In this document: piece by piece, positions 1 to 64,000 of the stretch
Position numbering within the stretch: position 1 is the stretch's first letter
How the letters are laid out: each line of letters starts with the position of its first letter
NCBI GenBank assembly: GCA_027943245.1
Contig: JANDJZ010001748.1
Coordinates: 84,456 to 148,455, forward strand
Reading direction: 5' to 3'
Length of the DNA: 64,000 nucleotides
Source of the DNA: Acanthamoeba sp. SK_2022b
Taxonomy: Eukaryota > Discosea > Longamoebia > Acanthamoebidae
Program-made: the position numbers and the translations under genes
The notes under the pieces: generated by a model
Database searches by the model: none
Seen by the model: only the letters and a program-made list of their open reading frames with translations
Told to the model about the DNA's origin: nothing

Positions 1-226
1 TTTGGACGTTTTTCTATTTCATAACGTTAACGAATCGCTCAAAATCCGCCGTGGCTTCATGAAAGTGTAACAATTGCGCCATTCGTCACAGCGACACCAG
101 GCGTATTTGATGACAATGGCGCTCGTTATGGAACACAAAAACACCACATTCGATATCCGCTCAATCATCAAATGAACGTAAAAGGTCATATTGATGTGAT
201 AACAGATAAAGCCATCGGAGGCGCTC
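1..226 (+). promoter_or_regulatory. glpT control region with GlpR-like operators and a CRP-like site
   Basis: This 226-bp stretch upstream of glpT has no convincing gene. Three matches to the GlpR operator (about TGTTCGWTAWCGAACAT) are visible. The one at 21-37 has a perfect CGTTAACGAA core. The one at 120-136 matches at 12 of 17 positions and keeps the GGAACA arm. The one at 147-163 has an intact left half, ATTCGATATC. A CRP-like site at 75-90 has a perfect TCACA half and a weak partner. In E. coli, glpTQ is repressed by GlpR and activated by CRP from a region shared with divergent glpABC. The same may hold here, but any divergent gene lies outside the window. The sites are pattern matches by eye. 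Confidence 0.55.
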
Positions 227-1579
227 ATGTTGAGTATTTTTAAGCCGGCCGCACACACCGCCCGTGTGCCGAGCGATAAGGTAGACCCGCTCTACCGTAA
301 GCTGCGCTGGCAAATTTTCCTGGGGATCTTCTTCGGTTACGCCGCTTACTATCTGGTGCGTAAGAACTTCACCCTGGCCATGCCTTACCTGATCGAACAA
401 GGCTTCAGCCGCGGTGACCTCGGCTTCGCGCTGTCGGGCATCTCCATTGCCTACGGCTTCTCCAAATTCATCATGGGTTCGGTCTCCGACCGTTCCAACC
501 CGCGGGTGTTCCTGCCCGCCGGCCTGATCCTGGCGGCGGCGGTGATGTTGTTCATGGGCTTCGTGCCGTGGGCCACCTCCAGCATCGCCATCATGTTCGT
601 CCTGCTGTTCCTGTGCGGCTGGTTCCAGGGCATGGGTTGGCCGCCGTGCGGCCGCACCATGGTGCACTGGTGGTCGCAGAAAGAACGCGGCGGCATCGTT
701 TCCATCTGGAACTGCGCCCACAACGTGGGTGGCGGCCTGCCGCCGCTGCTATTCCTGCTGGGTATGGCCTGGTTCAACGACTGGCACGCGGCGCTGTACA
801 TGCCGGCCTTCGGCGCCATCCTGGTGGCCCTGATCGCCTTCGCCCTGATGCGCGACACCCCGCAATCCTGCGGCCTGCCGCCAATTGAAGAGTACAAAAA
901 CGACTATCCGGACGACTACAGCGAAAAAGACGAAGAAGAGCTGACCGCCAAGCAGATCTTCATGCAGTACATTCTGCCGAACAAGCTGCTGTGGTACATC
1001 GCGGTCGCCAACGTGTTCGTCTATCTGCTGCGTTACGGCATTCTGGACTGGTCGCCGACCTACCTGAAAGAAGTGAAACACTTCGCACTGGACAAGTCGT
1101 CCTGGGCCTACTTCCTGTATGAATACGCCGGTATCCCGGGCACCCTGCTGTGCGGCTGGATGTCGGACAAAGTGTTCAAAGGCAACCGCGGCGCCACCGG
1201 CGTGTTCTTCATGACGCTGGTGACCATCGCCACCGTGGTGTTCTGGATGAACCCGGCCGGTAACCCGACCGTGGACATGATCTGTATGCTGGTCATCGGC
1301 TTCCTGATCTACGGCCCGGTGATGCTGATCGGCCTGCACGCACTGGAGCTGGCGCCGAAGAAAGCCGCCGGCACCGCCGCGGGCTTCACCGGCCTGTTCG
1401 GCTACCTGGGCGGCTCGGTTGCAGCCAGCGCCATCGTCGGTTACACCGTGGACTTCTTCGGTTGGGACGGCGGCTTCATGGTGATGATCGGCGGCGGCGT
1501 GCTGGCGGTTATCCTGCTGCTGCTGACCATGCTGAACGAAAAGAAACACCACGCGGAAATCGCCGCCAAGCGCGGTTAA
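227..1579 (+). CDS. glpT: Glycerol-3-phosphate/phosphate antiporter GlpT
   Basis: GlpT is an inner-membrane major facilitator superfamily antiporter that imports sn-glycerol-3-phosphate in exchange for inorganic phosphate. The same protein admits fosfomycin. The 450-residue product is the usual length (E. coli 452) and is nearly collinear with it from the MLSIFKPA start. The substrate-site arginines are in place in YYLVRKNF and [11 protein letters not shown], and the conserved histidine lies in [10 protein letters not shown]. The ATG is preceded by GGAGGC at a good spacing. glpQ follows in the same direction after a hairpin, so the two probably form one GlpR-controlled unit with attenuation between them. 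Confidence 0.97.
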
Positions 1580-1604
1580 GCGTCACACGACTTTTGCATG
1601 ATTT

Positions 1605-1627
1605 AAAGGCCGCCCTGCGGCCTTTTT
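1605..1627 (+). terminator. Hairpin between glpT and glpQ
   Basis: A perfect 9-bp stem, AAAGGCCGC with GCGGCCTTT around a CCT loop, runs into TTTTT shortly after the glpT stop. It looks like an intrinsic terminator. It sits inside an expected operon, so it may only lower glpQ expression relative to glpT. Confidence 0.7.
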
Positions 1628-1662
1628 ACTACCCTGCCCCCAACAACACGGAGAAAAACGGA

Positions 1663-2742
1663 ATGCGGACTCAAGTCAAAGCCCTGCTGACAGGGATCAT
1701 TCTCGCCACCTCGATGGTCAGCGCCGCACAGGCAGCGGACAAAGTGGTGATCGCCCACCGCGGCGCCAGCGGCTACCTGCCGGAACATACCCTGCCGGCG
1801 AAAGCGATGGCCTACGCCCAGGGCGCCGATTACCTCGAACAAGATCTGGTGATGACCAAGGACAACGAGCTGGTGGTGCTGCACGACCATTACCTCGATC
1901 GCGTCACCGACGTCGCCGAACGCTTCCCGGACCGCGCGCGCAAAGACGGCCGCTACTACGCCATCGACTTTACGCTGGCGGAGATCAAATCGCTGAAGTT
2001 CACCGAAGGCTTTGAAATCGAAAACGGCAAGAAGGTACAGGGTTATCCTGGCCGCTTCCCGATGGGCAAATCCGACTTCCGCGTACACACCTTCCAGGAA
2101 GAGATCGAGTTCGTGCAGGGTCTGAACCATTCGACCGGCAAAAACATCGGCATCTACCCTGAAATCAAGGCGCCGTGGTTCCACAAACAGGAAGGCAAAG
2201 ACATCTCCAGCAAAGTGCTGGCGGTACTCAAGCAGTACGGTTACACCGGCAAGAACGATAACGTCTACCTGCAGTGCTTCGACGCCAACGAGCTCAAACG
2301 CATCAAGAACGAGCTGGAGCCGAAGCTGGGCATGGATCTGAAGCTGGTGCAGCTGATCGCCTATAACGACTGGCAGGAAACCTACGAGCAGAAAGCCGAC
2401 GGCAAGTGGGTAGAATACGACTACGACTGGATGTTCAAGCCGGGCGCGATGAAGAAAATCGCTCAGTATGCCGACGGCATCGGGCCGGACTACCACATGC
2501 TGGTGGTCGCGGATCAATCCAAGCCGGGCCACATCGTGCTGACCGACATGGTGAAAGAAGCGCATGCCAGCAAGCTGGCGGTGCACCCGTTCACCATCCG
2601 CGCCGATGCGCTGCCGAAGTACGTGACCGACGTGAACCAGCTGTATGACGTGATTTACAACCAGGCCGGCGTCGACGGTGTGTTCACCGACTTCCCGGAC
2701 AAGGGCGTGCAGTTCCTGCAGAAGCAGGGCCAGCACAAGTAA
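1663..2742 (+). CDS. glpQ: Periplasmic glycerophosphodiester phosphodiesterase GlpQ
   Basis: GlpQ hydrolyses glycerophosphodiesters in the periplasm to glycerol-3-phosphate plus an alcohol, and GlpT then imports the product. The ATG at 1663 follows GGAG and gives 360 residues (E. coli 358). The reading frame is open further upstream into the glpT end, but that extension is not homologous. The N-terminus is a signal peptide ending in AAQA. The mature enzyme starts with the GDPD core HRGASGYLPEHT, followed by the acidic metal and catalytic residues in EQDLVMTKD and VVLHDH and by YPEIKAPW. Family and context agree. Confidence 0.96.
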   Translation: MRTQVKALLTGIILATSMVSAAQAADKVVIAHRGASGYLPEHTLPAKAMAYAQGADYLEQDLVMTKDNELVVLHDHYLDRVTDVAERFPDRARKDGRYYAIDFTLAEIKSLKFTEGFEIENGKKVQGYPGRFPMGKSDFRVHTFQEEIEFVQGLNHSTGKNIGIYPEIKAPWFHKQEGKDISSKVLAVLKQYGYTGKNDNVYLQCFDANELKRIKNELEPKLGMDLKLVQLIAYNDWQETYEQKADGKWVEYDYDWMFKPGAMKKIAQYADGIGPDYHMLVVADQSKPGHIVLTDMVKEAHASKLAVHPFTIRADALPKYVTDVNQLYDVIYNQAGVDGVFTDFPDKGVQFLQKQGQHK

Positions 2743-2746
2743 TGCC

Positions 2747-2769
2747 AAGGGCGCCGCAAGGCGCCCTTG
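2747..2769 (+). terminator. Terminator hairpin after glpQ (first of two identical copies)
   Basis: A 9-bp GC-rich stem, AAGGGCGCC with GGCGCCCTT around GCAA, lies directly after the glpQ stop. The same 23 bases recur at 2909-2931. There is only a short T-run, so termination strength is uncertain. The 87-bp repeat follows immediately. Confidence 0.65.
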
Positions 2770-2770
2770 A

Positions 2771-2857
2771 ATTGCTGACAAAGGAGGAAAAAACGTGGTT
2801 TTTCCTCCTTTGTGGATATCAGTCGAAAATCAATAAATTGATTTTCCTTGTTTTTTA
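2771..2857 (+). repeat. 87-bp double-hairpin repeat, copy 1
   Basis: This element matches 49304-49390 on the other strand at 80 of 87 positions by manual alignment. It holds two palindromes. The first is a 15-bp stem with arms ACAAAGGAGGAAAAA and TTTTTCCTCCTTTGT. The second has arms AAAATCAAT and ATTGATTTT and is followed by TTTTTT. Both copies lie just after a stop codon (glpQ here, rep there) in the orientation of that gene. This suggests a 3'-end, terminator-like role. It is not REP or ERIC as I know those consensus sequences. Confidence 0.85.
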
Positions 2858-2908
2858 GATATTGCCCTCTGTCCGCTCGGCAACGTCATCCGGCTTATCA
2901 TTGACTTT

Positions 2909-2931
2909 AAGGGCGCCGCAAGGCGCCCTTG
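2909..2931 (-). terminator. Terminator hairpin after yigL (second identical copy)
   Basis: These 23 bases are identical to 2747-2769, with the AAGGGCGCC/GGCGCCCTT stem. The hairpin lies 28 bases past the yigL stop and, read on the minus strand, would end yigL. The two copies face each other across the 87-bp repeat between the convergent genes glpQ and yigL. Confidence 0.6.
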
Positions 2932-2958
2932 TTATTTCAGAGAAACGGCCGGGTGATT

Positions 2959-3756
2959 TCAGAGGAACATCTTGCGCAGGTAGTGCGGCACCGCGTTATC
3001 GACGTTGGAGCCGATCACTTCCAGCTCCGGCAGCATATCCTTCAGGCGCTGATGCGCATCGCGCATGATGCAGCCCTTGCCGGCCATCGACAGCATCTCC
3101 AGATCGTTCATGCCGTCGCCGAAGGCGATGCACTCTTGCAGCGTATAGCCGATGATCTTGGCCACTTCTTCCAGCGCATGCCCTTTCGACACGCCGCCCG
3201 CCATCACTTCCAGGCAGGTCGGGAACGAGAAGCTGACGTTGACCCGATCGCCCCAGCGCGCGTTGATGGCATCTTCCACCTGCAGCAGCCGCTCGTGATC
3301 TTCGCAGGTGAAGTAGACCTTGCAGACGCCGTCGGTTTCCAGCAGGCCCGGCTCGAACAGCTGATATTTGAACACCGACTCCTGGAAGAACTCTTCCTGC
3401 TCAGGGCTTTCGCGGTTGATGAACCAGTCATCGTTACGGTAGACGTTGGTGGTGATCTCCGGATCGTCGTGCAGCATGCCGTACAGATCGCGGGCGATAT
3501 CCCCGTCCAGGTTATGGCTGAAGATCAACTCGCCGGCGGTGTTGTGCACCCGCGCGCCGTTGGAGGTGATCATAAAGGCGCTGATCTCCAGGCTGTCGCG
3601 GATCTGCGCCACGTCGATATGGTGACGGCCGGTGGCGAACACGAAATGTACGCCGCGCTGGGTCAGCAACTTCAGCGTTTCTTTGGCGTACGGCGACAGG
3701 GTATGGTCGGGAGACAGCAGCGTGCCATCTAAATCGGAAGCGACGACGTGATACAT
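2959..3756 (-). CDS. yigL: HAD-family sugar/pyridoxal phosphatase YigL
   Basis: YigL is a cytoplasmic Cof-type phosphatase of the haloacid dehalogenase superfamily. The E. coli protein dephosphorylates pyridoxal phosphate and sugar phosphates and helps relieve sugar-phosphate stress. The 265-residue product has the usual length. It shows motif I SDLDGTLLSPD at the N-terminus, TNGARVHN, the lysine in GGVSKGHAL, and motif IV FGDGMNDLEML. It starts four bases after the pldB stop, with its ribosome site (AGAGG) inside the end of pldB, so the two are coupled as pldB-yigL. Confidence 0.93.
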   Translation of the reverse strand: MYHVVASDLDGTLLSPDHTLSPYAKETLKLLTQRGVHFVFATGRHHIDVAQIRDSLEISAFMITSNGARVHNTAGELIFSHNLDGDIARDLYGMLHDDPEITTNVYRNDDWFINRESPEQEEFFQESVFKYQLFEPGLLETDGVCKVYFTCEDHERLLQVEDAINARWGDRVNVSFSFPTCLEVMAGGVSKGHALEEVAKIIGYTLQECIAFGDGMNDLEMLSMAGKGCIMRDAHQRLKDMLPELEVIGSNVDNAVPHYLRKMFL

Positions 3757-3760
3757 AGCG

Positions 3761-4804
3761 TTATGTTCTAACCTCTGATGGAGTTGTCGGCGGCAGCGCG
3801 CCGCCTAAGTGTTGAGCAAAGAAGCGCAGGATTGCGTTCAGTGCTTCGGCGCGCATCGCGTCCCGCTCGAACAGGATCTCATGGCGTGCGCCGTTGATAA
3901 CCCACGGAAGCCCCCCTTCGCAAGGGCGCCCCGCGTCTGACAGAGCCTGACAAAAAGCCTGGTGCGAACGGTTGTCGACCACCCGTTCCTCACCGGCCTG
4001 CAAAAGCAACAGCGGCGTTGTTATCTCCCCGGCCTGAGCGATAATCTGCCGGCCGGCGCGGATGCTCTCCCGCACCCAATGGTAGGTCGGCCCGCCCACC
4101 TGCAGCTCGGGGTAATCGGCGTAATAGCGCAGGCTGCGCCGATAGCGCTCGCGGCTGTGGGTCAACACGTTGACCACATAGGGCAACGGACGCCACTGGC
4201 CGGTGCCCACCGCGTAGTAGTCGCGGATCGCCGGGCGCGTCTCCGCCCAGTCGAGAATGCGGTCGGCCAGCCAGCCCGGCATCGGCAACTGGATGCCGAA
4301 CATCGGCGCGCAAAACGCCACCGCGTCGAATGCCTGCGGCCGGCGCTGCAGGAACTGCGCCAGGATCGCACCGCCCATCGAATGCGCCAGCGCGAAGCGC
4401 TGCCGATAACCGCGCGATTCGACCTCGCGCTGCCAAAGCTGCTCGAAATCGTCCACGTAGTCGGCGAAGTTTATCACATGACCGCGGTGCGTATCCGCCA
4501 GTAAACGGCCGGAGCGCCCCTGGCCGCGATGATCGATGATCACCACGTCGTAACCGCAGTGGAACAGATCGTAGGCCACCTCGGGGTATTTCACGTAGCT
4601 TTCGATGCGGCCGGGGCTGACCACCACCACCCGCTGATGTCGCGCGGAGCGAAAACGCACAAAGCGGATCGGCACGCCGTCCACGCCGCTGAACTCGCCC
4701 TCTTCCCGCCGCCGCCAGAAGTCCAGCAGCGGCCCGGTGGCGAAGGCAGCGAACTGCGTTTCACGCGTTAACCAGTCATCGGAGCTGAGAGTGAACGAGG
4801 TCAT
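3761..4804 (-). CDS. pldB: Lysophospholipase L2 PldB
   Basis: PldB is an alpha/beta hydrolase that removes the remaining acyl chain from lysophospholipids at the inner membrane. I place the start at the ATG at 4804 (MTSFTLSSDD, 347 residues; E. coli 340). The frame is open to a GTG at 4852, but that extension is not conserved. The nucleophile elbow AHSMGG, the oxyanion region HRGQGRSGR and the late catalytic histidine in NGARHEILFE are visible. pldB is divergent from rhtB and is followed within four bases by yigL, as in E. coli. Confidence 0.92.
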   Translation of the reverse strand: MTSFTLSSDDWLTRETQFAAFATGPLLDFWRRREEGEFSGVDGVPIRFVRFRSARHQRVVVVSPGRIESYVKYPEVAYDLFHCGYDVVIIDHRGQGRSGRLLADTHRGHVINFADYVDDFEQLWQREVESRGYRQRFALAHSMGGAILAQFLQRRPQAFDAVAFCAPMFGIQLPMPGWLADRILDWAETRPAIRDYYAVGTGQWRPLPYVVNVLTHSRERYRRSLRYYADYPELQVGGPTYHWVRESIRAGRQIIAQAGEITTPLLLLQAGEERVVDNRSHQAFCQALSDAGRPCEGGLPWVINGARHEILFERDAMRAEALNAILRFFAQHLGGALPPTTPSEVRT

Positions 4805-4951
4805 CAAGAGCGTTTTCCCTGTGGGGCCGGCGGAAAATGTGACCGCTGGCACAAGAAATCATACTAGCGTATTGTGATTCAATTCTTACAAAAAACGGCG
4901 CCGCCTCGGCGCATTGTGGCACAAAACGACACTTTCAGGGAGCCGAGAACC

Positions 4952-5572
4952 ATGACCTTGGACTGGTGGTTAACCTACCTGCTGACCACGCTTATCCTCA
5001 GCCTGTCCCCCGGCTCAGGCGCCATCAACACCATGAGCACCGGCATCAGCCACGGCTATCGCGGCGCCGCCGCGTCGATCGCCGGGCTGCAGGTCGGTCT
5101 GAGCGCGCACATCGTACTGGTGGGCATCGGCCTCGGCGCGCTGATTTCTCAATCGCTGCTGGCGTTCGAGCTGCTGAAATGGCTGGGCGCCGCCTACCTG
5201 GTGTGGCTCGGCATCCAGCAATGGCGCGCCGCCGGAGCACTGGATCTGCATGCGCTGGCGGGCAGCATGCCGCGCCGCCGTCTGTTCCGCCGCGCGGTGC
5301 TGGTCAACCTGACCAACCCGAAAAGCATCGTGTTCCTCGCTGCGCTGTTCCCGCAGTTCATCTTGCCCAATCAGCCGCAGGCCGAGCAGTATCTGGTGTT
5401 CGGCGTCACTACCGTGGTGGTGGATATTCTGGTGATGATCGGTTACGCCACCCTGGCGACGCGCATCGCCGGCTGGCTGAGAACGCCGCGCCAGATGCAG
5501 CTGCTCAACCGGGTGTTCGGTTCGCTGTTCATTTTGGTGGCGGGGCTGCTGGCGACCGCCCGCAAAGCCTGA
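4952..5572 (+). CDS. rhtB: Homoserine/homoserine lactone exporter RhtB
   Basis: RhtB is a LysE-superfamily inner-membrane exporter. The E. coli protein exports homoserine and its lactone. The ATG at 4952 with AGGGAG before it gives 206 residues, exactly the E. coli length. The frame extends upstream to 4874 without conservation. The family signature [11 protein letters not shown] is near the N-terminus and [17 protein letters not shown] near the middle, with about six hydrophobic segments. It is transcribed away from pldB and converges on rhtC. Confidence 0.94.
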
Positions 5573-5573
5573 C

Positions 5574-5604
5574 AAAAAAGGCCGGGCATTGCTGCTCGGC
5601 CTTT
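5574..5604. terminator. Bidirectional terminator between rhtB and rhtC
   Basis: An A-run, an AAAGGCC...GGCCTTT stem with an inner GC-rich part, and T-residues on both strands lie between the convergent rhtB and rhtC stops. It can end both transcripts. Confidence 0.75.
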
Positions 5605-5619
5605 GGCATTTCACTGCGG

Positions 5620-6240
5620 TTAGCGGGTAAAGATCAGGTGTAACCCGAAGCCGGTAAACAGCACGCCCGCGACCCCGTCGATCCACTTGGCCAACCGCTG
5701 GTAGCCGCGGCGCATCGCCGGCAGCGCGAACACCATCGCCACCAGGCTGAACCAGACGAAGGTCTCGGCGACGATCAGCAAAAACAGCCCCCAACGCGCT
5801 CCGGCGCCGACGCTGTCACCGACGAACAGCGAGAACACGCTGCCGAAATAGATCACCGCTTTCGGGTTGGACAGATTGGTCAGGAAGCCGCGAATAAAGC
5901 TGCGCCCGGCCTTCGGCAACGCCACCTGGGCCTCCGCCGCAGGCTGCGCTTGCTGCGCCCGCGCGGAGCGCAGCAGTTGCCACCCCATCCAGCACAGGTA
6001 AATGCCGCCGCCGACCATGATGATCTGATGCAGCCAAGCCATCTTCTGCAGGATCAGATGCAGACCCATCAACGCCACGCCGGCCCACACCACGATGCCG
6101 AGAGAAATGCCGACCACGCCCATCATCGCCTCGCGGCGCGAGCGGCTGGCAGCGGTTTGCGACACGAAAAAGAAGTCCGGCCCCGGGCTCATCAGCGCAA
6201 TCAGATGCACCAGCGCCACGGTGAGAAACAGCATCAGCAT
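5620..6240 (-). CDS. rhtC: Threonine export protein RhtC
   Basis: RhtC is a LysE-superfamily amino-acid exporter. The E. coli protein exports threonine. The product is 206 residues, as in E. coli, with the family motif ALMSPGPDFFFVS and LTNLSNPKAVIYF. GAGGGC before the start overlaps the recQ stop region. The gene begins 12 bases after recQ, so recQ-rhtC is probably one transcript. rhtB and rhtC are paralogues facing each other. Confidence 0.93.
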   Translation of the reverse strand: MLMLFLTVALVHLIALMSPGPDFFFVSQTAASRSRREAMMGVVGISLGIVVWAGVALMGLHLILQKMAWLHQIIMVGGGIYLCWMGWQLLRSARAQQAQPAAEAQVALPKAGRSFIRGFLTNLSNPKAVIYFGSVFSLFVGDSVGAGARWGLFLLIVAETFVWFSLVAMVFALPAMRRGYQRLAKWIDGVAGVLFTGFGLHLIFTR

Positions 6241-6252
6241 GATTTATCGCCC

Positions 6253-7915
6253 TCAGTCTTCGTCATTGTCGAGATGGTCGCGGATCATCGCCATAAAGGG
6301 CGCGCCGAAACGCTCCAGTTTGCGCTGGCCGACGCCGTTGACGCTCAGCAGATCGCCGGCCTTGATCGGCATCTGTTCGGCCATTTCCAGCAGCGTGGCG
6401 TCGTTGAACACCACGTAGGGTGGAATATTTTCTTCGTCGGCGATCGATTTGCGCAATTTGCGCAGCTTGGCGAACAGCTTGCGATCGTAATTGCCGCCGT
6501 AGGATTTCTGGTTGGCGCTGCCGCGCGACTTCAGGCTCTGGATACGCGGCACCGCCAGCTGCAGCGCCACCTCGCCGCGCAACACCGGACGCGCCGCCTC
6601 GGTCAATTGCAGCGCCGAGTGCATGGCGATGTTCTGGGTGATAAAGCCCAGGTGGATCAGCTGACGCAGCACGCTGGTCCAGTGTTCGGTGGTTTGATCG
6701 CGGCCGATGCCGTACACCGGCAGCTTGTCATGGCCGTATTCGCGAATGCGTTGGTTGTTGGAACCGCGCAGCACTTCCACGATGTACCCGAGGCCGAAGC
6801 GCTGGCCGACGCGGTACACGCAGGACAGCGCCTTGCGCGCGTCCTCCAGCCCGTCGTAGCGCTTGGGCGGATCGAGGCAGATGTCGCAGTTGCCGCAGTT
6901 CTCGTGCTTGCCTTCGCCGAAGTAGTTGAGCAGCACCAGACGGCGGCAGGTTTGCGCCTCGGCGAACGCGCCCATGGCGTTCAGCTTGTGGCGCTCGATG
7001 TCCAGCTGCTGCCCGGCGGGTTTTTCCTCCAGGCAGCGGCGCAGCCAGGCCATGTCGGCCGGATCGTACAGCAGGATGGCTTCGGCCGGCAGGCCGTCGC
7101 GCCCGGCGCGGCCGGTCTCCTGATAATAGGATTCAATATTGCGCGGGATGTCGAAATGCACCACGAAGCGCACGTTGGGTTTATTGATGCCCATGCCGAA
7201 GGCGACGGTGGCCACCACCACCTGCAGATCGTCACGCTGGAACGCTTCCTGCACCTGCGCGCGGCGATCGTTGTCCAGCCCGGCGTGGTAGGCGCCGACG
7301 CTCAGCCCGCGGCTTTGCAGACGCGCGGCGGTGTCTTCCACCTTGGCGCGGCTGTTGCAATAGATAATGCCGCTCTTGCCGCGCTGATCCTGCACGAAGC
7401 GCCACAGCTGATCGAGCGGTTTGAATTTTTCCACCAGCGTGTAGCGGATGTTCGGCCGGTCGAAGCTGCTGACCTGCACCAGCGGGTCCTGCAGCGACAG
7501 CAGGCGCACGATATCGCCGCGGGTGGACTCGTCGGCGGTGGCGGTCAGCGCGATCACCGGCATCGACGGGAAGCGCTGTTTCAGCTGACCCAGCGCGCGA
7601 TATTCCGGCCGGAAGTCATGGCCCCACTGCGAAATACAGTGCGCCTCATCCACCGCCAGCATCGCCGGCGGACAGTGATCGAGCAGGCTGAGGAAACTTT
7701 CCATCATCAGCCGTTCCGGGGCGATGTACAGCATCTTGATGGTACCGTTGCGGCAGCCGGCCATAACGTCCAGCTGCTCCTCGCGGGTTTGCGTCGAGTT
7801 GTAGCAGGCGGCGGAAACGCCGTAGGCCAACAGTTGGTCGACCTGGTCCTTCATCAGCGAGATCAGCGGGGAAACCACCAGCGTCAGGCCGTCCATCACC
7901 AGCGCCGGGATTTGG

Positions 7916-7947
<32 letters not shown>

Positions 7948-8085
7948 CACCACCAGGCAATCCTGCCCGCCGATCGCGGCGTTGATAATCGTTTGTTGGC
8001 CCGGACGGAATTGCTGGTAGCCAAAGGTATCGCGCAATACCTGTTCGGCCAGCAACTCTCTGTTAATCACTGCTGCGGTTGACAC
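6253..8085 (-). CDS. recQ: ATP-dependent DNA helicase RecQ
   Basis: RecQ is a 3'-5' SF2 helicase of the RecF recombination pathway. I prefer the GTG start at 8085 (610 residues; E. coli 609), because GGGGA lies five bases before it. The in-frame ATG at 8097 has no ribosome site. Seen in order: [10 protein letters not shown] (motif 0), MPTGGGKS (Walker A, about residue 50), [19 protein letters not shown] (DEAH box and aromatic loop), [10 protein letters not shown] (motif VI), the zinc cysteines in CGNCDIC, and a C-terminal HRDC domain ([11 protein letters not shown]). It is cotranscribed with rhtC. Confidence 0.96.
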
Positions 8086-8128
8086 ACACTTCCCCATTTT
8101 TTAATCGGTACACACCCAGCGGGTATGA

Positions 8129-9007
8129 TTACATAATATCGTTCAGCATGACACCAACGCCCACCCGTGTCTGCCGGAAGTTATAGTCGATCAGCGATTC
8201 GCCGTAGCCGCTGAACACCTGGGTATAGAAACGCACGTTGCGGGTGATCGGATAGCTCCAGCCCAGCTCCGCGCCGCCGTAGCCGCTGTTCCAGTTGTAG
8301 TGGCTGTCGACGCTGAACACGCTGTCGCCCCAGGCGTAACCGACCTTCAACCGGTAGTATCCCATGTATTTGGTGATGTCCGGGTTGTCGTCGTTGCTCG
8401 AGCTCTCCGAGAAACGGAACCAGGGCTTGAGATCCACCTGCCAGTTGCCGTTTTGCGCCATCAGCCGCGCATAGCCGCGATTCCAGCTGCGCGACGTCGG
8501 ATCCGAGCGGCCGTTAGACTGATGGTTAACGCCGATTTCAACATCGCGCAGCGTCCAACCGGCAAAGCGGTAATCGGTCGCCCACCCCACGAACAGCTGC
8601 GGCTCGTAGTTGGTTTCGCGGAACGGCGAAGACTCGCCGCGGTTGGACAATTGCCACCAGGAGCGCTGAGTATAAGACGCGCCGAGCACCGAGTTGTCGC
8701 CGGCAATGCCCCGCCACAGCGGAAACGCCAGGCTAAGCTGGTATTTCACCTCGTCCTTGCGCGCCTTGTCGGCCCAGTTGTACGTCTTGATGGCCTCTTT
8801 GTTGATATCGCTGGTGTCGGTGTACAGCAGGTAATTGGGATCGTAAGGATACAGCGTGAACGGATTATCGTGCTCCTGCAGCAGGTTGGCGATAATGCTG
8901 CCGCGCACCGCCGGCTTATCGTGAATCTGCTGCTCTTTGGCTTCCTCAGCCAATGCCAGCGCCGGCATCAGCAGCGTGGCGGAAACGATCCCTGACAAAA
9001 TGCGCAT
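8129..9007 (-). CDS. pldA: Outer-membrane phospholipase A PldA (OMPLA)
   Basis: PldA is a calcium-dependent beta-barrel phospholipase of the outer membrane that removes phospholipids from the outer leaflet. The 292-residue product has a signal peptide ending ALALA and the active-site block VNHQSNGRSDPTSRSWNR, which carries the catalytic His, Ser and Asn. The last strand ends near the C-terminus as expected for a barrel. AGGAGAGG precedes the ATG. It lies just upstream of recQ in the same direction, as in E. coli. Confidence 0.96.
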   Translation of the reverse strand: MRILSGIVSATLLMPALALAEEAKEQQIHDKPAVRGSIIANLLQEHDNPFTLYPYDPNYLLYTDTSDINKEAIKTYNWADKARKDEVKYQLSLAFPLWRGIAGDNSVLGASYTQRSWWQLSNRGESSPFRETNYEPQLFVGWATDYRFAGWTLRDVEIGVNHQSNGRSDPTSRSWNRGYARLMAQNGNWQVDLKPWFRFSESSSNDDNPDITKYMGYYRLKVGYAWGDSVFSVDSHYNWNSGYGGAELGWSYPITRNVRFYTQVFSGYGESLIDYNFRQTRVGVGVMLNDIM

Positions 9008-9210
9008 AACCTCTCCTCACTCCAACGAAAAAGGGCAACCCCGGAAAAAATCAGGCCATTTTACACACAAAGGAGGCTTTACCGCAGCGCAGGTCGGTTT
9101 TATTGGAATAGTCTGGAAAGCAACAAAGGTTAAGCATAAAATCAACATTCCATTAACCTGGACTGACCAGTTAGCTCCCTTAAAACGCAAAAGAAAAACG
9201 GAAACCCGCT

Positions 9211-9681
9211 ATGTCGACCACACCACTGACCCTGGAAGCCGCCCGCCGCAAGATCGGCGAAATCTTTGTCTACCACATGCCGTTCAACCGCGAGCTTGGC
9301 CTGGAGCTACGCCGCTTCGACGATGATTACGTCGAGCTGAGCTTCACCAACCAACGCAAGCTGGTGGGCAACGCGGCACAGGAAATTCTGCACGGTGGCG
9401 TGATCGCCGCGGTGCTTGACGTCGCCGCCGGATTGGCCTGCGCCGGCGGCGTGCTGACGCGCCTGGAGCCGCTGATCGAAGAGGAGATCGCCGCCAAGCT
9501 GTCGCGCATGGGCACCATCGATCTGCGCGTCGATTACCTGCGCCCTGGCCGCGGCGAGCACTTCGTCGCCTCCGCCAGCGTGCTGCGCAGCGGCAACAAG
9601 GTCGCCGTCGCGCGCGTAGAGCTGCATAACCACGACGGCCTGCATATCGCGAGCGCCACCGCCACCTATCTGGTCGGCTGA
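9211..9681 (+). CDS. yigI: YigI-family hotdog-fold thioesterase
   Basis: This 156-residue protein belongs to the PaaI/YigI acyl-CoA thioesterase-like group. The hotdog core [17 protein letters not shown] is visible, followed by [15 protein letters not shown]. The substrate is not certain from sequence, though E. coli YigI has been linked to medium- and long-chain acyl-CoA hydrolysis. It is divergent from pldA, and rarD starts 66 bases after it. The 203-bp gap before it holds the pldA ribosome site and nothing else I recognise. Confidence 0.88.
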
Positions 9682-9747
9682 TGATTGTGTGCGGTGAGCG
9701 TCTTCAGTACACTCACCGCATCTTACGTTCCCCACCCGAGTGACGTC

Positions 9748-10635
9748 ATGGACGCAAAGCAAACGCGTCAGGGCATTTTCTTCGCCCTGGCCGCCTATTT
9801 TATGTGGGGCATCGCCCCGGCCTATTTCAAACTGATTCAGCAAGTGCCCGCCGATGAGATCCTCACCCACCGGATCATCTGGTCGTTTTTCTTCATGCTG
9901 GCGCTGATCTCGCTGGGCCGCAGCTGGCCGAAAGTGCGGGCCGCCTGTCAAAATCGCAAACGGCTGCTGCTGCTGGCGGTCACCGCGCTGTTGATCGGCG
10001 GCAACTGGCTGCTGTTCATCTGGGCAGTGAACAACCACCATATGCTCGAGGCCAGCCTGGGCTACTTCATCAACCCGCTGGTTAACGTGCTGTTGGGGAT
10101 GCTGTTTCTCGGCGAACGCTTCCGCCGCATGCAGTGGGTGGCGGTGGCGCTGGCGTTCACCGGGGTGCTGGTGCAGCTCTGGCAGTTCGGCTCGTTGCCG
10201 ATCATCGGTCTGGGGCTGGCGTTCAGCTTCGCCTTCTACGGCCTGCTGCGCAAGAAAATCGCCATCGACGCCCAGACCGGCATGCTGATTGAGACGCTGT
10301 GGCTGCTGCCGGTGGCGGCGGCCTATCTGTTCCTGTTCGCCGACAGCCCCACCAGCCACCTGAGCGCCAACCCGTGGTCGCTGAACCTGCTGCTGGTCGC
10401 CGCAGGCATCGTCACCACCGTGCCGCTGCTGTGCTTCACCGCGGCGGCCACCCGGCTGCGCCTGTCGACGCTCGGTTTCTTCCAGTATCTCGGCCCGACG
10501 CTGATGTTCCTGCTGGCGGTCACCTTCTACGGCGAAACCGTCGGCCAGGACAAACTGGTGACCTTCGGCTTTATCTGGGCGGCGCTGATCCTGTTCACCC
10601 TCGACGCGCTCTATACCCAGCGCAAGCTGCGCTGA
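9748..10635 (+). CDS. rarD: EamA-family transporter RarD
   Basis: RarD is a ten-helix inner-membrane protein of the drug/metabolite transporter superfamily. Its substrate is unproven. The ATG at 9748 (MDAKQTRQG, 295 residues) matches the E. coli start. The frame runs open to 9685 without conservation. Conserved blocks include MWGIAPAYFKL, GGNWLLFIWAVNNHHMLEASLGYFINP and LSTLGFFQY. In E. coli yigG and yigF separate rarD from corA. Here the ptuAB island occupies that position. Confidence 0.93.
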   Translation: MDAKQTRQGIFFALAAYFMWGIAPAYFKLIQQVPADEILTHRIIWSFFFMLALISLGRSWPKVRAACQNRKRLLLLAVTALLIGGNWLLFIWAVNNHHMLEASLGYFINPLVNVLLGMLFLGERFRRMQWVAVALAFTGVLVQLWQFGSLPIIGLGLAFSFAFYGLLRKKIAIDAQTGMLIETLWLLPVAAAYLFLFADSPTSHLSANPWSLNLLLVAAGIVTTVPLLCFTAAATRLRLSTLGFFQYLGPTLMFLLAVTFYGETVGQDKLVTFGFIWAALILFTLDALYTQRKLR

Positions 10636-10655
10636 GCCCGGTTCTGTTGGCAATA

Positions 10656-10689
10656 ATGGCTGCATCGTCAGGCCAGGCGATGCAACCAT
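10656..10689. terminator. Hairpin after rarD
   Basis: The arms ATGGCTGCATCG and CGATGCAACCAT pair at 11 of 12 positions around a 10-base loop. No T-run follows on either strand, so termination may be inefficient or Rho-assisted. It marks the left edge of the ptuAB island. Confidence 0.4.
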
Positions 10690-10720
10690 AACGAGAGAAG
10701 AAGTACATACTGGCAGATAT

Positions 10721-11494
10721 CTACAGATAGCCCACTTGCCGCAAGTTTTCTTCTGCTGCACTGCCTAAATATGATCTCACCGCAGAAAAGAATCGCGGCC
10801 AATCACCATTCACATTTTTTCTCATCATGGCCTGTGCAATCCGTAACCGGGCATCTTCAGGCGACAAACCGCTCTTAATATAATCCGCTATTTTTTGACC
10901 GATATAGGTCAGCTCATTCATTCTCATCTTTTTCAGCCGCTCCGCATTCAAATTAAGCATCACCACGGTGTTATTAGCTTGTTCAGTTTGAATGTTTGCC
11001 TCGGCACATGCTGTGTGATTAACACTCATGCTACCAGTGGTTCTTTCATAGGAGAACAGGAGGGGGCTGGGAGGAATTGTCAAAGGATTTAAAATCAGCG
11101 CGTCCCAGTTATTATCCGCTTTCGGCCCATCACAGCTGATATCTGCCGAATATCGCTCATGGGCATCAATCACTGCGCTAACTTGCCCACCGTGGCAACA
11201 ACCTAACATATTTTGCCAATCCAAGGCCCAATTATGGCTAGTCGTTTTATCTGATTTCGGGTGAAAGTGCTCAACACGAAAATCGGATTGGCTATCCTCA
11301 GCCATATTGGCAGGAGCACGCTTCATGTCTACTTCACAATATGCGCAAAGATTCCCTTGTTCAGCACGAATACACGCTTGAGTCTCGTGTCTGCGCTCGG
11401 TATTTTTCCTGAACTTCTCCCAAGTGCCGTTAGGGGATCGCTGGCGGAATACGCTTAAAAGTAAGGGCTCATTTCCCTTTGCTATTGTTTTCAC
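10721..11494 (-). CDS. ptuB: PtuB-like HNH nuclease of a Septu-type defence module
   Basis: This 257-residue protein fits the HNH-endonuclease family found in Septu systems (PtuB) and beside some retrons. The zinc-type pair C50-x2-C53 (LCAYCE), the histidines of VEHFHPKSD (76 and 78), N95 in DWQNMLG and the CCHGG end (99-103) form a recognisable HNH core. Translation starts at GTG, one base after the ptuA stop, with GGAG in the ptuA end, so the two are coupled. Base composition is clearly more AT-rich than the flanks, which suggests horizontal gain. By analogy PtuA would license nucleic-acid cleavage by PtuB on phage infection. The family call is firm and the target is unknown. Confidence 0.82.
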   Translation of the reverse strand: MKTIAKGNEPLLLSVFRQRSPNGTWEKFRKNTERRHETQACIRAEQGNLCAYCEVDMKRAPANMAEDSQSDFRVEHFHPKSDKTTSHNWALDWQNMLGCCHGGQVSAVIDAHERYSADISCDGPKADNNWDALILNPLTIPPSPLLFSYERTTGSMSVNHTACAEANIQTEQANNTVVMLNLNAERLKKMRMNELTYIGQKIADYIKSGLSPEDARLRIAQAMMRKNVNGDWPRFFSAVRSYLGSAAEENLRQVGYL

Positions 11495-11495
11495 T

Positions 11496-12791
11496 TTACC
11501 GCTCCATTTCTTTTAAGCGAATATCAATATCTAAACGCGCCAGTTCCGGTTCGACATCCTTGCCCCAAGCATCCAGTTTTTCACGCAAGCACACTGCCTC
11601 CTCAGTATCCCAACGATCCTGCTCCACTAAATCTTGATACGCTTTAAGGGTCTTAACAATTGCTAACGCCTCAACCCGGGGTGACTTGACACCTAACACC
11701 TCGAGTAACACCTGCTGTGCTTCGGCACCTTCAGAGAAATTGATAGGAACCAGAGTGGGCTTTTCATTTTCCCATTCAATCACACGTAATGCTTCGGGTT
11801 TCATCGACGAAATCACTTGAGCGCTATGTGTTGAGACAATGAATTGGATATTGGGAAAGGTACGCATCAGATCTAACATAATGGTTTGCTGCCAACCTGG
11901 GTGAAGGTGCAAATCGACCTCATCAATCAGCACCACACCTTCTGTCAACAACGGATCACTGCTCTCCGGGTTGGCTTCTGCCATGCGTGCCGCAATATCC
12001 ATGACCATCGCTAATGTCGTTCTGTAACCGTCACTCAATTGTTCAATACGCAGTTGCTTGGTAATACCACCCGCTTGTTTCCAGTCGATTTGTATACCGG
12101 CCGGGTCAATACTTCTTGGGTTTGAGAACTCAGGCAGCATGATGCTAACGGCTCTGCGAATAGCGGCAAGTTCCGGAATCTGCAATTCGAAGGAGCGTGC
12201 ATTCTTTTGACTTTTAAGTTCAATGTCTTCTAATGAATAGAAGTATTCAACGAAACTGCGAAAATTAGTCTTACTTTCTAACCCGCCGCGAAAAGCATCA
12301 AAACGACTAAACTCTTTACCGAAACCACGCTTACGCTGAGGAATGTCAAAGACCCCTCGCCCAGTACCGTAGTAAACAAATATCGGCAAAGTGTAAGGTT
12401 TTAATTCATTATGTGCGTCAATGAGCTTGTCTACAACATCATAAAGCGCCTTCAGGCCAATGGCCGGTGGAATGGTTTTTTGTGTTTTAACCGCCTGATC
12501 CCGTTTTTCCGTTCTATCCCAACGAACACCGTCCATACTCTCACAGGTAATCCGCATGAAAGCAGGTTTGGAACCATCTGGGTTCACTTGAAAATCGGTT
12601 TCTTTGGGATTCATGCCCGTTATTTTGGGTAATCGGGTCAAGAAAGAACCCAACGCCGTGGCAAGCGCATCCAAGATACTGGATTTACCCGCACCATTCC
12701 TCGCAACCAGCACCGTCACCGGCGAGGTGAACTCAATTTCAAAATCATCAAAACGCCGAAAATGCTGTAAATGAAGATGCTTAATTTTCAA
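11496..12791 (-). CDS. ptuA: PtuA-like AAA/ABC-type ATPase of a Septu-type defence module
   Basis: This 431-residue ATPase is built like SMC/OLD-type defence ATPases. It has Walker A ARNGAGKSS (30-38), ABC signature QLSDGYRT (251-258), Walker B VVLIDEVDLHLHPGW (286-300) and the H-loop STHSAQV (H322). It starts at TTG with AAGGAG six bases upstream. ptuB follows after one base. The pair corresponds to Septu type I as I recall it. No reverse transcriptase is present, so it is not a complete Ec78-type retron. The promoter must lie in 12792-12915, and a weak TTGGTT/TTTAAT pair overlaps the corA terminator. Confidence 0.82.
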   Translation of the reverse strand: MKIKHLHLQHFRRFDDFEIEFTSPVTVLVARNGAGKSSILDALATALGSFLTRLPKITGMNPKETDFQVNPDGSKPAFMRITCESMDGVRWDRTEKRDQAVKTQKTIPPAIGLKALYDVVDKLIDAHNELKPYTLPIFVYYGTGRGVFDIPQRKRGFGKEFSRFDAFRGGLESKTNFRSFVEYFYSLEDIELKSQKNARSFELQIPELAAIRRAVSIMLPEFSNPRSIDPAGIQIDWKQAGGITKQLRIEQLSDGYRTTLAMVMDIAARMAEANPESSDPLLTEGVVLIDEVDLHLHPGWQQTIMLDLMRTFPNIQFIVSTHSAQVISSMKPEALRVIEWENEKPTLVPINFSEGAEAQQVLLEVLGVKSPRVEALAIVKTLKAYQDLVEQDRWDTEEAVCLREKLDAWGKDVEPELARLDIDIRLKEMER

Positions 12792-12870
12792 TTAAAGCTC
12801 CTTGATGAAGCACAGAAATGGAATTTAAGGCGATCTTAACATGTTCAGGATGGTGAGTGAGCACTATTAA

Positions 12871-12915
12871 AAAATCACCCGGATGAAAACCAAAGGGCAT
12901 CCGGGTGGTGTTTTT
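12871..12915. terminator. corA terminator
   Basis: A perfect 10-bp stem, CACCCGGATG (12876-12885) with CATCCGGGTG (12898-12907), has a T-run on the minus strand and another on the plus strand. It follows the corA stop and also marks the right edge of the ptuAB island. Confidence 0.85.
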
Positions 12916-12919
12916 GATG

Positions 12920-13870
12920 TTACAGCCAGTTCTTGCGCTTGAAGTACAGGTACGGGGCCAGGCCGGCCAGGATCATCAAGGTGATGGCGCCCGGGTAGCC
13001 GAACGACCATTTCAGCTCCGGCATGAATTCGAAGTTCATGCCGTAGCTGGAGGCTACCAGCGTTGGCGGCAGGAACACCACCGACACCACCGAGAAGATC
13101 TTGATGATGCGGTTCTGCTCGATGTTGATGAAGCCCATCGCCGCCTGCATCAGGAAGTTCACCTTCTGGAACAGCGATTCGTTGTGCGGCAGCAGGGATT
13201 CGATGTCGCGCAGCACTTCACGCGCCTGCTCCAGCTGGCCGGTCGGCAGACGTGCCTTGCGCACCAGGAAGTTGAGCGCGCGCTGGGTATCCATCAGACA
13301 CAAACGCACCTTCCAGCCGATATCTTCCAGCTCCGCCAGCGTCGACAGCGCGGCGTCGTATTCGTCGCCCTGATGCCCTTCCATGATCACCCGGCTGAGC
13401 TGTTCCAGATCGCTGTAGATGTTCTCTATCTCATCCGCCAACTGCTCAATCTTGGTTTCGAACAGATCCAGCAGCAGTTCGTAGGCGTTGCCTTCAAGCA
13501 TGGTCTGGTTGCGGGCGCGCATGCGGTACAGGCGAAACGCCGGCAGTTCACGCTCGCGCAGGGTATACAGGCGGCCGTCGCGGATGGTGAACGCCACCGT
13601 GGAGTTGCCGGCGTGATCTTCCGCATCTTCAAAGTAGAAGAAGGAGTGGATATGCAGACCGTCTTCATCTTCGAAGAAACGGGCGGAGGCTTCGATGTCG
13701 TCCAGCTCGGGACGCGTCGCCAGGCTTTGTCCCAGCTCATTCTGCACGCGCTCACGCTCGCCCTCTTCCGGCTCGACCAGGTCAACCCACAGCGATGACG
13801 TGAGATCATCCGAGTCGTCCAGCTCCAGACGGGACAAGCGGCGGTTATCTAATTTAAAAGCGCTCAGCAT
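12920..13870 (-). CDS. corA: Magnesium/cobalt transporter CorA
   Basis: CorA is the main constitutive Mg2+ channel of the inner membrane, a homopentamer. The ATG at 13870 (MLSAFKLDN) gives 316 residues, the E. coli length. An upstream in-frame extension to 13906 is not conserved. The long acidic cytoplasmic domain is followed by the stalk helix and two C-terminal membrane segments joined by the signature [11 protein letters not shown]. The basic end KRKNWL is intact. The gene has an unusually long 5' leader. Confidence 0.97.
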
Positions 13871-14154
13871 GTGCCAAAACTCCGTGAAGGTAACGGGTGC
13901 GGACAACGCGTTGAAGCACAGAAACAGAGGGGATGCGTATCACCGATTTGTTTCAGACCATGAAGAGATCTGACTCATAGCGACGCTTTGCGGGGTCGCC
14001 GACAACCACGAAGGCTATCAGCAAAAACGGAGAGCCTTAGAAGTTATACCTGCGGCGCAGGTCAGTGAGCCAGTATCTACTGGGTGTGTCCAAGGCGTCT
14101 GTCCTCAATGATAATAGTGCGCGCATGTTACGCCGAGAGGAAAAAGCCTGTCAA
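13871..14154 (-). promoter_or_regulatory. corA promoter and about 250-nt leader
   Basis: On the minus strand, TTGACA (14149-14154) and TAACAT (14125-14130) are 18 bases apart and form a strong sigma-70 promoter. Transcription would begin near 14118, leaving a leader of about 248 nt before the corA start at 13870. In Salmonella the corA leader encodes the short peptide CorL and is subject to Rho-dependent termination. A candidate leader ORF is listed separately. The rest of 13871-14312 holds no gene I can support apart from the upstream sequence of the plus-strand cupin gene. Confidence 0.65.
14037..14093 (-). CDS. Candidate corA leader peptide (CorL-like)
   Basis: An 18-codon frame starting at TTG lies about 25 bases after the predicted corA transcription start. 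GAGG precedes it at a spacing of nine bases. The peptide is rich in arginine near its end (DLRRRYNF) and holds one proline. Its size and place match the reported CorL leader ORF of about 17 codons in Salmonella. The start codon is unusual and I cannot confirm homology. Confidence 0.4.
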   Translation of the reverse strand: MDTPSRYWLTDLRRRYNF

Positions 14155-14312
14155 CACGTTAGGCGGGATAATTGCGCAACAAATCATCACGATGATCAAT
14201 GGTAAAAATGGCGCTTAAACCGTGCTGAAAAAGTCGCGGCGATCGCTTACCGCCAACAAGAATGTTGTTAAGATGACATCACCCTAATGGTACGACAAGC
14301 ATGCGGATTTAA

Positions 14313-14789
14313 ATGATGAAACAGATTACCGCCCATGAACTGACCGCGATGAGCGAACAGGCCGCCAGCGTGGCCCGCCTGCGCGCGCACCGCACTTTAC
14401 ACGAAGAGTTGAGCGACCCGGTGCAACGCCTGGCGATCGCCATGGAACCCGGCACCTATATCCGCCCGCACCGTCACCCGCAAACCTGGGAATTGCTGAC
14501 GCCGCTGCGCGGCCGTTTTGTCGTGTTACAGTTCAACGATGACGGCGTCGTCACGCAGCGCACCCTGCTCGGCGAAGAAACCAAAGTGCTGGAGATGCCG
14601 GCATTTACCTGGCATGCGGTGCTGTCGGTCGATGCCGGCGGCGTGGTATTCGAAGTGAAGCAGGGCCCGTATCAGGCACTGACCGAAGAGGACTGCATGC
14701 AATGGGCGCCGCAGGAAGGCGGCGAAGGCACCGAAGCGGTGATGCGCTGGTATGCCACCGCGCAGGTCGGCGATCGCTACCCTCACTGA
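14313..14789 (+). CDS. WbuC-family cupin-fold metalloprotein
   Basis: This 158-residue protein has a single cupin barrel with the metal-ligand motif RPHRHPQTWELLTPLRG, where the histidines and Glu would bind a metal, and a second cupin motif near FTWHAVLSV. It resembles the WbuC family, first named from O-antigen clusters, whose reaction is unknown. No polysaccharide cluster adjoins it here, because it sits alone between corA and uvrD. ATGATG offers two adjacent starts, and no strong ribosome site is visible. Confidence 0.75.
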   Translation: MMKQITAHELTAMSEQAASVARLRAHRTLHEELSDPVQRLAIAMEPGTYIRPHRHPQTWELLTPLRGRFVVLQFNDDGVVTQRTLLGEETKVLEMPAFTWHAVLSVDAGGVVFEVKQGPYQALTEEDCMQWAPQEGGEGTEAVMRWYATAQVGDRYPH

Positions 14790-14799
14790 TAATGAACGA

Positions 14800-14821
14800 T
14801 TGCAGGGGCGTGCCCCTGCAA
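14800..14821. terminator. Hairpin between the cupin gene and uvrD
   Basis: A 9-bp perfect stem, TTGCAGGGG with CCCCTGCAA around CGTG, lies between convergent stops. T-runs are short on both strands. It probably serves both the cupin gene and uvrD. Confidence 0.6.
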
Positions 14822-14834
14822 CTCTCCCCTCTCT

Positions 14835-16997
14835 TTATACCGTTTCCAGGCGAGCGTAGGCCGCCACCAGCCACTTGATGCCCTCGCCCGGGAAAGCGAT
14901 CTGCAGCCGGCTGTGCTCGCCGCTGCCCTCCAAATTGACGATGGTGCCTTCGCCAAACTTGGGATGGCGCACGCGCTGGCCCAGCTTGTAGCCAGTATCG
15001 TTCTCGCTGATCGGCGTGCCCATGCGGCGGTGATTGACCGGGCGCGATACGCTGGCGCGCAGGCGCACTTCTTCCACACATTCTTCCGGCAGCTCGCCGA
15101 TAAAGCGCGACGGCCGGTGGTAAACCTCTTTGCCGTACAGACGGCGCGTTTCGGCATAGGTCAGCGTCAGCTTCTGCATGGCGCGCGTTACGCCCACATA
15201 GGCCAGGCGGCGCTCCTCTTCCAGACGGCCGCCTTCATCCAGCGACATCTGGCTCGGGAACATGCCTTCTTCCATGCCGACGATAAACACCAGCGGGAAC
15301 TCCAGGCCCTTGGCGGAGTGCAGGGTCATCAGCTGCACCGCGTCCTGGTAGGCGTCGGCCTGGCCTTCGCCCGCCTCCAGGGCCGCATGCGACAGGAACG
15401 CCTGCAGCGGCATCAGATCCTGATCTTCTTCCTGATAGCTGAACTGGCGCGTCGCCGTCACCAGTTCCTCAAGGTTTTCGATGCGCGCCTGCCCCTTTTC
15501 GCCTTTCTCCTGCTCATACATGATGAACAGCCCGGAATCGCGGATCACCCGGTCGGTCTGCACGTGGAGCGGCATGTCGGCGGTTTCATGCGCCAGCGAC
15601 TCCACCAGTTCGATAAAGCGCTGCAGCGCCGACGCGGCGCGGCCGGCCAACACTTTGTCCTGCATCAGCTCGCGCGTCGCCTGCCACAGCGTCAGCTGGC
15701 GATCGCGCGCCGCCTGGCGCACCACGTCGAGGGTACGATCGCCGATGCCGCGCGTCGGGGTGTTGACCACGCGCTCGAAGGCCGCATCGTCGTTGCGGTT
15801 GGAAATGAGGCGCAGGTAAGCCAGCGCATCCTTGATTTCCTGGCGTTCGAAGAAGCGCTGGCCGCCGTAGATGCGGTACGGCATCGCCGTCTGCAGCAGC
15901 GCCTCTTCCAGCACGCGCGACTGGGCGTTGCTGCGGTACAGGATGGAGCAGTCGTTCAGCGCCCCGCCGTTGTCCTGCCAGGTCTTGATGCGGTTGACCA
16001 CGAAGCGCGCTTCGTCGAGTTCGTTGAAGGCGCAGTAGATGGAGATCGGTTCGCCTTCGCCGCCTTCGGTCCACAGGTTTTTGCCCATGCGCCCGTCGTT
16101 GTTGGCGATCAGGGTGTTGGCCGCTTTCAGGATGTTGCTGGTGGAACGGTAGTTCTGCTCCAGGCGGATGGTTTCCGCGCCGGGGAAATCTTTCAGGAAG
16201 CGCTGGATGTTTTCCACCTGCGCGCCACGCCAGCCGTAGATCGACTGGTCATCGTCACCGACGATCATCACGTTGCTGTTGCCGCCCGCCAGCAGACGGA
16301 TCCAGGCGTACTGGATGCTGTTGGTATCCTGGAATTCGTCCACCAGCACGTTGGTGAAACGTTCGCGGTAGTGGTTGAGGATATGCGGCTTGTTCAGCCA
16401 CAGCTCGTGCGCGCGCAGCAGCAGCTCGGCGAAATCCACCAGCCCGGCGCGATCGCAGGCTTCCTGATAGGCCTGGTAGATGCGCAGCCAGGTGGCCTCT
16501 ACCGGGTTGTTGTAAGTTTCGACGTGCTGTGGGCGCAGGCCCTCGTCTTTCTTGCCGTTGATGTACCACATCGCCTGACGCGGCGGCCACTGCTTCTCGT
16601 CGACGTTCAGCGCCTTGATGATGCGCTTGAGCAGCCGCAGCTGGTCGTCGCTGTCGAGGATCTGGAAATCCTGCGGCAGGTTGGCTTCCAGGTGGTGGGC
16701 GCGCAACAGACGATGCGCCAGGCCGTGGAAGGTGCCGATCCACATGCCACCCTGACTGGTGCCGATCAGATGTTCGATACGGTGGCGCATTTCCGCCGCC
16801 GCCTTGTTGGTGAAGGTCACCGCCATGATCGAATACGGCGAACAGTTCTCCACCGACAGCAGCCAGGCGATGCGATGCACCAGTACCCGGGTCTTGCCGC
16901 TGCCCGCCCCGGCCAGAACCAACAGGTTGCTGCGCGGCGCCGCCACGGCTTCACGTTGTTTTTCATTCAGGCTGTCGAGCAGATCGGAGACGTCCAT
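14835..16997 (-). CDS. uvrD: DNA helicase II UvrD
   Basis: UvrD is the SF1A 3'-5' helicase of nucleotide excision and mismatch repair. It also removes RecA filaments. The ATG at 16997 (MDVSDLLDSLNEKQ) gives 720 residues, as in E. coli. An ATG three codons upstream is also possible. Visible are Walker [13 protein letters not shown], motif Ia VTFTNKAA, motif II VDEFQDTNS, motif [16 protein letters not shown], motif IV EQNYRST, motif V TLHSAKGLEFP, and the C-terminal Tudor-like tail GYKLGQRVRHPKFGEG. It is preceded by an SOS-type box and an attenuator. Confidence 0.97.
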   Translation of the reverse strand: MDVSDLLDSLNEKQREAVAAPRSNLLVLAGAGSGKTRVLVHRIAWLLSVENCSPYSIMAVTFTNKAAAEMRHRIEHLIGTSQGGMWIGTFHGLAHRLLRAHHLEANLPQDFQILDSDDQLRLLKRIIKALNVDEKQWPPRQAMWYINGKKDEGLRPQHVETYNNPVEATWLRIYQAYQEACDRAGLVDFAELLLRAHELWLNKPHILNHYRERFTNVLVDEFQDTNSIQYAWIRLLAGGNSNVMIVGDDDQSIYGWRGAQVENIQRFLKDFPGAETIRLEQNYRSTSNILKAANTLIANNDGRMGKNLWTEGGEGEPISIYCAFNELDEARFVVNRIKTWQDNGGALNDCSILYRSNAQSRVLEEALLQTAMPYRIYGGQRFFERQEIKDALAYLRLISNRNDDAAFERVVNTPTRGIGDRTLDVVRQAARDRQLTLWQATRELMQDKVLAGRAASALQRFIELVESLAHETADMPLHVQTDRVIRDSGLFIMYEQEKGEKGQARIENLEELVTATRQFSYQEEDQDLMPLQAFLSHAALEAGEGQADAYQDAVQLMTLHSAKGLEFPLVFIVGMEEGMFPSQMSLDEGGRLEEERRLAYVGVTRAMQKLTLTYAETRRLYGKEVYHRPSRFIGELPEECVEEVRLRASVSRPVNHRRMGTPISENDTGYKLGQRVRHPKFGEGTIVNLEGSGEHSRLQIAFPGEGIKWLVAAYARLETV

Positions 16998-17019
16998 AGG
17001 CACCACTAATGGTTAAGGG

Positions 17020-17042
17020 AAAACCCGCCGCTGACGGGTTTT
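17020..17042 (-). terminator. uvrD leader attenuator / yigB terminator
   Basis: The stem AAAACCCG with CGGGTTTT (7-base loop) ends in TTTT on the minus strand. It sits after the yigB stop, but also between the predicted uvrD promoter and the uvrD start. E. coli uvrD is known to have an attenuator in this place. Confidence 0.7.
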
Positions 17043-17045
17043 TCA

Positions 17046-17061
17046 CTGGAAATTTATACAG
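17046..17061 (-). promoter_or_regulatory. LexA box of uvrD
   Basis: Read on the minus strand the site is CTGTATAAATTTCCAG, matching CTGTATATATATACAG at 13 of 16 positions with intact CTGT and CAG ends. It lies 49 bases before uvrD and just after the predicted -10, as in the E. coli SOS-regulated uvrD promoter. Confidence 0.7.
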
Positions 17062-17074
17062 AGTTCTGGCAGGG

Positions 17075-17102
17075 ATTATAACAATGCTGTCAGCGATGCC
17101 AA
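17075..17102 (-). promoter_or_regulatory. uvrD promoter
   Basis: On the minus strand TTGGCA (17097-17102) and a perfect TATAAT (17075-17080) are 16 bases apart. The same TTGGCA/TATAAT pair, as I recall it, drives E. coli uvrD. The promoter overlaps the 3' end of yigB. Confidence 0.72.
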
Positions 17103-17792
17103 CTGCGAAATCTCAATATGCGGCAGCAGGCGGCTGTCGGCGGCCCGCATCAGGCAGCGTTGCCGATCGTTGATCCAACAGGCCTGCAGCCCCGCGCGCA
17201 GCGCGCCGGCGACGTCGGTAGTCAGATCGTCGCCCACGTGCAGGATCTGCTCGGGCGCCACGCCCAGCCGCTCGACGGCCAGGTGGTACATGTCCTGGTA
17301 CGGTTTGGCGCGGCCGTCCGGCCCGGAGCGCAACACGAACTGGAAGTAGCCGTCCAGGCCACACTGTGCCGGATCGGCGTTGCCGTTGGTGATCGCCACC
17401 AGCGGATAGCGCGCGGCCAGCGCCTTCAGTGTGGCGTGGGTCGCTTCCGGTACCTCGATGCGGCTGCGCCACAGCGCGAAGTTTTGCATCGCCGCATCGG
17501 CCCCGATCGCCGCGTCGGCATCGCGCAGCCCCTGCCGGCTCAGCGCCAGATGAATAGCGCGCCAGCGCCACTGGGTGACGTCGTGGTAGATCTCCGGATC
17601 CTGCTCGCGCAGCTCCTGACGCAGGCGGTGGAAATCCGCCGACTGGAAGCTGTTCAGACCGGGATGGTAGCTCTGCAGGAAGGCCACCGACTGTTGTTCG
17701 GTCTGTCTAATCACCGGGCGATTGTCATACAGCGTGTCGTCCAGATCGAAAGTCAGCGCCGCCAGCGGGCGCAGCGGGCGATAAAAATGCAT
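17076..17792 (-). CDS. yigB: HAD-family FMN/nucleotide phosphatase YigB
   Basis: YigB is a cytoplasmic HAD phosphatase. The E. coli protein dephosphorylates FMN and 5-amino-6-ribitylamino-uracil phosphate in riboflavin metabolism. The ATG at 17792 ([10 protein letters not shown]) gives 238 residues, and a long upstream extension of the frame is antisense-like noise inside xerC. Motif I is [10 protein letters not shown], motif II ITNGNAD, and motif [15 protein letters not shown]. The start overlaps the xerC stop (TGATG), so the two are coupled. Confidence 0.93.
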
Positions 17793-18703
17793 CAGGATTT
17801 CCCCCGTTTGGCGCGCGGATGCGCGGCATCGTACACGTTCGCCAGATGTTGAAAGTCGAGGTGGGTATAAATTTGCGTGGTGGTCAGGTTGGCGTGGCCG
17901 AGCAGCTCCTGCACCGCGCGCAGATCGCCGCTGGACTCCAGCATGTGGGTAGCGAAGGAGTGGCGCAGCTTGTGCGGGTGGATATGGCTGTTGACGCCCT
18001 GTTTCACGCCCCATTCGGCGAAGCGCTTTTGCACATTGCGCGTCGAAATGCGCCGCCCCTGATTGGACAGGAACATCGCGTCATCTTCCGGCCCGAACAG
18101 ATCGCGCATCGCCAGCCAGTGTTCCAGCCAGGTGACGGCGGTGCGCCCGATCGGCAATTTGCGCTCTTTGCTGCCTTTCCCCATCACCCACACCTCGCCG
18201 GCGGCCATGTCGACATGGCGGCAATCCAGCCCCACCAGCTCGGAGAGGCGCAGGCCGGCGCCGTACATCACCTCCAGCATGGCGCGATCGCGCACCGCCA
18301 GCGGATCGTTGAGATCGATCTCCAGCAGCTGGTTCATTTCATCGACGTCGATGTTTTTCGGCAGATGGCGGCCGCTGCGCGGCGTGCGGATGCCTTTGGC
18401 GGGGTTGGCGTGCAATACGCCCTGGCTGACCAGCCAGTCGAGGAAACTGCGCAACGAAGAGAGCCGCAGCGCCAGGCTGGCGGACTGCAGGCCGGCGCGT
18501 TTGCTGCGCGCCGCCAGCATGCGCACCCGGGCGGCGTCCAGCGCCGTCCAGTCGGTGACGCCAATCTCCTGCGCCAGGCACATCAGCGCCGCCAGCTGGC
18601 GCGAATAGCTGAGCTGCGTCAGCGGGCTGAGTTGCCGTTCTACCTTGAGATAACGCAGAAAAGCGTCCACCGGCTGCTGCAGGCTGGGCGCAATCGGCGT
18701 CAT
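17792..18703 (-). CDS. xerC: Site-specific tyrosine recombinase XerC
   Basis: XerC, with XerD, resolves chromosome dimers at dif. The 303-residue product has an N-terminal SAM-like core-binding domain and a C-terminal catalytic domain. The catalytic residues are visible: Arg in [12 protein letters not shown], Lys in [11 protein letters not shown], HxxR in [12 protein letters not shown], His in [10 protein letters not shown], and the nucleophile Tyr in IYTHLDF. It overlaps yigA by ATGA at its start and yigB at its stop, giving the usual dapF-yigA-xerC-yigB operon. Confidence 0.97.
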
Positions 18704-19413
18704 GCGCGTTCGACCCAGCGTTCCAGCAGTTCCGGCAGCATGCGCGCCAGTTGATTGAGCATCACCGTGCCCATGCCCTGCTGATAGTGTTGCGTATCGC
18801 GGCTGCTGAAGATCACCATGCCCAGTTCGCCGTCGTCGCCCAGCATCGACAGCGCCACCGAGCCAATCTGGCCAATCTGTTTGGCCTGCGGCAGCAGCAG
18901 CAGCAGTTCGGGGCCGTTCAGGCCGCCGAGGTAGTGTTGTTCGCTGCCCAGCCGCTGAATGCGGAACGGCTCGAACGCCGAACGCGTCAGCGCCAGGTGG
19001 GTAAAGTCGGAAGGCGCGCCGATCTTCCAGCGTTCGGCGAACAGGCGCACCGTGGCACCGGCCAAACCGAAGCCGCGCGCCCAGCGCTGCAGCCGGTTGA
19101 GCATGTCCTGCAGGCTATCGGCGGTGGCCAAATCGGCCTGCAGGTGCAGCAACCGGGCGAACAGCGCTTCGTTGGCGCTGGCCTGTTCCATCAACAGCGT
19201 GATCTCTTCTTCCAGCCGTTCGATGTGATTGCGCTGGCGGGCCAGATGCCATTCCACCAGCGAAACGGTGCCGCGCACCGGGTGCGGCACGCGCATCTGC
19301 TCAACCTGGCGTGCGTTGCGAATAAAGAAATCCGGGTTCTGCAGCAGATACTGCATTACGGTGTCGTCATCCAGCGCCAGGCCGGCGACGCTCTGTTCTT
19401 CTACGCTCTTCAT
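18700..19413 (-). CDS. yigA: DUF484 protein YigA
   Basis: This 237-residue protein belongs to the DUF484 family and has no established function. It has an N-terminal helical part ([16 protein letters not shown]), a coiled-coil-like stretch around [15 protein letters not shown], and a GAF-like C-terminal half. It is joined by four-base ATGA overlaps to dapF upstream and xerC downstream, an arrangement that is strongly conserved in gamma-proteobacteria. Confidence 0.9.
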
Positions 19414-20234
19414 AGATGAATAAATCCGTCATAGACATGGGTTGCCGGGCCGGTCATAAACAGCGGGTTGCCCGGCCCTTTCCAGCGAATATGCAGGCTG
19501 CCGCCCGGCAGTTCTACATGCACCTCTTCTGACAGCAATTCCTGTTGGATCCCCACCGCCACCGCCGCACAGGCGCCGCTGCCGCAGGCCTGCGTTTCGC
19601 CGGCGCCGCGCTCGTAAACGCGCAGCTTGATGTGATCGCGGCTGACCACCTGCATAAAGCCGATGTTGGCCCGTTCCGGGAAGCGCTCATGCCCTTCCAG
19701 CACCGGCCCGAGCAGCTCCACCTTGGCGGTTTTTACATCATCCACCTGCAAAACACAATGCGGGTTGCCCATCGACACCACGCCGCACAGCACGGTCTGT
19801 TCCGCCGCGCGCATGATGTAGGTCTTTTCGGCCTTGGCGGCGCGGAACGGCACCGCCTGCGGATCGAAGTTCGGCTCACCCATGTTGACGCACACCAGAT
19901 CGTCGTCGGTGACGCTGAGCACCATGCGCCCGGTTTGGGTGCTGACGCGGATATCGCGCTTGTTGGTCAGCCCTTTCAGCCGCACAAAGCGCGCGAAGCA
20001 GCGTGCGCCGTTGCCGCACTGCGCCACTTCGCTGCCGTCGGCGTTGAAAATTCGGTAGTGAAAATCCAGCTCGGGATCGTAAGGCGGTTCTACCACCAGC
20101 ATCTGGTCAAAGCCGACGCCCAGGTGCCGATCGGCCAGCCGGCGGATCAGCTCAGGTGAAAAATAGACATTCTGTGTAACGGCATCGACCACCATAAAGT
20201 CGTTGCCCAGACCGTGCATTTTGGAGAACTGCAT
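19410..20234 (-). CDS. dapF: Diaminopimelate epimerase DapF
   Basis: DapF interconverts LL- and meso-diaminopimelate for lysine and peptidoglycan synthesis. The 274-residue product has both catalytic cysteines, in [13 protein letters not shown] and [13 protein letters not shown]. The N-terminus [12 protein letters not shown] is typical. GGAG lies about seven bases before the ATG. It overlaps yigA by four bases. lptM lies upstream in the same direction. Confidence 0.97.
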
Positions 20235-20305
20235 ATCATACTCCGCTATCTGGACGCGCTATCCGTCTTGATTTTGCGGCGGCGCTCGCCACCGCAAACA
20301 GGGTG

Positions 20306-20518
20306 TTACTGGTCGACCATCGACGGTTTTTGCTGAGAGCCAGACTGCTCCTGCTGGTTCTTTTGCACCTGATCGCCCGTTTGCACCGGCGGCTTGGCCG
20401 GTTTTTGGCCGGCGGAATCGGCAGGTGGGAAGTAAAGCGGGCCCTTCAGACCACAGCCGGCGAGGCCGGTAAGCAGAACTGCCATCAGCGCATAGCGTAG
20501 TTGTTTTTTCATTTGCAT
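20306..20518 (-). CDS. lptM: LPS-assembly associated lipoprotein LptM (YifL)
   Basis: LptM is a small lipoprotein that in E. coli supports oxidative maturation of the LPS translocon LptD-LptE. The 70-residue product has a signal peptide ending in the lipobox LAGC, then CGLKGPLYFPPADS, the conserved block after the lipidated Cys. The rest is a low-complexity Pro/Gln/Lys tail. Two starts exist, ATG at 20518 and at 20512. AGG fits the first better. Confidence 0.88.
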   Translation of the reverse strand: MQMKKQLRYALMAVLLTGLAGCGLKGPLYFPPADSAGQKPAKPPVQTGDQVQKNQQEQSGSQQKPSMVDQ

Positions 20519-20590
20519 TAATGCCTGTAATTCATGCGTCCAAGGTCTCTATAATCGCAGGTGGATCATGAAAAGCAATAGGAATTGAAT

Positions 20591-20911
20591 ATGAACGACA
20601 GCGAGTTTCATCAGTTGGCCGACCAGCTGATGCTGAATATTGAAGAGACACTGGACGATTTTGACGGCGATGCGGACATCGATTACGAAACCAATGGCGG
20701 CGTGATGACGCTGAGCTTCGAAAACGGCACCAAAATCGTCATCAACCGCCAAGAGCCACTGCACCAGGTGTGGCTCGCCACCAAGGCCGGCGGTTACCAC
20801 TTCAACTACCGCGACGGCGTCTGGCTATGCGATCGCAGCGGGCAGCCGTTTTATCAGCTGCTCAGCGAAGCGGCCAGCGCACAGGCCGGTGAGGAACTGC
20901 AGTTTTCCTGA
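20591..20911 (+). CDS. cyaY: Frataxin-like iron protein CyaY
   Basis: CyaY is the bacterial frataxin, an iron-binding regulator of IscS-based Fe-S cluster assembly. The ATG at 20591 with AGGA upstream gives 106 residues, as in E. coli. An in-frame TTG two codons earlier is unlikely. The acidic first helix ([16 protein letters not shown]) and the sheet motif [21 protein letters not shown] are conserved. It is divergent from lptM and convergent with cyaA. Confidence 0.96.
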
Positions 20912-20947
20912 GGCGATGCAGGGCTCGGCAACCGAGCCCTTGCGGCG

Positions 20948-23500
20948 TCAATGCAGCTGGAACTGCTGTTTGAGCGGCTGTGCGGCGCCATCGGCCACCG
21001 TCACGCACAGGCTGGACAGCACGTTGCTGCGGAACGGGATCACCTGCGTGCGCCCGTCGAGCTGCACGATCTGATAGAACTGCGGCAGGTTGAAGTTGAT
21101 GAAGCTGGAGCCGTAGGTGAAGCGATCGTGCGATGAGGAGTAGAAGCGGCTGACGTCGCGCACCAGCTCCTCTTTACTGCCCTCGCAGTGGTGATACACC
21201 TCCACCCGATTCGACTCGTCCAGAATATAGATGTTGAAGCCCTTGTCGTCCGAGGTGTCTTCGAAGAAGAACTGGATGATCCCCTCGCTGGCGAAGCCAT
21301 CTACCACCGGCGGCAGATGCACCTGATCGGTTTCCACCTTGATAGACAGGCCGTGCAGCTTGTTGTTGGAGATGGCGCCGTAAAACTCCACCGCGTTCTC
21401 CAGCTTTTGCACCGACACGCTCAGGCGTTCGAAGAACAGCCCCCAGGTCTGCCCGGCGACGCGTACCGCCTTGAAGCGGCCGGGCTCCAGGCGGGTGCTG
21501 GACAGGCGCAGCTCAATGCACTCCGATACCAACTGCTGGATGCGGGTGCGGATCAGGCCGCGCAGGTGCTGGCTGTAGCAGAACACTTCCACCGACTCCG
21601 GCGGCGCGGCGTCCTGGTGCATTTTGCCGAGAATGGTTTTCAGCGCTTCCAGCACCGACTGTTCGCCGCTGAAATGCAGGGTGCGCACTTCGTTCCAGGA
21701 GTTGCGGTACAGCAGATCGATGCTGCCGACCAGGCACTGCTGCTGCTGGCCGAAGCTGAACACGTCCAGCTTGCGGAAATCGAAGTGCACCACCTGGTTG
21801 CGGAAGGCGGCGGTCGGATCGTTTTCCAGATTGACGATGATCGCCAGATGGCGAATTTCGCACGGGCTGTACAGCGCTTTCGGCGTCGGCGCCGGCAGGC
21901 GCAGCGGGAAGTGATGAGAAACGTCGGCCACCAGTTCCTGCAGCTTGGCGGTGTCGCACAGGTTGCCGCTCTTGATGTGCAGGCGGGTCTGCGGAGTCAG
22001 CAGGCCGTTGAAATAGGCCCAGGCCACCAGCTTGTTCAGGTAGCGGTTATATTCCAGCGGCTGATGGCTGACGATCGAATCCATGGCCGGCGCCTGATTA
22101 TACAGGTACCAGCCGGTGCGGTTGGCGCGGCCAACCGGCACGTGAATAAAGGTTAAATCGTTTTCCGACAGGTCCGGCGAAATCTGCGGGTTCACCAGCG
22201 TCACCTTGCCGGGCAGCGCCTCGAACGCCGCGTACAGTTTGCGGGTCAGCACGCCGATATCCTGCGGGCTGGCGCTGACGCTGAGGTTGTTGCGGCGGGC
22301 GAAACGGATCAGGTTGCGGTAGCTCTGCATCATCGCGTCGAGCAACTCGTTATGCGCTTCACGCACCCGTTCGATTTTCCAGTTGGCGCGGTTGTCCAGC
22401 ATCGCCAGACGCTCTTCGCTCCAGCCCCACTCGCTGACCAGCTGGCTGAGGATCTCGCGCCGCCAGCCGACGCAGGCCTTGGCCAGCGACAGTTTTTCAC
22501 ACACTTTCAGGTAGAAACAGCGGCGGGCCAGATCGAGGCGGGTGGTGTCGTTGATGTCGGTCAGGTAGCGGGTCACGCGCTCGAGCATCATGCAATAGGC
22601 ATCGAGCCCGAAGCTGACGATCTCCCCCTGATGCAGGCGGTGTTTGATGTCCGTCGCCAGCAGCTGGGTATTGGGGTATTCCCAGGAATAGGCTTCCAGC
22701 AGCAGGGTCTTCAGCACCGCCTTGTAAGGCGAATCGATGCTCTTGTACAGCTGCCACAGGCTGGCGCCGAAATACTCTTCCGCCGACAGCGAACTCAGGC
22801 CGCCGAGATCCAGCCACTCGTTCGGCGTCAGCGCGCCCTGCGCGTACAGCGACAGCACGTATTCATCGTAGTGCGCTTCTTCTTCGCCCGGCACCATGTT
22901 CCACAGGATGCGTTTGCCGGCCAGGCGCACCGCGGTGCGGTAGAATTCGTCGAGCAACAGGATATGCTGCGTCGAGCCGCAGTCTTCGCCGCCCAGGCTG
23001 CCGCTTTCATTATGGCGGAAGCGGTTTTCGTCGATCAGGAAGAAGCTGACTTCCACCCCCATCGAGGCGGCCCACTTCTCAAGCAGGCTGCATTTTTGCT
23101 GCAGGCGGGTGCGTTCTTCGTTGTCCAGCCAGGACTGGTGGCAGACCCAGATGTCGAGATCCGAGCTGCAGCTTTGGCCGATAGACGAGGTGCTGCCCAT
23201 CGAGTAGACGCCGGTGATCGGCAGCTCGCCGCTGGCCGGTTTGTCAAACGGGCTGCCCCATTTGTCTTCTAAATCGTTCAGGTAATCTTGTTGAGTTTCA
23301 TCAGGCGTGTAGAGGCAAATGCCATGGGGAACGTTACCGTTCAGGTAACCCGGCATCAGCGGGTGGTGGTGGTGCAGTAAGGTGGGCAGCAGACTGTATA
23401 CCCGTTGAAACGCGGGCTTCATAGCCGCCAGGGCGCGATCGACGCGTAGCTGATTGATCGCATCCAGTCTCTGCTTCAATGTCTCGATGTAGAGGTACAA
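20948..23500 (-). CDS. cyaA: Class I adenylate cyclase CyaA
   Basis: CyaA makes cAMP from ATP and is controlled by the PTS. It is not a secreted toxin. The 850-residue protein matches E. coli CyaA almost end to end. The N-terminal catalytic half carries [21 protein letters not shown] with the nucleotidyltransferase acidic pair, and the C-terminal half is regulatory. Translation starts at TTG, as in E. coli, where the weak codon limits synthesis. The last 20 residues diverge from E. coli. A CRP site lies upstream. Confidence 0.97.
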
Positions 23501-23593
23501 GACGTCTCGCCTGATTATCCCGGTGTTTAGAAAAAAACCCGTATTCCATAAGCGCCGTTAGTGTAAGAAGAATATTTGGCGACTTATTGCTGG

Positions 23594-23615
23594 AAACGTG
23601 ATCAATTTAACACCT
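23594..23615 (-). promoter_or_regulatory. CRP site upstream of cyaA
   Basis: The 22 bases contain GTTAAATTGATCAC on the minus strand, which as I recall is the same core as the characterised CRP site over the E. coli cyaA P2 promoter. CRP-cAMP would then repress cyaA as feedback. The remaining 23501-23816 holds the divergent hemC promoter and no gene. Confidence 0.75.
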
Positions 23616-23757
23616 TGCTGATTGACCGTAAAGGAGGTAACGCTTCACAATTATTGTAGCGCTTCCCTAAACGATTTACCCGCAGTGTTAACTGCCCCAA
23701 AGCACATCACACGTCCCTTTGATTCCGTTGTCCTTTTTCCGCCTCCGGCTTCTTGCA

Positions 23758-23786
23758 CTGACAGTATTGGCTCTCAGTGGTAGGAT
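23758..23786 (+). promoter_or_regulatory. hemC promoter candidate
   Basis: CTGACA (23758-23763) and TAGGAT (23781-23786) are 17 bases apart and 31 bases before the hemC ATG. This is a plausible sigma-70 promoter for the hemCDXY operon. Confidence 0.5.
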
Positions 23787-23816
23787 GGATGGCGAAATAT
23801 AAAAACGGTAACAAGC

Positions 23817-24758
23817 ATGTTAGACAAAATTATTCGAATTGCCACCCGACAAAGCCCGCTTGCACTTTGGCAAGCACATTATGTGCAGCAACGTCTGATG
23901 GCCTGCCATCCCGGCCTGCAGGTCGAGTTGGTGCCGATGGTCACGCGCGGCGACGTTATTCTGGATACGCCGCTGGCGAAAGTCGGCGGTAAAGGCCTGT
24001 TTGTTAAAGAACTCGAGCTGGCGCTGCTGGAAGGTCGCGCCGACATCGCCGTGCACTCGATGAAAGACGTGCCGGTCGATTTCCCTGCCGGCCTGGGCTT
24101 GACCACCATTTGCGAACGCGAAGATCCGCGCGACGCTTTTGTTTCTAACCGTTTCGCCTCGCTCGATCAGCTGCCGCAGGGCAGCGTGGTCGGCACTTCC
24201 AGCCTGCGCCGCCAGTGCCAACTGCGTGAACGTCGCCCGGATCTGATCGTGCGCGACCTGCGCGGCAACGTCGGCACTCGCCTGGCCAAGCTGGACAACG
24301 GCGATTACGACGCGATTATTCTGGCGGTGGCCGGCCTGAAACGCCTGGGGCTGGAGCAACGCATCCGCAGCCCGCTGAGCGCCGAAGAGTGCCTGCCGGC
24401 GGTCGGCCAGGGTGCGGTCGGCATTGAATGCCGCCTCGACGACAGCGTCACCCGCGCGCTGCTGGTGCCGCTAAACCATGCGGCCACCGAAACCCGCGTA
24501 CGCGCCGAACGGGCGATGAACACCCGTCTGGAAGGCGGCTGCCAGGTGCCGATCGGCAGCTATGCCGAACTGGATGGCGACAGCCTGTGGCTGCGTGCCC
24601 TGGTCGGTGCGCCGGACGGCAGCCAGATGGTGCGCGGCGAACGCCGCGGCCCGGCCGCCGAGGCCGAACGGATGGGCGTTGAGCTGGCGGAAGAGCTGCT
24701 GGCGCGCGGCGCACGCGAGATCCTGCGCGAAGTTTACCAGGGAAATCCGCCGGCATGA
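23817..24758 (+). CDS. hemC: Hydroxymethylbilane synthase HemC
   Basis: HemC (porphobilinogen deaminase) joins four porphobilinogens into hydroxymethylbilane in haem and sirohaem synthesis. The 313-residue protein has the N-terminal [49 protein letters not shown] and the cofactor-bearing cysteine in [13 protein letters not shown]. It is divergent from cyaA, as in E. coli, and overlaps hemD by ATGA. Confidence 0.97.
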
Positions 24759-25495
24759 CGATCCTGGTAACCCGCCCATCGCCTTCGGGCGAGCAGTTAG
24801 TGAGCCGGCTGCGCGCACTCGGCCGGGTTGCCTATCATGCACCGCTGATCGACTTCGCCCCCGGCGGCGATCTGCCGCAGCTGCCGCAAGCGTTGCAGCA
24901 GCTTAGCGCCGGCGATCTGGTGTTCGTGCTGTCGCAGCATTCGGTGAACTATGCCGATTCGGTCATCGGCCGCGCCGGGCTGAGCTGGCCCGCGCACCTG
25001 ACTTATTACGCCATCGGCCGCACCACCGGGCTGGCGCTGCACCGTATCAGCAGTTTGCCGGTGGAATACCCGCGTGAACGCGAGATCAGCGAAACGCTGC
25101 TGCTGCTGCCGGCGCTGCAAAAGCTGGCGGGCAAACGCGCGCTGATTTTGCGCGGCAACGGCGGCCGCGAGCTGCTGGGCACGACGCTGAGCGAGCGCGG
25201 CGCCGACGTCAGCTATTATGAATGCTATCAACGCAGCCCGGTGCACTACGACGGCAGCGAGCAAAGCGCCCACTGGCAGCGTGCCGGTGTGGATACGCTG
25301 GTGGTGACCAGCGGTGAAATGTTACAACAGCTCTATACTTTAGTTCCTGATTACTATCGTTCTTCATGGCTGCTGCGTTGCCGCCTGGTAGTAGTGAGCG
25401 AACGCCTGGCTACCCTCGCCCGGGACTTGGGCTGGCGTACGATTCGGGTAGCTGACAACGCCGATAATGACGCGCTGATCCGCGCGCTACAATAA
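24755..25495 (+). CDS. hemD: Uroporphyrinogen-III synthase HemD
   Basis: HemD closes hydroxymethylbilane to uroporphyrinogen III with inversion of ring D. The 246-residue protein has the two-domain family pattern, with LVTRPSPSG at the N-terminus, [29 protein letters not shown] and a C-terminal [16 protein letters not shown]. Its start overlaps the hemC stop by four bases, so the two are translationally coupled. Confidence 0.95.
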
Positions 25496-25517
25496 TCTGA
25501 CTATGGGATGTGCCACT

Positions 25518-26642
25518 ATGACGGAACAAAATACCCCATCCGCCCCGGTTGAAGAGCCAACCACCGCGGTTGAGAGCTCCCAGCAGCCAGCCGCTGCCAG
25601 CCGCAAAGGAAAGAACACCGGCCCGGTGCTCGGCGCGATCGCTATCGTGCTGGTCATCGCCCTCGGCGCGGGCGGCTATTACCACACGCACAAGCAGGCG
25701 CAACAGCTGATCGCCGCCAATCAGGCGCTGCAGCAGCAGCTTGAAGGCGTGAAGCAGAGCCAACAGCAGGAAAGAAATGCGCTGGAGGGCCTGTTGCAGC
25801 AGCAGGGTAAAACCCTGGACGCCGCCGATCGCGAGCAGGCGAATCTGGCGCGCCAATTGAGCGAACTGCAGGAAAAAGTGGCGACCATCTCCGGCAGCGA
25901 CGCCAAAACCTGGCTGCTGGCGCAGGCCGATTTCCTGGTGAAAATGGCCGGCCGCAAGCTGTGGAGCGATCAGGACGTCACCAGCGCCGCCGCGCTGCTG
26001 AAAAGCGCCGACGCCAGCCTGGCGGACATGAACGATCCGAGCCTGCTCGACGTGCGCCGCGCCATTACCGAAGACATCAGCACGCTTTCTACGCTGACCC
26101 AGATCGATTACGACGGCATCATCCTCAAGGTCAATCAGCTGTCCAATCAGGTGGATAACCTGCGTCTGGCGGATAACGACACCGACGAAGCGCCGATGGA
26201 TCAAAACAGCAGCGAACTCTCCAGCTCGATCGGCGAGTGGCGGCAGAACCTGGCCAAGAGCTGGCGCAATTTCATGGCCGACTTCATCACCATCCGTCGC
26301 CGCGACACCAGCGCCGAGCCGCTGCTGGCACCGAACCAGGACATCTACCTGCGCGAAAACATCCGTTCGCGCCTTCTGGTGGCCGCGCAGGCCATCCCGC
26401 GCCACCAGAACGAGACCTACAAGCAATCGCTGGAAACCGTCTCCACCTGGGTGCGCGCCTATTTCGACGCCACCGATCCGGCGACCAAGGCCTTCCTGGA
26501 AGAGCTGGACAGCCTGGGCCAACAGTCGATCTCGATGGACGTGCCGGATCAGCTGAAAAGCCAGCCGCTGCTGGAAAAAGTGATGCAGACCCGGGTGCGC
26601 AACCTGATGACCCAGTCCCCTGCCGCTCACCAGGAGGGTTAA
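25518..26642 (+). CDS. hemX: HemX-family membrane protein
   Basis: HemX is encoded in the haem operon but its function is not settled. It was once called a uroporphyrinogen III methylase without good support. The ATG at 25518 ([10 protein letters not shown]) gives 374 residues. A GTG/ATG-like upstream extension to 25503 is unlikely. It has a short cytoplasmic N-terminus, one membrane segment near residues 39-58, a Gln-rich coiled coil, and the conserved block [27 protein letters not shown]. hemY follows after three bases. Confidence 0.92.
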
Positions 26643-26645
26643 GCC

Positions 26646-27842
26646 ATGTTACGCGTGCTATTTCTGTTCCTGGTGGTGATCGCCAGCGTGGTGCTCGGGC
26701 CGATGCTGGCCGGGCATCAGGGCTATGTGCTGATCCAGACCGATAATTACAATATTGAAACCAGCGTCACCGGCCTGGTGATTATGCTGGTGCTGCTGTT
26801 CGTGGTGCTGCTGGCGATCGAGTGGATCCTGCGCCGCATCTTCCGTACCGGCGCCCGCACGCGCGGTTGGTTTATCGGCCGCAAGCGCACCCGCGCGCGC
26901 CAGCAAACCAAAGCCGCGCTGATCAAGCTGGCGGAAGGCGACTACAAGCAGGTCGAGAAGCTGATGACGCGCAACGCCGACCACGCCGAACAGCCGGTGG
27001 TGAACTACCTGCTGGCCGCCGAGGCCGCACAGCAACGCGGCGACGACTTCCGTACCAATCAGTATCTGGAGCGCGCCGCCGAAGCGGCCGACACCGATCA
27101 ACTGCCGGTGGACATTACCCGGGTTCGCATCCAGCTGGCGCAGGGCGAGAACCACGCCGCGCGCCACGGCGTCGATCGCCTGCTGAACCAGGCGCCGCGT
27201 CATCCGGAAGTGCTGCGTCTGGCGGAACAAGCCTATCTGCGCACTGGCGCCTACGCGTCGCTGCTGGAAGTGCTGCCGTCGATGCGTAAAATCGAACTCC
27301 ACAGCGAAGAACAGCTGCAGGCTCTGCAGCAACAGGCGTACATCGGGCTGATGAATCAGGCGATGGCGGACGAAGGCAGCGAAGGCCTGAAGCGCTGGTG
27401 GAAAGATCAGAGCCGCAAGACGCGTCACGAAGTGCCGCTGCAAATCGCGATGGTGGAACACCTGATCGAATGCAACGACCACGAACTGGCGCAGGAGATT
27501 GTGCTCGACAGCCTGAAGCGCCAATACGACGAGCGCCTGGTGCTGTTGCTGCCGCGGCTGAAATCCGGCAACCCCGAGCAGTTGGAAAGAGCGCTGCGTC
27601 AGCAGATGAAACAACACGGCGCGACGCCGCTGCTGAACAGCACGCTGGGGCAGCTGTTGATGAAGCACGGCGAGTGGCAGCAAGCGGCCGACGCCTTCCG
27701 TGAAGCGCTGAAACAGCGCCCGGATGCCTACGACTACGCCTGGTTGGCCGATACGCTGGAGAAACTGCATCGTTCGGATGAAGCGGCGCAGATGCGGCGT
27801 GAGGGGCTGATGTTGACGCTGAAACAGAACGGCGGCGAATAA
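26646..27842 (+). CDS. hemY: HemY protoheme IX biogenesis TPR protein
   Basis: HemY of enterobacteria is an inner-membrane TPR protein needed for normal haem flux. It is unrelated to the Gram-positive oxidase of the same name. The 398 residues include two N-terminal membrane segments followed by a helical repeat region with TPR-like units, the clearest near EWQQAADAFREALKQRPDAYDYAWLADTL. It is the last gene of hemCDXY and ends before a strong terminator. Confidence 0.93.
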   Translation: MLRVLFLFLVVIASVVLGPMLAGHQGYVLIQTDNYNIETSVTGLVIMLVLLFVVLLAIEWILRRIFRTGARTRGWFIGRKRTRARQQTKAALIKLAEGDYKQVEKLMTRNADHAEQPVVNYLLAAEAAQQRGDDFRTNQYLERAAEAADTDQLPVDITRVRIQLAQGENHAARHGVDRLLNQAPRHPEVLRLAEQAYLRTGAYASLLEVLPSMRKIELHSEEQLQALQQQAYIGLMNQAMADEGSEGLKRWWKDQSRKTRHEVPLQIAMVEHLIECNDHELAQEIVLDSLKRQYDERLVLLLPRLKSGNPEQLERALRQQMKQHGATPLLNSTLGQLLMKHGEWQQAADAFREALKQRPDAYDYAWLADTLEKLHRSDEAAQMRREGLMLTLKQNGGE

Positions 27843-27858
27843 CGCCCTGTCTGAGAGA

Positions 27859-27891
27859 GAAAAGCGCGGCCCCGATGCCGCGCTTTTTTTT
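27859..27891 (+). terminator. hemCDXY terminator
   Basis: The arms AAAGCGCGGC and GCCGCGCTTT pair perfectly around CCCGAT and run into eight T residues. This is a strong intrinsic terminator and lies 22 bases from the convergent glmZ terminator. Confidence 0.9.
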
Positions 27892-27913
27892 GCCCAATGG
27901 CTTTCTGAAGCGC

Positions 27914-28120
27914 AAAAAAAACACTTGCCGCAGGGCAAGTGTATAAAGAAGCAATCAGGTCTAGGACAACAGGGGCGGTGCCTCACTCAACGTTTTGCCC
28001 TGAGCGTGATGACGGGTTAGTCATCGTTCTCGTGGGCGATAGGCACCCTAAATCGGCTCTGCGTCATTCCCAGGGTTTATGAGGCCTAAGGCGAACATAA
28101 GAGGTGGAATGAGCATCTAC
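27914..28120 (-). ncRNA. glmZ: Small regulatory RNA GlmZ
   Basis: GlmZ is an Hfq-binding RNA that activates glmS (glucosamine-6-phosphate synthase) translation. RapZ and RNase E inactivate it by cleavage. The minus strand begins GTAGATGCTCATTCCA, continues with CTCTTATGTTCGCCTTAG, keeps GAATGACGCAGAGCCG, then AACGTTGAGTGA and TGTTGTC...AGACCTG, all shared with E. coli GlmZ as I recall it. It ends in the hairpin ACACTTGCC/GGCAAGTGT followed by T8. The length from predicted start to T-run is 207 nt, the E. coli precursor length. It lies beside hemY, as in E. coli, but aslA is absent. Confidence 0.93.
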
Positions 28121-28131
28121 GCAATAGATAT

Positions 28132-28147
28132 TGCATTTGGCGTGCCA
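28132..28147 (-). promoter_or_regulatory. Sigma-54 promoter of glmZ
   Basis: On the minus strand TGGCAC (28142-28147), five bases and ATGCA (28132-28136) match the sigma-54 pattern TGGCAC-N5-TTGCA except at one base. The -12 and -24 elements sit exactly 12 and 24 bases before the predicted GlmZ start at 28120. The published enterobacterial glmY and glmZ genes use sigma-54 with the activator GlrR. Confidence 0.8.
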
Positions 28148-28185
28148 ACTTTTAAATTTAGGCTCTCAAATAGAAAAATATAGCG

Positions 28186-28198
28186 CAATATATTGAAA
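28186..28198 (-). promoter_or_regulatory. IHF-like site upstream of glmZ
   Basis: The bases CAATATATTGAAA match the inverse IHF consensus YAANNNNTTGATW at all but one position. The site lies 66-78 bases before the GlmZ start, between the sigma-54 promoter and the GlrR sites, where a DNA bend would be expected. A perfect WATCAANNNNTTR match also occurs at 28325-28337. Confidence 0.45.
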
Positions 28199-28276
28199 TT
28201 ATTGTCTTTTTATTTAACCTTCATTTCCCGTCACAAATCACTCTCTGGTGTTCCTTGCCGGCGGCCTTTATCAGGT

Positions 28277-28294
28277 TGTCGCCTCGAAACGACG
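28277..28294. promoter_or_regulatory. GlrR-type activator site 1 of glmZ
   Basis: TGTC-N10-GACG matches the GlrR (YfhA) consensus TGTC-N10-GACA at seven of eight fixed positions. It is centred about 165 bases before the GlmZ start. Confidence 0.55.
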
Positions 28295-28339
28295 ACTTAA
28301 GTCAAAGCTAGCTTTATCTTTTAAAATCAAATAATTATT

Positions 28340-28357
28340 TGTCTCAACCTGACGACA
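28340..28357. promoter_or_regulatory. GlrR-type activator site 2 of glmZ
   Basis: TGTC-N10-GACA is a perfect match to the GlrR consensus, centred 63 bases upstream of site 1 (close to six helical turns). Confidence 0.7.
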
Positions 28358-28371
28358 GCACAGGATGGTAT

Positions 28372-28389
28372 TGTCGCTGAAAACCAACA
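28372..28389. promoter_or_regulatory. GlrR-type activator site 3 of glmZ
   Basis: TGTC-N10-AACA matches seven of eight fixed positions and is centred 32 bases from site 2 (about three helical turns), so all three sites could be on one DNA face. Confidence 0.55.
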
Positions 28390-28427
28390 CGTTTGCAGGC
28401 CGACACCAGATGCTCCCCCTGGAAGGC

Positions 28428-28456
28428 AAAAAGCCCGTGCGGTGCTGCACGGGCTT
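28428..28456 (-). terminator. Terminator upstream of the glmZ control region
   Basis: The arms AAGCCCGTGC and GCACGGGCTT pair perfectly over 10 bp around GGTGCT and end in TTTTT on the minus strand. It is the third terminator downstream of the tRNA operon and would insulate glmZ from read-through. Confidence 0.8.
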
Positions 28457-28495
28457 GTCGATGTTCCCTTCGTCATGCTGAGAAGAACTTGCTTT

Positions 28496-28563
28496 CATAA
28501 ACGACAGACGAAAAAAAACCGACTTGCGTCGGTTTCTTTGAGAGTGGTCGGCGAAAGAGGATT
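28496..28563 (-). repeat. Direct repeat A: duplicated tRNA-Pro 3' end plus terminator
   Basis: These 68 bases match 28657-28724 at 62 positions. The minus strand contains a 19-nt copy of the tRNA-Pro 3' end (AATCCTCTTTCGCCGACCA, one base different), a short linker and a terminator stem AACCGAC/GTCGGTT with a T-run. The rest of the tRNA is missing. The repeat period is 161 bp. Confidence 0.85.
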
Positions 28564-28656
28564 ACGCCCATCTTTGATGCGCGCCCTGCGGGCCGTTGCT
28601 GAAGCAACGTTGTCTCGCTACGCGAGGCTCGAACCTCCTGCGGAGGTGCTCATCCT

Positions 28657-28724
28657 CATAAACTGCAGGCGTAAAAAAACCGACTTGCGTCGGTTTCTTT
28701 GAAAGTGGTCGGCGAGAGAGGATT
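28657..28724 (-). repeat. Direct repeat B: true tRNA-Pro 3' end plus terminator
   Basis: This copy is the genuine 3' end of tRNA-Pro (AATCCTCTCTCGCCGACCA) with the operon terminator AACCGAC-TTGC-GTCGGTT and T7 on the minus strand. It recurs 161 bp further downstream as repeat A. The 93 bases between the copies hold GC-rich inverted repeats and a T-arm-like GAGGTTCGAGCCTC. Confidence 0.85.
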
Positions 28725-28782
28725 CGAACCTCCGACCCACTGGTCCCAAACCAGTTGCGCTACCAAGCTGCGCTACTCGCCG
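28706..28782 (-). tRNA. proM: tRNA-Pro (TGG)
   Basis: This is a 77-nt cloverleaf with encoded CCA. The anticodon loop TTTGGGA (anticodon TGG, plus-strand 28746-28748) sits on a CTGGT/ACCAG stem, with T-arm GGAGGTTCGAATCCTC. It is the last gene of the operon, matching proM of E. coli by position and sequence. Confidence 0.97.
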
Positions 28783-28856
28783 ATTTGTGTTGCTCATACT
28801 ACCTGATTTATCAGACTGTTGTCCATATAAATCTTATATTTATCAGATATTTTGCG

Positions 28857-28943
28857 TGGTGCGAAGAGAGGGACTTGAACCCTCACGTCCGTAAGAACAC
28901 TAACACCTGAAGCTAGCGCGTCTACCAATTCCGCCACCTTCGC
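28857..28943 (-). tRNA. leuT: tRNA-Leu (CAG)
   Basis: This is an 87-nt class II tRNA with a long variable arm and encoded CCA. The acceptor starts GCGAAGG, and the anticodon CAG lies in the loop of CTAGCTTCAGGTGTTAG. It is the third gene of the operon, as leuT in E. coli. Confidence 0.97.
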
Positions 28944-28984
28944 ACTGTCACAAAATACTGCTAAATCTTCACTTCGTTAGGAAG

Positions 28985-29061
28985 TGGGGTGGCTAATGGG
29001 ACTCGAACCCACGACAACTGGAATCACAATCCAGGGCTCTACCAACTGAGCTATAGCCACC
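28985..29061 (-). tRNA. hisR: tRNA-His (GTG)
   Basis: This is a 77-nt tRNA with the extra 5' G typical of tRNA-His, acceptor GGTGGCTATAG, anticodon GTG in CTGGATTGTGATTCCAG and encoded CCA. It is nearly identical to E. coli hisR and second in the operon. Confidence 0.97.
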
Positions 29062-29123
29062 ATTACTACTTCTTCTTACTCACGCGGTAATATTACCACC
29101 GCAGCTCCTGCGCACAAACTTAA

Positions 29124-29200
<77 letters not shown>
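29124..29200 (-). tRNA. argX: tRNA-Arg (CCG)
   Basis: This is a 77-nt tRNA with acceptor GCGCCCG, anticodon CCG in CTGCCCTCCGGAGGCAG, T-arm CAGGTTCGAATCCTG and encoded CCA. It is the first gene of the operon, as argX in E. coli. Confidence 0.97.
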
Positions 29201-29221
29201 GTAGCGCCGTTGCGGGAGGGG

Positions 29222-29250
29222 ATACTACGGATTTACGCCAATTCTGTCTA
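29222..29250 (-). promoter_or_regulatory. Promoter of the argX-hisR-leuT-proM operon
   Basis: On the minus strand TAGACA (29245-29250) and TAGTAT (29222-29227) are 17 bases apart, followed by the GC-rich discriminator CCCCTCCCGC. Such discriminators are typical of stable-RNA promoters under stringent (ppGpp) control. Confidence 0.65.
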
Positions 29251-29335
29251 GTGCTTTTTCGCAGAAATGTTGCGTTTGATTACGCTTTGCTCACTCCCGC
29301 GCACAAAAGCGCACTCCGTAGCCCCTTTTCACCGT

Positions 29336-30739
29336 TTATTGGCGCGTTTCTACCCGATTTTCAGCCGGATGATGTTTCTTGTGCATGCCGAAAGCGAAGT
29401 AGCACAGGCTGACGCCGGCTAAGAAAATCGCCCCGACCAGCAGGGAAATCCGCGTATCCGGGTTGATTCCCATGCCGACCAGCACGCAAATCAGAAAAGC
29501 GATGGTCAGATAGTTCACATACGGGAACATGATCGACTTAAAGCTGTGATTTTTGATCGCTTCCTTATGGGCGCGGCGGAAATAAAGCTGGCTTATCAGC
29601 ACCACGAACCACGGCACCATGCCCGGCAGCACGCTCGCGCTGTAGACATAGACGAACACCTGCTCCGGATTCGGGATGATGTAGTTCAGCGCGGAACCCA
29701 CCAACAGGCAGCCGATGGTGACGGCGATGCAGTTCACCGGCACGCCGCTGGCGGAAAGCTTGGTCAGCGCCGCCGGCAGCTGGCGGTTCTTGGCCAGGGC
29801 GTACAGCATGCGGCCGCCGCTGTACATGCCGCTGTTGCAGCCGGAGAGCGCGGCGGTCAACACCACGAAGTTGATGATGCCCGCGGCGGCAACGATGCCG
29901 ATCTTGGCGAAGGTCAGCACGAACGGGCTACCGGTGGTGCCGATGCCGTTCCACGGGAAGATGGTGACGATGACGAAGATTGCGCCGACATAGAAGATCA
30001 GGATGCGCCACAGGATATTGTTAATCGCGCGTTTCAGCGTCACCTGCGGGTTCTTGGCTTCTCCGGCGGTGATGCCCACCAGCTCAACCCCCTGATAGGA
30101 CGCCACCACGATGCACAGCGCAAACAGGAAGCCTTTCCAGCCGCCGGCAAAGAAACCGCCGTGCGCCGTCAAATTGGCGAAACCGATAGGTTCACCGCCG
30201 TTGCCGAAGCCGAAGAAGATCACCCCCAGCCCCACCAGAATCATCACGATGATGGTGGTGACCTTGATCATGGCGAACCAGAACTCCAGCTCCCCATACA
30301 GGCGCACCGCCGCCAGGTTGGCCAGCGCCACCATCGCCACGGCGATCAGCGCCGGCACCCACTGCGGTATTTCCGGGAACCAGAACTGCACATACACCCC
30401 GATGGCGGTGATCTCGGAAATGCCGACGGCAATCCACATAAACCAGTAGCCCCAGGCGGTCAGGTAACCGAAATAGGGATTCATGTACTTATGCGCGTAA
30501 ACGGCAAACGAGCCCGCGACCGGCTCGAGGAACAGCATTTCTCCCATCGAACGCATAATGAAGAACACGAACAGCCCGGCGATGATGTAAGCCAGCAGCA
30601 CCGACGGCCCCGCCCACTTCAGCGTACTGGCCGACCCCATAAACAGGCCGACACCGATGGTGCCCCCCAGAGCGATAAGCTCGATATGCCGGGCCTCAAG
30701 GCCCCGGTGTAGCCCTTGCGGTTTCTCTTTGTGTGCCAT
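29336..30739 (-). CDS. thrP: Threonine/serine:H+ symporter ThrP (YifK)
   Basis: This is a 467-residue APC-superfamily amino-acid permease of the inner membrane with about 12 membrane segments. The N-terminal signature [21 protein letters not shown] and [23 protein letters not shown] are characteristic. It is clearly YifK by end-to-end similarity, and the E. coli protein has been assigned as a threonine/serine importer. GAGG precedes the ATG. It lies upstream of the tRNA operon, in the same direction, and downstream of the ECA operon, as in E. coli. Confidence 0.93.
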
Positions 30740-31038
30740 AAATCCTCAATAATTTTTCTCGGGTTGTGTTTGCCTGCCGGCCGCTGCCGGTCGTTATTGT
30801 CATTATTAAAAGAATAAATCATCCCCTGCCGATCGGGTTGGCATCAACGGGTAGTCGGAGCGAAGTTACCGTGAGAGGGACATCGTTCAGCGCTGTCGCA
30901 TCAGGCTTCAGCGGCCAGGGATAATTTCCGGGCGGTATCGTTTCGCATTTCGCCGCTATAAGCAAACCGCAATTTAAAACTTTATGGAATAAATGCAGCG
31001 ACGTTTAGGGCCGGGGGTTATAGATATGCGGGAGAAAC
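30740..31038 (-). promoter_or_regulatory. thrP upstream region with a candidate GcvB target
   Basis: This stretch holds no gene. The minus strand carries AACACAAC (30763-30770), fully complementary to GUUGUGUU of the GcvB R1 region, about 25-30 bases before the thrP start. The Salmonella yifK mRNA is a known GcvB target with ACA motifs in this position. A confident promoter is not obvious by eye. Confidence 0.5.
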
Positions 31039-31067
31039 GTGCAAAAGCAGATTATTGGTACAGCAGA

Positions 31068-31096
31068 CCGGAGCGGAACAGCACTTTCCGCCCCGG
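31068..31096 (-). terminator. Hairpin at the end of the ECA operon
   Basis: The arms CCGGAGCGGAA and TTCCGCCCCGG pair with one mismatch around a 7-base loop, nine bases past the wecG stop. No T-run follows, so this may be a 3'-end stabiliser or part of a Rho-dependent terminator. Confidence 0.5.
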
Positions 31097-31104
31097 ATGA
31101 GGGA

Positions 31105-31845
31105 TTACATCTTGCCGCTGTAGTAGTAGCCGACAAACTTCAGCAGCTTCAACTGTCGGCCGATGCGGCTGGGCTGGCTGAGCAGGCGGTAGAGCCATTC
31201 CAGACCGAGGTTCTGCCACACCTTGGGCGCACGCTTCACATGGCCGGTAAAGACGTCGTAGGTGCCGCCCACGCCCATGTACAGCGCCTGCGGATGCACC
31301 TTGCGACAATCGCGCATCAGAATCTCCTGCTTCGGCGATCCCATCGCCACCGTCACGATAGCGGCGCCACTGGCGCGAATACGCTCGAACAGCGCCTCTC
31401 GCTGATCCGGTTTGAAATAGCCGTCCTGGCTGCCCACCAGGTTGACATTCCACTGGCTGCGCAGCTTTTGCTCGGTTTCCGCCAAGACCTCGGGCTTGCC
31501 GCCGACCAGGAAGACTGGCGTGCCTTCACGGCCGGCGCGCTGCATCAAGGCTTCCCACAGATCGGCACCCGCCACGCGCGAAACGTCCGCCGCCGGGTAT
31601 TTGCGGCGAATCGAACGCACCATGCTGATGCCGTCGGCGTACTTGTACTCCGCCTCATCCAGCAACGCATGCAGCGCCGGGTCCTCTTCCGCCTTCAGGA
31701 TCTTTTCCGCGTTCATGGCTACCAGCGTGCCCTGTTTTACCCGGCCGCCGTCGAACAAAAAGTCCATGCAGTGCGCCATATCGCGAAAGCCCCACAGGCT
31801 GAAACCGCGCAGCTCATACTGCGGCACCGAAATCTTTGCTTCCAT
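31105..31845 (-). CDS. wecG: UDP-ManNAcA transferase WecG (ECA lipid II synthase)
   Basis: WecG adds N-acetyl-mannosaminuronic acid to lipid I, giving ECA lipid II, on the cytoplasmic face. It is of the TagA/CpsF/WecG family (GT26). The start at 31845 gives 246 residues, the E. coli length. ATG at 31854 is three codons longer and also follows the wzyE stop closely. [10 protein letters not shown] and [12 protein letters not shown] are conserved, as are [14 protein letters not shown] and [17 protein letters not shown]. It is the last gene of the operon. Confidence 0.94.
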
Positions 31846-31859
31846 CGTTCTCATTACCC

Positions 31860-33227
31860 TTACAAAAGACCGTTCGCCCGAGGCACAGACGCCAGCGCGC
31901 GGGCGCGCGTCACTCTGGCCTTGATCAGCCCGGCGGTATCGAACAGCCAATACAGCAACTTCGCCAGCACCAGACAGGCGCCGAAAATAATGCAGAAAAA
32001 CACCACGCGCGACACGAAAGAGTCCACCCCTTCACGCGCCAGCACGATGATGTTGAACACCGCACCGAAGCAGAAGCCCTGCAGAATGGCCGCCTTATAG
32101 CGGTTCGGTTCGGTTTTGCCCAACTCATACAGCCAGTCGAACCACTTGATGATCATGCCCACCAGAATCGCGCCGAGCGGGATAAACAGCGCGCCGCCCA
32201 TCACCACCAGTGAACCGATCAGCGTCGGGGAAATCGCCAGCCCGGAGTGATTGTTCAGCACTTCCCAGGTGAAATAGTTGGCCGAGTTCAGCACCACGTC
32301 CGGCCGGCCCGGCCATAGCCAGGTTGGAATAAAGACGTAGAAATCACGCACGATCGGCGCCAGGCCCTGGAAATCGATCTTGTCGTAATTTTGCAGCAGC
32401 AGCGCCAGGTTTTCCCACGGCGAGAAGGTATCGCGGGTCAGGTAGAGGAAGGTATAGAACGCTTCCGCGCCGCTGACGTCCAGGCTGTAACGCTTCAACG
32501 CCAGCCAGAACATGCCGACTACGCCGAATATGCCCGCCGCCGCCAGCATCCACAGCGTGATCCAGCCGCGCACGATGCCGATAAACAGGAACAGCGCGAA
32601 GGCGATGATGATGTTGGCGCGGGTGCCGCCGACGATCACGTAGGTCAGAATACCGAACGCCACCGTCGCCACCAGGAACAAGAACCAGGCGCGCAGATCC
32701 TGCCGCAGGAAATAGACCACCAGCATCGCCGGAATGAAGAAGTAGAAGAACCGCTTGAGCGCCACGCCGGACACGTCGCTGGAGAAAATCTGGCTGTAAG
32801 AATTGAGCTTGAACAGCAGGAAGCCGTTCTGCATGAAAAAGATCCCAACGGTACCGATCGCCACCAATGCCAGCAGCACCCAGGTCATATGAGTCTCTAC
32901 CCGGTTCATGGTAAACAGCGCCGCACGCGGCTCTGTGCGGCGCTTGCGCAGCCGAGTCTTGTAGGTGACGTAATAGATGGCGTAAAACGCCGTCGCCGAC
33001 AGCAGGGCGTACAGCAGAAACTCCACCGGCACCACCTCGACGTCAAACTGGAACACCAGCAGGCAGGTCAAAGGAAAACCGAAATAGAACGTCAGCAAAT
33101 ACAGCAGCGAGAAGAAGACGTTGAAGTTGAAGCGCACGCGCCGAAACTCCTGGTAGGTCAGCGTCAGAATAAACGTCAGGCTGACCAGATAGACGACAAA
33201 CAGGCCGCCGAATTGCGCCAACGTCAT
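31860..33227 (-). CDS. wzyE: ECA polymerase WzyE
   Basis: WzyE polymerises the ECA trisaccharide repeat on the periplasmic face of the inner membrane. The 455-residue protein has roughly 11 hydrophobic segments and a large periplasmic loop holding [21 protein letters not shown]. It overlaps wecF by ATGA at its start and is followed by wecG, the standard order. Confidence 0.94.
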
Positions 33228-34309
33228 GAGTGCTCTCCCGCCGCCAACGCCAGGGCTTGCTGCCAGCCGTCGACATAGTTCGGATTGAAGAAGGCGATCG
33301 CCTGTTTATCCACCGCCGCCAGCTGACGCTGCGCTTCGCGCACCACCGCCTCGTCCAGCGAATCGCCGTAGAACAGCACCGGCAGATGCTGTTCCGCCAA
33401 ATCCTGCCAGAACGGGTTTTGCCGGCTGAGCACGAAAGGCACGCCGAACTGAATCAGCAGGCACAGGGTGCCAATCCCCTGCTGGCGATTGAAAATGAAA
33501 TAGCCCAGATCGCAGGCGCGTAAAATATTGAGGTAGTCCTCAAACGCCACCTGCTGCGTGAGCAGCTGCAGGTTTTTCTCGCCGAACAGCGGCAACCCGG
33601 CGGCGCGCACCTGCTCGATGTAGGCATCGTTGTTGGCCGGATAACCCATCGGCAGGATCACGCGCACGTCGGCGCCGAACTGCTGATGAATCGCCTGCAG
33701 CGCTTCGATATGCCGATTGCTGCGATCGCCGGAGTTGCCTACCAGAATCGTCATCGGCCCGGCCAGGTTTTTCTCGACGTGAACGTCGGTCAGCGCCGGA
33801 TCCATGCGGGTCGGGAAGTACAGCAGCGAGGCCGGCACCCGCGCATGGCGCTGCTGGTAGTGAATCACGTCGCCGCGAGTAGCAAACACGTTCCCTACTC
33901 GCCCCTGCGCAATGCGGCGCAGCAGATAGAACAGCCGGAATTTCCAGCTGGTGGCGTCTTCATACAGATCGGCGCCCCAAATATGCCAACTGACCTGACG
34001 CGCCTTGATCTTGCCGCTCAGCAGCGCCAACCACAGCCCCGGATTGAACTGGCCGTGCAGGAAGAAGCGCGCATCGCGATCGGCCTGGGCACGGGCGATG
34101 ACCGCCGCCGCCAGGCTTTTCTTGTCTGCGTAGGGCTCAATGTTCAGGGCGGGGAAATCACCCAGTGCCGCCACATCCTTGGCCGCCACCATAAAATGCC
34201 GCGTCTGCTCAGCCGGCAAACGCGGCGCCAGCACGTCGTTGAAGAAGCGCAGCACCGTCTGGTTATGATGCGGGATATCGGATCCCAGAACGTGAATCAG
34301 TATGGTCAT
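33224..34309 (-). CDS. wecF: TDP-Fuc4NAc:lipid II transferase WecF (RffT)
   Basis: WecF completes ECA lipid III by adding 4-acetamido-4,6-dideoxy-galactose (family GT56). The 361-residue protein starts [25 protein letters not shown] and keeps the mid-protein [17 protein letters not shown] and the C-terminal [12 protein letters not shown] block [21 protein letters not shown]. It overlaps both wzxE upstream and wzyE downstream by four bases. Confidence 0.95.
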
Positions 34310-35556
34310 ACTCGTCTACGATAAATAAGGAACACGCAGCTACAGAGCGCGAAATACACGATGTAGGTTGCCATATAGGCCTGAGCCGCCCCCAACGCGC
34401 CGTGCAGCGGGATCAGCCAGTGCGAGAACAGCGTCAGCAGCAGAAACTGGCTGACTTCCGTCAGGATATAGAAGCGCAGCGACGCTTTGGCGATCACCAG
34501 ATAGCCGAACACATAGGCCCCGACTTTCAGCACGTCGCCCACCAGCTGCCAGGCAAACAGATCGCGCATGGCGACAAACTTGTCCGAGAACAGCAGCCAA
34601 ATAGCGAAATCGCGCAGCACCCAAACCGTAAAGCTCGCCGCCGCTACCGCCGGCAGCACGAATTTAAGCGAACGCACGATCTCCCGTGAGATGGCGCCCT
34701 TGTCCGTCAGCCGCGACAGCGTCGGCAGCAAATAGACGGTAAACGAAGCGGTGATAAACTGCAGATAGGCATCGGAAATGCTGCTGACGCCCTGCCAAAT
34801 CCCCACCTCATCCCAGCCGTAATGGGCGGCCAACAGGTTACGCATCATCACGTAGGCCACCGGCAGCGTCACCGACGTGATCAACGCCATGAGGGTGAAT
34901 TTGCCGAGATTGCCGGCCACGAGTTTGTCCCAACGCGGCGCCAGATAGCGCAGCGGCAGCGTTTTGCGCCGCCACAGCATCAGCCCGGCAGGCAACACCA
35001 CCAACGCCGGCACCAGCGCCAGCCCCGCCAACGCGCCTTCATAGCCACCCAGCGTGAAGCACAGGTAATAAGCCACCACGCCAATCAGGCTGCCGCCGAT
35101 CACCGCCAGCGCATTGCCCATCGCGTCGCGGTAGCCTTTCAGCACCGCCATGAACAGGTTGGCGTAGGCGATGCCCATCTGAATGAAGGCGACGGCGCGC
35201 ACCACATCGACGTAATCGGCATGCCCGAACAGCCCGATGCTGATCGGTTCGGCGGCGAACAGAAACACCAGCGCCAGCAAGGTCGAAAAACCCAGCACGA
35301 TACTCGACGCAGTGCCTACCGCCAGACGCAGACGCTGCGGATCCTGGTGGTACTCCGCCACGTATTTGGTGATGCCGTTAAAAATACCCGCGCCGGACAG
35401 CACGCCCAGCACGGTAATCAACTGGCGGAAGTTACCCGCCTGCCCCACCCCGCTGGGGCCAAACGCCACCGCCAGCAGCTTCACCACCAACAACCCCACG
35501 CCGATTTTGATCAGCGTGGAGCCGGCAGTCCATATCGATGCTTTTGCCAGCGACAT
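34306..35556 (-). CDS. wzxE: ECA lipid III flippase WzxE
   Basis: WzxE moves undecaprenyl-linked ECA lipid III across the inner membrane (MOP superfamily, about 12 membrane segments). The ATG at 35556 ([12 protein letters not shown]) gives 416 residues, as in E. coli. An in-frame start three codons earlier overlaps wec[28 protein letters not shown] and [16 protein letters not shown] are near-identical to E. coli. wecE stops one base before it. Confidence 0.95.
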
Positions 35557-35557
35557 A

Positions 35558-36688
35558 TCAGGCAAAGAAGCTCAGGATGGTATTGATTACCGTACGCTGA
35601 TTGACATCGGACATATTGTAGAACAGCGGCAAGCGCACCAGGCGCGCGCTTTCCTGCGAGGTATAACGGTCTTCGCCGGCAAAGCGACCAAAACGTTCGC
35701 CGGCCGGGCAGTCATGCAGCGGGATATAGTGGAACACCGCCATGATCTCGGCTTCCTTCAGGTAGTCGATAAAAGCCGTGCGATCGTCGATATCCCGCAG
35801 CTTGATATAGAACATGTGCGCATTGTGCTTGCAGTCCGCCGGTATGCTCGGCAGCTCGATGCGCCCGGCCTTCGCCAACGGCAGGAAACTGTCGTAGTAC
35901 TTCTGCCACAGCGTCAGGCGGCGCTGGTTGATGCGTTCCGCCACTTCCAGCTGGCCCCACAGGTAGGCGGCCTGCAGGTCAGACATCAGATAGCTGGAGC
36001 CGATGTCGCGCCAGGTATATTTGTCGACCTGACCACGGAAGAACTGGCTGCGGTTGGTGCCTTTCTCGCGGATGACTTCCGCCCGATCGACCAGAGCCGG
36101 ATCGTTCACCAGCGTCGCACCACCTTCGCCGCCGGCGGTATAGTTTTTGGTTTCATGGAAGCTGAAACAGCCGATGTGGCCGATGGTGCCCAATGCCTTG
36201 CCTTTGTAGGTCGACATCACGCCCTGCGCGGCGTCTTCCACCACGAACAGGTTATATTTCTTCGCCAGCGCCATGATGGTATCCATCTCGCAGGCGACGC
36301 CGGCGTAGTGTACCGGCACGATCGCGCGGGTTTTATCGGTGATCGCCGCTTCGATTTTGGTTTCGTCGATATTCATGGTATCCGGACGCAGGTCGACGAA
36401 CACCACTTTAGCCCCGCGCAACACAAAGGCATTGGCGGTAGAAACGAAGGTAAAACTCGGCATGATCACTTCGTCACCCGGCTGAATATCCAGCAGGATG
36501 GCGGCCATTTCCAACGACGCGGTGCAGGAAGGCGTCAGCAACACTTTCGCGCTGCCGAAACGCTGTTCCATCCACTGCTGACAGCGGCGGGTAAAGCCAC
36601 CGTCGCCGCATAGCTTGCCGCTGCCCATAGCAGCCTGCATATATTCCAGTTCAGTGCCAACAACCGGTGGAGCGTTAAATGGAATCAT
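35558..36688 (-). CDS. wecE: TDP-4-oxo-6-deoxyglucose transaminase WecE (RffA)
   Basis: WecE makes TDP-4-amino-4,6-dideoxygalactose, the precursor of Fuc4NAc, using PLP. The ATG at 36688 ([11 protein letters not shown]) gives 376 residues, as in E. coli. Twelve more in-frame codons upstream lie inside wecD. The DegT/DnrJ/EryC1 fold shows VVEDAAQG and the PLP lysine in SFHETKNYTAGGEGG. It overlaps wecD by 14 bases. Confidence 0.95.
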   Translation of the reverse strand: MIPFNAPPVVGTELEYMQAAMGSGKLCGDGGFTRRCQQWMEQRFGSAKVLLTPSCTASLEMAAILLDIQPGDEVIMPSFTFVSTANAFVLRGAKVVFVDLRPDTMNIDETKIEAAITDKTRAIVPVHYAGVACEMDTIMALAKKYNLFVVEDAAQGVMSTYKGKALGTIGHIGCFSFHETKNYTAGGEGGATLVNDPALVDRAEVIREKGTNRSQFFRGQVDKYTWRDIGSSYLMSDLQAAYLWGQLEVAERINQRRLTLWQKYYDSFLPLAKAGRIELPSIPADCKHNAHMFYIKLRDIDDRTAFIDYLKEAEIMAVFHYIPLHDCPAGERFGRFAGEDRYTSQESARLVRLPLFYNMSDVNQRTVINTILSFFA

Positions 36689-37406
36689 GTCTACCTCTGT
36701 ATAACCAGTACGCGGTGCTTTCAATCACGGCACCCTGTCGTTGATAGAGTCGTAATGCGGCGATATTGCTTATCTGGGTCGCGACCCGCAGGCGCTGCAT
36801 ACCTTGACGCCGACATTCGGCGATCGCCGCCGTCATCAGCCGAGTGCCAATGCCCCGGCCGGATACGCCGGGGAAAGCTGCCAGCAGGCCGATACGCATT
36901 TCCTGGCCGCCAATGTCACGCAGGCTGACAAAGCCTTCGGGTTGCCCCTGGTTGTCCAGAGCCAACAGGCACTGATGATCGAACGCGCCTAAAACGGCCT
37001 TTTCAATCCACAAAGCATAAAACCGGCCGCTGTCATCAGGTTGATACCAAGGTGCGCGAAAGCGGCTGACGGTGAACGCCTGAGCCGCCGCGGCACGCAA
37101 TGCCGGGATATCTGACTCGGTTGCCAGACGGGAAGTCTGGGCTCCGTCGCCGGGTTCCGCCGCTCGTTCACGCTCAAGAGCCAGGACCAGATCGACCTCA
37201 CCCTCAACCAGACGAAATCCCAAGCCGGCGAGACTATCCGCCAATGCCAGTTGCTGCGCGGGAATTTTTGCCTGCACCAGGGCATAAGCCGCCAAGTCGG
37301 CTTCGGCAAGCGCCGGGGCCGAGGAGGAGAAGCCGAGTTTCGCGCTGTCTAGCGCGAAAAACTCGCTTTCCCACGCCAAAGGCTCAATAGTGGCGTGGAC
37401 GCACAT
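36675..37406 (-). CDS. wecD: dTDP-4-amino-4,6-dideoxygalactose acetyltransferase WecD (RffC)
   Basis: WecD is a GNAT-fold enzyme that acetylates TDP-Fuc4N. The 243-residue product is longer than E. coli (224). The extra residues are mainly in the linker after [11 protein letters not shown] and in the GNAT loop. [19 protein letters not shown] and the acetyl-CoA loop [12 protein letters not shown] are visible, and the end STAYWLYRG is conserved. It overlaps rffH upstream and wecE downstream. It is the most diverged gene of the operon. Confidence 0.92.
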
Positions 37407-38265
37407 GCAGCAGGTCCAACAAATACTTGCCGTAGCCCGTTTTGGACAATGAGGTGGCGGCGCGTTTCAGCCCCTTGTCATCCAGCCAGCCGTTACGCCA
37501 GGCGATCTCTTCCAGACAGGCGATTTTAAAGCCCTGGCGCTTTTCTACCGTCTGCACGAAGCTGCTGGCTTCCAGCAGGCTGTCGTGAGTCCCGGTGTCC
37601 AGCCAGGCGAAACCACGCCCCAACAGCTCGACGGTCAGTTCACCGCGCTCCAGATACATCTGGTTGATGCTGGTGATTTCCAGCTCGCCGCGTTCGGAAG
37701 GCTTCACCTGCTTGGCAAACTCCACCACCTGGCTATCGTAGAAGTACAGGCCGGTCACCGCCCAATCGGATTTCGGTTTCTTCGGCTTTTCTTCGATCGA
37801 CAGCGCGCGGAAATTTTCGTCAAACTCCACGACGCCAAAGCGTTCAGGATCCATCACCTGATAACCGAACACGGTGGCACCTTCGGTGCGAGCCGCGACG
37901 GTTTTTAATTTCGGGCTGAAAGATTGGCCGAAGAAGATGTTATCTCCCAACACCAGGCAGCAAGAATCGCCGTTGATAAACTCCTCGCCGATCAGAAACG
38001 CCTGCGCCAGACCTTCCGGCTTAGGCTGCGCAGCGTAGCTGAGATTGACGCCGAACTGTTCGCCGTTACCCAACAAACGCTCGAAGGACGGCAGATCTTC
38101 CGGGGTCGAGATGATCAAAATGTCACGGATCCCCGCCAACATCAGTACCGACATCGGGTAATAGATCATCGGCTTGTCATAAATCGGCAGCAGTTGCTTG
38201 GACACGCCACGAGTAATCGGATGCAGACGCGTACCGGAACCGCCAGCCAGAATAATACCTTTCAT
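37384..38265 (-). CDS. rffH: Glucose-1-phosphate thymidylyltransferase RffH
   Basis: RffH makes dTDP-glucose from dTTP and glucose-1-phosphate for the TDP-Fuc4NAc branch of ECA. It is a paralogue of RmlA. The ATG at 38265 with GGAG upstream gives 293 residues, as in E. coli. The nucleotide-binding signature [16 protein letters not shown], then [26 protein letters not shown] and [13 protein letters not shown] are clear. Confidence 0.95.
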
Positions 38266-38313
38266 ACTTACTCCAAAACCCACCGCGCCGGCGCAAAGCG
38301 GCGCGGCGTTAAA

Positions 38314-39387
38314 TTAATCTGACAGCCCCAAACGCTCACCGGCATAAGAACCGTCTTGCACCCGGCGCCACCAGGTTTCGTTAGCCAGATACCAGGCCAC
38401 CGTCTTGCGAATGCCGCTTTCGAAGGTTTCCTGCGGCCGCCAGCCCAACTCACGATCGATTTTGCCGGCGTCGATGGCATAACGCATATCGTGGCCCGGG
38501 CGATCTTTCACGTAAGTGATCAGATCGCGGTAGTTCGCCACGCCCTGCGGCTTGTTCGGTGCCAGTTCTTCCAGCAGATCGCAAATGGTCTGCACCACTT
38601 CGATATTCTTGCGCTCGTTATGGCCACCGATATTGTAAGTTTCGCCCACCACACCTTCGGTCACGACCTGATACAGCGCGCGCGCGTGATCTTCGACATA
38701 CAGCCAGTCACGCACCTGCGCGCCGTTGCCGTAAACCGGCAGCGGTTTGCCGGCCACCGCATTCAGGATCACCAGCGGGATCAGCTTCTCCGGGAAGTGA
38801 TAAGGGCCATAGTTATTCGAACAGTTGGTCACGAGAGTCGGCAAACCGTAGGTGCGCAACCAGGCACGCACCAGATGATCGCTCGACGCCTTGGAGGCGG
38901 AATACGGACTGCTCGGCGCATACGGCGTGGTTTCGGTAAACAGATCGTCGGTACCGTGCAGGTCACCGTACACTTCATCGGTGGAGATATGATGGAAACG
39001 GAAAGACTGCTTCTTCTCCGCCGCCAACGGCTGCCAGTAATGGCGCGCCGCTTCCAGCATAGTGTAAGTGCCAACCACGTTGGTCTCGATAAAGGCCGCC
39101 GGGCCGTCGATAGAGCGATCGACGTGGCTTTCCGCCGCCAGGTGCATCACCACGTCCGGCTGATACTGGGCAAATACCCGATCCAGCTCGGCGCGATCGC
39201 AGATGTCGACCTGCTCGAAAGCATAGCGCTCGCTATCAGCCACCACCGCCAAAGACTCGAGGTTACCGGCATAGGTCAGCTTATCCACCACCACCACGCT
39301 ATCGCCGGTGGCCTCAATGATGTGCCGCACGACTGCGGAGCCAATGAAACCGGCACCACCGGTAACTAAAATACGTTTCAACGCCAT
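38314..39387 (-). CDS. rffG: dTDP-glucose 4,6-dehydratase RffG
   Basis: RffG converts dTDP-glucose to the 4-keto-6-deoxy sugar. It is an extended short-chain dehydrogenase, paralogous to RmlB. The 357 residues show [14 protein letters not shown] (NAD site), [24 protein letters not shown] and the catalytic [10 protein letters not shown]. It overlaps the wecC end by ten bases. A 48-base gap separates it from rffH. Confidence 0.96.
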
Positions 39388-40640
39388 ACTCCTTTGGTAT
39401 CAACAACCCATGTTTGTTTTACATCTTCCGGCCGGATGGCCTTGAACTGCTGGTGATCGACCAACATCACGATCACATCAGCCTGCTGCAACGCCTCAGC
39501 GATTGGCATCAACGTCACATGGCCCGCCAGCGACTTCGGCAGCTGTTCGACGTTCGGTTCCACCGCCAGCGTTTCGCCGACGTGCCATTCGGCAATCAGA
39601 TGTGCGACCTCGACCGCCGGGCTTTCACGCAGATCGTCGATATTCGGCTTGAAGGCCAGGCCGAAGCAGGCAATTTTGACCTCGGACGCGCGCTTGTCGG
39701 TGGCGGTCAGGCAATCGGCCACCGCCGCTTTCACCCGGTCGACCACCCACAGCGGTTTACCGTCGTTCACCAGGCGAGCGGTGTGGATCAGGCGCGCCTG
39801 CTGCGGATTCTGCGCCACGATAAACCACGGATCGACGGCGATGCAGTGACCGCCGACGCCTGGCCCCGGCTGCAGAATATTCACCCGCGGATGGCGGTTC
39901 GCCAGGCGGATCAGTTCCCAGACGTTGATCCCCTGTTCGGCGCAGATCAACGACAATTCGTTGGCAAAGGCAATATTCACGTCGCGGAAGCTGTTTTCCG
40001 TCAGCTTGCACATCTCGGCAGTGCGCGAGTTGGTGATCACGCATTCGCCCTCGAGGAAAATCTTGTACAGCGCGCTGGCACGTTCCGAGCACTTCGGCGT
40101 CATGCCACCGATCACGCGGTCGTTTTGAATCAGTTCCACCATGACCTGCCCCGGCAGCACGCGCTCCGGGCAGTAGGCGATATTCACGTCCGCCGCTTCG
40201 CCCGCTTGTTGCGGAAAGCTGAGATCGCTGCGCGCCAGCGCCAGCCATTCCGCCATCTGTTCGGTGGCACCCACCGGCGAGGTGGACTCAAGGATCACCA
40301 GATCGCCCTTTTTCAGCACCGGCGCCAGCGATTTCGCCGCCGCTTCGACATAGGCCAGATCCGGCTCGTGATCGCCCTTGAACGGCGTAGGCACCGCGAT
40401 CAGGAACGCATCGGCCGCCAGCGGTTTGGTCACCGCCTGCAGGAAACCACCGTCGACGGCGTCCTTGACCACTTTGTCCAGATCCGGCTCGACGATGTGG
40501 ATCGCACCGCGGTTAATGGTATCTACTGCATGTTGGTTAACATCTACACCCACCACTTTTTTCTTGCGGGAAGCGAACGCCGCCGCCGTTGGCAAGCCGA
40601 TATAACCTAGGCCGATAACCGAAATAGTGTCAAAACTCAT
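39378..40640 (-). CDS. wecC: UDP-ManNAc dehydrogenase WecC
   Basis: WecC oxidises UDP-N-acetylmannosamine to UDP-ManNAcA using NAD. The 420-residue protein has the Rossmann signature [28 protein letters not shown], and the catalytic cysteine in [15 protein letters not shown]. It is coupled to wecB by an ATGA overlap. Confidence 0.96.
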
Positions 40641-41767
40641 AGTGTCACCTGATGATTCTTTAAAGCTTCGAGGATACGCTGGCAGGCATGCCCGTCACCG
40701 TATGGGTTGTGCGCCCGACTCATCGCGTGATATTCGCTTTCGTCCGTCAACAGCCGGGTCACCGCTTCAACAATTTTGGCTACATCGGTACCGACCAGGC
40801 GTACCGTGCCCGCATCTATCGCTTCCGGGCGTTCGGTGGTGTCGCGCATCACCAGCACCGGTTTGCCTAACGATGGCGCCTCTTCCTGAATACCGCCGGA
40901 ATCGGTCAGGATCATATAGGCCTGGGTCATCAAATAGACAAACGGCAGATAATCCTGCGGCTCGATCAGCATGACGTTGTCGATGCCTTTCAAGATGCGA
41001 TTCACCGGTTCACTGACGTTCGGATTGAGATGCACCGGATACACTACCTGCACTTCCGGGTGGTTGCGGGCAATCTCCGCCAGCGCGCTGCAAATTCGCT
41101 CAAAGCCGCCGCCAAAACTTTCGCGGCGATGGCCGGTGACCAGAATCAGTTTCTTGTCGGCGTCGAGGAACGGGTAACGCTGCGCCAGGTCAGCCTGCAG
41201 CGCGGCATCGCTCATCACGCGGTCGCGCACCCAGAACAACGCATCAATCACCGTATTGCCGGTCACGAAAATACGGTTGTCCGGCAGCAGCTCGCGCAGC
41301 AGATTCTGGCGCGAGTTTTCGGTTGGCGCAAAATGGTACATCGCCAGATGGCCGGTCAGTTTGCGGTTGGCCTCTTCCGGCCAGGGAGAATACAGATTGC
41401 CGGTGCGCAGCCCGGCTTCGACATGCCCGACGGGGATGCGTTGATAGAACGCCGCCAGACTGGTCGCCAGCGTGGTGGTGGTATCGCCATGCACCAGCAC
41501 CACGTCCGGTTTGAAGTCTTCCAGCACCCCTTTCAGCCCTTCCAGGATGCGGCAGGTGATTTCCGTCAGCCCCTGACCGGGTTTCATGATGTTCAGGTCG
41601 TAATCCGGCGTAATCTCAAACAACCGCAATACCTGATCCAACATCTCACGATGCTGTGCCGTTACGCAGACTCTTGCGTCAAAGGCCTCATCCTGGGCCA
41701 GTGCATGTACCAGCGGCGCCATTTTAATGGCTTCCGGCCTGGTGCCGAAAACAGTCAACACTTTCAC
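40637..41767 (-). CDS. wecB: UDP-GlcNAc 2-epimerase WecB
   Basis: WecB interconverts UDP-GlcNAc and UDP-ManNAc, the first step of the ManNAcA branch. The 376 residues show [57 protein letters not shown] and [21 protein letters not shown]. An 85-bp gap with no visible gene separates it from wzzE. Confidence 0.96.
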
Positions 41768-41852
41768 AGCGAATCTCTTTTGGTCGGTTAATCGCAGGCC
41801 CCGCCTGCGAATGGGGCGCTCACGCGCCCTGCATCAGATTATTATATTATTT

Positions 41853-42905
41853 TTAACTACGCGGCCGACGCGCCAAGGCAACACCCGCGCCAACCAAAGC
41901 GCCCATCGCACCCCACAGAATCAGCCAGAAGACCCGGCGTGGGCTGTCGCGTTTTACCGGCTCTTCCGGCGTACGCAAATAGCGATAGGTCTGGAACTTC
42001 TCATCCAACGTTGGGCCAACGTTCAGCGTCGCCAGCATCGCGCGGTTCTGATCGTAATCCAGGTCATAGGTCGGGCCGGAAGCCTGCAGGCCTTCCAGAC
42101 GCGCCTGCAGCATTGGCCGGCCCAGCAGGAACAGATCCGAATCCGGCAGTTGCTCGGCCGGGGTGTCGGTTTGCGTGCGGCTTATCCCCTGGCTCTCGGC
42201 GATTTTCAGCGCCTGCTGCGTGGTGTTCAGCTCACGCTTGTAAACCGACTCCGCCACCGCTTCCTGACGTTTGACCTGCGCCTTCATCGAGGTGGTGCGG
42301 GCGGCCCACGCCCCCTGGATCTCTTCGTTCAGGTGCAGGGCTGCGCGGTGGCTGGCGAAGGCCACGTATTGACGCAGCAGGCGGTTGGCGTCGGCGGCGG
42401 TTTCCGCCGTCAGCTTCACGCCGTCGTTCGGCACTTTCTTGTCGTCGCGCGGCGTGAACAGGATGTTGTTGATCAGTTCGTCGAGCAACGCCGCATCGGC
42501 GCGGGCATCCCCTTCCTGACGCTGCTTGTAGTAATCGCTCTGCAGCCAGAAATCGCGACGCGTATCGTAAGCCGCCAGCTGCATGATGAACTCATTGTAC
42601 GCTTCATCCGCGATGCTCGGCTGATCGCCGGCCGTCGCCGGCAGCGTGCGCACGTCCAGATTACGCAGGAACTGCTGCTGCGAGTAGTAACCGCCCAGCG
42701 CATTCACCGTCGGTCTGTCGGTGATGGCGGTCGCACTCCACTCTTGCTTAACCAGATAAGAGACGATCAGCGCGACCGCCGCGAACAGCACCGCAATGCC
42801 GATAATCCACGGTTTGCCGCGCCACAGGGTGCAGCACAGGCCGCGGATATCGAGTTCGTTATCCACCGCCGGGGTATGCTTGTCAGACGTTGTTTCTGGA
42901 TTCAT
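41853..42905 (-). CDS. wzzE: ECA chain-length regulator WzzE
   Basis: WzzE sets ECA chain length and is a polysaccharide co-polymerase. It has one membrane segment near the N-terminus (WIIGIAVLFAAVALIVSYL), a large periplasmic helical domain, and one near the C-terminus after TPEEPVKRDSPRR. The ATG at 42905 gives 350 residues. TTG at 42914 and GTG at 42908 are in frame, and GAGG could serve any of them, so the start is uncertain by three codons. Confidence 0.94.
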   Translation of the reverse strand: MNPETTSDKHTPAVDNELDIRGLCCTLWRGKPWIIGIAVLFAAVALIVSYLVKQEWSATAITDRPTVNALGGYYSQQQFLRNLDVRTLPATAGDQPSIADEAYNEFIMQLAAYDTRRDFWLQSDYYKQRQEGDARADAALLDELINNILFTPRDDKKVPNDGVKLTAETAADANRLLRQYVAFASHRAALHLNEEIQGAWAARTTSMKAQVKRQEAVAESVYKRELNTTQQALKIAESQGISRTQTDTPAEQLPDSDLFLLGRPMLQARLEGLQASGPTYDLDYDQNRAMLATLNVGPTLDEKFQTYRYLRTPEEPVKRDSPRRVFWLILWGAMGALVGAGVALARRPRS

Positions 42906-42925
42906 CACAGCCAAAAAGCCTCTGG

Positions 42926-44023
42926 TTAAGATACTTGCTTGTTATCGCTCGAACGCCGCAGGCGACGCTTGATACGCTTAATGTACCGCGCAACCCGCCA
43001 GGCGCGCTTGATGCAGTAACCGTACAGGAAGAAAGCAAGCAAGAATAATGCCAACATAACCCACTCTGGGATAAAAGTCAGGCGTTCGCCGATCACGCCA
43101 ACCGCCGCCAGCAATGCGGCCGCCAGGGTGATCAACACGAAAGCCTGCCGCGGCGTAAAGCCGGCGCGCATGATCAGGTGGTGAATATGTTGACGATCGG
43201 GAGAGAAGGGGCTCATCCCCTTGCGTAAACGACGATACATGATTGCTATCATGTCCATCAGCGGAATAGCGATGATCCACAGCGCGGTCACCGGGTTAAT
43301 CGAGTGTGCCTTTCCCTGCGAGCTTTGCAGCAGCAGCCAAATGGCGGTAAAGCCGATCAGGGTACTGCCGGCGTCCCCCATGAACACCTTATAACGGCGG
43401 CCAAGGATGCCGAGGTTGAGCAAAATATAGGGAACGATGGTGGCAATCATCGCAAAGCACCAGAACGCCAGCTCATGATGGCCGCTCAGGTACAGCAACA
43501 GGCCCAGCGCGCCGAAGGAGACGCACGACAAGCCCCCCAGCAGGCCATCGATGCCGTCGACCATGTTGAAGGCGTTGATCGCCGCCCATACCGCGAACAG
43601 CGTCACCAGATAGCCGAACGGCCCCAGCAGCATCTCCCAGTCGCCCAGCACATGGCCGAAGCTGCGCAGATAGAGGCCCGCGAACACCATCATGGCGATG
43701 CCGACCAACGCCTGCACCAGGGCGCGGATTTTAACGCTGATGTCGAAACGATCGTCGAGCGCGCCCACAAACACCAGAATGCCGGCGCAGGTAAGATAAA
43801 GCTTGGCGTGCGCGATAGGTTGTTCAGAAATCCAAAACGCGAAGCACAGCCCGGCATAAACGGAAATACCGCCGACCAGCGGAATCAGCCCCTGATGGCG
43901 TTTGCGATAATTGGGTTTATCTACCAGACCAATACGTTTTGCCGCCTTGCGGGCAACAAAGAGAAAAGCCAAAGAAAACAGGAAAACAAATAGAATTTCA
44001 GTACTCATAGTGAGTAAGTTCAC
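42926..44023 (-). CDS. wecA: UDP-GlcNAc:undecaprenyl-phosphate GlcNAc-1-P transferase WecA
   Basis: WecA makes lipid I (Und-PP-GlcNAc), starting ECA and many O antigens. I place the start at the GTG at 44023, matching the E. coli N-terminus NLLTVST. This gives 365 residues. The frame is open 15 codons further upstream without conservation. VDKPNYRKRHQGLIPLVGG, LDDRFDIS, NAFNMVDGIDGL, FMGDAGSTLIG and the HIHHLIMRAG motif are clear. It is the first gene of the 12-gene ECA operon. Confidence 0.95.
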   Translation of the reverse strand: MNLLTMSTEILFVFLFSLAFLFVARKAAKRIGLVDKPNYRKRHQGLIPLVGGISVYAGLCFAFWISEQPIAHAKLYLTCAGILVFVGALDDRFDISVKIRALVQALVGIAMMVFAGLYLRSFGHVLGDWEMLLGPFGYLVTLFAVWAAINAFNMVDGIDGLLGGLSCVSFGALGLLLYLSGHHELAFWCFAMIATIVPYILLNLGILGRRYKVFMGDAGSTLIGFTAIWLLLQSSQGKAHSINPVTALWIIAIPLMDMIAIMYRRLRKGMSPFSPDRQHIHHLIMRAGFTPRQAFVLITLAAALLAAVGVIGERLTFIPEWVMLALFLLAFFLYGYCIKRAWRVARYIKRIKRRLRRSSDNKQVS

Positions 44024-44319
44024 AGTTAACAGATCTCTGTAGAAGATAAGGCAGCTTACCACGGGCAATAGCTTGTGCCATCGGCCCCCGCCACCTTTCG
44101 GTCATTTCCTATGACAACGGTGATTCATGCCTATTTTCTTCGCTTCGGCTGACAAAACGACAGCAGCAAAGCCGACCGGCGAGAAACCGATCGACAAACA
44201 AGATGAATTCTCAATAAGTCGAGGAAACAACTTACTTTTCCATTACTGCTACTTATCGTATCCGCCAAAAGCGAAAAACGCCACGACTAGGCGTGGCGTT
44301 CAGCGAATTTTTTAACGAA
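44024..44319. other. wecA-rho intergenic region
   Basis: The only clear element in these 296 bases is the rho terminator at 44274-44300. The rest must hold the wecA promoter, but the best minus-strand pair (TTGTCA...TAGGCA) is weak. I see no ops/JUMPstart element and no convincing small gene. Confidence 0.4.
44274..44300 (-). terminator. rho terminator
   Basis: The arms AACGCCACG and CGTGGCGTT pair perfectly and are followed by TTTTT on the minus strand, 20 bases past the rho stop. Confidence 0.85.
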
Positions 44320-45579
44320 TTATGAGCGTTTCATCATATCGAAGAATTCATCGTTGGTTTTAGTCATCGCCAACTTATTAATGAGGAACTCCATCGCGTC
44401 AATCTCACCCATCGGATGGATGATTTTGCGCAGGATCCACATTTTTTGCAGCTCTTCGGAGGTGGTGAGCAGCTCTTCTTTACGGGTACCGGAGCGGTTG
44501 TAATCGATCGCAGGGAATACGCGTTTCTCGGCGATTTTACGCGCCAGGTGCAATTCCATGTTGCCGGTACCTTTAAATTCTTCGTAGATCACTTCGTCCA
44601 TCTTCGAGCCGGTATCCACCAGCGCGGTCGCGATGATGGTCAGGCTGCCGCCCTCTTCCACGTTACGTGCCGCACCGAAGAAGCGCTTCGGACGATGCAG
44701 GGCGTTGGCATCCACACCACCGGTCAGCACCTTGCCTGAGGCCGGTACCACGGTGTTGTAGGCACGCGCCAGACGGGTGATGGAGTCGAGCAGAATGATC
44801 ACGTCTTTCTTGTGTTCAACCAGGCGCTTGGCCTTCTCGATCACCATTTCGGCCACTTGCACGTGACGCGAAGCCGGTTCGTCGAAGGTCGATGCGATCA
44901 CTTCGCCTTTCACCAGACGCTGCATCTCGGTCACTTCTTCCGGACGTTCGTCGATCAGCAGCACCATCAGCACGCAGTCAGGGTGGTTGTAGGCGATGCT
45001 CTGCGCAATGTTCTGCAGCAGCATGGTTTTACCGGCTTTCGGCGGTGCCACGATCAGGCCACGCTGGCCGCGGCCAATCGGCGCCGCCAGATCCAGTACG
45101 CGCGCCGTCAGGTCTTCGGTCGAACCGTTGCCGCGCTCCATCCGCAGACGGGAATTGGCGTGCAGCGGGGTCAAGTTCTCGAACAGGATCTTGCTGCGGG
45201 CGTTTTCCGGCTTGTCGTAGTTGACCTCGTTGACTTTCAACAGGGCAAAATAGCGCTCGCCTTCTTTTGGCGGACGAATCTTACCGGAAATGGTGTCACC
45301 TGTGCGGAGGTTGAAGCGGCGGATTTGGCTAGGGGATACATAGATGTCGTCGGGACCGGCGAGGTAGGAACTGTCTCCAGAGCGGAGGAAACCGAATCCA
45401 TCCTGCAATATCTCGAGCACGCCGTCGCCGAAGATATCTTCTCCGCTTTTCGCATGTTGCTTCAGAATGGAGAAGATAATGTCCTGCTTGCGCATGCGGG
45501 CAAGGTTTTCCAGCCCCATATTTTCGCCGAGAGTAATCAGCTCAGAAACCGGCGTATTCTTTAATTCGGTAAGATTCAT
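44320..45579 (-). CDS. rho: Transcription termination factor Rho
   Basis: Rho is the hexameric RNA-dependent ATPase that ends transcription at rut sites. The 419-residue length equals E. coli. It has an N-terminal OSX domain ([25 protein letters not shown]), the RNA-binding cold-shock-like domain ([25 protein letters not shown]), Walker [10 protein letters not shown], Walker [15 protein letters not shown], and the R-loop near [12 protein letters not shown]. It lies downstream of trxA with a long leader. Confidence 0.98.
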
Positions 45580-45837
45580 AGTGGTGGGTTCTTAAACTCG
45601 GGGTATGTCTCGAACTTGTATCGTGAATGGTATGGCAGCGAGATGCGTGCCTGTTTACTGGACGTTCGATCACCGGGCGCAGAGCCGTCGCGGTAAGAAA
45701 TGGCTTACATCGGGCGCACGCATTGACGGTTGAAGATCGAAGGTACCTTAAAAATGATTTTTGCAAAACCGTTTGATTGCCAAAACACGGGCTGAGTTCA
45801 GTTTACTTTCAACGCCAGTGGTTCGACACAGAGTATA
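45580..45837 (-). promoter_or_regulatory. rho 5' leader
   Basis: On the minus strand a TATACT box at 45832-45837 would give a leader of about 246 nt, close to the 255 nt reported for E. coli, where Rho represses its own gene by terminating within the leader. No good -35 box is visible, and I find no clear RhoL homologue. The box-to-trxA stretch 45838-45979 holds only an imperfect hairpin. Confidence 0.4.
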
Positions 45838-45917
45838 GCTTTAGATTCAAACTCTTTAGATTTAAAACTTCGGGCAAGTTCTATATGCAGTGTGGTTAAA
45901 CTTAACACGCTTCTTGG

Positions 45918-45960
45918 CAGGCGTCTAGCGGTGAATTGAACATCACCGCCAGGCGCCTGA
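45918..45960 (-). terminator. Imperfect hairpin after trxA
   Basis: A long stem pairs CAGGCGTCTAGCGGTGA with TCACCGCCAGGCGCCTG over a 9-base loop, with two or three mismatches, 20 bases past the trxA stop. The T-run is missing, so trxA transcripts may partly read into rho. Confidence 0.55.
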
Positions 45961-45979
45961 TACTGGGCTTCCCGCCCGA

Positions 45980-46306
45980 TTACAGATTCGCGTTCAGGAA
46001 ATCTTTGAGCTGACCTTTGGACAACGCGCCAACCTTGGTCGCGGCCACTTCACCGTTCTTGAACAGCAACAGCGTAGGGATACCACGGATACCGTACTTA
46101 GGCGCGGTAGCCGGGTTCTGATCGATATTCAGCTTGGTGATGGTCAGTTTGCCTTCGAACTCTTCGGCAATCTCATCCAGAATCGGAGCAATCATCTTGC
46201 ACGGCCCACACCATTCAGCCCAGAAATCGACCAGGATCGGCCCTTCCGCTTTCAGCACATCGGCTTCGAAGCTGCTGTCAGTCAGGTGAATAATTTTATC
46301 GCTCAT
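45980..46306 (-). CDS. trxA: Thioredoxin 1 TrxA
   Basis: TrxA is the main cytoplasmic dithiol reductase, electron donor to ribonucleotide reductase and others. The 108-residue protein has the active site AEWCGPCKM and the cis-proline in RGIPTLLLF. It is divergent from rhlB across 131 bp and upstream of rho, as in E. coli. Confidence 0.98.
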
Positions 46307-46437
46307 GTTCTACTCCACAGGATTATGTCTACCTTGTTGGTGTAGCATTAACCAACTCAAGGTGATTTTATTGCACCGCGTTTATTTCAACGGATGTGCT
46401 TTCGTAAAGCAATAGTTAGCTGATATTCTACCACACT

Positions 46438-47724
46438 ATGAGCAAAACACACTTGACCGAACAGAAGTTTTCCGACTTCGCCCTGCACCCGTTAGTCCTT
46501 GAAGCCCTTGAGAAAAAAGGGTTTCACAATTGCACGCCCATCCAGGCGTTAGCATTGCCGCTCACGCTCTCCGGGCGTGACGTTGCAGGTCAGGCGCAAA
46601 CCGGTACCGGAAAGACGCTGGCGTTTTTGGCGTCTACTTTTCACTATTTGCTGACTCACCCGGCGAAACAGGATCGCCAGACCAATCAGCCGCGCGCCTT
46701 GATCATGGCGCCTACGCGTGAACTGGCGGTGCAAATCCACTCCGATGCAGAAGCGCTCTCCCAGAGCACCGGCCTGAAACTGGGCCTGGCCTACGGCGGC
46801 GACGGCTACGACAAACAGCTGAAAGTGCTGGAAAGCGGCGTGGACATTCTGATTGGCACCACCGGCCGTTTAATCGATTACACCAAACAGAACTATGTCG
46901 ATCTCGGCGCGATGCAGGTCGTCGTGCTGGATGAAGCCGATCGCATGTACGATCTCGGCTTTATCAAAGACATCCGTTGGCTGTTCCGCCGTATGCCTAC
47001 GGCCGATCAACGCCTGAACATGCTGTTCTCCGCCACCCTGTCCTATCGCGTACGCGAACTGGCCTTCGAGCAGATGAACAACGCCGAATATGTTGAAGTG
47101 GAACCGGAACAGAAAACCGGCCACCGCATTAAAGAAGAGCTGTTCTACCCGTCCAACGAAGAAAAAATGCGCCTGCTGCAGACGCTGATTGAAGAAGAGT
47201 GGCCGGATCGCGCCATCATCTTCGCCAACACCAAGCACCGCTGCGAAGACATCTGGGGCCATCTGGCCGCCGACGGTCACCGCGTCGGCCTGCTGACCGG
47301 TGACGTGGCGCAGAAAAAACGCCTGCGTATCCTCGACGACTTCACCAAGGGCAACCTCGATATCCTGGTCGCCACCGACGTCGCTGCGCGCGGCCTGCAC
47401 ATCCCTTCCGTCACGCACGTTTTCAACTACGATCTGCCTGACGACTGCGAAGACTACGTGCACCGCATCGGCCGTACCGGCCGCGCAGGCGCCAGCGGCC
47501 ACTCCATCAGCCTGGCGTGTGAAGAGTACGCGCTCAACCTGCCGGCGATCGAGACCTATATCGACCACAGCATTCCGGTGAGCAAGTACAACAGCGATGC
47601 GCTGCTGACCGATTTGCCGGCGCCGAAGCGCCTGTCGCGTCCGCGCGGCGGCAACGGCCCACGTCGCAACTCCGCGCCTCGTCGCGGCGGTGCGCCGCGC
47701 AGCAACCGTAAACGTTCGAGCTGA
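46438..47724 (+). CDS. rhlB: DEAD-box RNA helicase RhlB
   Basis: RhlB unwinds RNA for the RNase E/PNPase degradosome. The 428-residue protein shows the Q motif ([11 protein letters not shown]), [24 protein letters not shown] (DEAD), LFSATLSY (SAT) and [13 protein letters not shown]. The tail is Arg/Gly/Pro-rich and basic, slightly longer than E. coli (421). gppA begins five bases after the stop. Confidence 0.97.
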
Positions 47725-47729
47725 TCGCC

Positions 47730-49226
47730 ATGCTCAGTTCCAGCACGCTTTATGCTGCCATCGATCTCGGCTCCAACAGCTTCCACATGTTGGTGGTGCG
47801 CGAGGTGGCCGGCAGCATTCAGACTCTGGCGCGGATCAAGCGCAAGGTGCGCCTGGCGGCCGGGCTGGATCAGAACAATCACCTGTCGCATGAGGCCATG
47901 CAACGCGGCTGGCAGTGCCTGCGGCTGTTCTCCGAACGCCTGCAGGACATTCCGCGCGAGCAGATCCGCGTCGTCGCCACCGCCACGCTGCGCCTGGCGT
48001 CCAATGCCGATGAGTTTCTGCAGGTCGCCGAGCAAATCCTCGGCTGCCCGGTGCAGGTGATCAGCGGCGAAGAAGAAGCGCGGCTGATTTATCACGGCGT
48101 CGCGCACACCACCGGCGGGCCGGATCGGCGGCTGGTCGTCGACATCGGCGGCGGCAGCACCGAACTCGTCACCGGCACCGGCGCACAGGCATCGCAGCTG
48201 TATAGCCTGTCGATGGGTTGCGTCACCTGGCTGGAACGCTATTTCAGCGATCGCAACCTTGGTCAAGAAAACTTCGAACGCGCCGAACAGGCCGCGCGCG
48301 AAATGGTGCGGCCGATCGCACCGCAGCTGCGCCAGCAAGGTTGGCAGATCTGCGTCGGCGCTTCCGGCACCGTGCAGGCGCTGCAGGAGATCATGGTGGC
48401 GCAAGGCATGGATGAACGCATCACCCTGCCCAAGCTGCGCCAGCTGAAACAGCGCGCTATTCAGTGCGGCAAGCTGGAAGAGCTGGAGATCGAAGGGTTG
48501 ACGTTGGAGCGCGCACTGGTCTTCCCGAGCGGCCTGTCCATTCTGTTGGCCATCTTCCAGGAGCTGGGCATCGAGAGCATGATGCTGGCCGGCGGGGCGC
48601 TGCGTGAAGGCCTGGTTTACGGCATGCTGCATCTGCCGGTGGAGCAGGATATTCGCATCCGCACCATCCGCAACCTGCAGCGTCGCTACCTGATCGACAC
48701 CGAGCAGGCCGAACGCGTCAGCCAACTCGCCGCCAACTTCTCGCAGCAGGTCGCCAACGAGTGGCAGCTGGATGCGCGATGTCGCGAGCTGTTGCACAGC
48801 GCCAGCCTGATCCACGAACTCGGCCTCAGCGTCGATTTCAAGCAGGCGCCGCAACACGCCGCTTACCTGATCCGCCACCTGGACTTACCCGGCTTTACCC
48901 CGGCGCAGAAAAAACTGCTGGCCACCCTGCTGCAAAACCAGAGCAACACCCTCGACCTGTCGCTGTTGAACCAGCAAAACGCCCTGCCGCCGCGCACTGC
49001 GCAGCGTCTGTGCCGCATTTTGCGCCTGGCGATCATCTTCGCCAGCCGCCGCCGCGACGACACGCTGCCGGCGGTACGGTTACGCGCCAATCAGGACGAT
49101 GAACTGACGGTGATCTTGCCGCCGGGTTGGCTGGAACAGCATCCGCTGCGCGCCGAGGCGCTGGAGCAGGAAAGCCACTGGCAGAGCTACGTCCACTGGA
49201 CGCTGCGGTTGGAAGAACAACGTTGA
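47730..49226 (+). CDS. gppA: pppGpp 5'-phosphohydrolase / exopolyphosphatase GppA
   Basis: GppA converts pppGpp to ppGpp and belongs to the Ppx/GppA family of the actin-like ATPase fold. The 498-residue protein has [27 protein letters not shown] and [14 protein letters not shown], then a C-terminal HD-like helical domain. It is probably cotranscribed with rhlB. It converges on rep across a region holding the second 87-bp repeat. Confidence 0.95.
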
Positions 49227-49303
49227 AATGACCAGGGCGCGATGAGCGCCTGAAGGTTAATGGCAAACCTGATGACATTGCCAGGTTTACAGAAGACAGC
49301 ATA

Positions 49304-49390
49304 TAAAAAATAAGGAAAATCAATTCATTGATTTTCGGCTGATAACCTCAAAGGAGGAAAAACCACGCTTTTTCCTCCTTTGTCAGTAAT
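49304..49390 (-). repeat. 87-bp double-hairpin repeat, copy 2
   Basis: The minus-strand sequence matches 2771-2857 at 80 of 87 positions. Both hairpins are kept: the AAAGGAGGAAAAA/TTTTTCCTCCTTT stem and the AAAATCAAT/ATTGATTTT stem followed by TTTTTT. The element begins 14 bases after the rep stop in the rep direction. Several differences fall in loops or linkers, consistent with selection for the stems. Confidence 0.85.
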
Positions 49391-49404
49391 CTAGCCCTGT
49401 CTTT

Positions 49405-51429
49405 TTAATTCCCGCCTTTGGCCTTGGCCAGCTGGGCGCGGATATTGGCCAGATGGCTTTGCCCCTTCTGCATCCGCTCCTGCGGGCTCACCACTTTGCG
49501 CTCGGTTTCCCACGCCAAATCGTCCTGCGGCAGCTCCAGCAGGAAGCGGCTCGGCTCCGGCCGCACCAGTTCGCCGTACTGACGGCGCTCGCGGCACAGG
49601 GTGAAGATCAGCTCTTTTTGCGCGCGGGTGATCCCCACATAGGCCAGACGCCGCTCTTCATCGACATTGTCTTCATCGATGCTGCTCTGGTGCGGCAGCA
49701 GGCCCTCTTCCATGCCCACCAGGAATACGTAGGGGAACTCCAGCCCTTTGGAAGCGTGCAGCGTCATCAGCTGTACCTGATCCAGTTCTTCTTCGCTTTC
49801 ACCGCGCTCCATCATGTCGCGCAGGGTGAAGCGCGTCACCACCTGGGTCAGCGTCATCGGCTCGTCCAGATCGTTGCCTTCCAGCATCTCGGTCATCCAG
49901 CCGAACAGCGTATTGACGTTCTTCATCCGCATTTCGGCGGCCTTCGGGCTGGTCGAGGTTTCAAACAGCCAGCTCTCATAGTCCACGCCGCGGATCAGAT
50001 CGCGCACCGCCGCCACCGGCTCACGTTCCGCCTGCTGGGCGATACCGCCGAGCCAGTGGGTAAAGCGCTGCAATGACTCCAGCCCGCGCCCGGTCAAGTG
50101 CTGGCTCAGCCCCAGATCGAAACTGGCGTGGAATAAACTCTTGTTGCGCTGGTTGGCCCATTCGCCGAGCTTCTGCAGCGTCGCCGGGCCGATCTCGCGC
50201 TTGGGGGTATTGACGATGCGCAGGAAGGCGCTGTCGTCCTCCGGGTTGGTCAGCACGCGCAGGTAGGCCAACAGATCCTTGATCTCGGGGCGCGAGAAGA
50301 ACGAGGTGCCGCCGGAAATCTTGTACGGGATGCGGTTTTGCATCAGCATCTTTTCAAACACCCGCGACTGGTGGTTACCGCGGTACAGGATCGCATAGTC
50401 GCCGTAGTTGGTCTTTTTCACGAAGTGGTGGGCGATCAGTTCCCCCACCACCCGCTCGGCTTCGTGATCCTCGTTGTTGGCGGTCACCACTTTCAGCTCT
50501 TCGCCATACCCCAGCTCGGAAAACAGCCGTTTTTCAAACACGTGTGGGTTATTGGCGATCAGAATGTTGGCCGCCTTCAGGATACGCTCGCTGGAACGGT
50601 AGTTTTGCTCCAGCTTGATCACCTGCAGCGCCGGGAAATCTTCCTTCAACAACACCAGGTTCTGCGGCCGCGCGCCGCGCCAGGAGTAGATCGACTGGTC
50701 GTCGTCACCCACCACGGTAAAGCGCGCGCGGTTGCCCACCAGCAGCTTAACCAGCTCGTACTGGCTGGTGTTGGTATCCTGGTATTCATCCACCAGCAGA
50801 TAGCGAATACGCTGCTGCCAGCGTTCGCGCACCTCTTCGTTGCGTTGCAACAACAGCGTCGGCAACAGGATCAGGTCGTCGAAGTCCAGCACGTTGCACG
50901 CCCGCATATGGGCGTGGTACAGGCCGTAGCAGTGGGCGAACAGCTTGTCGCGCTCCGAGCGCGCCAGCTCCGCCGCCCGCTGGGGATCGATCAGGTCGTT
51001 TTTCCAGTTGGAGATGGTCGAGATCAGCTGCGCCACCAGCGTTTTATCGCTTTCCAGCCACTTTTCGGTCAGCTCTTTCAACAGCGCCAGCTGATCCTGG
51101 TCGTCGAACAGCGAGAAGTTGGACTTCATCCCCAACGCCACGTATTCCCGTTTGATGATCTCCAGCCCCAGGGTATGGAAGGTGGAAATCATCAGCCCGC
51201 GCGCCTCTTTACGCCCCAGGGTTTGCGACACGCGCTCTTTCATCTCGCGTGCGGCCTTGTTGGTAAAGGTCACGGCGGCGATGTGCCGCGCCTGATAGCC
51301 GCAGTGGTGGATCAGGTGGGCTATCTTGTTGGTGATAACGCGCGTCTTGCCGGAACCGGCACCGGCCAACACCAGGCAGGGCCCGGTAACGAATTCGACG
51401 GCTTGTTGTTGGCTGGGGTTTAATCGCAT
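49405..51429 (-). CDS. rep: ATP-dependent DNA helicase Rep
   Basis: Rep is an SF1A 3'-5' helicase that clears proteins ahead of the replication fork. The 674-residue length matches E. coli (673). Visible are [63 protein letters not shown] and [11 protein letters not shown]. It is a paralogue of UvrD in the same window. It is divergent from ppiC and followed by the 87-bp repeat. Confidence 0.97.
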
Positions 51430-51538
51430 GGTGCTGGCTTGCTCGACTGTAAAACGTGGAAGGGAATTGTAGCAGAAAGCGCCGATGAGATTTAGCGGGT
51501 ATAATCAGCGCAATTTTCGCATCGACAAAGGCATTACC

Positions 51539-51820
51539 ATGGCAAAAACGGCGTGCGCCCTGCACATTCTGGTAGACAATGAAAAGCTGGCCAACGAGCT
51601 GCTGGCCAAGCTGAAGCGCGGCGTCAGCTTCGATACGCTGGCGCGCAAATACTCGAGCTGCCCGTCAAAACGCAACGGCGGCTCGCTGGGCGAATTCAAC
51701 AAGGGCGCGATGGTGCCGGCGTTCGATAAAGCGGTGTTCAGCATCCCACTGCTCAAACCTTACGGCCCGGTCAAAACCCAGTTCGGTTACCACATCATCA
51801 AGGTGCTGTACCGCAACTGA
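51539..51820 (+). CDS. ppiC: Parvulin peptidyl-prolyl isomerase PpiC
   Basis: PpiC is the minimal single-domain cytoplasmic parvulin. The ATG at 51539 ([12 protein letters not shown]) gives 93 residues, as in E. coli. An upstream in-frame ATG at 51485 adds 18 unrelated residues. The parvulin motifs [21 protein letters not shown] and [10 protein letters not shown] are present. It is divergent from rep. Confidence 0.96.
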
Positions 51821-51836
51821 GGGGGCCTGAGCCCCC
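51821..51836. terminator. Hairpin between ppiC and yhjJ
   Basis: A GGGGGC/GCCCCC stem around CTGA lies directly after the ppiC stop and nine bases from the convergent yhjJ stop. There is no T-run. Confidence 0.45.
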
Positions 51837-51845
51837 TGCTGTGCA

Positions 51846-53348
51846 TTACTGCGCGCCGGCGTCCGTCGCCGGCGCAGCCACCGCGGTGTCGGCCGGTTTG
51901 GCTTCTTCCGTCACCACCGCCGGCGCCGGCATCATGATGCCGTCATAGGTTTCCTGCAGCTGCTTCATGCTCATTTCCGGCTCGCCCTTCGGCTGCATCA
52001 GCACCAGCGTCGCCTCCTGAGAAAGCTGCAGCTTCAGCGCCTGATTCAGCGTCTCCAGCGTCAGGCTGGACAGGAACTCCTGACGCAGCTTCTGATACAG
52101 CTCCGGCGCGATATCCACCACCCCGCTCTGCTGCGAACGCAGGCGCTGGCTCATCAGCACGTCGGTATCGGTACGGGCATAGGTCGCGAACAGCTTGCTC
52201 AGCTGATCGTTTTTCTGCGCCAGCAACGCATCGAATTCCTCTTTGGACAGGCCGTTGTCACGCACGTTGGCCAGCTCGCGGGCGATAAAGCCCAGGCTGC
52301 CGTTCAGGTTGTTGTTCGGCGTATCCAGATGGATGGCGCACTGCCCGCGCTGGTACTGCACGCGGCAGTCAAAGCCCAGATGCAGGTTCTTCTGGTCGCT
52401 TTTTTCCAGCGTCTGCTGGAGATGCCAGAACAGCGCCTCGCGAGCAAGATCGCCACGCCAGTAGCGGAGCAGGCTCTGCGAATCGCGAATCGGATGCCAC
52501 GGCGAATCCCACATGATAGACAGCGTATCCTGCTTCACCTGCTCGCTGATCAGGCTTACCGGCTGCTGTGGCAGCGGCGTCAGCGTCGGCATCGGGGCCG
52601 GGGTTTCACGTTTGCCCTGCAGCGGCGAGAACGCCTTGTTGATCTGTTCGCCCAGGCTGCGGCTGTCCACCTTGCCGACCACGAACAGCGTCATGGCGTC
52701 CGGGGTATACCACTGTTGATAGAATTTCTTCAGCTGCTCGAGATTGACCGGCCGTTTCGCCGGCTGCGCCGGATCGTGCGCCAGCAGCGTCGAGCCTTTC
52801 AGGCGGTAACGCCACCAGGCGTCTTTGGTATTGGGCGGGAAAGTGCCGACCGGATTGATGCTGGAATTCATCACCGCGTGCACCGTATGCTCGTCGATCG
52901 CCAGTTTGCCGGTGGTGTCCGCCAGCCAGGCCAGCGCTTCTTTCAGCAGGTCGGGCCGGTTGTTCGGCAGGCTGAGGTTATACATGGTGAAATCATACGA
53001 GATGATCGCCGGCGGCAGCGGCCGCTCGTTATCCACGCTCTGTTGCCACAGGGCGCGCAGCTGCGGCGCGGTAAAGCTTTCGCTGCGCGCCAACGCCAGC
53101 CGCGGCAGCAGATGGGCGAAGCCGGTCTGCTGCGAAGACTCCACCAGGGAGCCGGTATTGACGATCAGCCGCAGTTCCACGCGGTCGCTTGGCCGCTGCG
53201 GCGTATCGAGAATCTGCCATGAAAACCCGTTGGCCAACGACCCCTGCTGCCAGGCAGGATCGGGTTGTAGTGCTTCAGCCTGCACGCTGCTACTGGCGGC
53301 AGCCAATAGCAGCCCACCAACTATAAGATGAATTCTGGTGCCCTGCAT
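51846..53348 (-). CDS. yhjJ: Periplasmic M16-family protein YhjJ (degenerate protease)
   Basis: YhjJ is an M16 (pitrilysin/insulinase-like) protein of about 500 residues with a signal peptide ending SVQA. Where active members have the zinc motif HxxEH, this protein reads GFAHLLPRLALA. The glutamate and second histidine are absent, so proteolysis is unlikely. The two M16-type halves are otherwise recognisable, and the C-terminus is a low-complexity Ala/Pro/Val tail. The role is unknown. In E. coli the gene also adjoins dctA. Confidence 0.85.
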   Translation of the reverse strand: MQGTRIHLIVGGLLLAAASSSVQAEALQPDPAWQQGSLANGFSWQILDTPQRPSDRVELRLIVNTGSLVESSQQTGFAHLLPRLALARSESFTAPQLRALWQQSVDNERPLPPAIISYDFTMYNLSLPNNRPDLLKEALAWLADTTGKLAIDEHTVHAVMNSSINPVGTFPPNTKDAWWRYRLKGSTLLAHDPAQPAKRPVNLEQLKKFYQQWYTPDAMTLFVVGKVDSRSLGEQINKAFSPLQGKRETPAPMPTLTPLPQQPVSLISEQVKQDTLSIMWDSPWHPIRDSQSLLRYWRGDLAREALFWHLQQTLEKSDQKNLHLGFDCRVQYQRGQCAIHLDTPNNNLNGSLGFIARELANVRDNGLSKEEFDALLAQKNDQLSKLFATYARTDTDVLMSQRLRSQQSGVVDIAPELYQKLRQEFLSSLTLETLNQALKLQLSQEATLVLMQPKGEPEMSMKQLQETYDGIMMPAPAVVTEEAKPADTAVAAPATDAGAQ

Positions 53349-53570
53349 GTGAACCCCTACTTAATGACTATCCAATTTCTTATGCAAATGCGTGTATTCC
53401 ATTCAATGGAATCATAAAAATACGCCCTGAGTTTCACAGTGGGGCGGAAAGCAGAAAGTGTACCATCGTGTTAGACCGCGCGCCTTTGCGGATGTCACTC
53501 ATTAGAGTGAAAAATAATAGATAGCGGGGTTTTTAATGCAAGAAATCGTTACGAGGCAGGGGTTTTCCCT

Positions 53571-53594
53571 CACCGGCCGCGGCTGCGGCCGGTG
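53571..53594 (-). terminator. dctA terminator
   Basis: A perfect 10-bp stem, CACCGGCCGC with GCGGCCGGTG around a GGCT loop, lies 14 bases past the dctA stop. A short A/T stretch follows on the minus strand. The remaining 53349-53570 upstream of yhjJ shows no gene. Confidence 0.65.
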
Positions 53595-53608
53595 ATTCGC
53601 CGCCAATA

Positions 53609-54895
53609 TCAGGCGGAAGGCTGCGTTTTGTCCGCGCCGGCGTTTTTGTTGTTCAGCGTGTCTTTCAGCTGTTTCTCATCCAGTTGGTCGCACCACTTCG
53701 CCACCACCACGGTCGCCACCCCGTTGCCCACCAGGTTGGTCAGCGCGCGGGCTTCCGACATGAAGCGATCGATGCCGAGGATCAGCGCCAGGCCGGCCAA
53801 CGGCAGATGGCCGACGGCGGAGATGGTGGCGGCCAGCACGATAAAGCCGCTGCCGGTCACGCCCGCCGCCCCTTTGGAGGAAAGCAGCAGCACCACCAGC
53901 AGAGTAACCTGATGCATGATGTCCATGTGGGTATTGGTCGCCTGCGCGATAAACACCGCGGCCATGGTCAGGTAGATAGACGTGCCGTCCAGGTTAAAGG
54001 AGTACCCGGTCGGGATCACCAGGCCCACCACCGATTTCTTGCAGCCCAGCTTCTCCATTTTATCCAGCATGCGCGGCAACGCGGACTCGGACGACGAGGT
54101 CCCCAGCACGATCAACAGTTCTTCTTTGATGTAGTTGACGAATTTGAAGATGCTGAAGCCGTTGGCGCGGGCGATGCTGCCCAACACCACCACCACGAAC
54201 AGGATACAGGTAATGTAGAAGCACACGATCAGCTGGCCGAGTTGCACCAGGGTGCCGACGCCGTATTTACCGATGGTAAACGCCATGGCGCCGAAGGCCC
54301 CCAGCGGCGCCAGGCGCATGATCATGTTGATGATGCCGAAAATCACCCGCGAGAAGCTGTCGATCACGTTGAAGATCAGCTGCCCTTTCTCACCCAGACG
54401 ATGCAGGGCGAAGCCGAACAGCACCGCGAACAGCAGCACCTGCAGAATGTTGCCGCTGGCGAACGCGCCGATCACGCTGCCGGGAATGATATCCAGCAGG
54501 AACGGAATGATGCCCTGCTGCTGCGCCTGCTCGGCGTAGACCGCTACCGCTTTGGCGTCCAGCGTGCCGGGATCGACGTTCATGCCGGCGCCCGGTTGCA
54601 CCAGGTTGACGATCACCAGGCCGATAATCAGCGCGATGGTGCTGACGATTTCAAAATACAGCAGCGCGATGGCGCCGGTGCGGCCCACCGCCTTCATGCT
54701 TTCCATGCCGGCGATGCCGGTCACCACGGTGCAGAAGATCACCGGGGCGATAATCATCTTGATCAGTTTGACGAAGCCATCGCCCAGAGGTTTCATCTCG
54801 GCGCCGAGGTCAGGGTAGAAATGGCCAAGCAGGATACCCAGCGTGATCGCCGTCAGCACCTGAAAATAGAGGCTCTTAAAGATTGTTGTTTTCAT
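53609..54895 (-). CDS. dctA: C4-dicarboxylate/H+ symporter DctA
   Basis: DctA imports succinate, fumarate and malate under aerobic conditions and in E. coli works with the DcuS sensor. The 428-residue length equals E. coli. The serine-rich hairpin motif [12 protein letters not shown], the substrate-site NLDGTSIY and the second hairpin [13 protein letters not shown] are intact. The 273-bp upstream region (54896-55168) has a perfect TGTGA half-site near 55028 but no complete CRP site. Confidence 0.96.
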
Positions 54896-55168
54896 ATGAA
54901 CGTCCTATGGGGGGAAGACACGCACCAGGCAGCAGTCTAAACATCCAGCCTGTTCATCGCTTGCGCGGAAAATAACACCCACTTAACAACATGGAAATAA
55001 TTTGTTGCACCCGCCCCACGGGGTTGATGTGAATTTAAGAGCTGAAACGCGTCAGTCTGGGTGCAAAGCTGAAAATTGCGTAAGCCTTTGTTTGCACTAA
55101 CGCAAAAGAGGTAGGGAGAGAATGGCGATTTTCGGACGGGGAAAAGTACCGGAAAGGTAACGCGACGC

Positions 55169-57175
55169 TCACGGCGCCGCGCGGCAAAACTCGGCTTCGA
55201 ACGCTTCGCGCGGCAGCGGCCGGGCAAACAGGAATCCTTGCCCGCTGCGAATGCCGTGCTTCAGCAGCCAGTCGCGCTGCTCGGCGTTTTCCACGCCTTC
55301 GGCCATCACCGGCAACGCCAGCACTTCAGAGATCGAGCTGACGATGCGCACCATCGCATCGTCGGCCGGCAGCCCCTGAATGAAACTGCGGTCGATTTTA
55401 ATCAGGTCAATCGGCAGGGATTTCAAGCGGTTCAGGTACTCCAGGCTGGAGTAGCCCATCCCGAAGTCGTCCAGCGCGATCGACAATCCCAGATCGTGCA
55501 GCTCACGCAGCAGCGCCAGCGCACGGTCGAGATCGTCGATGCGTACCGTCTCGGTGATCTCCAGCAGCAGCTTGCGCGGATCGATCCGATACTGCGCCAG
55601 CAGGTTTTTCAGATGCGGAACGAACGCCTCATCCTGCATCTGAATACCGGAAACGTTGACCGCCAGCGGCAGCTCAATGCCGCGTTGCTGCCAGTCCGCC
55701 AGGATACGGCAGGACTCTTCCAGCACCCAGTTGCCGAGGGGCACGATCACGCCCAGCTCTTCCGCGAGCGGGATAACGTCGGCCGGCAGGGTATAGCTGC
55801 CGTCATACTGCTGCCAACGCAGCAACGCTTCGGCGCCGATCACCTCGTTGGACTGCATGTCGATCTGCGGCTGCAGGAACAGCGTAAAATGCCGCTGTTC
55901 GATGCCGTGCAAGATCTCGCTCTCCTGCGTCAGCCGCTTTTGCGTGCGTTCCGTCAGGCTGGGTTCGAAGAACAGGATCTGATTTTTTCCTTCGCGGTGC
56001 GCGGACATCATCGCCGAGGTGGCGCTGCGCAGCAGCTGTTCCGCACTTTCCCCCTGATTGAGGTAGTGCGCGATGCCGATGCTGGCGTTGGGCCGCAGCG
56101 CCAGCCCCTCCAGCGTCAACGGCGCGTTGATCTCCGCCATGATGCGCCGCGCCAGCTGCATGGCGTGGAACGGCCGCTCGGTGCCCTTGGCCAGGATGGC
56201 GAATTCGGTATTGCTCAGCTGCGCCAGCACGCCGTTTTCGTCGATGCAGCCGCGCAGCTTCTTCGCCAGCGCCAACAGCAACGCTTCACGCATCGCCGGG
56301 CTCATCACGCCCGAGGCCTCATGCAGCGTCTCGATGCCGATCACCAGCAGGTTAAAACGCTCGGGGCGCAGGCTGGAAGCGATATGCTGTTCCAGCAACG
56401 CGTTCAGCAACGCCGGATTCGGCAGTTCGGTCACCGGATGGCGGGTGCTGAGGCGGCTCATGTCGGCATGCGCCTTGGCCAGCGTCTGTTGATTGCGGTT
56501 GTAGTTGCGCACCAACAGGCCGAGCTCGTCGTCCTGGTGCAGCGCCGGCAGCATCAGCTGGTGATAGGGCGCTTCGTCCTGCGAGATGTTTTCCAGCTCC
56601 TTGGCCATCGCGCGCAGCGGATGCACCATCAGCCGGTTCATGCACCAGGTGATGGCCACCGACAGGATCAGCGCCAGCAGCAGGTAGGTCGACAACATGG
56701 TCGACAAAATACTGAGGATAAACTGGTACATGCGGAACGAGTCGGCCTGCAGCACCAGATAGGCCAGCGGCTGCTGGTTAGCCGGCACCCGCTCCAGCGA
56801 ATAGAGCGGTACGGAAATTTGGATCGGCAATTCAAACAGCCGGGCGATCAGCGTCGGCACCGGCCTCTCAGGCGGGAAATTGGCGTGCAGCGCCTGAAAC
56901 TCGTTCGGCAAGACGATATCCGCCCGGCTCAAAATGCCGACCGGCAGCAGCGTATTCAGCACCTTTTTGGCTTCCGGCACGTCCATGCGCAGCACCGCTT
57001 CCGCCAACGGCTGGCGCACGGAATGAGCGATATTCTCCAGTTGCTGGGCGTAGTCATCCCTGCGCTGCTGCACAAAGTGGAATAACTGGATCACGATAAA
57101 GATACAGATCGTGACCAGTGCCACGCCGGACACCGTCGCCATCTGCTTAATCGTTAACGAACGCCTGACCCGCAA
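55169..57175 (-). CDS. pdeK: c-di-GMP phosphodiesterase HmsP/PdeK with degenerate GGDEF
   Basis: This is a 668-residue inner-membrane protein with a start like Yersinia HmsP (TTG at 57175, GGAG upstream). In order it has a first membrane segment, a periplasmic sensor region (about 35-160), a second membrane segment, HAMP, a degenerate GGDEF domain where the active loop reads LSNTEF, and an EAL domain with GAEALLRW, LEITETV and LDDFGMGYSS. It should hydrolyse c-di-GMP and not make it. It sits beside bcs, whose cellulose synthase is activated by c-di-GMP. Confidence 0.92.
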   Translation of the reverse strand: MRVRRSLTIKQMATVSGVALVTICIFIVIQLFHFVQQRRDDYAQQLENIAHSVRQPLAEAVLRMDVPEAKKVLNTLLPVGILSRADIVLPNEFQALHANFPPERPVPTLIARLFELPIQISVPLYSLERVPANQQPLAYLVLQADSFRMYQFILSILSTMLSTYLLLALILSVAITWCMNRLMVHPLRAMAKELENISQDEAPYHQLMLPALHQDDELGLLVRNYNRNQQTLAKAHADMSRLSTRHPVTELPNPALLNALLEQHIASSLRPERFNLLVIGIETLHEASGVMSPAMREALLLALAKKLRGCIDENGVLAQLSNTEFAILAKGTERPFHAMQLARRIMAEINAPLTLEGLALRPNASIGIAHYLNQGESAEQLLRSATSAMMSAHREGKNQILFFEPSLTERTQKRLTQESEILHGIEQRHFTLFLQPQIDMQSNEVIGAEALLRWQQYDGSYTLPADVIPLAEELGVIVPLGNWVLEESCRILADWQQRGIELPLAVNVSGIQMQDEAFVPHLKNLLAQYRIDPRKLLLEITETVRIDDLDRALALLRELHDLGLSIALDDFGMGYSSLEYLNRLKSLPIDLIKIDRSFIQGLPADDAMVRIVSSISEVLALPVMAEGVENAEQRDWLLKHGIRSGQGFLFARPLPREAFEAEFCRAAP

Positions 57176-57204
57176 ACCTGCTCTCCGTGAAATCGGGCTG
57201 AAAC

Positions 57205-57234
57205 AAAAAAGGGGCTGACTCTCACCCGCCCCCT
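57205..57234 (-). terminator. Terminator downstream of bcsC
   Basis: On the minus strand a GGGGC...GCCCC stem is followed by TTTTTT, just before hmsP. It ends bcs transcripts. hmsP then needs read-through or its own promoter in the short remaining gap. The rest of 57176-57403 shows nothing clear. Confidence 0.65.
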
Positions 57235-57403
57235 CGAACCGGGCTGAGTATACTCGATCATCGGCTGTTTTAATCTGGCTATGCCGCAGGCAAAGCCAAG
57301 AAAATCGCGGGTTTCAGTCTTTTCCTAAAGCGAACAAACGCGACCCGGACACAGGGTAACAAAACTCCCCGGTGTCCGACACTCCGAATCTTTCCCCTCC
57401 CGG

Positions 57404-60400
57404 TTACTTGAAGTCGGCGTAAGGCGTCAGCGGTTGCGGCGGCAAATCGAGATCTCCCTGCCAGCCGGCCAGGGAATAACGCAGATAAATCAACGCGTGG
57501 CTCGGCGTATAGTCCTTCGCCTGCTGAATGTCGATGCCGGCGCCGAGCGTCCAGTGCGAACTGAGGCGGCGTTCGACGATCGCCCGCAGCGTATAACCGA
57601 CGCCGCTCGAGGCGCTGCCGTCCTCGACGGCGAACTTATCGGGCAGTGAATCGGGGATCAGCCCCTGCAGCGGATAGCGGCGCTGGCTGTCGGTCTTCGA
57701 ATGGGACAGCGAAACCGAACCGCCCAGCTCCCACGACCAGTTCTCGGTGCGCTGGCGATAGTTGACCGGCAGCGACAGCGACAGATATTGCTGCGGGCTG
57801 TAATAGCCGCCCTGCCCCAGCGAATAGCCGCTCAAATCTTTCTGGTAGTGCCACAGCATGGTATTGAGCCCGACGCTCAGACGGCGATTGTCTTCGTTGA
57901 TCAGCTTGTAGTAGTAGCCGGCCATCAACCGCTGCCGCTGGTTGTCCGCCACGTTCTTGCCGGTAATCTGGTGCGCGCTGAGATCGGCCCACACGCCGTT
58001 CGCCTCGCCGCGATCGTAGCTCGCGCTCAGGCTGACGCCGGTGGCGCGCACGCCGCCCCAGGTGGTGCCGGTGTTCGGATCTTTGGCGCCGCCGAACGCC
58101 AGCAGCGAGCTGGAGATCGGCCGCCGCGAGGCCGCCAGCGTCCAACCGATGTGGTTCCAGTCGCCGCTGTAGGCCAGGCCGCCGGTCCAGTCGACCACCT
58201 CAAAGCCCATCGGCGTCGTGCCGATGTCGGCGGCCCAGCGGTCGTTTTTCCAGCCGGCCGCCACGCTGGTGCCGGTGGTTTTCTGGTGTTCATCGCCGCG
58301 GCACCCTTGCGTATTGCAGGTGCCGAAGGTCTCGTAGTACTTGCCGCTGCCGTCGGTCGAGAAGCGGCCGGCGTCCAGCTGCACGGTGTCGGTGCGCAAG
58401 AAGGCGCGCCCGTCATAGAGCGGCATGTCCACCTGCAGCATGGTGTCGTGCGCGTTGAAGTCGGAAATGCCGCCGGTGCCGCTCGAGCGCCAGTAATCGT
58501 GATCGAGCGTGACGTTCACGTCTTGCTGCCGATACAGATCCGCGGCGTCGGAACGGATGCCGCGTTTCAGCCAGTCGTCGCTCGGGTTATTGCGCGTCAA
58601 ATAGGTGTAGCTGTCATTGTCCTGCGGCAGCGTCGGCGTGATGCCGCCGGCTACCATCGCCTGGCGGTAATCCTGCTGTGCTCGCTCAGGCTGTTGCTGA
58701 GCCCTTTCCAGCCGGGCGGCGTCGCGGTAGATCAGCGCCTTGGTCTGCCCCACGGGCTCCGAAGCCGCCGCCGTTTTCAGTCGGTCGAAGATAGCTTCGG
58801 CCTGCTGCGGATCGCCGACCGCGCCCCAGGCATTGGCGACCCGCCGTTGGCTATTGAGCGAAGCGTCTTGCGGCTGCGGTTCGGTTTTCAGCCGCTGGCG
58901 CGCCGCGTCCAGATCCCCTTGCGCGACATAGGCTTCGATCTCGCCCAGTTGCGCATCCGGGTTGTTCGGTTCGCGCCGTTTCACCCGCTGATAATCCTCC
59001 AGCGCCGCCGCATACTCCCCGCGCGCCAGCGCCCAGTCGGCCAGCAGTAAATCGATGCGGGTGTCCGCCGGCTGCCGGCGCAGATAGGCTTCCGCCGCCG
59101 GTTCGTCGCCGGCCGCCCGCAGCCGTTCGGCCTGTGCGATCACCGCCTGCATTTTCAGCCGCTGCGCCAGTTCGCGCATGTTATCGTTCCACTGCGCCAC
59201 AGGCAGCGTATTGAGCTGCGCCAGCGCCTGGTCGTCGCGATCGCTGCCGGAAAGGTAGAGCGCATAGGCATAGGCCAACTGCGGATTGACGCGCTGACGC
59301 TGCGCCAGCTGCCGGAACAGAGCGTCCGCCTGCTGCGGCTGCCCGGCCTGACGCAGCGCCTGCGCGTAGCGATAGGTCAGCCAGACATCGTCGGGATCCA
59401 TCGGCTGAGCGCGGCGATAGATTTCCGCCGCCTGCTGCCACTGCTGCTGCGCCGCCAGCGCCTCCGCCTGCTGTTTCAACATATCGAGCCGCAGCCCGTC
59501 GAGGGTGCTACGCAGCTTGGCCTGTTGGCTGCGCGGCAGGCCGTTGAGGTAGGCCAGCGCTTTTTCCGGCGACTGCCGTTGATAGAGATTCACCAGGCCG
59601 CGCAGCGCGCTGCCGTTGCCGGGGTCGCGCCGCAGCGCCTGCTGATAAAATCCTTCCGCCGCGGCGTCATCCTTGCTCGCCACCGCCACATCGCCCAGGC
59701 CGATAAACGCATCGCCGTCGCTGTCGTCGAGCTGGCGCGCCTGCTGGTATTTCTTCCTGGCCAGCGCGAGATTGCCGGCCTTCAGCGCCTTGTCGCCTTC
59801 GTCGATCGCCAGCCAGTAGCTGGTGCTCTTGATCAGGCTTTGCCACTTGCCGCTGTCGTAGCCGTTCTTGTCGGCGGCCAGCGCCTGGCGGAACAGTTTC
59901 AGCGCCTGCGGGCGGTTGCCGGCGCGCGAATAGGCCTGGCCGAGCGCGCCCAGCACCTCGGCGTCGTTCGGCGCCGCCGCCAACGCTTTTTGCAACTCCG
60001 GAATGGCCGCCCGGCTGCCGCCTTTATCCACCTGCGCCAGGCCGCGTACCCGTGCCTGATACGCCGGATCGGCCAACAGTTTCTGCTGTCTGGCCAGCTC
60101 TTCGCGGGCGCTGGTCGCCTGATCGCCGGTGTCGAACACGCCGAGGAAGCGGTTGAGCGCCGCCACGCTTTGCGCGCTGACCGGCATCGCTTTGACCTTG
60201 TCCAGCCACAGATCGGCGGCATCGCCGCGCCCGGCCGGATCGGCGGCGATCTTCTGCAGCAGCTCATAGGCCTGCGCGTCCTGGTTCTGACTGAACAGCA
60301 TGCGCGCCAGCGACATACGCAGCGCCATGTTGCCGGAATATTGCTGATCCAGCGCCTGCAGCTGCTTCAACGCCTTCGCCTCCTGCCCCGGCAAACGCGC

Positions 60401-60877
60401 CACCAGCCGCCAATATTCCACCGCCAGATCGAGCGTCGGCGGCTCGCCGTGGAACAGCGCATCGTACTGCGCCTTGGCCTCCGGCAACCGACCGGCAGTC
60501 GCCATCAGGCGGGCCTGCTGCAGCTTTTGCCGGGTTTCCGGCTGCGTCAGCAGCATGTTCATTTGCGCCTGGCGATAGGCGCTGGACTGCGGCGCGAGGG
60601 TTTTCAGCTTGTCCAACTGTTGCTGCGCCAGCGCCATGTTGCCCTGCCGCAGCGCCAAACGCATGCGCGCGGCGATCACGTCCGGGTTGTTCGGATCCAT
60701 CAGCTCGAGCCGGTACAGCGACTGGCGCACCAGATCGTCCTTGTTGCCGGCCTCGCCAATACGCACCTGCTCCAGCAGCCACTGCTCCGGGGCCACAGCC
60801 TCCGCGGCGCGTGCCTGTGGCAACATCGCCAGGCTCAGCGGAATCAAATTCAGCCAGTTTATTTTGAAGTTGTGCAT
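57404..60877 (-). CDS. bcsC: Cellulose export protein BcsC
   Basis: BcsC is the periplasmic TPR scaffold and outer-membrane pore for cellulose. The ATG at 60877 gives 1157 residues. GTG at 60889 is an in-frame alternative. A signal peptide ends in ARA. About 19 TPR-like repeats span residues 30 to roughly 780 (clear units near AIPELQKALAAAPNDAEVLGALG and AEGFYQQALRRDPGNGSALRGL). The C-terminal 16-strand barrel begins after DNDSYTYLTRNNPSDDWLKRG and ends LPPQPLTPYADFK. It overlaps the end of bcsZ. Confidence 0.95.
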   Translation of the reverse strand: MHNFKINWLNLIPLSLAMLPQARAAEAVAPEQWLLEQVRIGEAGNKDDLVRQSLYRLELMDPNNPDVIAARMRLALRQGNMALAQQQLDKLKTLAPQSSAYRQAQMNMLLTQPETRQKLQQARLMATAGRLPEAKAQYDALFHGEPPTLDLAVEYWRLVARLPGQEAKALKQLQALDQQYSGNMALRMSLARMLFSQNQDAQAYELLQKIAADPAGRGDAADLWLDKVKAMPVSAQSVAALNRFLGVFDTGDQATSAREELARQQKLLADPAYQARVRGLAQVDKGGSRAAIPELQKALAAAPNDAEVLGALGQAYSRAGNRPQALKLFRQALAADKNGYDSGKWQSLIKSTSYWLAIDEGDKALKAGNLALARKKYQQARQLDDSDGDAFIGLGDVAVASKDDAAAEGFYQQALRRDPGNGSALRGLVNLYQRQSPEKALAYLNGLPRSQQAKLRSTLDGLRLDMLKQQAEALAAQQQWQQAAEIYRRAQPMDPDDVWLTYRYAQALRQAGQPQQADALFRQLAQRQRVNPQLAYAYALYLSGSDRDDQALAQLNTLPVAQWNDNMRELAQRLKMQAVIAQAERLRAAGDEPAAEAYLRRQPADTRIDLLLADWALARGEYAAALEDYQRVKRREPNNPDAQLGEIEAYVAQGDLDAARQRLKTEPQPQDASLNSQRRVANAWGAVGDPQQAEAIFDRLKTAAASEPVGQTKALIYRDAARLERAQQQPERAQQDYRQAMVAGGITPTLPQDNDSYTYLTRNNPSDDWLKRGIRSDAADLYRQQDVNVTLDHDYWRSSGTGGISDFNAHDTMLQVDMPLYDGRAFLRTDTVQLDAGRFSTDGSGKYYETFGTCNTQGCRGDEHQKTTGTSVAAGWKNDRWAADIGTTPMGFEVVDWTGGLAYSGDWNHIGWTLAASRRPISSSLLAFGGAKDPNTGTTWGGVRATGVSLSASYDRGEANGVWADLSAHQITGKNVADNQRQRLMAGYYYKLINEDNRRLSVGLNTMLWHYQKDLSGYSLGQGGYYSPQQYLSLSLPVNYRQRTENWSWELGGSVSLSHSKTDSQRRYPLQGLIPDSLPDKFAVEDGSASSGVGYTLRAIVERRLSSHWTLGAGIDIQQAKDYTPSHALIYLRYSLAGWQGDLDLPPQPLTPYADFK

Positions 60878-61962
60878 TGGCCGTCCCACGAGGGTTGCAA
60901 TTCACCCTGACGATTAAAGCGATAACGTTGTTGATCCCACCCCTGACCGAACAGCGTCAGCGAGGCGCTGAAATAGGCGTCGTCACCCGGCGGATGTTCG
61001 CTGATGCGTTGCCGCTGTGTCGTCAGCGCCTCGGCCTGCGTCGCCAACATCGGCAGCATCGAGGCAGAAAAGCCGATCGGGCCGGTGCCGGTGGTTTTGC
61101 CGCTGGCGGTATCGGTTTTTTCCGGCGGCACGCCCTGTTTGGCGGTGAGCTGCGCCATCGGCTGGAAGCGTTCGAGCAGCGCCGCCTTGTGCTCATCGTC
61201 GTCCGCCAGCATGCCGGCCCACAGATAAACCCGAATGGCGTCGTAGCTGCCGACGTTCGGCTTGACGGTATCCGGCTGCCAGCCGGCACCGACCCGCCAC
61301 ACCACCCAGTCCGGTGAGAAGCCGTGCGGCGCGGTGTCCAGCCACAGCCGCTGATTGACCTGGCGCATCGCGCGCCACGGGCCGTTCAGCGCCGCAAAAC
61401 GCGCCAGCAGCTGCGGCGGCAGGTAGCTGGGGTTCAGCCGCCAGCGATCTTCCGCCACGAACCCGACTTTGCCCGGCAACAGCATCAGGCCCAGGCCGGG
61501 AATGTCGGCCACTTCCTCACGGCCGATGCGTTGCAGCAGCAGCGTCCCCAGGGTTTGATAACGCCGGCTTTTCCACAGGCGGCCGGCTTCGAGCAGGTTG
61601 TAAGCTATCCACAGATCGGCATCCGACGCTGAGTTGGCGTCCAGCACCTTCCACTGCTTGTCGTCGCTCTCGCCCCACAGCCAGGCGGGCAAACGGGCGC
61701 TGAGATCGCCCGCCGCCAGGTTGTTCTCCGTCCAGGCCAGCAGCCGATCGAAGGTCGGCCGGTCGTTGGCCACCAGGGCGAAGAACAGGCCGTAACTCTG
61801 TCCCTCTGAGGTGGTGATTTTGTTCGGGCTGCTCGGATCGATCACCCGCCCCTGCGGGCTGATGTAGTACTGCTTGTACTGTTGCCAGCCCGGCCACTCG
61901 CAGGCCGCCGCCGCGCTGAACGCGCACAGCAGCAGCATGCCGAGCGACAGGCGTTGCAGCAT
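60859..61962 (-). CDS. bcsZ: Periplasmic endo-1,4-beta-glucanase BcsZ (GH8)
   Basis: BcsZ trims cellulose during secretion. The GH8 catalytic acid is in TTSEGQSYGLFF and the base in SYDAIRVYLW, with GKVGFVAED and the end LFGQGWDQQRYRF. I favour the ATG at 61962 (367 residues; E. coli 368) with GGTGAG upstream. GTG at 61971 and TTG at 61980 are in-frame alternatives. The signal peptide ends AAA before the cysteine. It overlaps bcsC, and with the TTG start would also overlap bcsB. Confidence 0.95.
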   Translation of the reverse strand: MLQRLSLGMLLLCAFSAAAACEWPGWQQYKQYYISPQGRVIDPSSPNKITTSEGQSYGLFFALVANDRPTFDRLLAWTENNLAAGDLSARLPAWLWGESDDKQWKVLDANSASDADLWIAYNLLEAGRLWKSRRYQTLGTLLLQRIGREEVADIPGLGLMLLPGKVGFVAEDRWRLNPSYLPPQLLARFAALNGPWRAMRQVNQRLWLDTAPHGFSPDWVVWRVGAGWQPDTVKPNVGSYDAIRVYLWAGMLADDDEHKAALLERFQPMAQLTAKQGVPPEKTDTASGKTTGTGPIGFSASMLPMLATQAEALTTQRQRISEHPPGDDAYFSASLTLFGQGWDQQRYRFNRQGELQPSWDGQCTTSK

Positions 61963-61976
61963 CGCGCTCACCGCCG

Positions 61977-64000
61977 TCAATCCCGATCTTCAGGCGCCAG
62001 ACGACGCCGGCTGAAGGCCTTCAGGCCGCGCCACAGCATCAGCCCCAGGATCACCACCAGCACTACCGCGATCACCGCCAGCAGCACCGGATGGGTGGAG
62101 AGGGCATACCACAGCCGCTCCCACCACGGCAGGTGGCCGACATAGTAAATATCGCCGACGCGCAGGCTATTGACCCCCGATTCGCGGATCACCGCCACCG
62201 AGCCGAACACCGCGGCGCGCTTGCCGCTGTCCAGCAGGGCGTCGTTCAGCAGCTCATAGCCGCGCGGGCTGTCCGCCAGCAGCGCCACGATGCTGCGCTG
62301 GTCGTTGAACGGCGACTGCACGCCGATGATCGCCGACATCGCCCCCTCGGAGCTGACGCTGGTCTTGCTGTCCGGTTTGGTATCTTCCGCCAGCACTTCC
62401 GCGCTGGGCAGCGGCGGCTGCCGCGTCGGCTGTTTCACCCAGCTTTGGGTCGCGTCCACCAGCAGGCTGATTTTCTTGTCGTCGCGCAGTTCCGGCGGGA
62501 TGGTGCCGACCATCAGGATATCGTCGTCGCGATCCTTGGCCTGCGACCAGTCGTCGCTGAGCGTGAAGGCCAGCGCCGGGTAGCCGGTTTGCGCGCCGAT
62601 CACCCCCAGCGCGTTCAGCAGCGCGCTGACCTGCGCCGGCTGCGGTTTCTGGTTCACCAACACCAGCGTTTGCGACAGATCCGCCAGACGGCTGAACGGG
62701 AAGCCGGCGTTGGCGAAGGCGCGCAGGTCCGGCATCGCCATAAAGTGGCGGTAGCCGGAGAAATCGATGGTGGACGCACCGTCGATCACCGCGTGGTTTT
62801 GCGTGAAGGAGTAGGTTTCGCAGCGCCCTTCCGCGCCGCTGGCCAGCAGCGTGGTGTAATCGAAGTCAAAGCGCAGCTGGTTGGTGGCGCCCAGCCGCAA
62901 CGCCGGAATACTGACGTTCTTGTCGGAATCGAGCAGCCCCTGCGTCAACGGCAGGCGCAGCAGCTGTGCGCCCTGTTCGTGTTCCGGCACCAGCGAGTAA
63001 GCCTGCACGAACTGGTTGTTCAGACTGACGCTCAGCCGCGAACCGTCCTGAATGCGCGGCGCGGTATAACGGTATTTCAGGTGCATGTCGATGCCGGTGC
63101 TGCGGATCAGGAACAGATCCGGCGGCAGGTTCATGGTCAGCGAGATCGGGCCGGGTTCGATGCCGCTGGTTTGCAGCTGCTCGGCGTATTGCTGCAGCTC
63201 GGCGAAGGTCATCGGCCGATCGGTGCGCACCCAGTTCGGCGCGTCGTAAGGCTGGCGCGGCGCGAGCTGTTCCACCTTGTCCACCGTCACGTTCTGGCCG
63301 CGGAACAGGATGTTGCCCTGCGCGATGCCCTTCACCGCGGTGATCAAATCGTTGTCGTCACGCCCCTGAATCAGCAGCAGTTTAACGTACGGGTTATCGG
63401 GGTGGCTGATCATCTCCACCGTCGGGCCGTTGACCGCCGGATAATCGCGCAGGAAATCCGGGCGCTGCTGGTTGGTGGCGAACACCACCGCGTGCTGCGT
63501 CGGCAGCGCGTTGTACAGCGCCGGGAAGGATTGCCCGCGCCACTGCGCCTTGCTGCCGAACCAGGACGCCAGAATGCCCGCCGCGCGCTGCTGGGCGAGA
63601 TCAGGCTGGCCGGCGAACACCATCGGCAGCGTCAGCGGCCGATTATCGCGGCTGTCGAAGAACGGCTCAGGGAAGTGCGACAGCTCGTTTTTCACCGGCA
63701 GCGTCTGGAAACGCAGCTTCAGCGCGCTCGATTTGCTGACGTCGAGCCACAGCGAAGTGCTGGCCGGGTTTTCGCAGATGTTCTGATAATGGCCGACGAA
63801 CACCAGCCGGACGCGGTTAAAATCGGTGATATAGCGCGGATCGATCGCCATCTGGATGCGATTGGGCTTACCCAGCTGCTCCTTGGCGATCGTGGTCACC
63901 CCCATCAGCTCGTCGTTCAGGTAAACCTTGACGTGCGACTCCACCGGGATCAGCGCCGGCGACGGCGTAAACTCCATATCGAGCATCGCCTGCGAGACCA
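61977..64000 (-). CDS. bcsB: Cellulose synthase regulatory subunit BcsB (N-terminus outside window)
   Basis: BcsB is the periplasmic, membrane-anchored partner of the cellulose synthase BcsA. The frame stays open through base 64000, so the N-terminal signal and about 100 residues are missing. Visible parts include NDELMGVTTIAKEQLGK, TDFNRVRLVFVGHY, DAPNWVRTDRPMTF, the SxxxxDFSGY-type sugar-binding repeat near GASTIDFSGYRHFMAMPDLRAF, and one C-terminal membrane helix followed by a basic tail. bcsZ follows directly. bcsA would lie beyond the window. Confidence 0.95.
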   Translation of the reverse strand, partial: VSQAMLDMEFTPSPALIPVESHVKVYLNDELMGVTTIAKEQLGKPNRIQMAIDPRYITDFNRVRLVFVGHYQNICENPASTSLWLDVSKSSALKLRFQTLPVKNELSHFPEPFFDSRDNRPLTLPMVFAGQPDLAQQRAAGILASWFGSKAQWRGQSFPALYNALPTQHAVVFATNQQRPDFLRDYPAVNGPTVEMISHPDNPYVKLLLIQGRDDNDLITAVKGIAQGNILFRGQNVTVDKVEQLAPRQPYDAPNWVRTDRPMTFAELQQYAEQLQTSGIEPGPISLTMNLPPDLFLIRSTGIDMHLKYRYTAPRIQDGSRLSVSLNNQFVQAYSLVPEHEQGAQLLRLPLTQGLLDSDKNVSIPALRLGATNQLRFDFDYTTLLASGAEGRCETYSFTQNHAVIDGASTIDFSGYRHFMAMPDLRAFANAGFPFSRLADLSQTLVLVNQKPQPAQVSALLNALGVIGAQTGYPALAFTLSDDWSQAKDRDDDILMVGTIPPELRDDKKISLLVDATQSWVKQPTRQPPLPSAEVLAEDTKPDSKTSVSSEGAMSAIIGVQSPFNDQRSIVALLADSPRGYELLNDALLDSGKRAAVFGSVAVIRESGVNSLRVGDIYYVGHLPWWERLWYALSTHPVLLAVIAVVLVVILGLMLWRGLKAFSRRRLAPEDRD

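Follow-up and report, generated by a model that had tools for sequence, protein, structure and literature searches.

A YPAL-like mobile repeat that duplicates terminator hairpins in Serratia and related bacteria, probably moved in trans by IS1182-type transposases

The 64,000-nucleotide stretch of DNA analyzed here (hereafter the window; G000:C311:84456-148455) contains two pairs of convergent genes that are separated by copies of one short repeat. The first pair comprises glpQ, which encodes a glycerophosphodiester phosphodiesterase (1462..2742, plus strand; NF008354, 6.8e-203; the start is mechanical, and residue 68 is the first that the family profile matches), and yigL (2959..3756, minus strand; NF008213, 2.1e-159). 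The second comprises the DNA helicase gene rep (49405..51429, minus strand; NF008172, E-value 0) and a gene for a gppA-type phosphatase (47730..49226, plus strand; NF008260, 9.3e-282). The initial annotation had described an 87-bp repeat with two palindromes, placed within 30 bases of a stop codon in each case, and these observations hold: positions 2771-2857 of the plus strand and 49304-49390 of the minus strand are identical at 80 of 87 positions, both hairpins are found in both copies, and 28 and 14 bases separate the repeat from the stop codons of glpQ and rep, respectively. Outside the two copies the best ungapped match to the 87-mer in the window agrees with it at 39 positions. The same annotation let the unit end at a TTTTTT run; the two copies are indeed similar up to this point, but their similarity continues past it to 138 bp, with 114 of 138 positions identical up to a second, inverted end.

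Copy 1 occupies 2771..2908 on the plus strand, with ends that are accurate to about 1-2 bp and are set both by the 138-bp match to other copies and by two identical 23-bp hairpins, absent from the initial annotation, that bound it. These are the left (2747..2769, plus strand) and right (2909..2931, plus strand) copies of the glpQ terminator hairpin, which is single in the empty sites of relatives and is here present as a target-site duplication. The right copy, identified by its identity to the left one and by a terminator scan, is followed by the original T-rich tail; the left one runs directly into element sequence and has no T-rich tail of its own. The element opens with a left terminal inverted repeat (2770..2783, plus strand; AATTGCTGACAAAG) for which the family consensus is TAGATTGCTGACAAAG and to which the IS1182-type left ends CAGAYTGMTGACAAAG and CAGATTATTGACAAAG can be compared. 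The inner part of this end is overlapped by hairpin 1 (2778..2813, plus strand), a perfect 15-bp stem (2778-2792 with 2799-2813) of -19.7 kcal/mol (z -5.9). It is followed by hairpin 2 (2825..2846), the palindrome GAAAATCAATAAATTGATTTTC with a perfect 10-bp stem (2825-2834 with 2837-2846) that matches the IHF consensus on both strands, and by a right terminal inverted repeat (2893..2908, minus strand; family consensus GAGATTGATGACAAAC) that has diverged in this copy. RNA of the filled glpQ site folds far more stably than its shuffles (z -7.7). In copy 2 (49253..49390, minus strand) hairpin 1 is a 14-bp stem, located as a palindrome in the sequence at 49349..49382 (minus strand), and the IHF-like palindrome of hairpin 2 recurs with its consensus match at 49315..49336.

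A search of the window's own assembly with the 138-bp query gave 16 matches that reduce to six distinct copies, a count that omits partial palindrome matches and two copies on contig C312, an apparent duplicate of C311 with the same spacing. The glpQ and rep ends in the window match Serratia-set genomes at 94-100%, from which we infer that the window is part of a Serratia contig. At 45 Mb, in 1129 contigs, the assembly greatly exceeds the size of a Serratia genome; it is probably that of a eukaryote, or a mixed one, with Serratia contigs inside it. Three Rfam matches were also noted in the window, all on the minus strand: GlmZ (27915-28120), RtT RNA (28545-28674) and the TrxA 5' UTR thermometer (46277-46364).

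The 87-bp unit is the left part of a gene-less mobile element of about 140 bp. We assembled 117 copies from Serratia, Entomohabitans and Cedecea, drawn from the window, its own assembly, 15 contig matches, genome-search loci and 60 more stretches; they are a part of all matches listed, identical or short-flank copies having been dropped. A flanking direct repeat with a score of at least 12 accompanies 98 of the 117, compared with 1 of 300 control pairs that combined, at random, a left flank of one copy with a right flank of another. No duplication of that score was found in the other 19, which include the rep copy and are divided among Entomohabitans (10), the Serratia set (7, three of them at the rep site) and Cedecea (2). 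When the 98 duplicated copies are merged by similarity, 74 distinct target sites remain, and in 68 of these the duplication contains a hairpin scoring at least 12, a level reached by none of the 74 shuffled versions. The duplications are 12-31 bp long (median 22) and follow the hairpins closely at their ends: among the 70 sites with a hairpin score of at least 10, duplication and hairpin start within 2 nt of each other at 59 and end within 2 nt of each other at 56; the plain correlation between duplication length and hairpin length is modest (0.39). The element between the duplications has a median length of 140 bp in the 75 copies measured. Over the 8 nt that follow the hairpin, T is present on average 4.1 times on the right and 1.8 times on the left, which indicates that the outer hairpin retains the T-rich tail and the inner one is left without it.

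Empty sites complete this picture. The glpQ terminator consists of one hairpin in relatives such as L294, L295 and L299, and of hairpin, element and hairpin in the window, L292 and L301; in another Serratia-set genome (L306) a truncated relic of the element lies at the same terminator. The rep terminator is likewise a single hairpin in, for example, L363 and L367, and is filled in the window, L358, L359, L361 and L365. At the filled rep sites the left side keeps CAGGGC only: comparison with the empty sites places this remnant of the hairpin at 49391..49399 (minus strand) in the window, the complete hairpin being found to the right of copy 2 (49232..49252, minus strand), so that the whole rep hairpin is not duplicated here. 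The element thus combines the features of a MITE: it is short, has terminal inverted repeats and no transposase, generates target-site duplications and is found at filled sites with empty counterparts. Its ends and target duplications presumably set it apart from REP, BIME and ERIC.

Neighboring genes were surveyed at the 32 sites with flanks of about 1 kb. At 26 of them an ORF of at least 150 aa on the same strand has its end no more than 100 nt upstream, and at 24 a convergent ORF ends downstream; 19 have both neighbors and one has neither; control positions shifted by 300 or 450 nt gave 0-2 of 32. A lenient, uncontrolled count of open frames at 87 sites yielded 73 same-strand, 66 convergent and 53 with both. 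The controlled figures and the empty sites bear out the suggestion that the repeat belongs to a mobile family residing at gene 3' ends. In contrast, the view that each copy is oriented with the gene it follows does not extend to the family, given the similar frequencies of same-strand upstream and convergent downstream neighbors. Rather, the element lies mostly within terminators between convergent genes, and its orientation is not fixed. The description of the repeat as a terminator-like cassette is not supported either, as the terminators called by the scan are those of the duplicated target hairpin, one on each side, with none in the 87-bp unit: existing terminator-like hairpins are the targets of the element. 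We likewise considered an intrinsic terminator cassette, with a GC-containing stem and a T-tract inside the unit, and the consensus scan revealed nothing of this form.

The two internal hairpins differ in how they are conserved. Over all 117 copies, pairing is kept in 1640 of 1725 cells of hairpin 1, where compensatory changes occur (GC, AT or CG at 2784-2807; AT or GC at 2785-2806), and in 1122 of 1170 cells of hairpin 2, whose letters are nearly invariant; these counts derive from a free MAFFT alignment with related copies counted singly and without a shuffle control. The compensatory changes in the one and the near-invariant letters of the other indicate that hairpin 1 is kept as a structure and hairpin 2 as a sequence. 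The AAGGAGG/CCTCCTT pairing in the large stem had previously been read as a Shine-Dalgarno consensus facing its own complement, but it is not conserved, as copies with AAGAAGG/CCTTCTT and AAGCAGG/CCTGCTT exist. Because these letters vary while the pairing persists, the resemblance to a Shine-Dalgarno sequence appears incidental and a role for it unlikely, and sequestration of such a sequence by the stem is rejected on the same grounds. Hairpin 2 was scored against WATCAANNNNTTR, which we take to be the IHF consensus: it matches on both strands in 102 of the 117 copies, none of the 60-nt left flanks contains a match, and four of the five matches in the 64-kb window fall in hairpin 2 of the two copies. 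The center of the palindrome lies at 0.48 of the element length (75 copies), and hairpin 2 is probably an IHF-binding site. An IS-like hairpin at the right end seemed likely by eye in some copies of the MITE; in copy 1 this candidate folds no better than shuffles (z 0.03) and it was not retained.

The family had been tentatively assigned to Serratia. Copies are indeed present in 20 of the 30 genomes of the Serratia genus set, but they are also found in Entomohabitans and Cedecea, with partial matches in Klebsiella and Providencia. In an even sample of the order at least 5 of 394 genomes have copies (two candidates scored per genome). The plasmid collection contributed 10 records, nine from Klebsiella and one from Providencia, in which the left 60% of the query is matched and none of which covers 80% of it; the window element had no match in the E. 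coli genome collection at an E-value of 0.001. A search of the free-licence PMC literature recovered no description of this repeat family. Among the repeats listed in PMC2847712 are 'Kristensenii39' (142 bp) and 'Aldovae3' (154 bp), either of which, when compared by the name and length given in that list, could be this family or a sister of it. The cleanest ends are those of the Cedecea copies, where CAGNNTGMTGACAAAS, with at most one mismatch, occurs 117 times (55 + 62) against once for the reversed control.

A candidate for the enzyme that mobilizes these repeats emerged from viral contigs. Among these, pairing of the exact end with its inverted counterpart delineated at least two elements of 1.6 kb lying between duplicated hairpins (L207 and L229). 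In L229 an intact 479-aa ORF encodes an IS1182 family transposase (NF033551, 5.1e-148) with Pfam DDE domains; in L207 the transposase frame is broken. In all, 16 distinct full elements of about 1.5-1.6 kb with paired ends were found, the viral ones among the matches listed, and 10 of them are flanked by duplicated hairpins: three of eight in genomes, five of six on plasmids and both of those on viral contigs (again among the matches listed). Six have no duplicated hairpin; five of these, as judged by eye, have a different hairpin on each side, which is what would be expected from recombination between copies. In one plasmid IS with a duplicated hairpin (L350) the loop is inverted between the left and right copies, as if flipped, an arrangement also seen at L008 and, by score only, at L239. 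Both the IS, which comes from other Enterobacterales, and the MITE have a left end ...GACAAAG and a right end ...GAC.AAC, and their ends match over 16 bp including the difference between a G on the left and a C on the right at the innermost base; the MITE consensus was built from 57 copies anchored on the inner bases, where conservation is therefore by construction, and its outermost base is T or G as against C in the IS. The left end passes into a hairpin in the one as in the other. The MITE differs from the IS in its unrelated core and in having no transposase gene, for which there is no room in 138 bp and which the full IS carries. The transposase that shares the element's ends is thus a DDE enzyme of the IS1182 family, and from these ends and the common target behavior we infer a link between the two.

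At an E-value of 1e-30, 13 of the 295 genomes in the GTDB family have relatives of this transposase, and the IS is present in 36 plasmid records, 22 of which have an annotated IS1182 family transposase under the match. No IS1182-type transposase was detected in the window's assembly (E-value 0.001), in Entomohabitans (E-value 1e-30, with the same query finding relatives elsewhere) or in 34 further genomes (E-value 1e-10), of which 26 belong to the Serratia set, 7 bear YPAL and one is that of Cedecea; the YPAL-bearing genome G144 has a partial transposase gene. The mobilizer is not resident where the repeats are common; it may have been gained and lost again with plasmids or phages, or it may be another protein. 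Shorter forms related by their ends were also encountered. Viral contigs L148, L162 and L183 contain elements of 138-219 bp that have these ends and lie between repeated hairpins (among the matches listed), and on an E. coli plasmid (L356, 401-531) a left-end piece of the IS of ~131 bp overlaps the end of a GyrI-like gene, such a piece being present in 7 E. coli plasmid records. Within the IS1182 family, IS1272/TnSha1 of staphylococci are described as targeting hairpins, several of them terminators, with no primary-sequence rule (PMC4923244, PMC5678879). The insertions of IS1272 described there, however, come at the expense of the stem-loop, which is removed or replaced with no duplication left behind, whereas the present family duplicates it.

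Much of this behavior is shared by the YPAL/RU-2 repeats of Yersinia, reportedly described by De Gregorio in 2006. The ends of RU-2 read CAGACTGCTGACAAA...TTTGTCAATAACCTCA (PMC2759123, Table 1b), and YPAL is characterized as intergenic, its insertions duplicating 3-26 bp of the target at dyad symmetries or next to them (PMC2229807); in what these sources give on ends and targets, the two families have the same ends, a similar size, duplicated hairpins and a preference for dyad symmetry downstream of genes. They differ in length (~168 bp as against 140 here), in their unrelated interiors, in the IHF-like palindrome of the present family and in its hosts, which are Serratia, Entomohabitans, Cedecea, Klebsiella and Providencia. 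That the element is itself a true member of YPAL/RU-2 we consider quite improbable. Its ends, size and targets agree with this idea, as does a duplication score of at least 12 in 8 of the 30 YPAL matches retrieved, a set with many partial ones, but when aligned to the 117 copies the 168-nt YPAL sequence corresponds to them at its ends alone, where the best matches are of 17-19 nt and one of the 117 reaches an E-value of 0.001, and it has no match in genomes G001 and G003 (five candidates scored in each). Thus, the shared ends, the duplications and the alignments together depict a family that behaves like YPAL, differs from it in sequence, and joins both YPAL and itself to IS1182. In six rhizobial or Sphingobium plasmid records the YPAL left end, exact over 19-20 nt, adjoins IS1182-type genes. 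The matches of the 37-nt YPAL end to plasmids (36 records, mostly rhizobial, E-values of at least 0.4) would by themselves be taken as chance, and it is the six with an adjacent IS1182-type match that lend weak support. Our search, which covered free-licence PMC papers, found none that names IS1182 and YPAL together.

Three other explanations can be weighed against the same evidence. Hairpin content and intergenic position are also found in REP/RAYT-type elements, which depend on a single-strand transposase, but the inverted ends, the long target duplications and the DDE transposase with the same ends render this origin extremely improbable, and we know of no such duplications at REP/RAYT insertions. 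More generally, ERIC, Correia/NEMIS, RUP and REP/BIME resemble the element as short intergenic palindromic repeats, and hairpin targeting is, to our knowledge, not a property of any of them. A Correia element also has an IHF site (PMC10969869), and the tabulated members of this group have other ends, with TA termini for several (PMC2229807, table). It is unlikely, though worth some weight, that the element is primarily a regulatory RNA acting at 3' ends, such as a transcript stabilizer, processing site or terminator under selection, with mobility incidental. The stable hairpin 1 with its compensatory changes and the location at gene ends would fit such a role, and a second-hand remark in PMC2229807 has it that YPAL might affect the stability of upstream transcripts. 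Against it stand the filled and empty states of orthologous sites among close relatives, the lack of an orientation rule at the 32 sites and the terminator scan, which calls none inside the unit; furthermore, the similar hairpin at the same place in the IS provides a transposition-side explanation for the structure of hairpin 1. Finally, the MITE could have been moved by a different, unseen transposase, of another DDE family or a distant relative of IS1182, with ends shared by descent or convergence. The absence of the tested kind of transposase from the repeat-rich genomes searched speaks in its favor, but the 16-bp end match that extends to the innermost base, the hairpin found at the corresponding position inside the IS left end and the production of the same hairpin duplications by the IS make it distinctly unlikely.

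We accordingly favor, with a probability of roughly 0.8, the reading that the element belongs to a YPAL-like MITE family that targets hairpins and terminators and was moved in trans by IS1182-type transposases. On this reading, the DDE transposase of IS1182-family elements with the same 16-bp ends probably acted on the MITE and would select DNA hairpins, chiefly terminator-like ones between convergent genes. The target may be the hairpin extruded as a cruciform, in which the two points of strand entry would be adjacent at any stem length; this would explain duplications of 12-31 bp that track the ends of the hairpin rather than a fixed stagger. If the element were joined at both feet of the hairpin, repair would duplicate the whole hairpin and leave a complete terminator beyond each side, making insertion close to harmless, and the element would become 3' untranslated RNA of the neighboring genes. 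Hairpin 1, kept as a structure, would correspond to the hairpin that lies immediately inside the left end of the IS, and hairpin 2, situated near mid-element, is probably bound by IHF, which would bend the short element so that its ends meet.

The glpQ and rep terminators elsewhere in the Serratia set are occupied by elements with the same ends and other interiors. One such interior (CCCGTTATTAGGGAGAGCGTGCCGAAGGGG...) is found at glpQ in L312 and at rep in L376 and, in the opposite orientation, L373; a further one (CAGATGGCTGACAAAGTCCTTTGCAG...) lies in the rep terminator of L383. The differing interiors and orientations at the same sites indicate that both terminators were struck several times independently. 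This raises the possibility, tentative and in our view somewhat short of probable, that YPAL, the present family and no fewer than two further interiors, types B and C of the glpQ and rep terminators, form one superfamily with an exchangeable core, in which IS1182-type transposases would cut the extruded terminator cruciform at its four-way base, the shape of the target would set the length of the duplication, the gene-end signal would be rebuilt on both sides, and a central IHF bend would close the 140-bp element.

IS1182-family transposases offer a candidate answer to the question of what moves the YPAL-type repeats of enterobacteria. They would also allow a comparison, within one transposase family, between a hairpin target that is replaced, as by the staphylococcal IS1272, and one that is duplicated, as seen here. 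Duplication of the hairpin would rebuild the terminator and provide a simple route to near-harmlessness, and it gives many mRNAs a long, structured 3' end.
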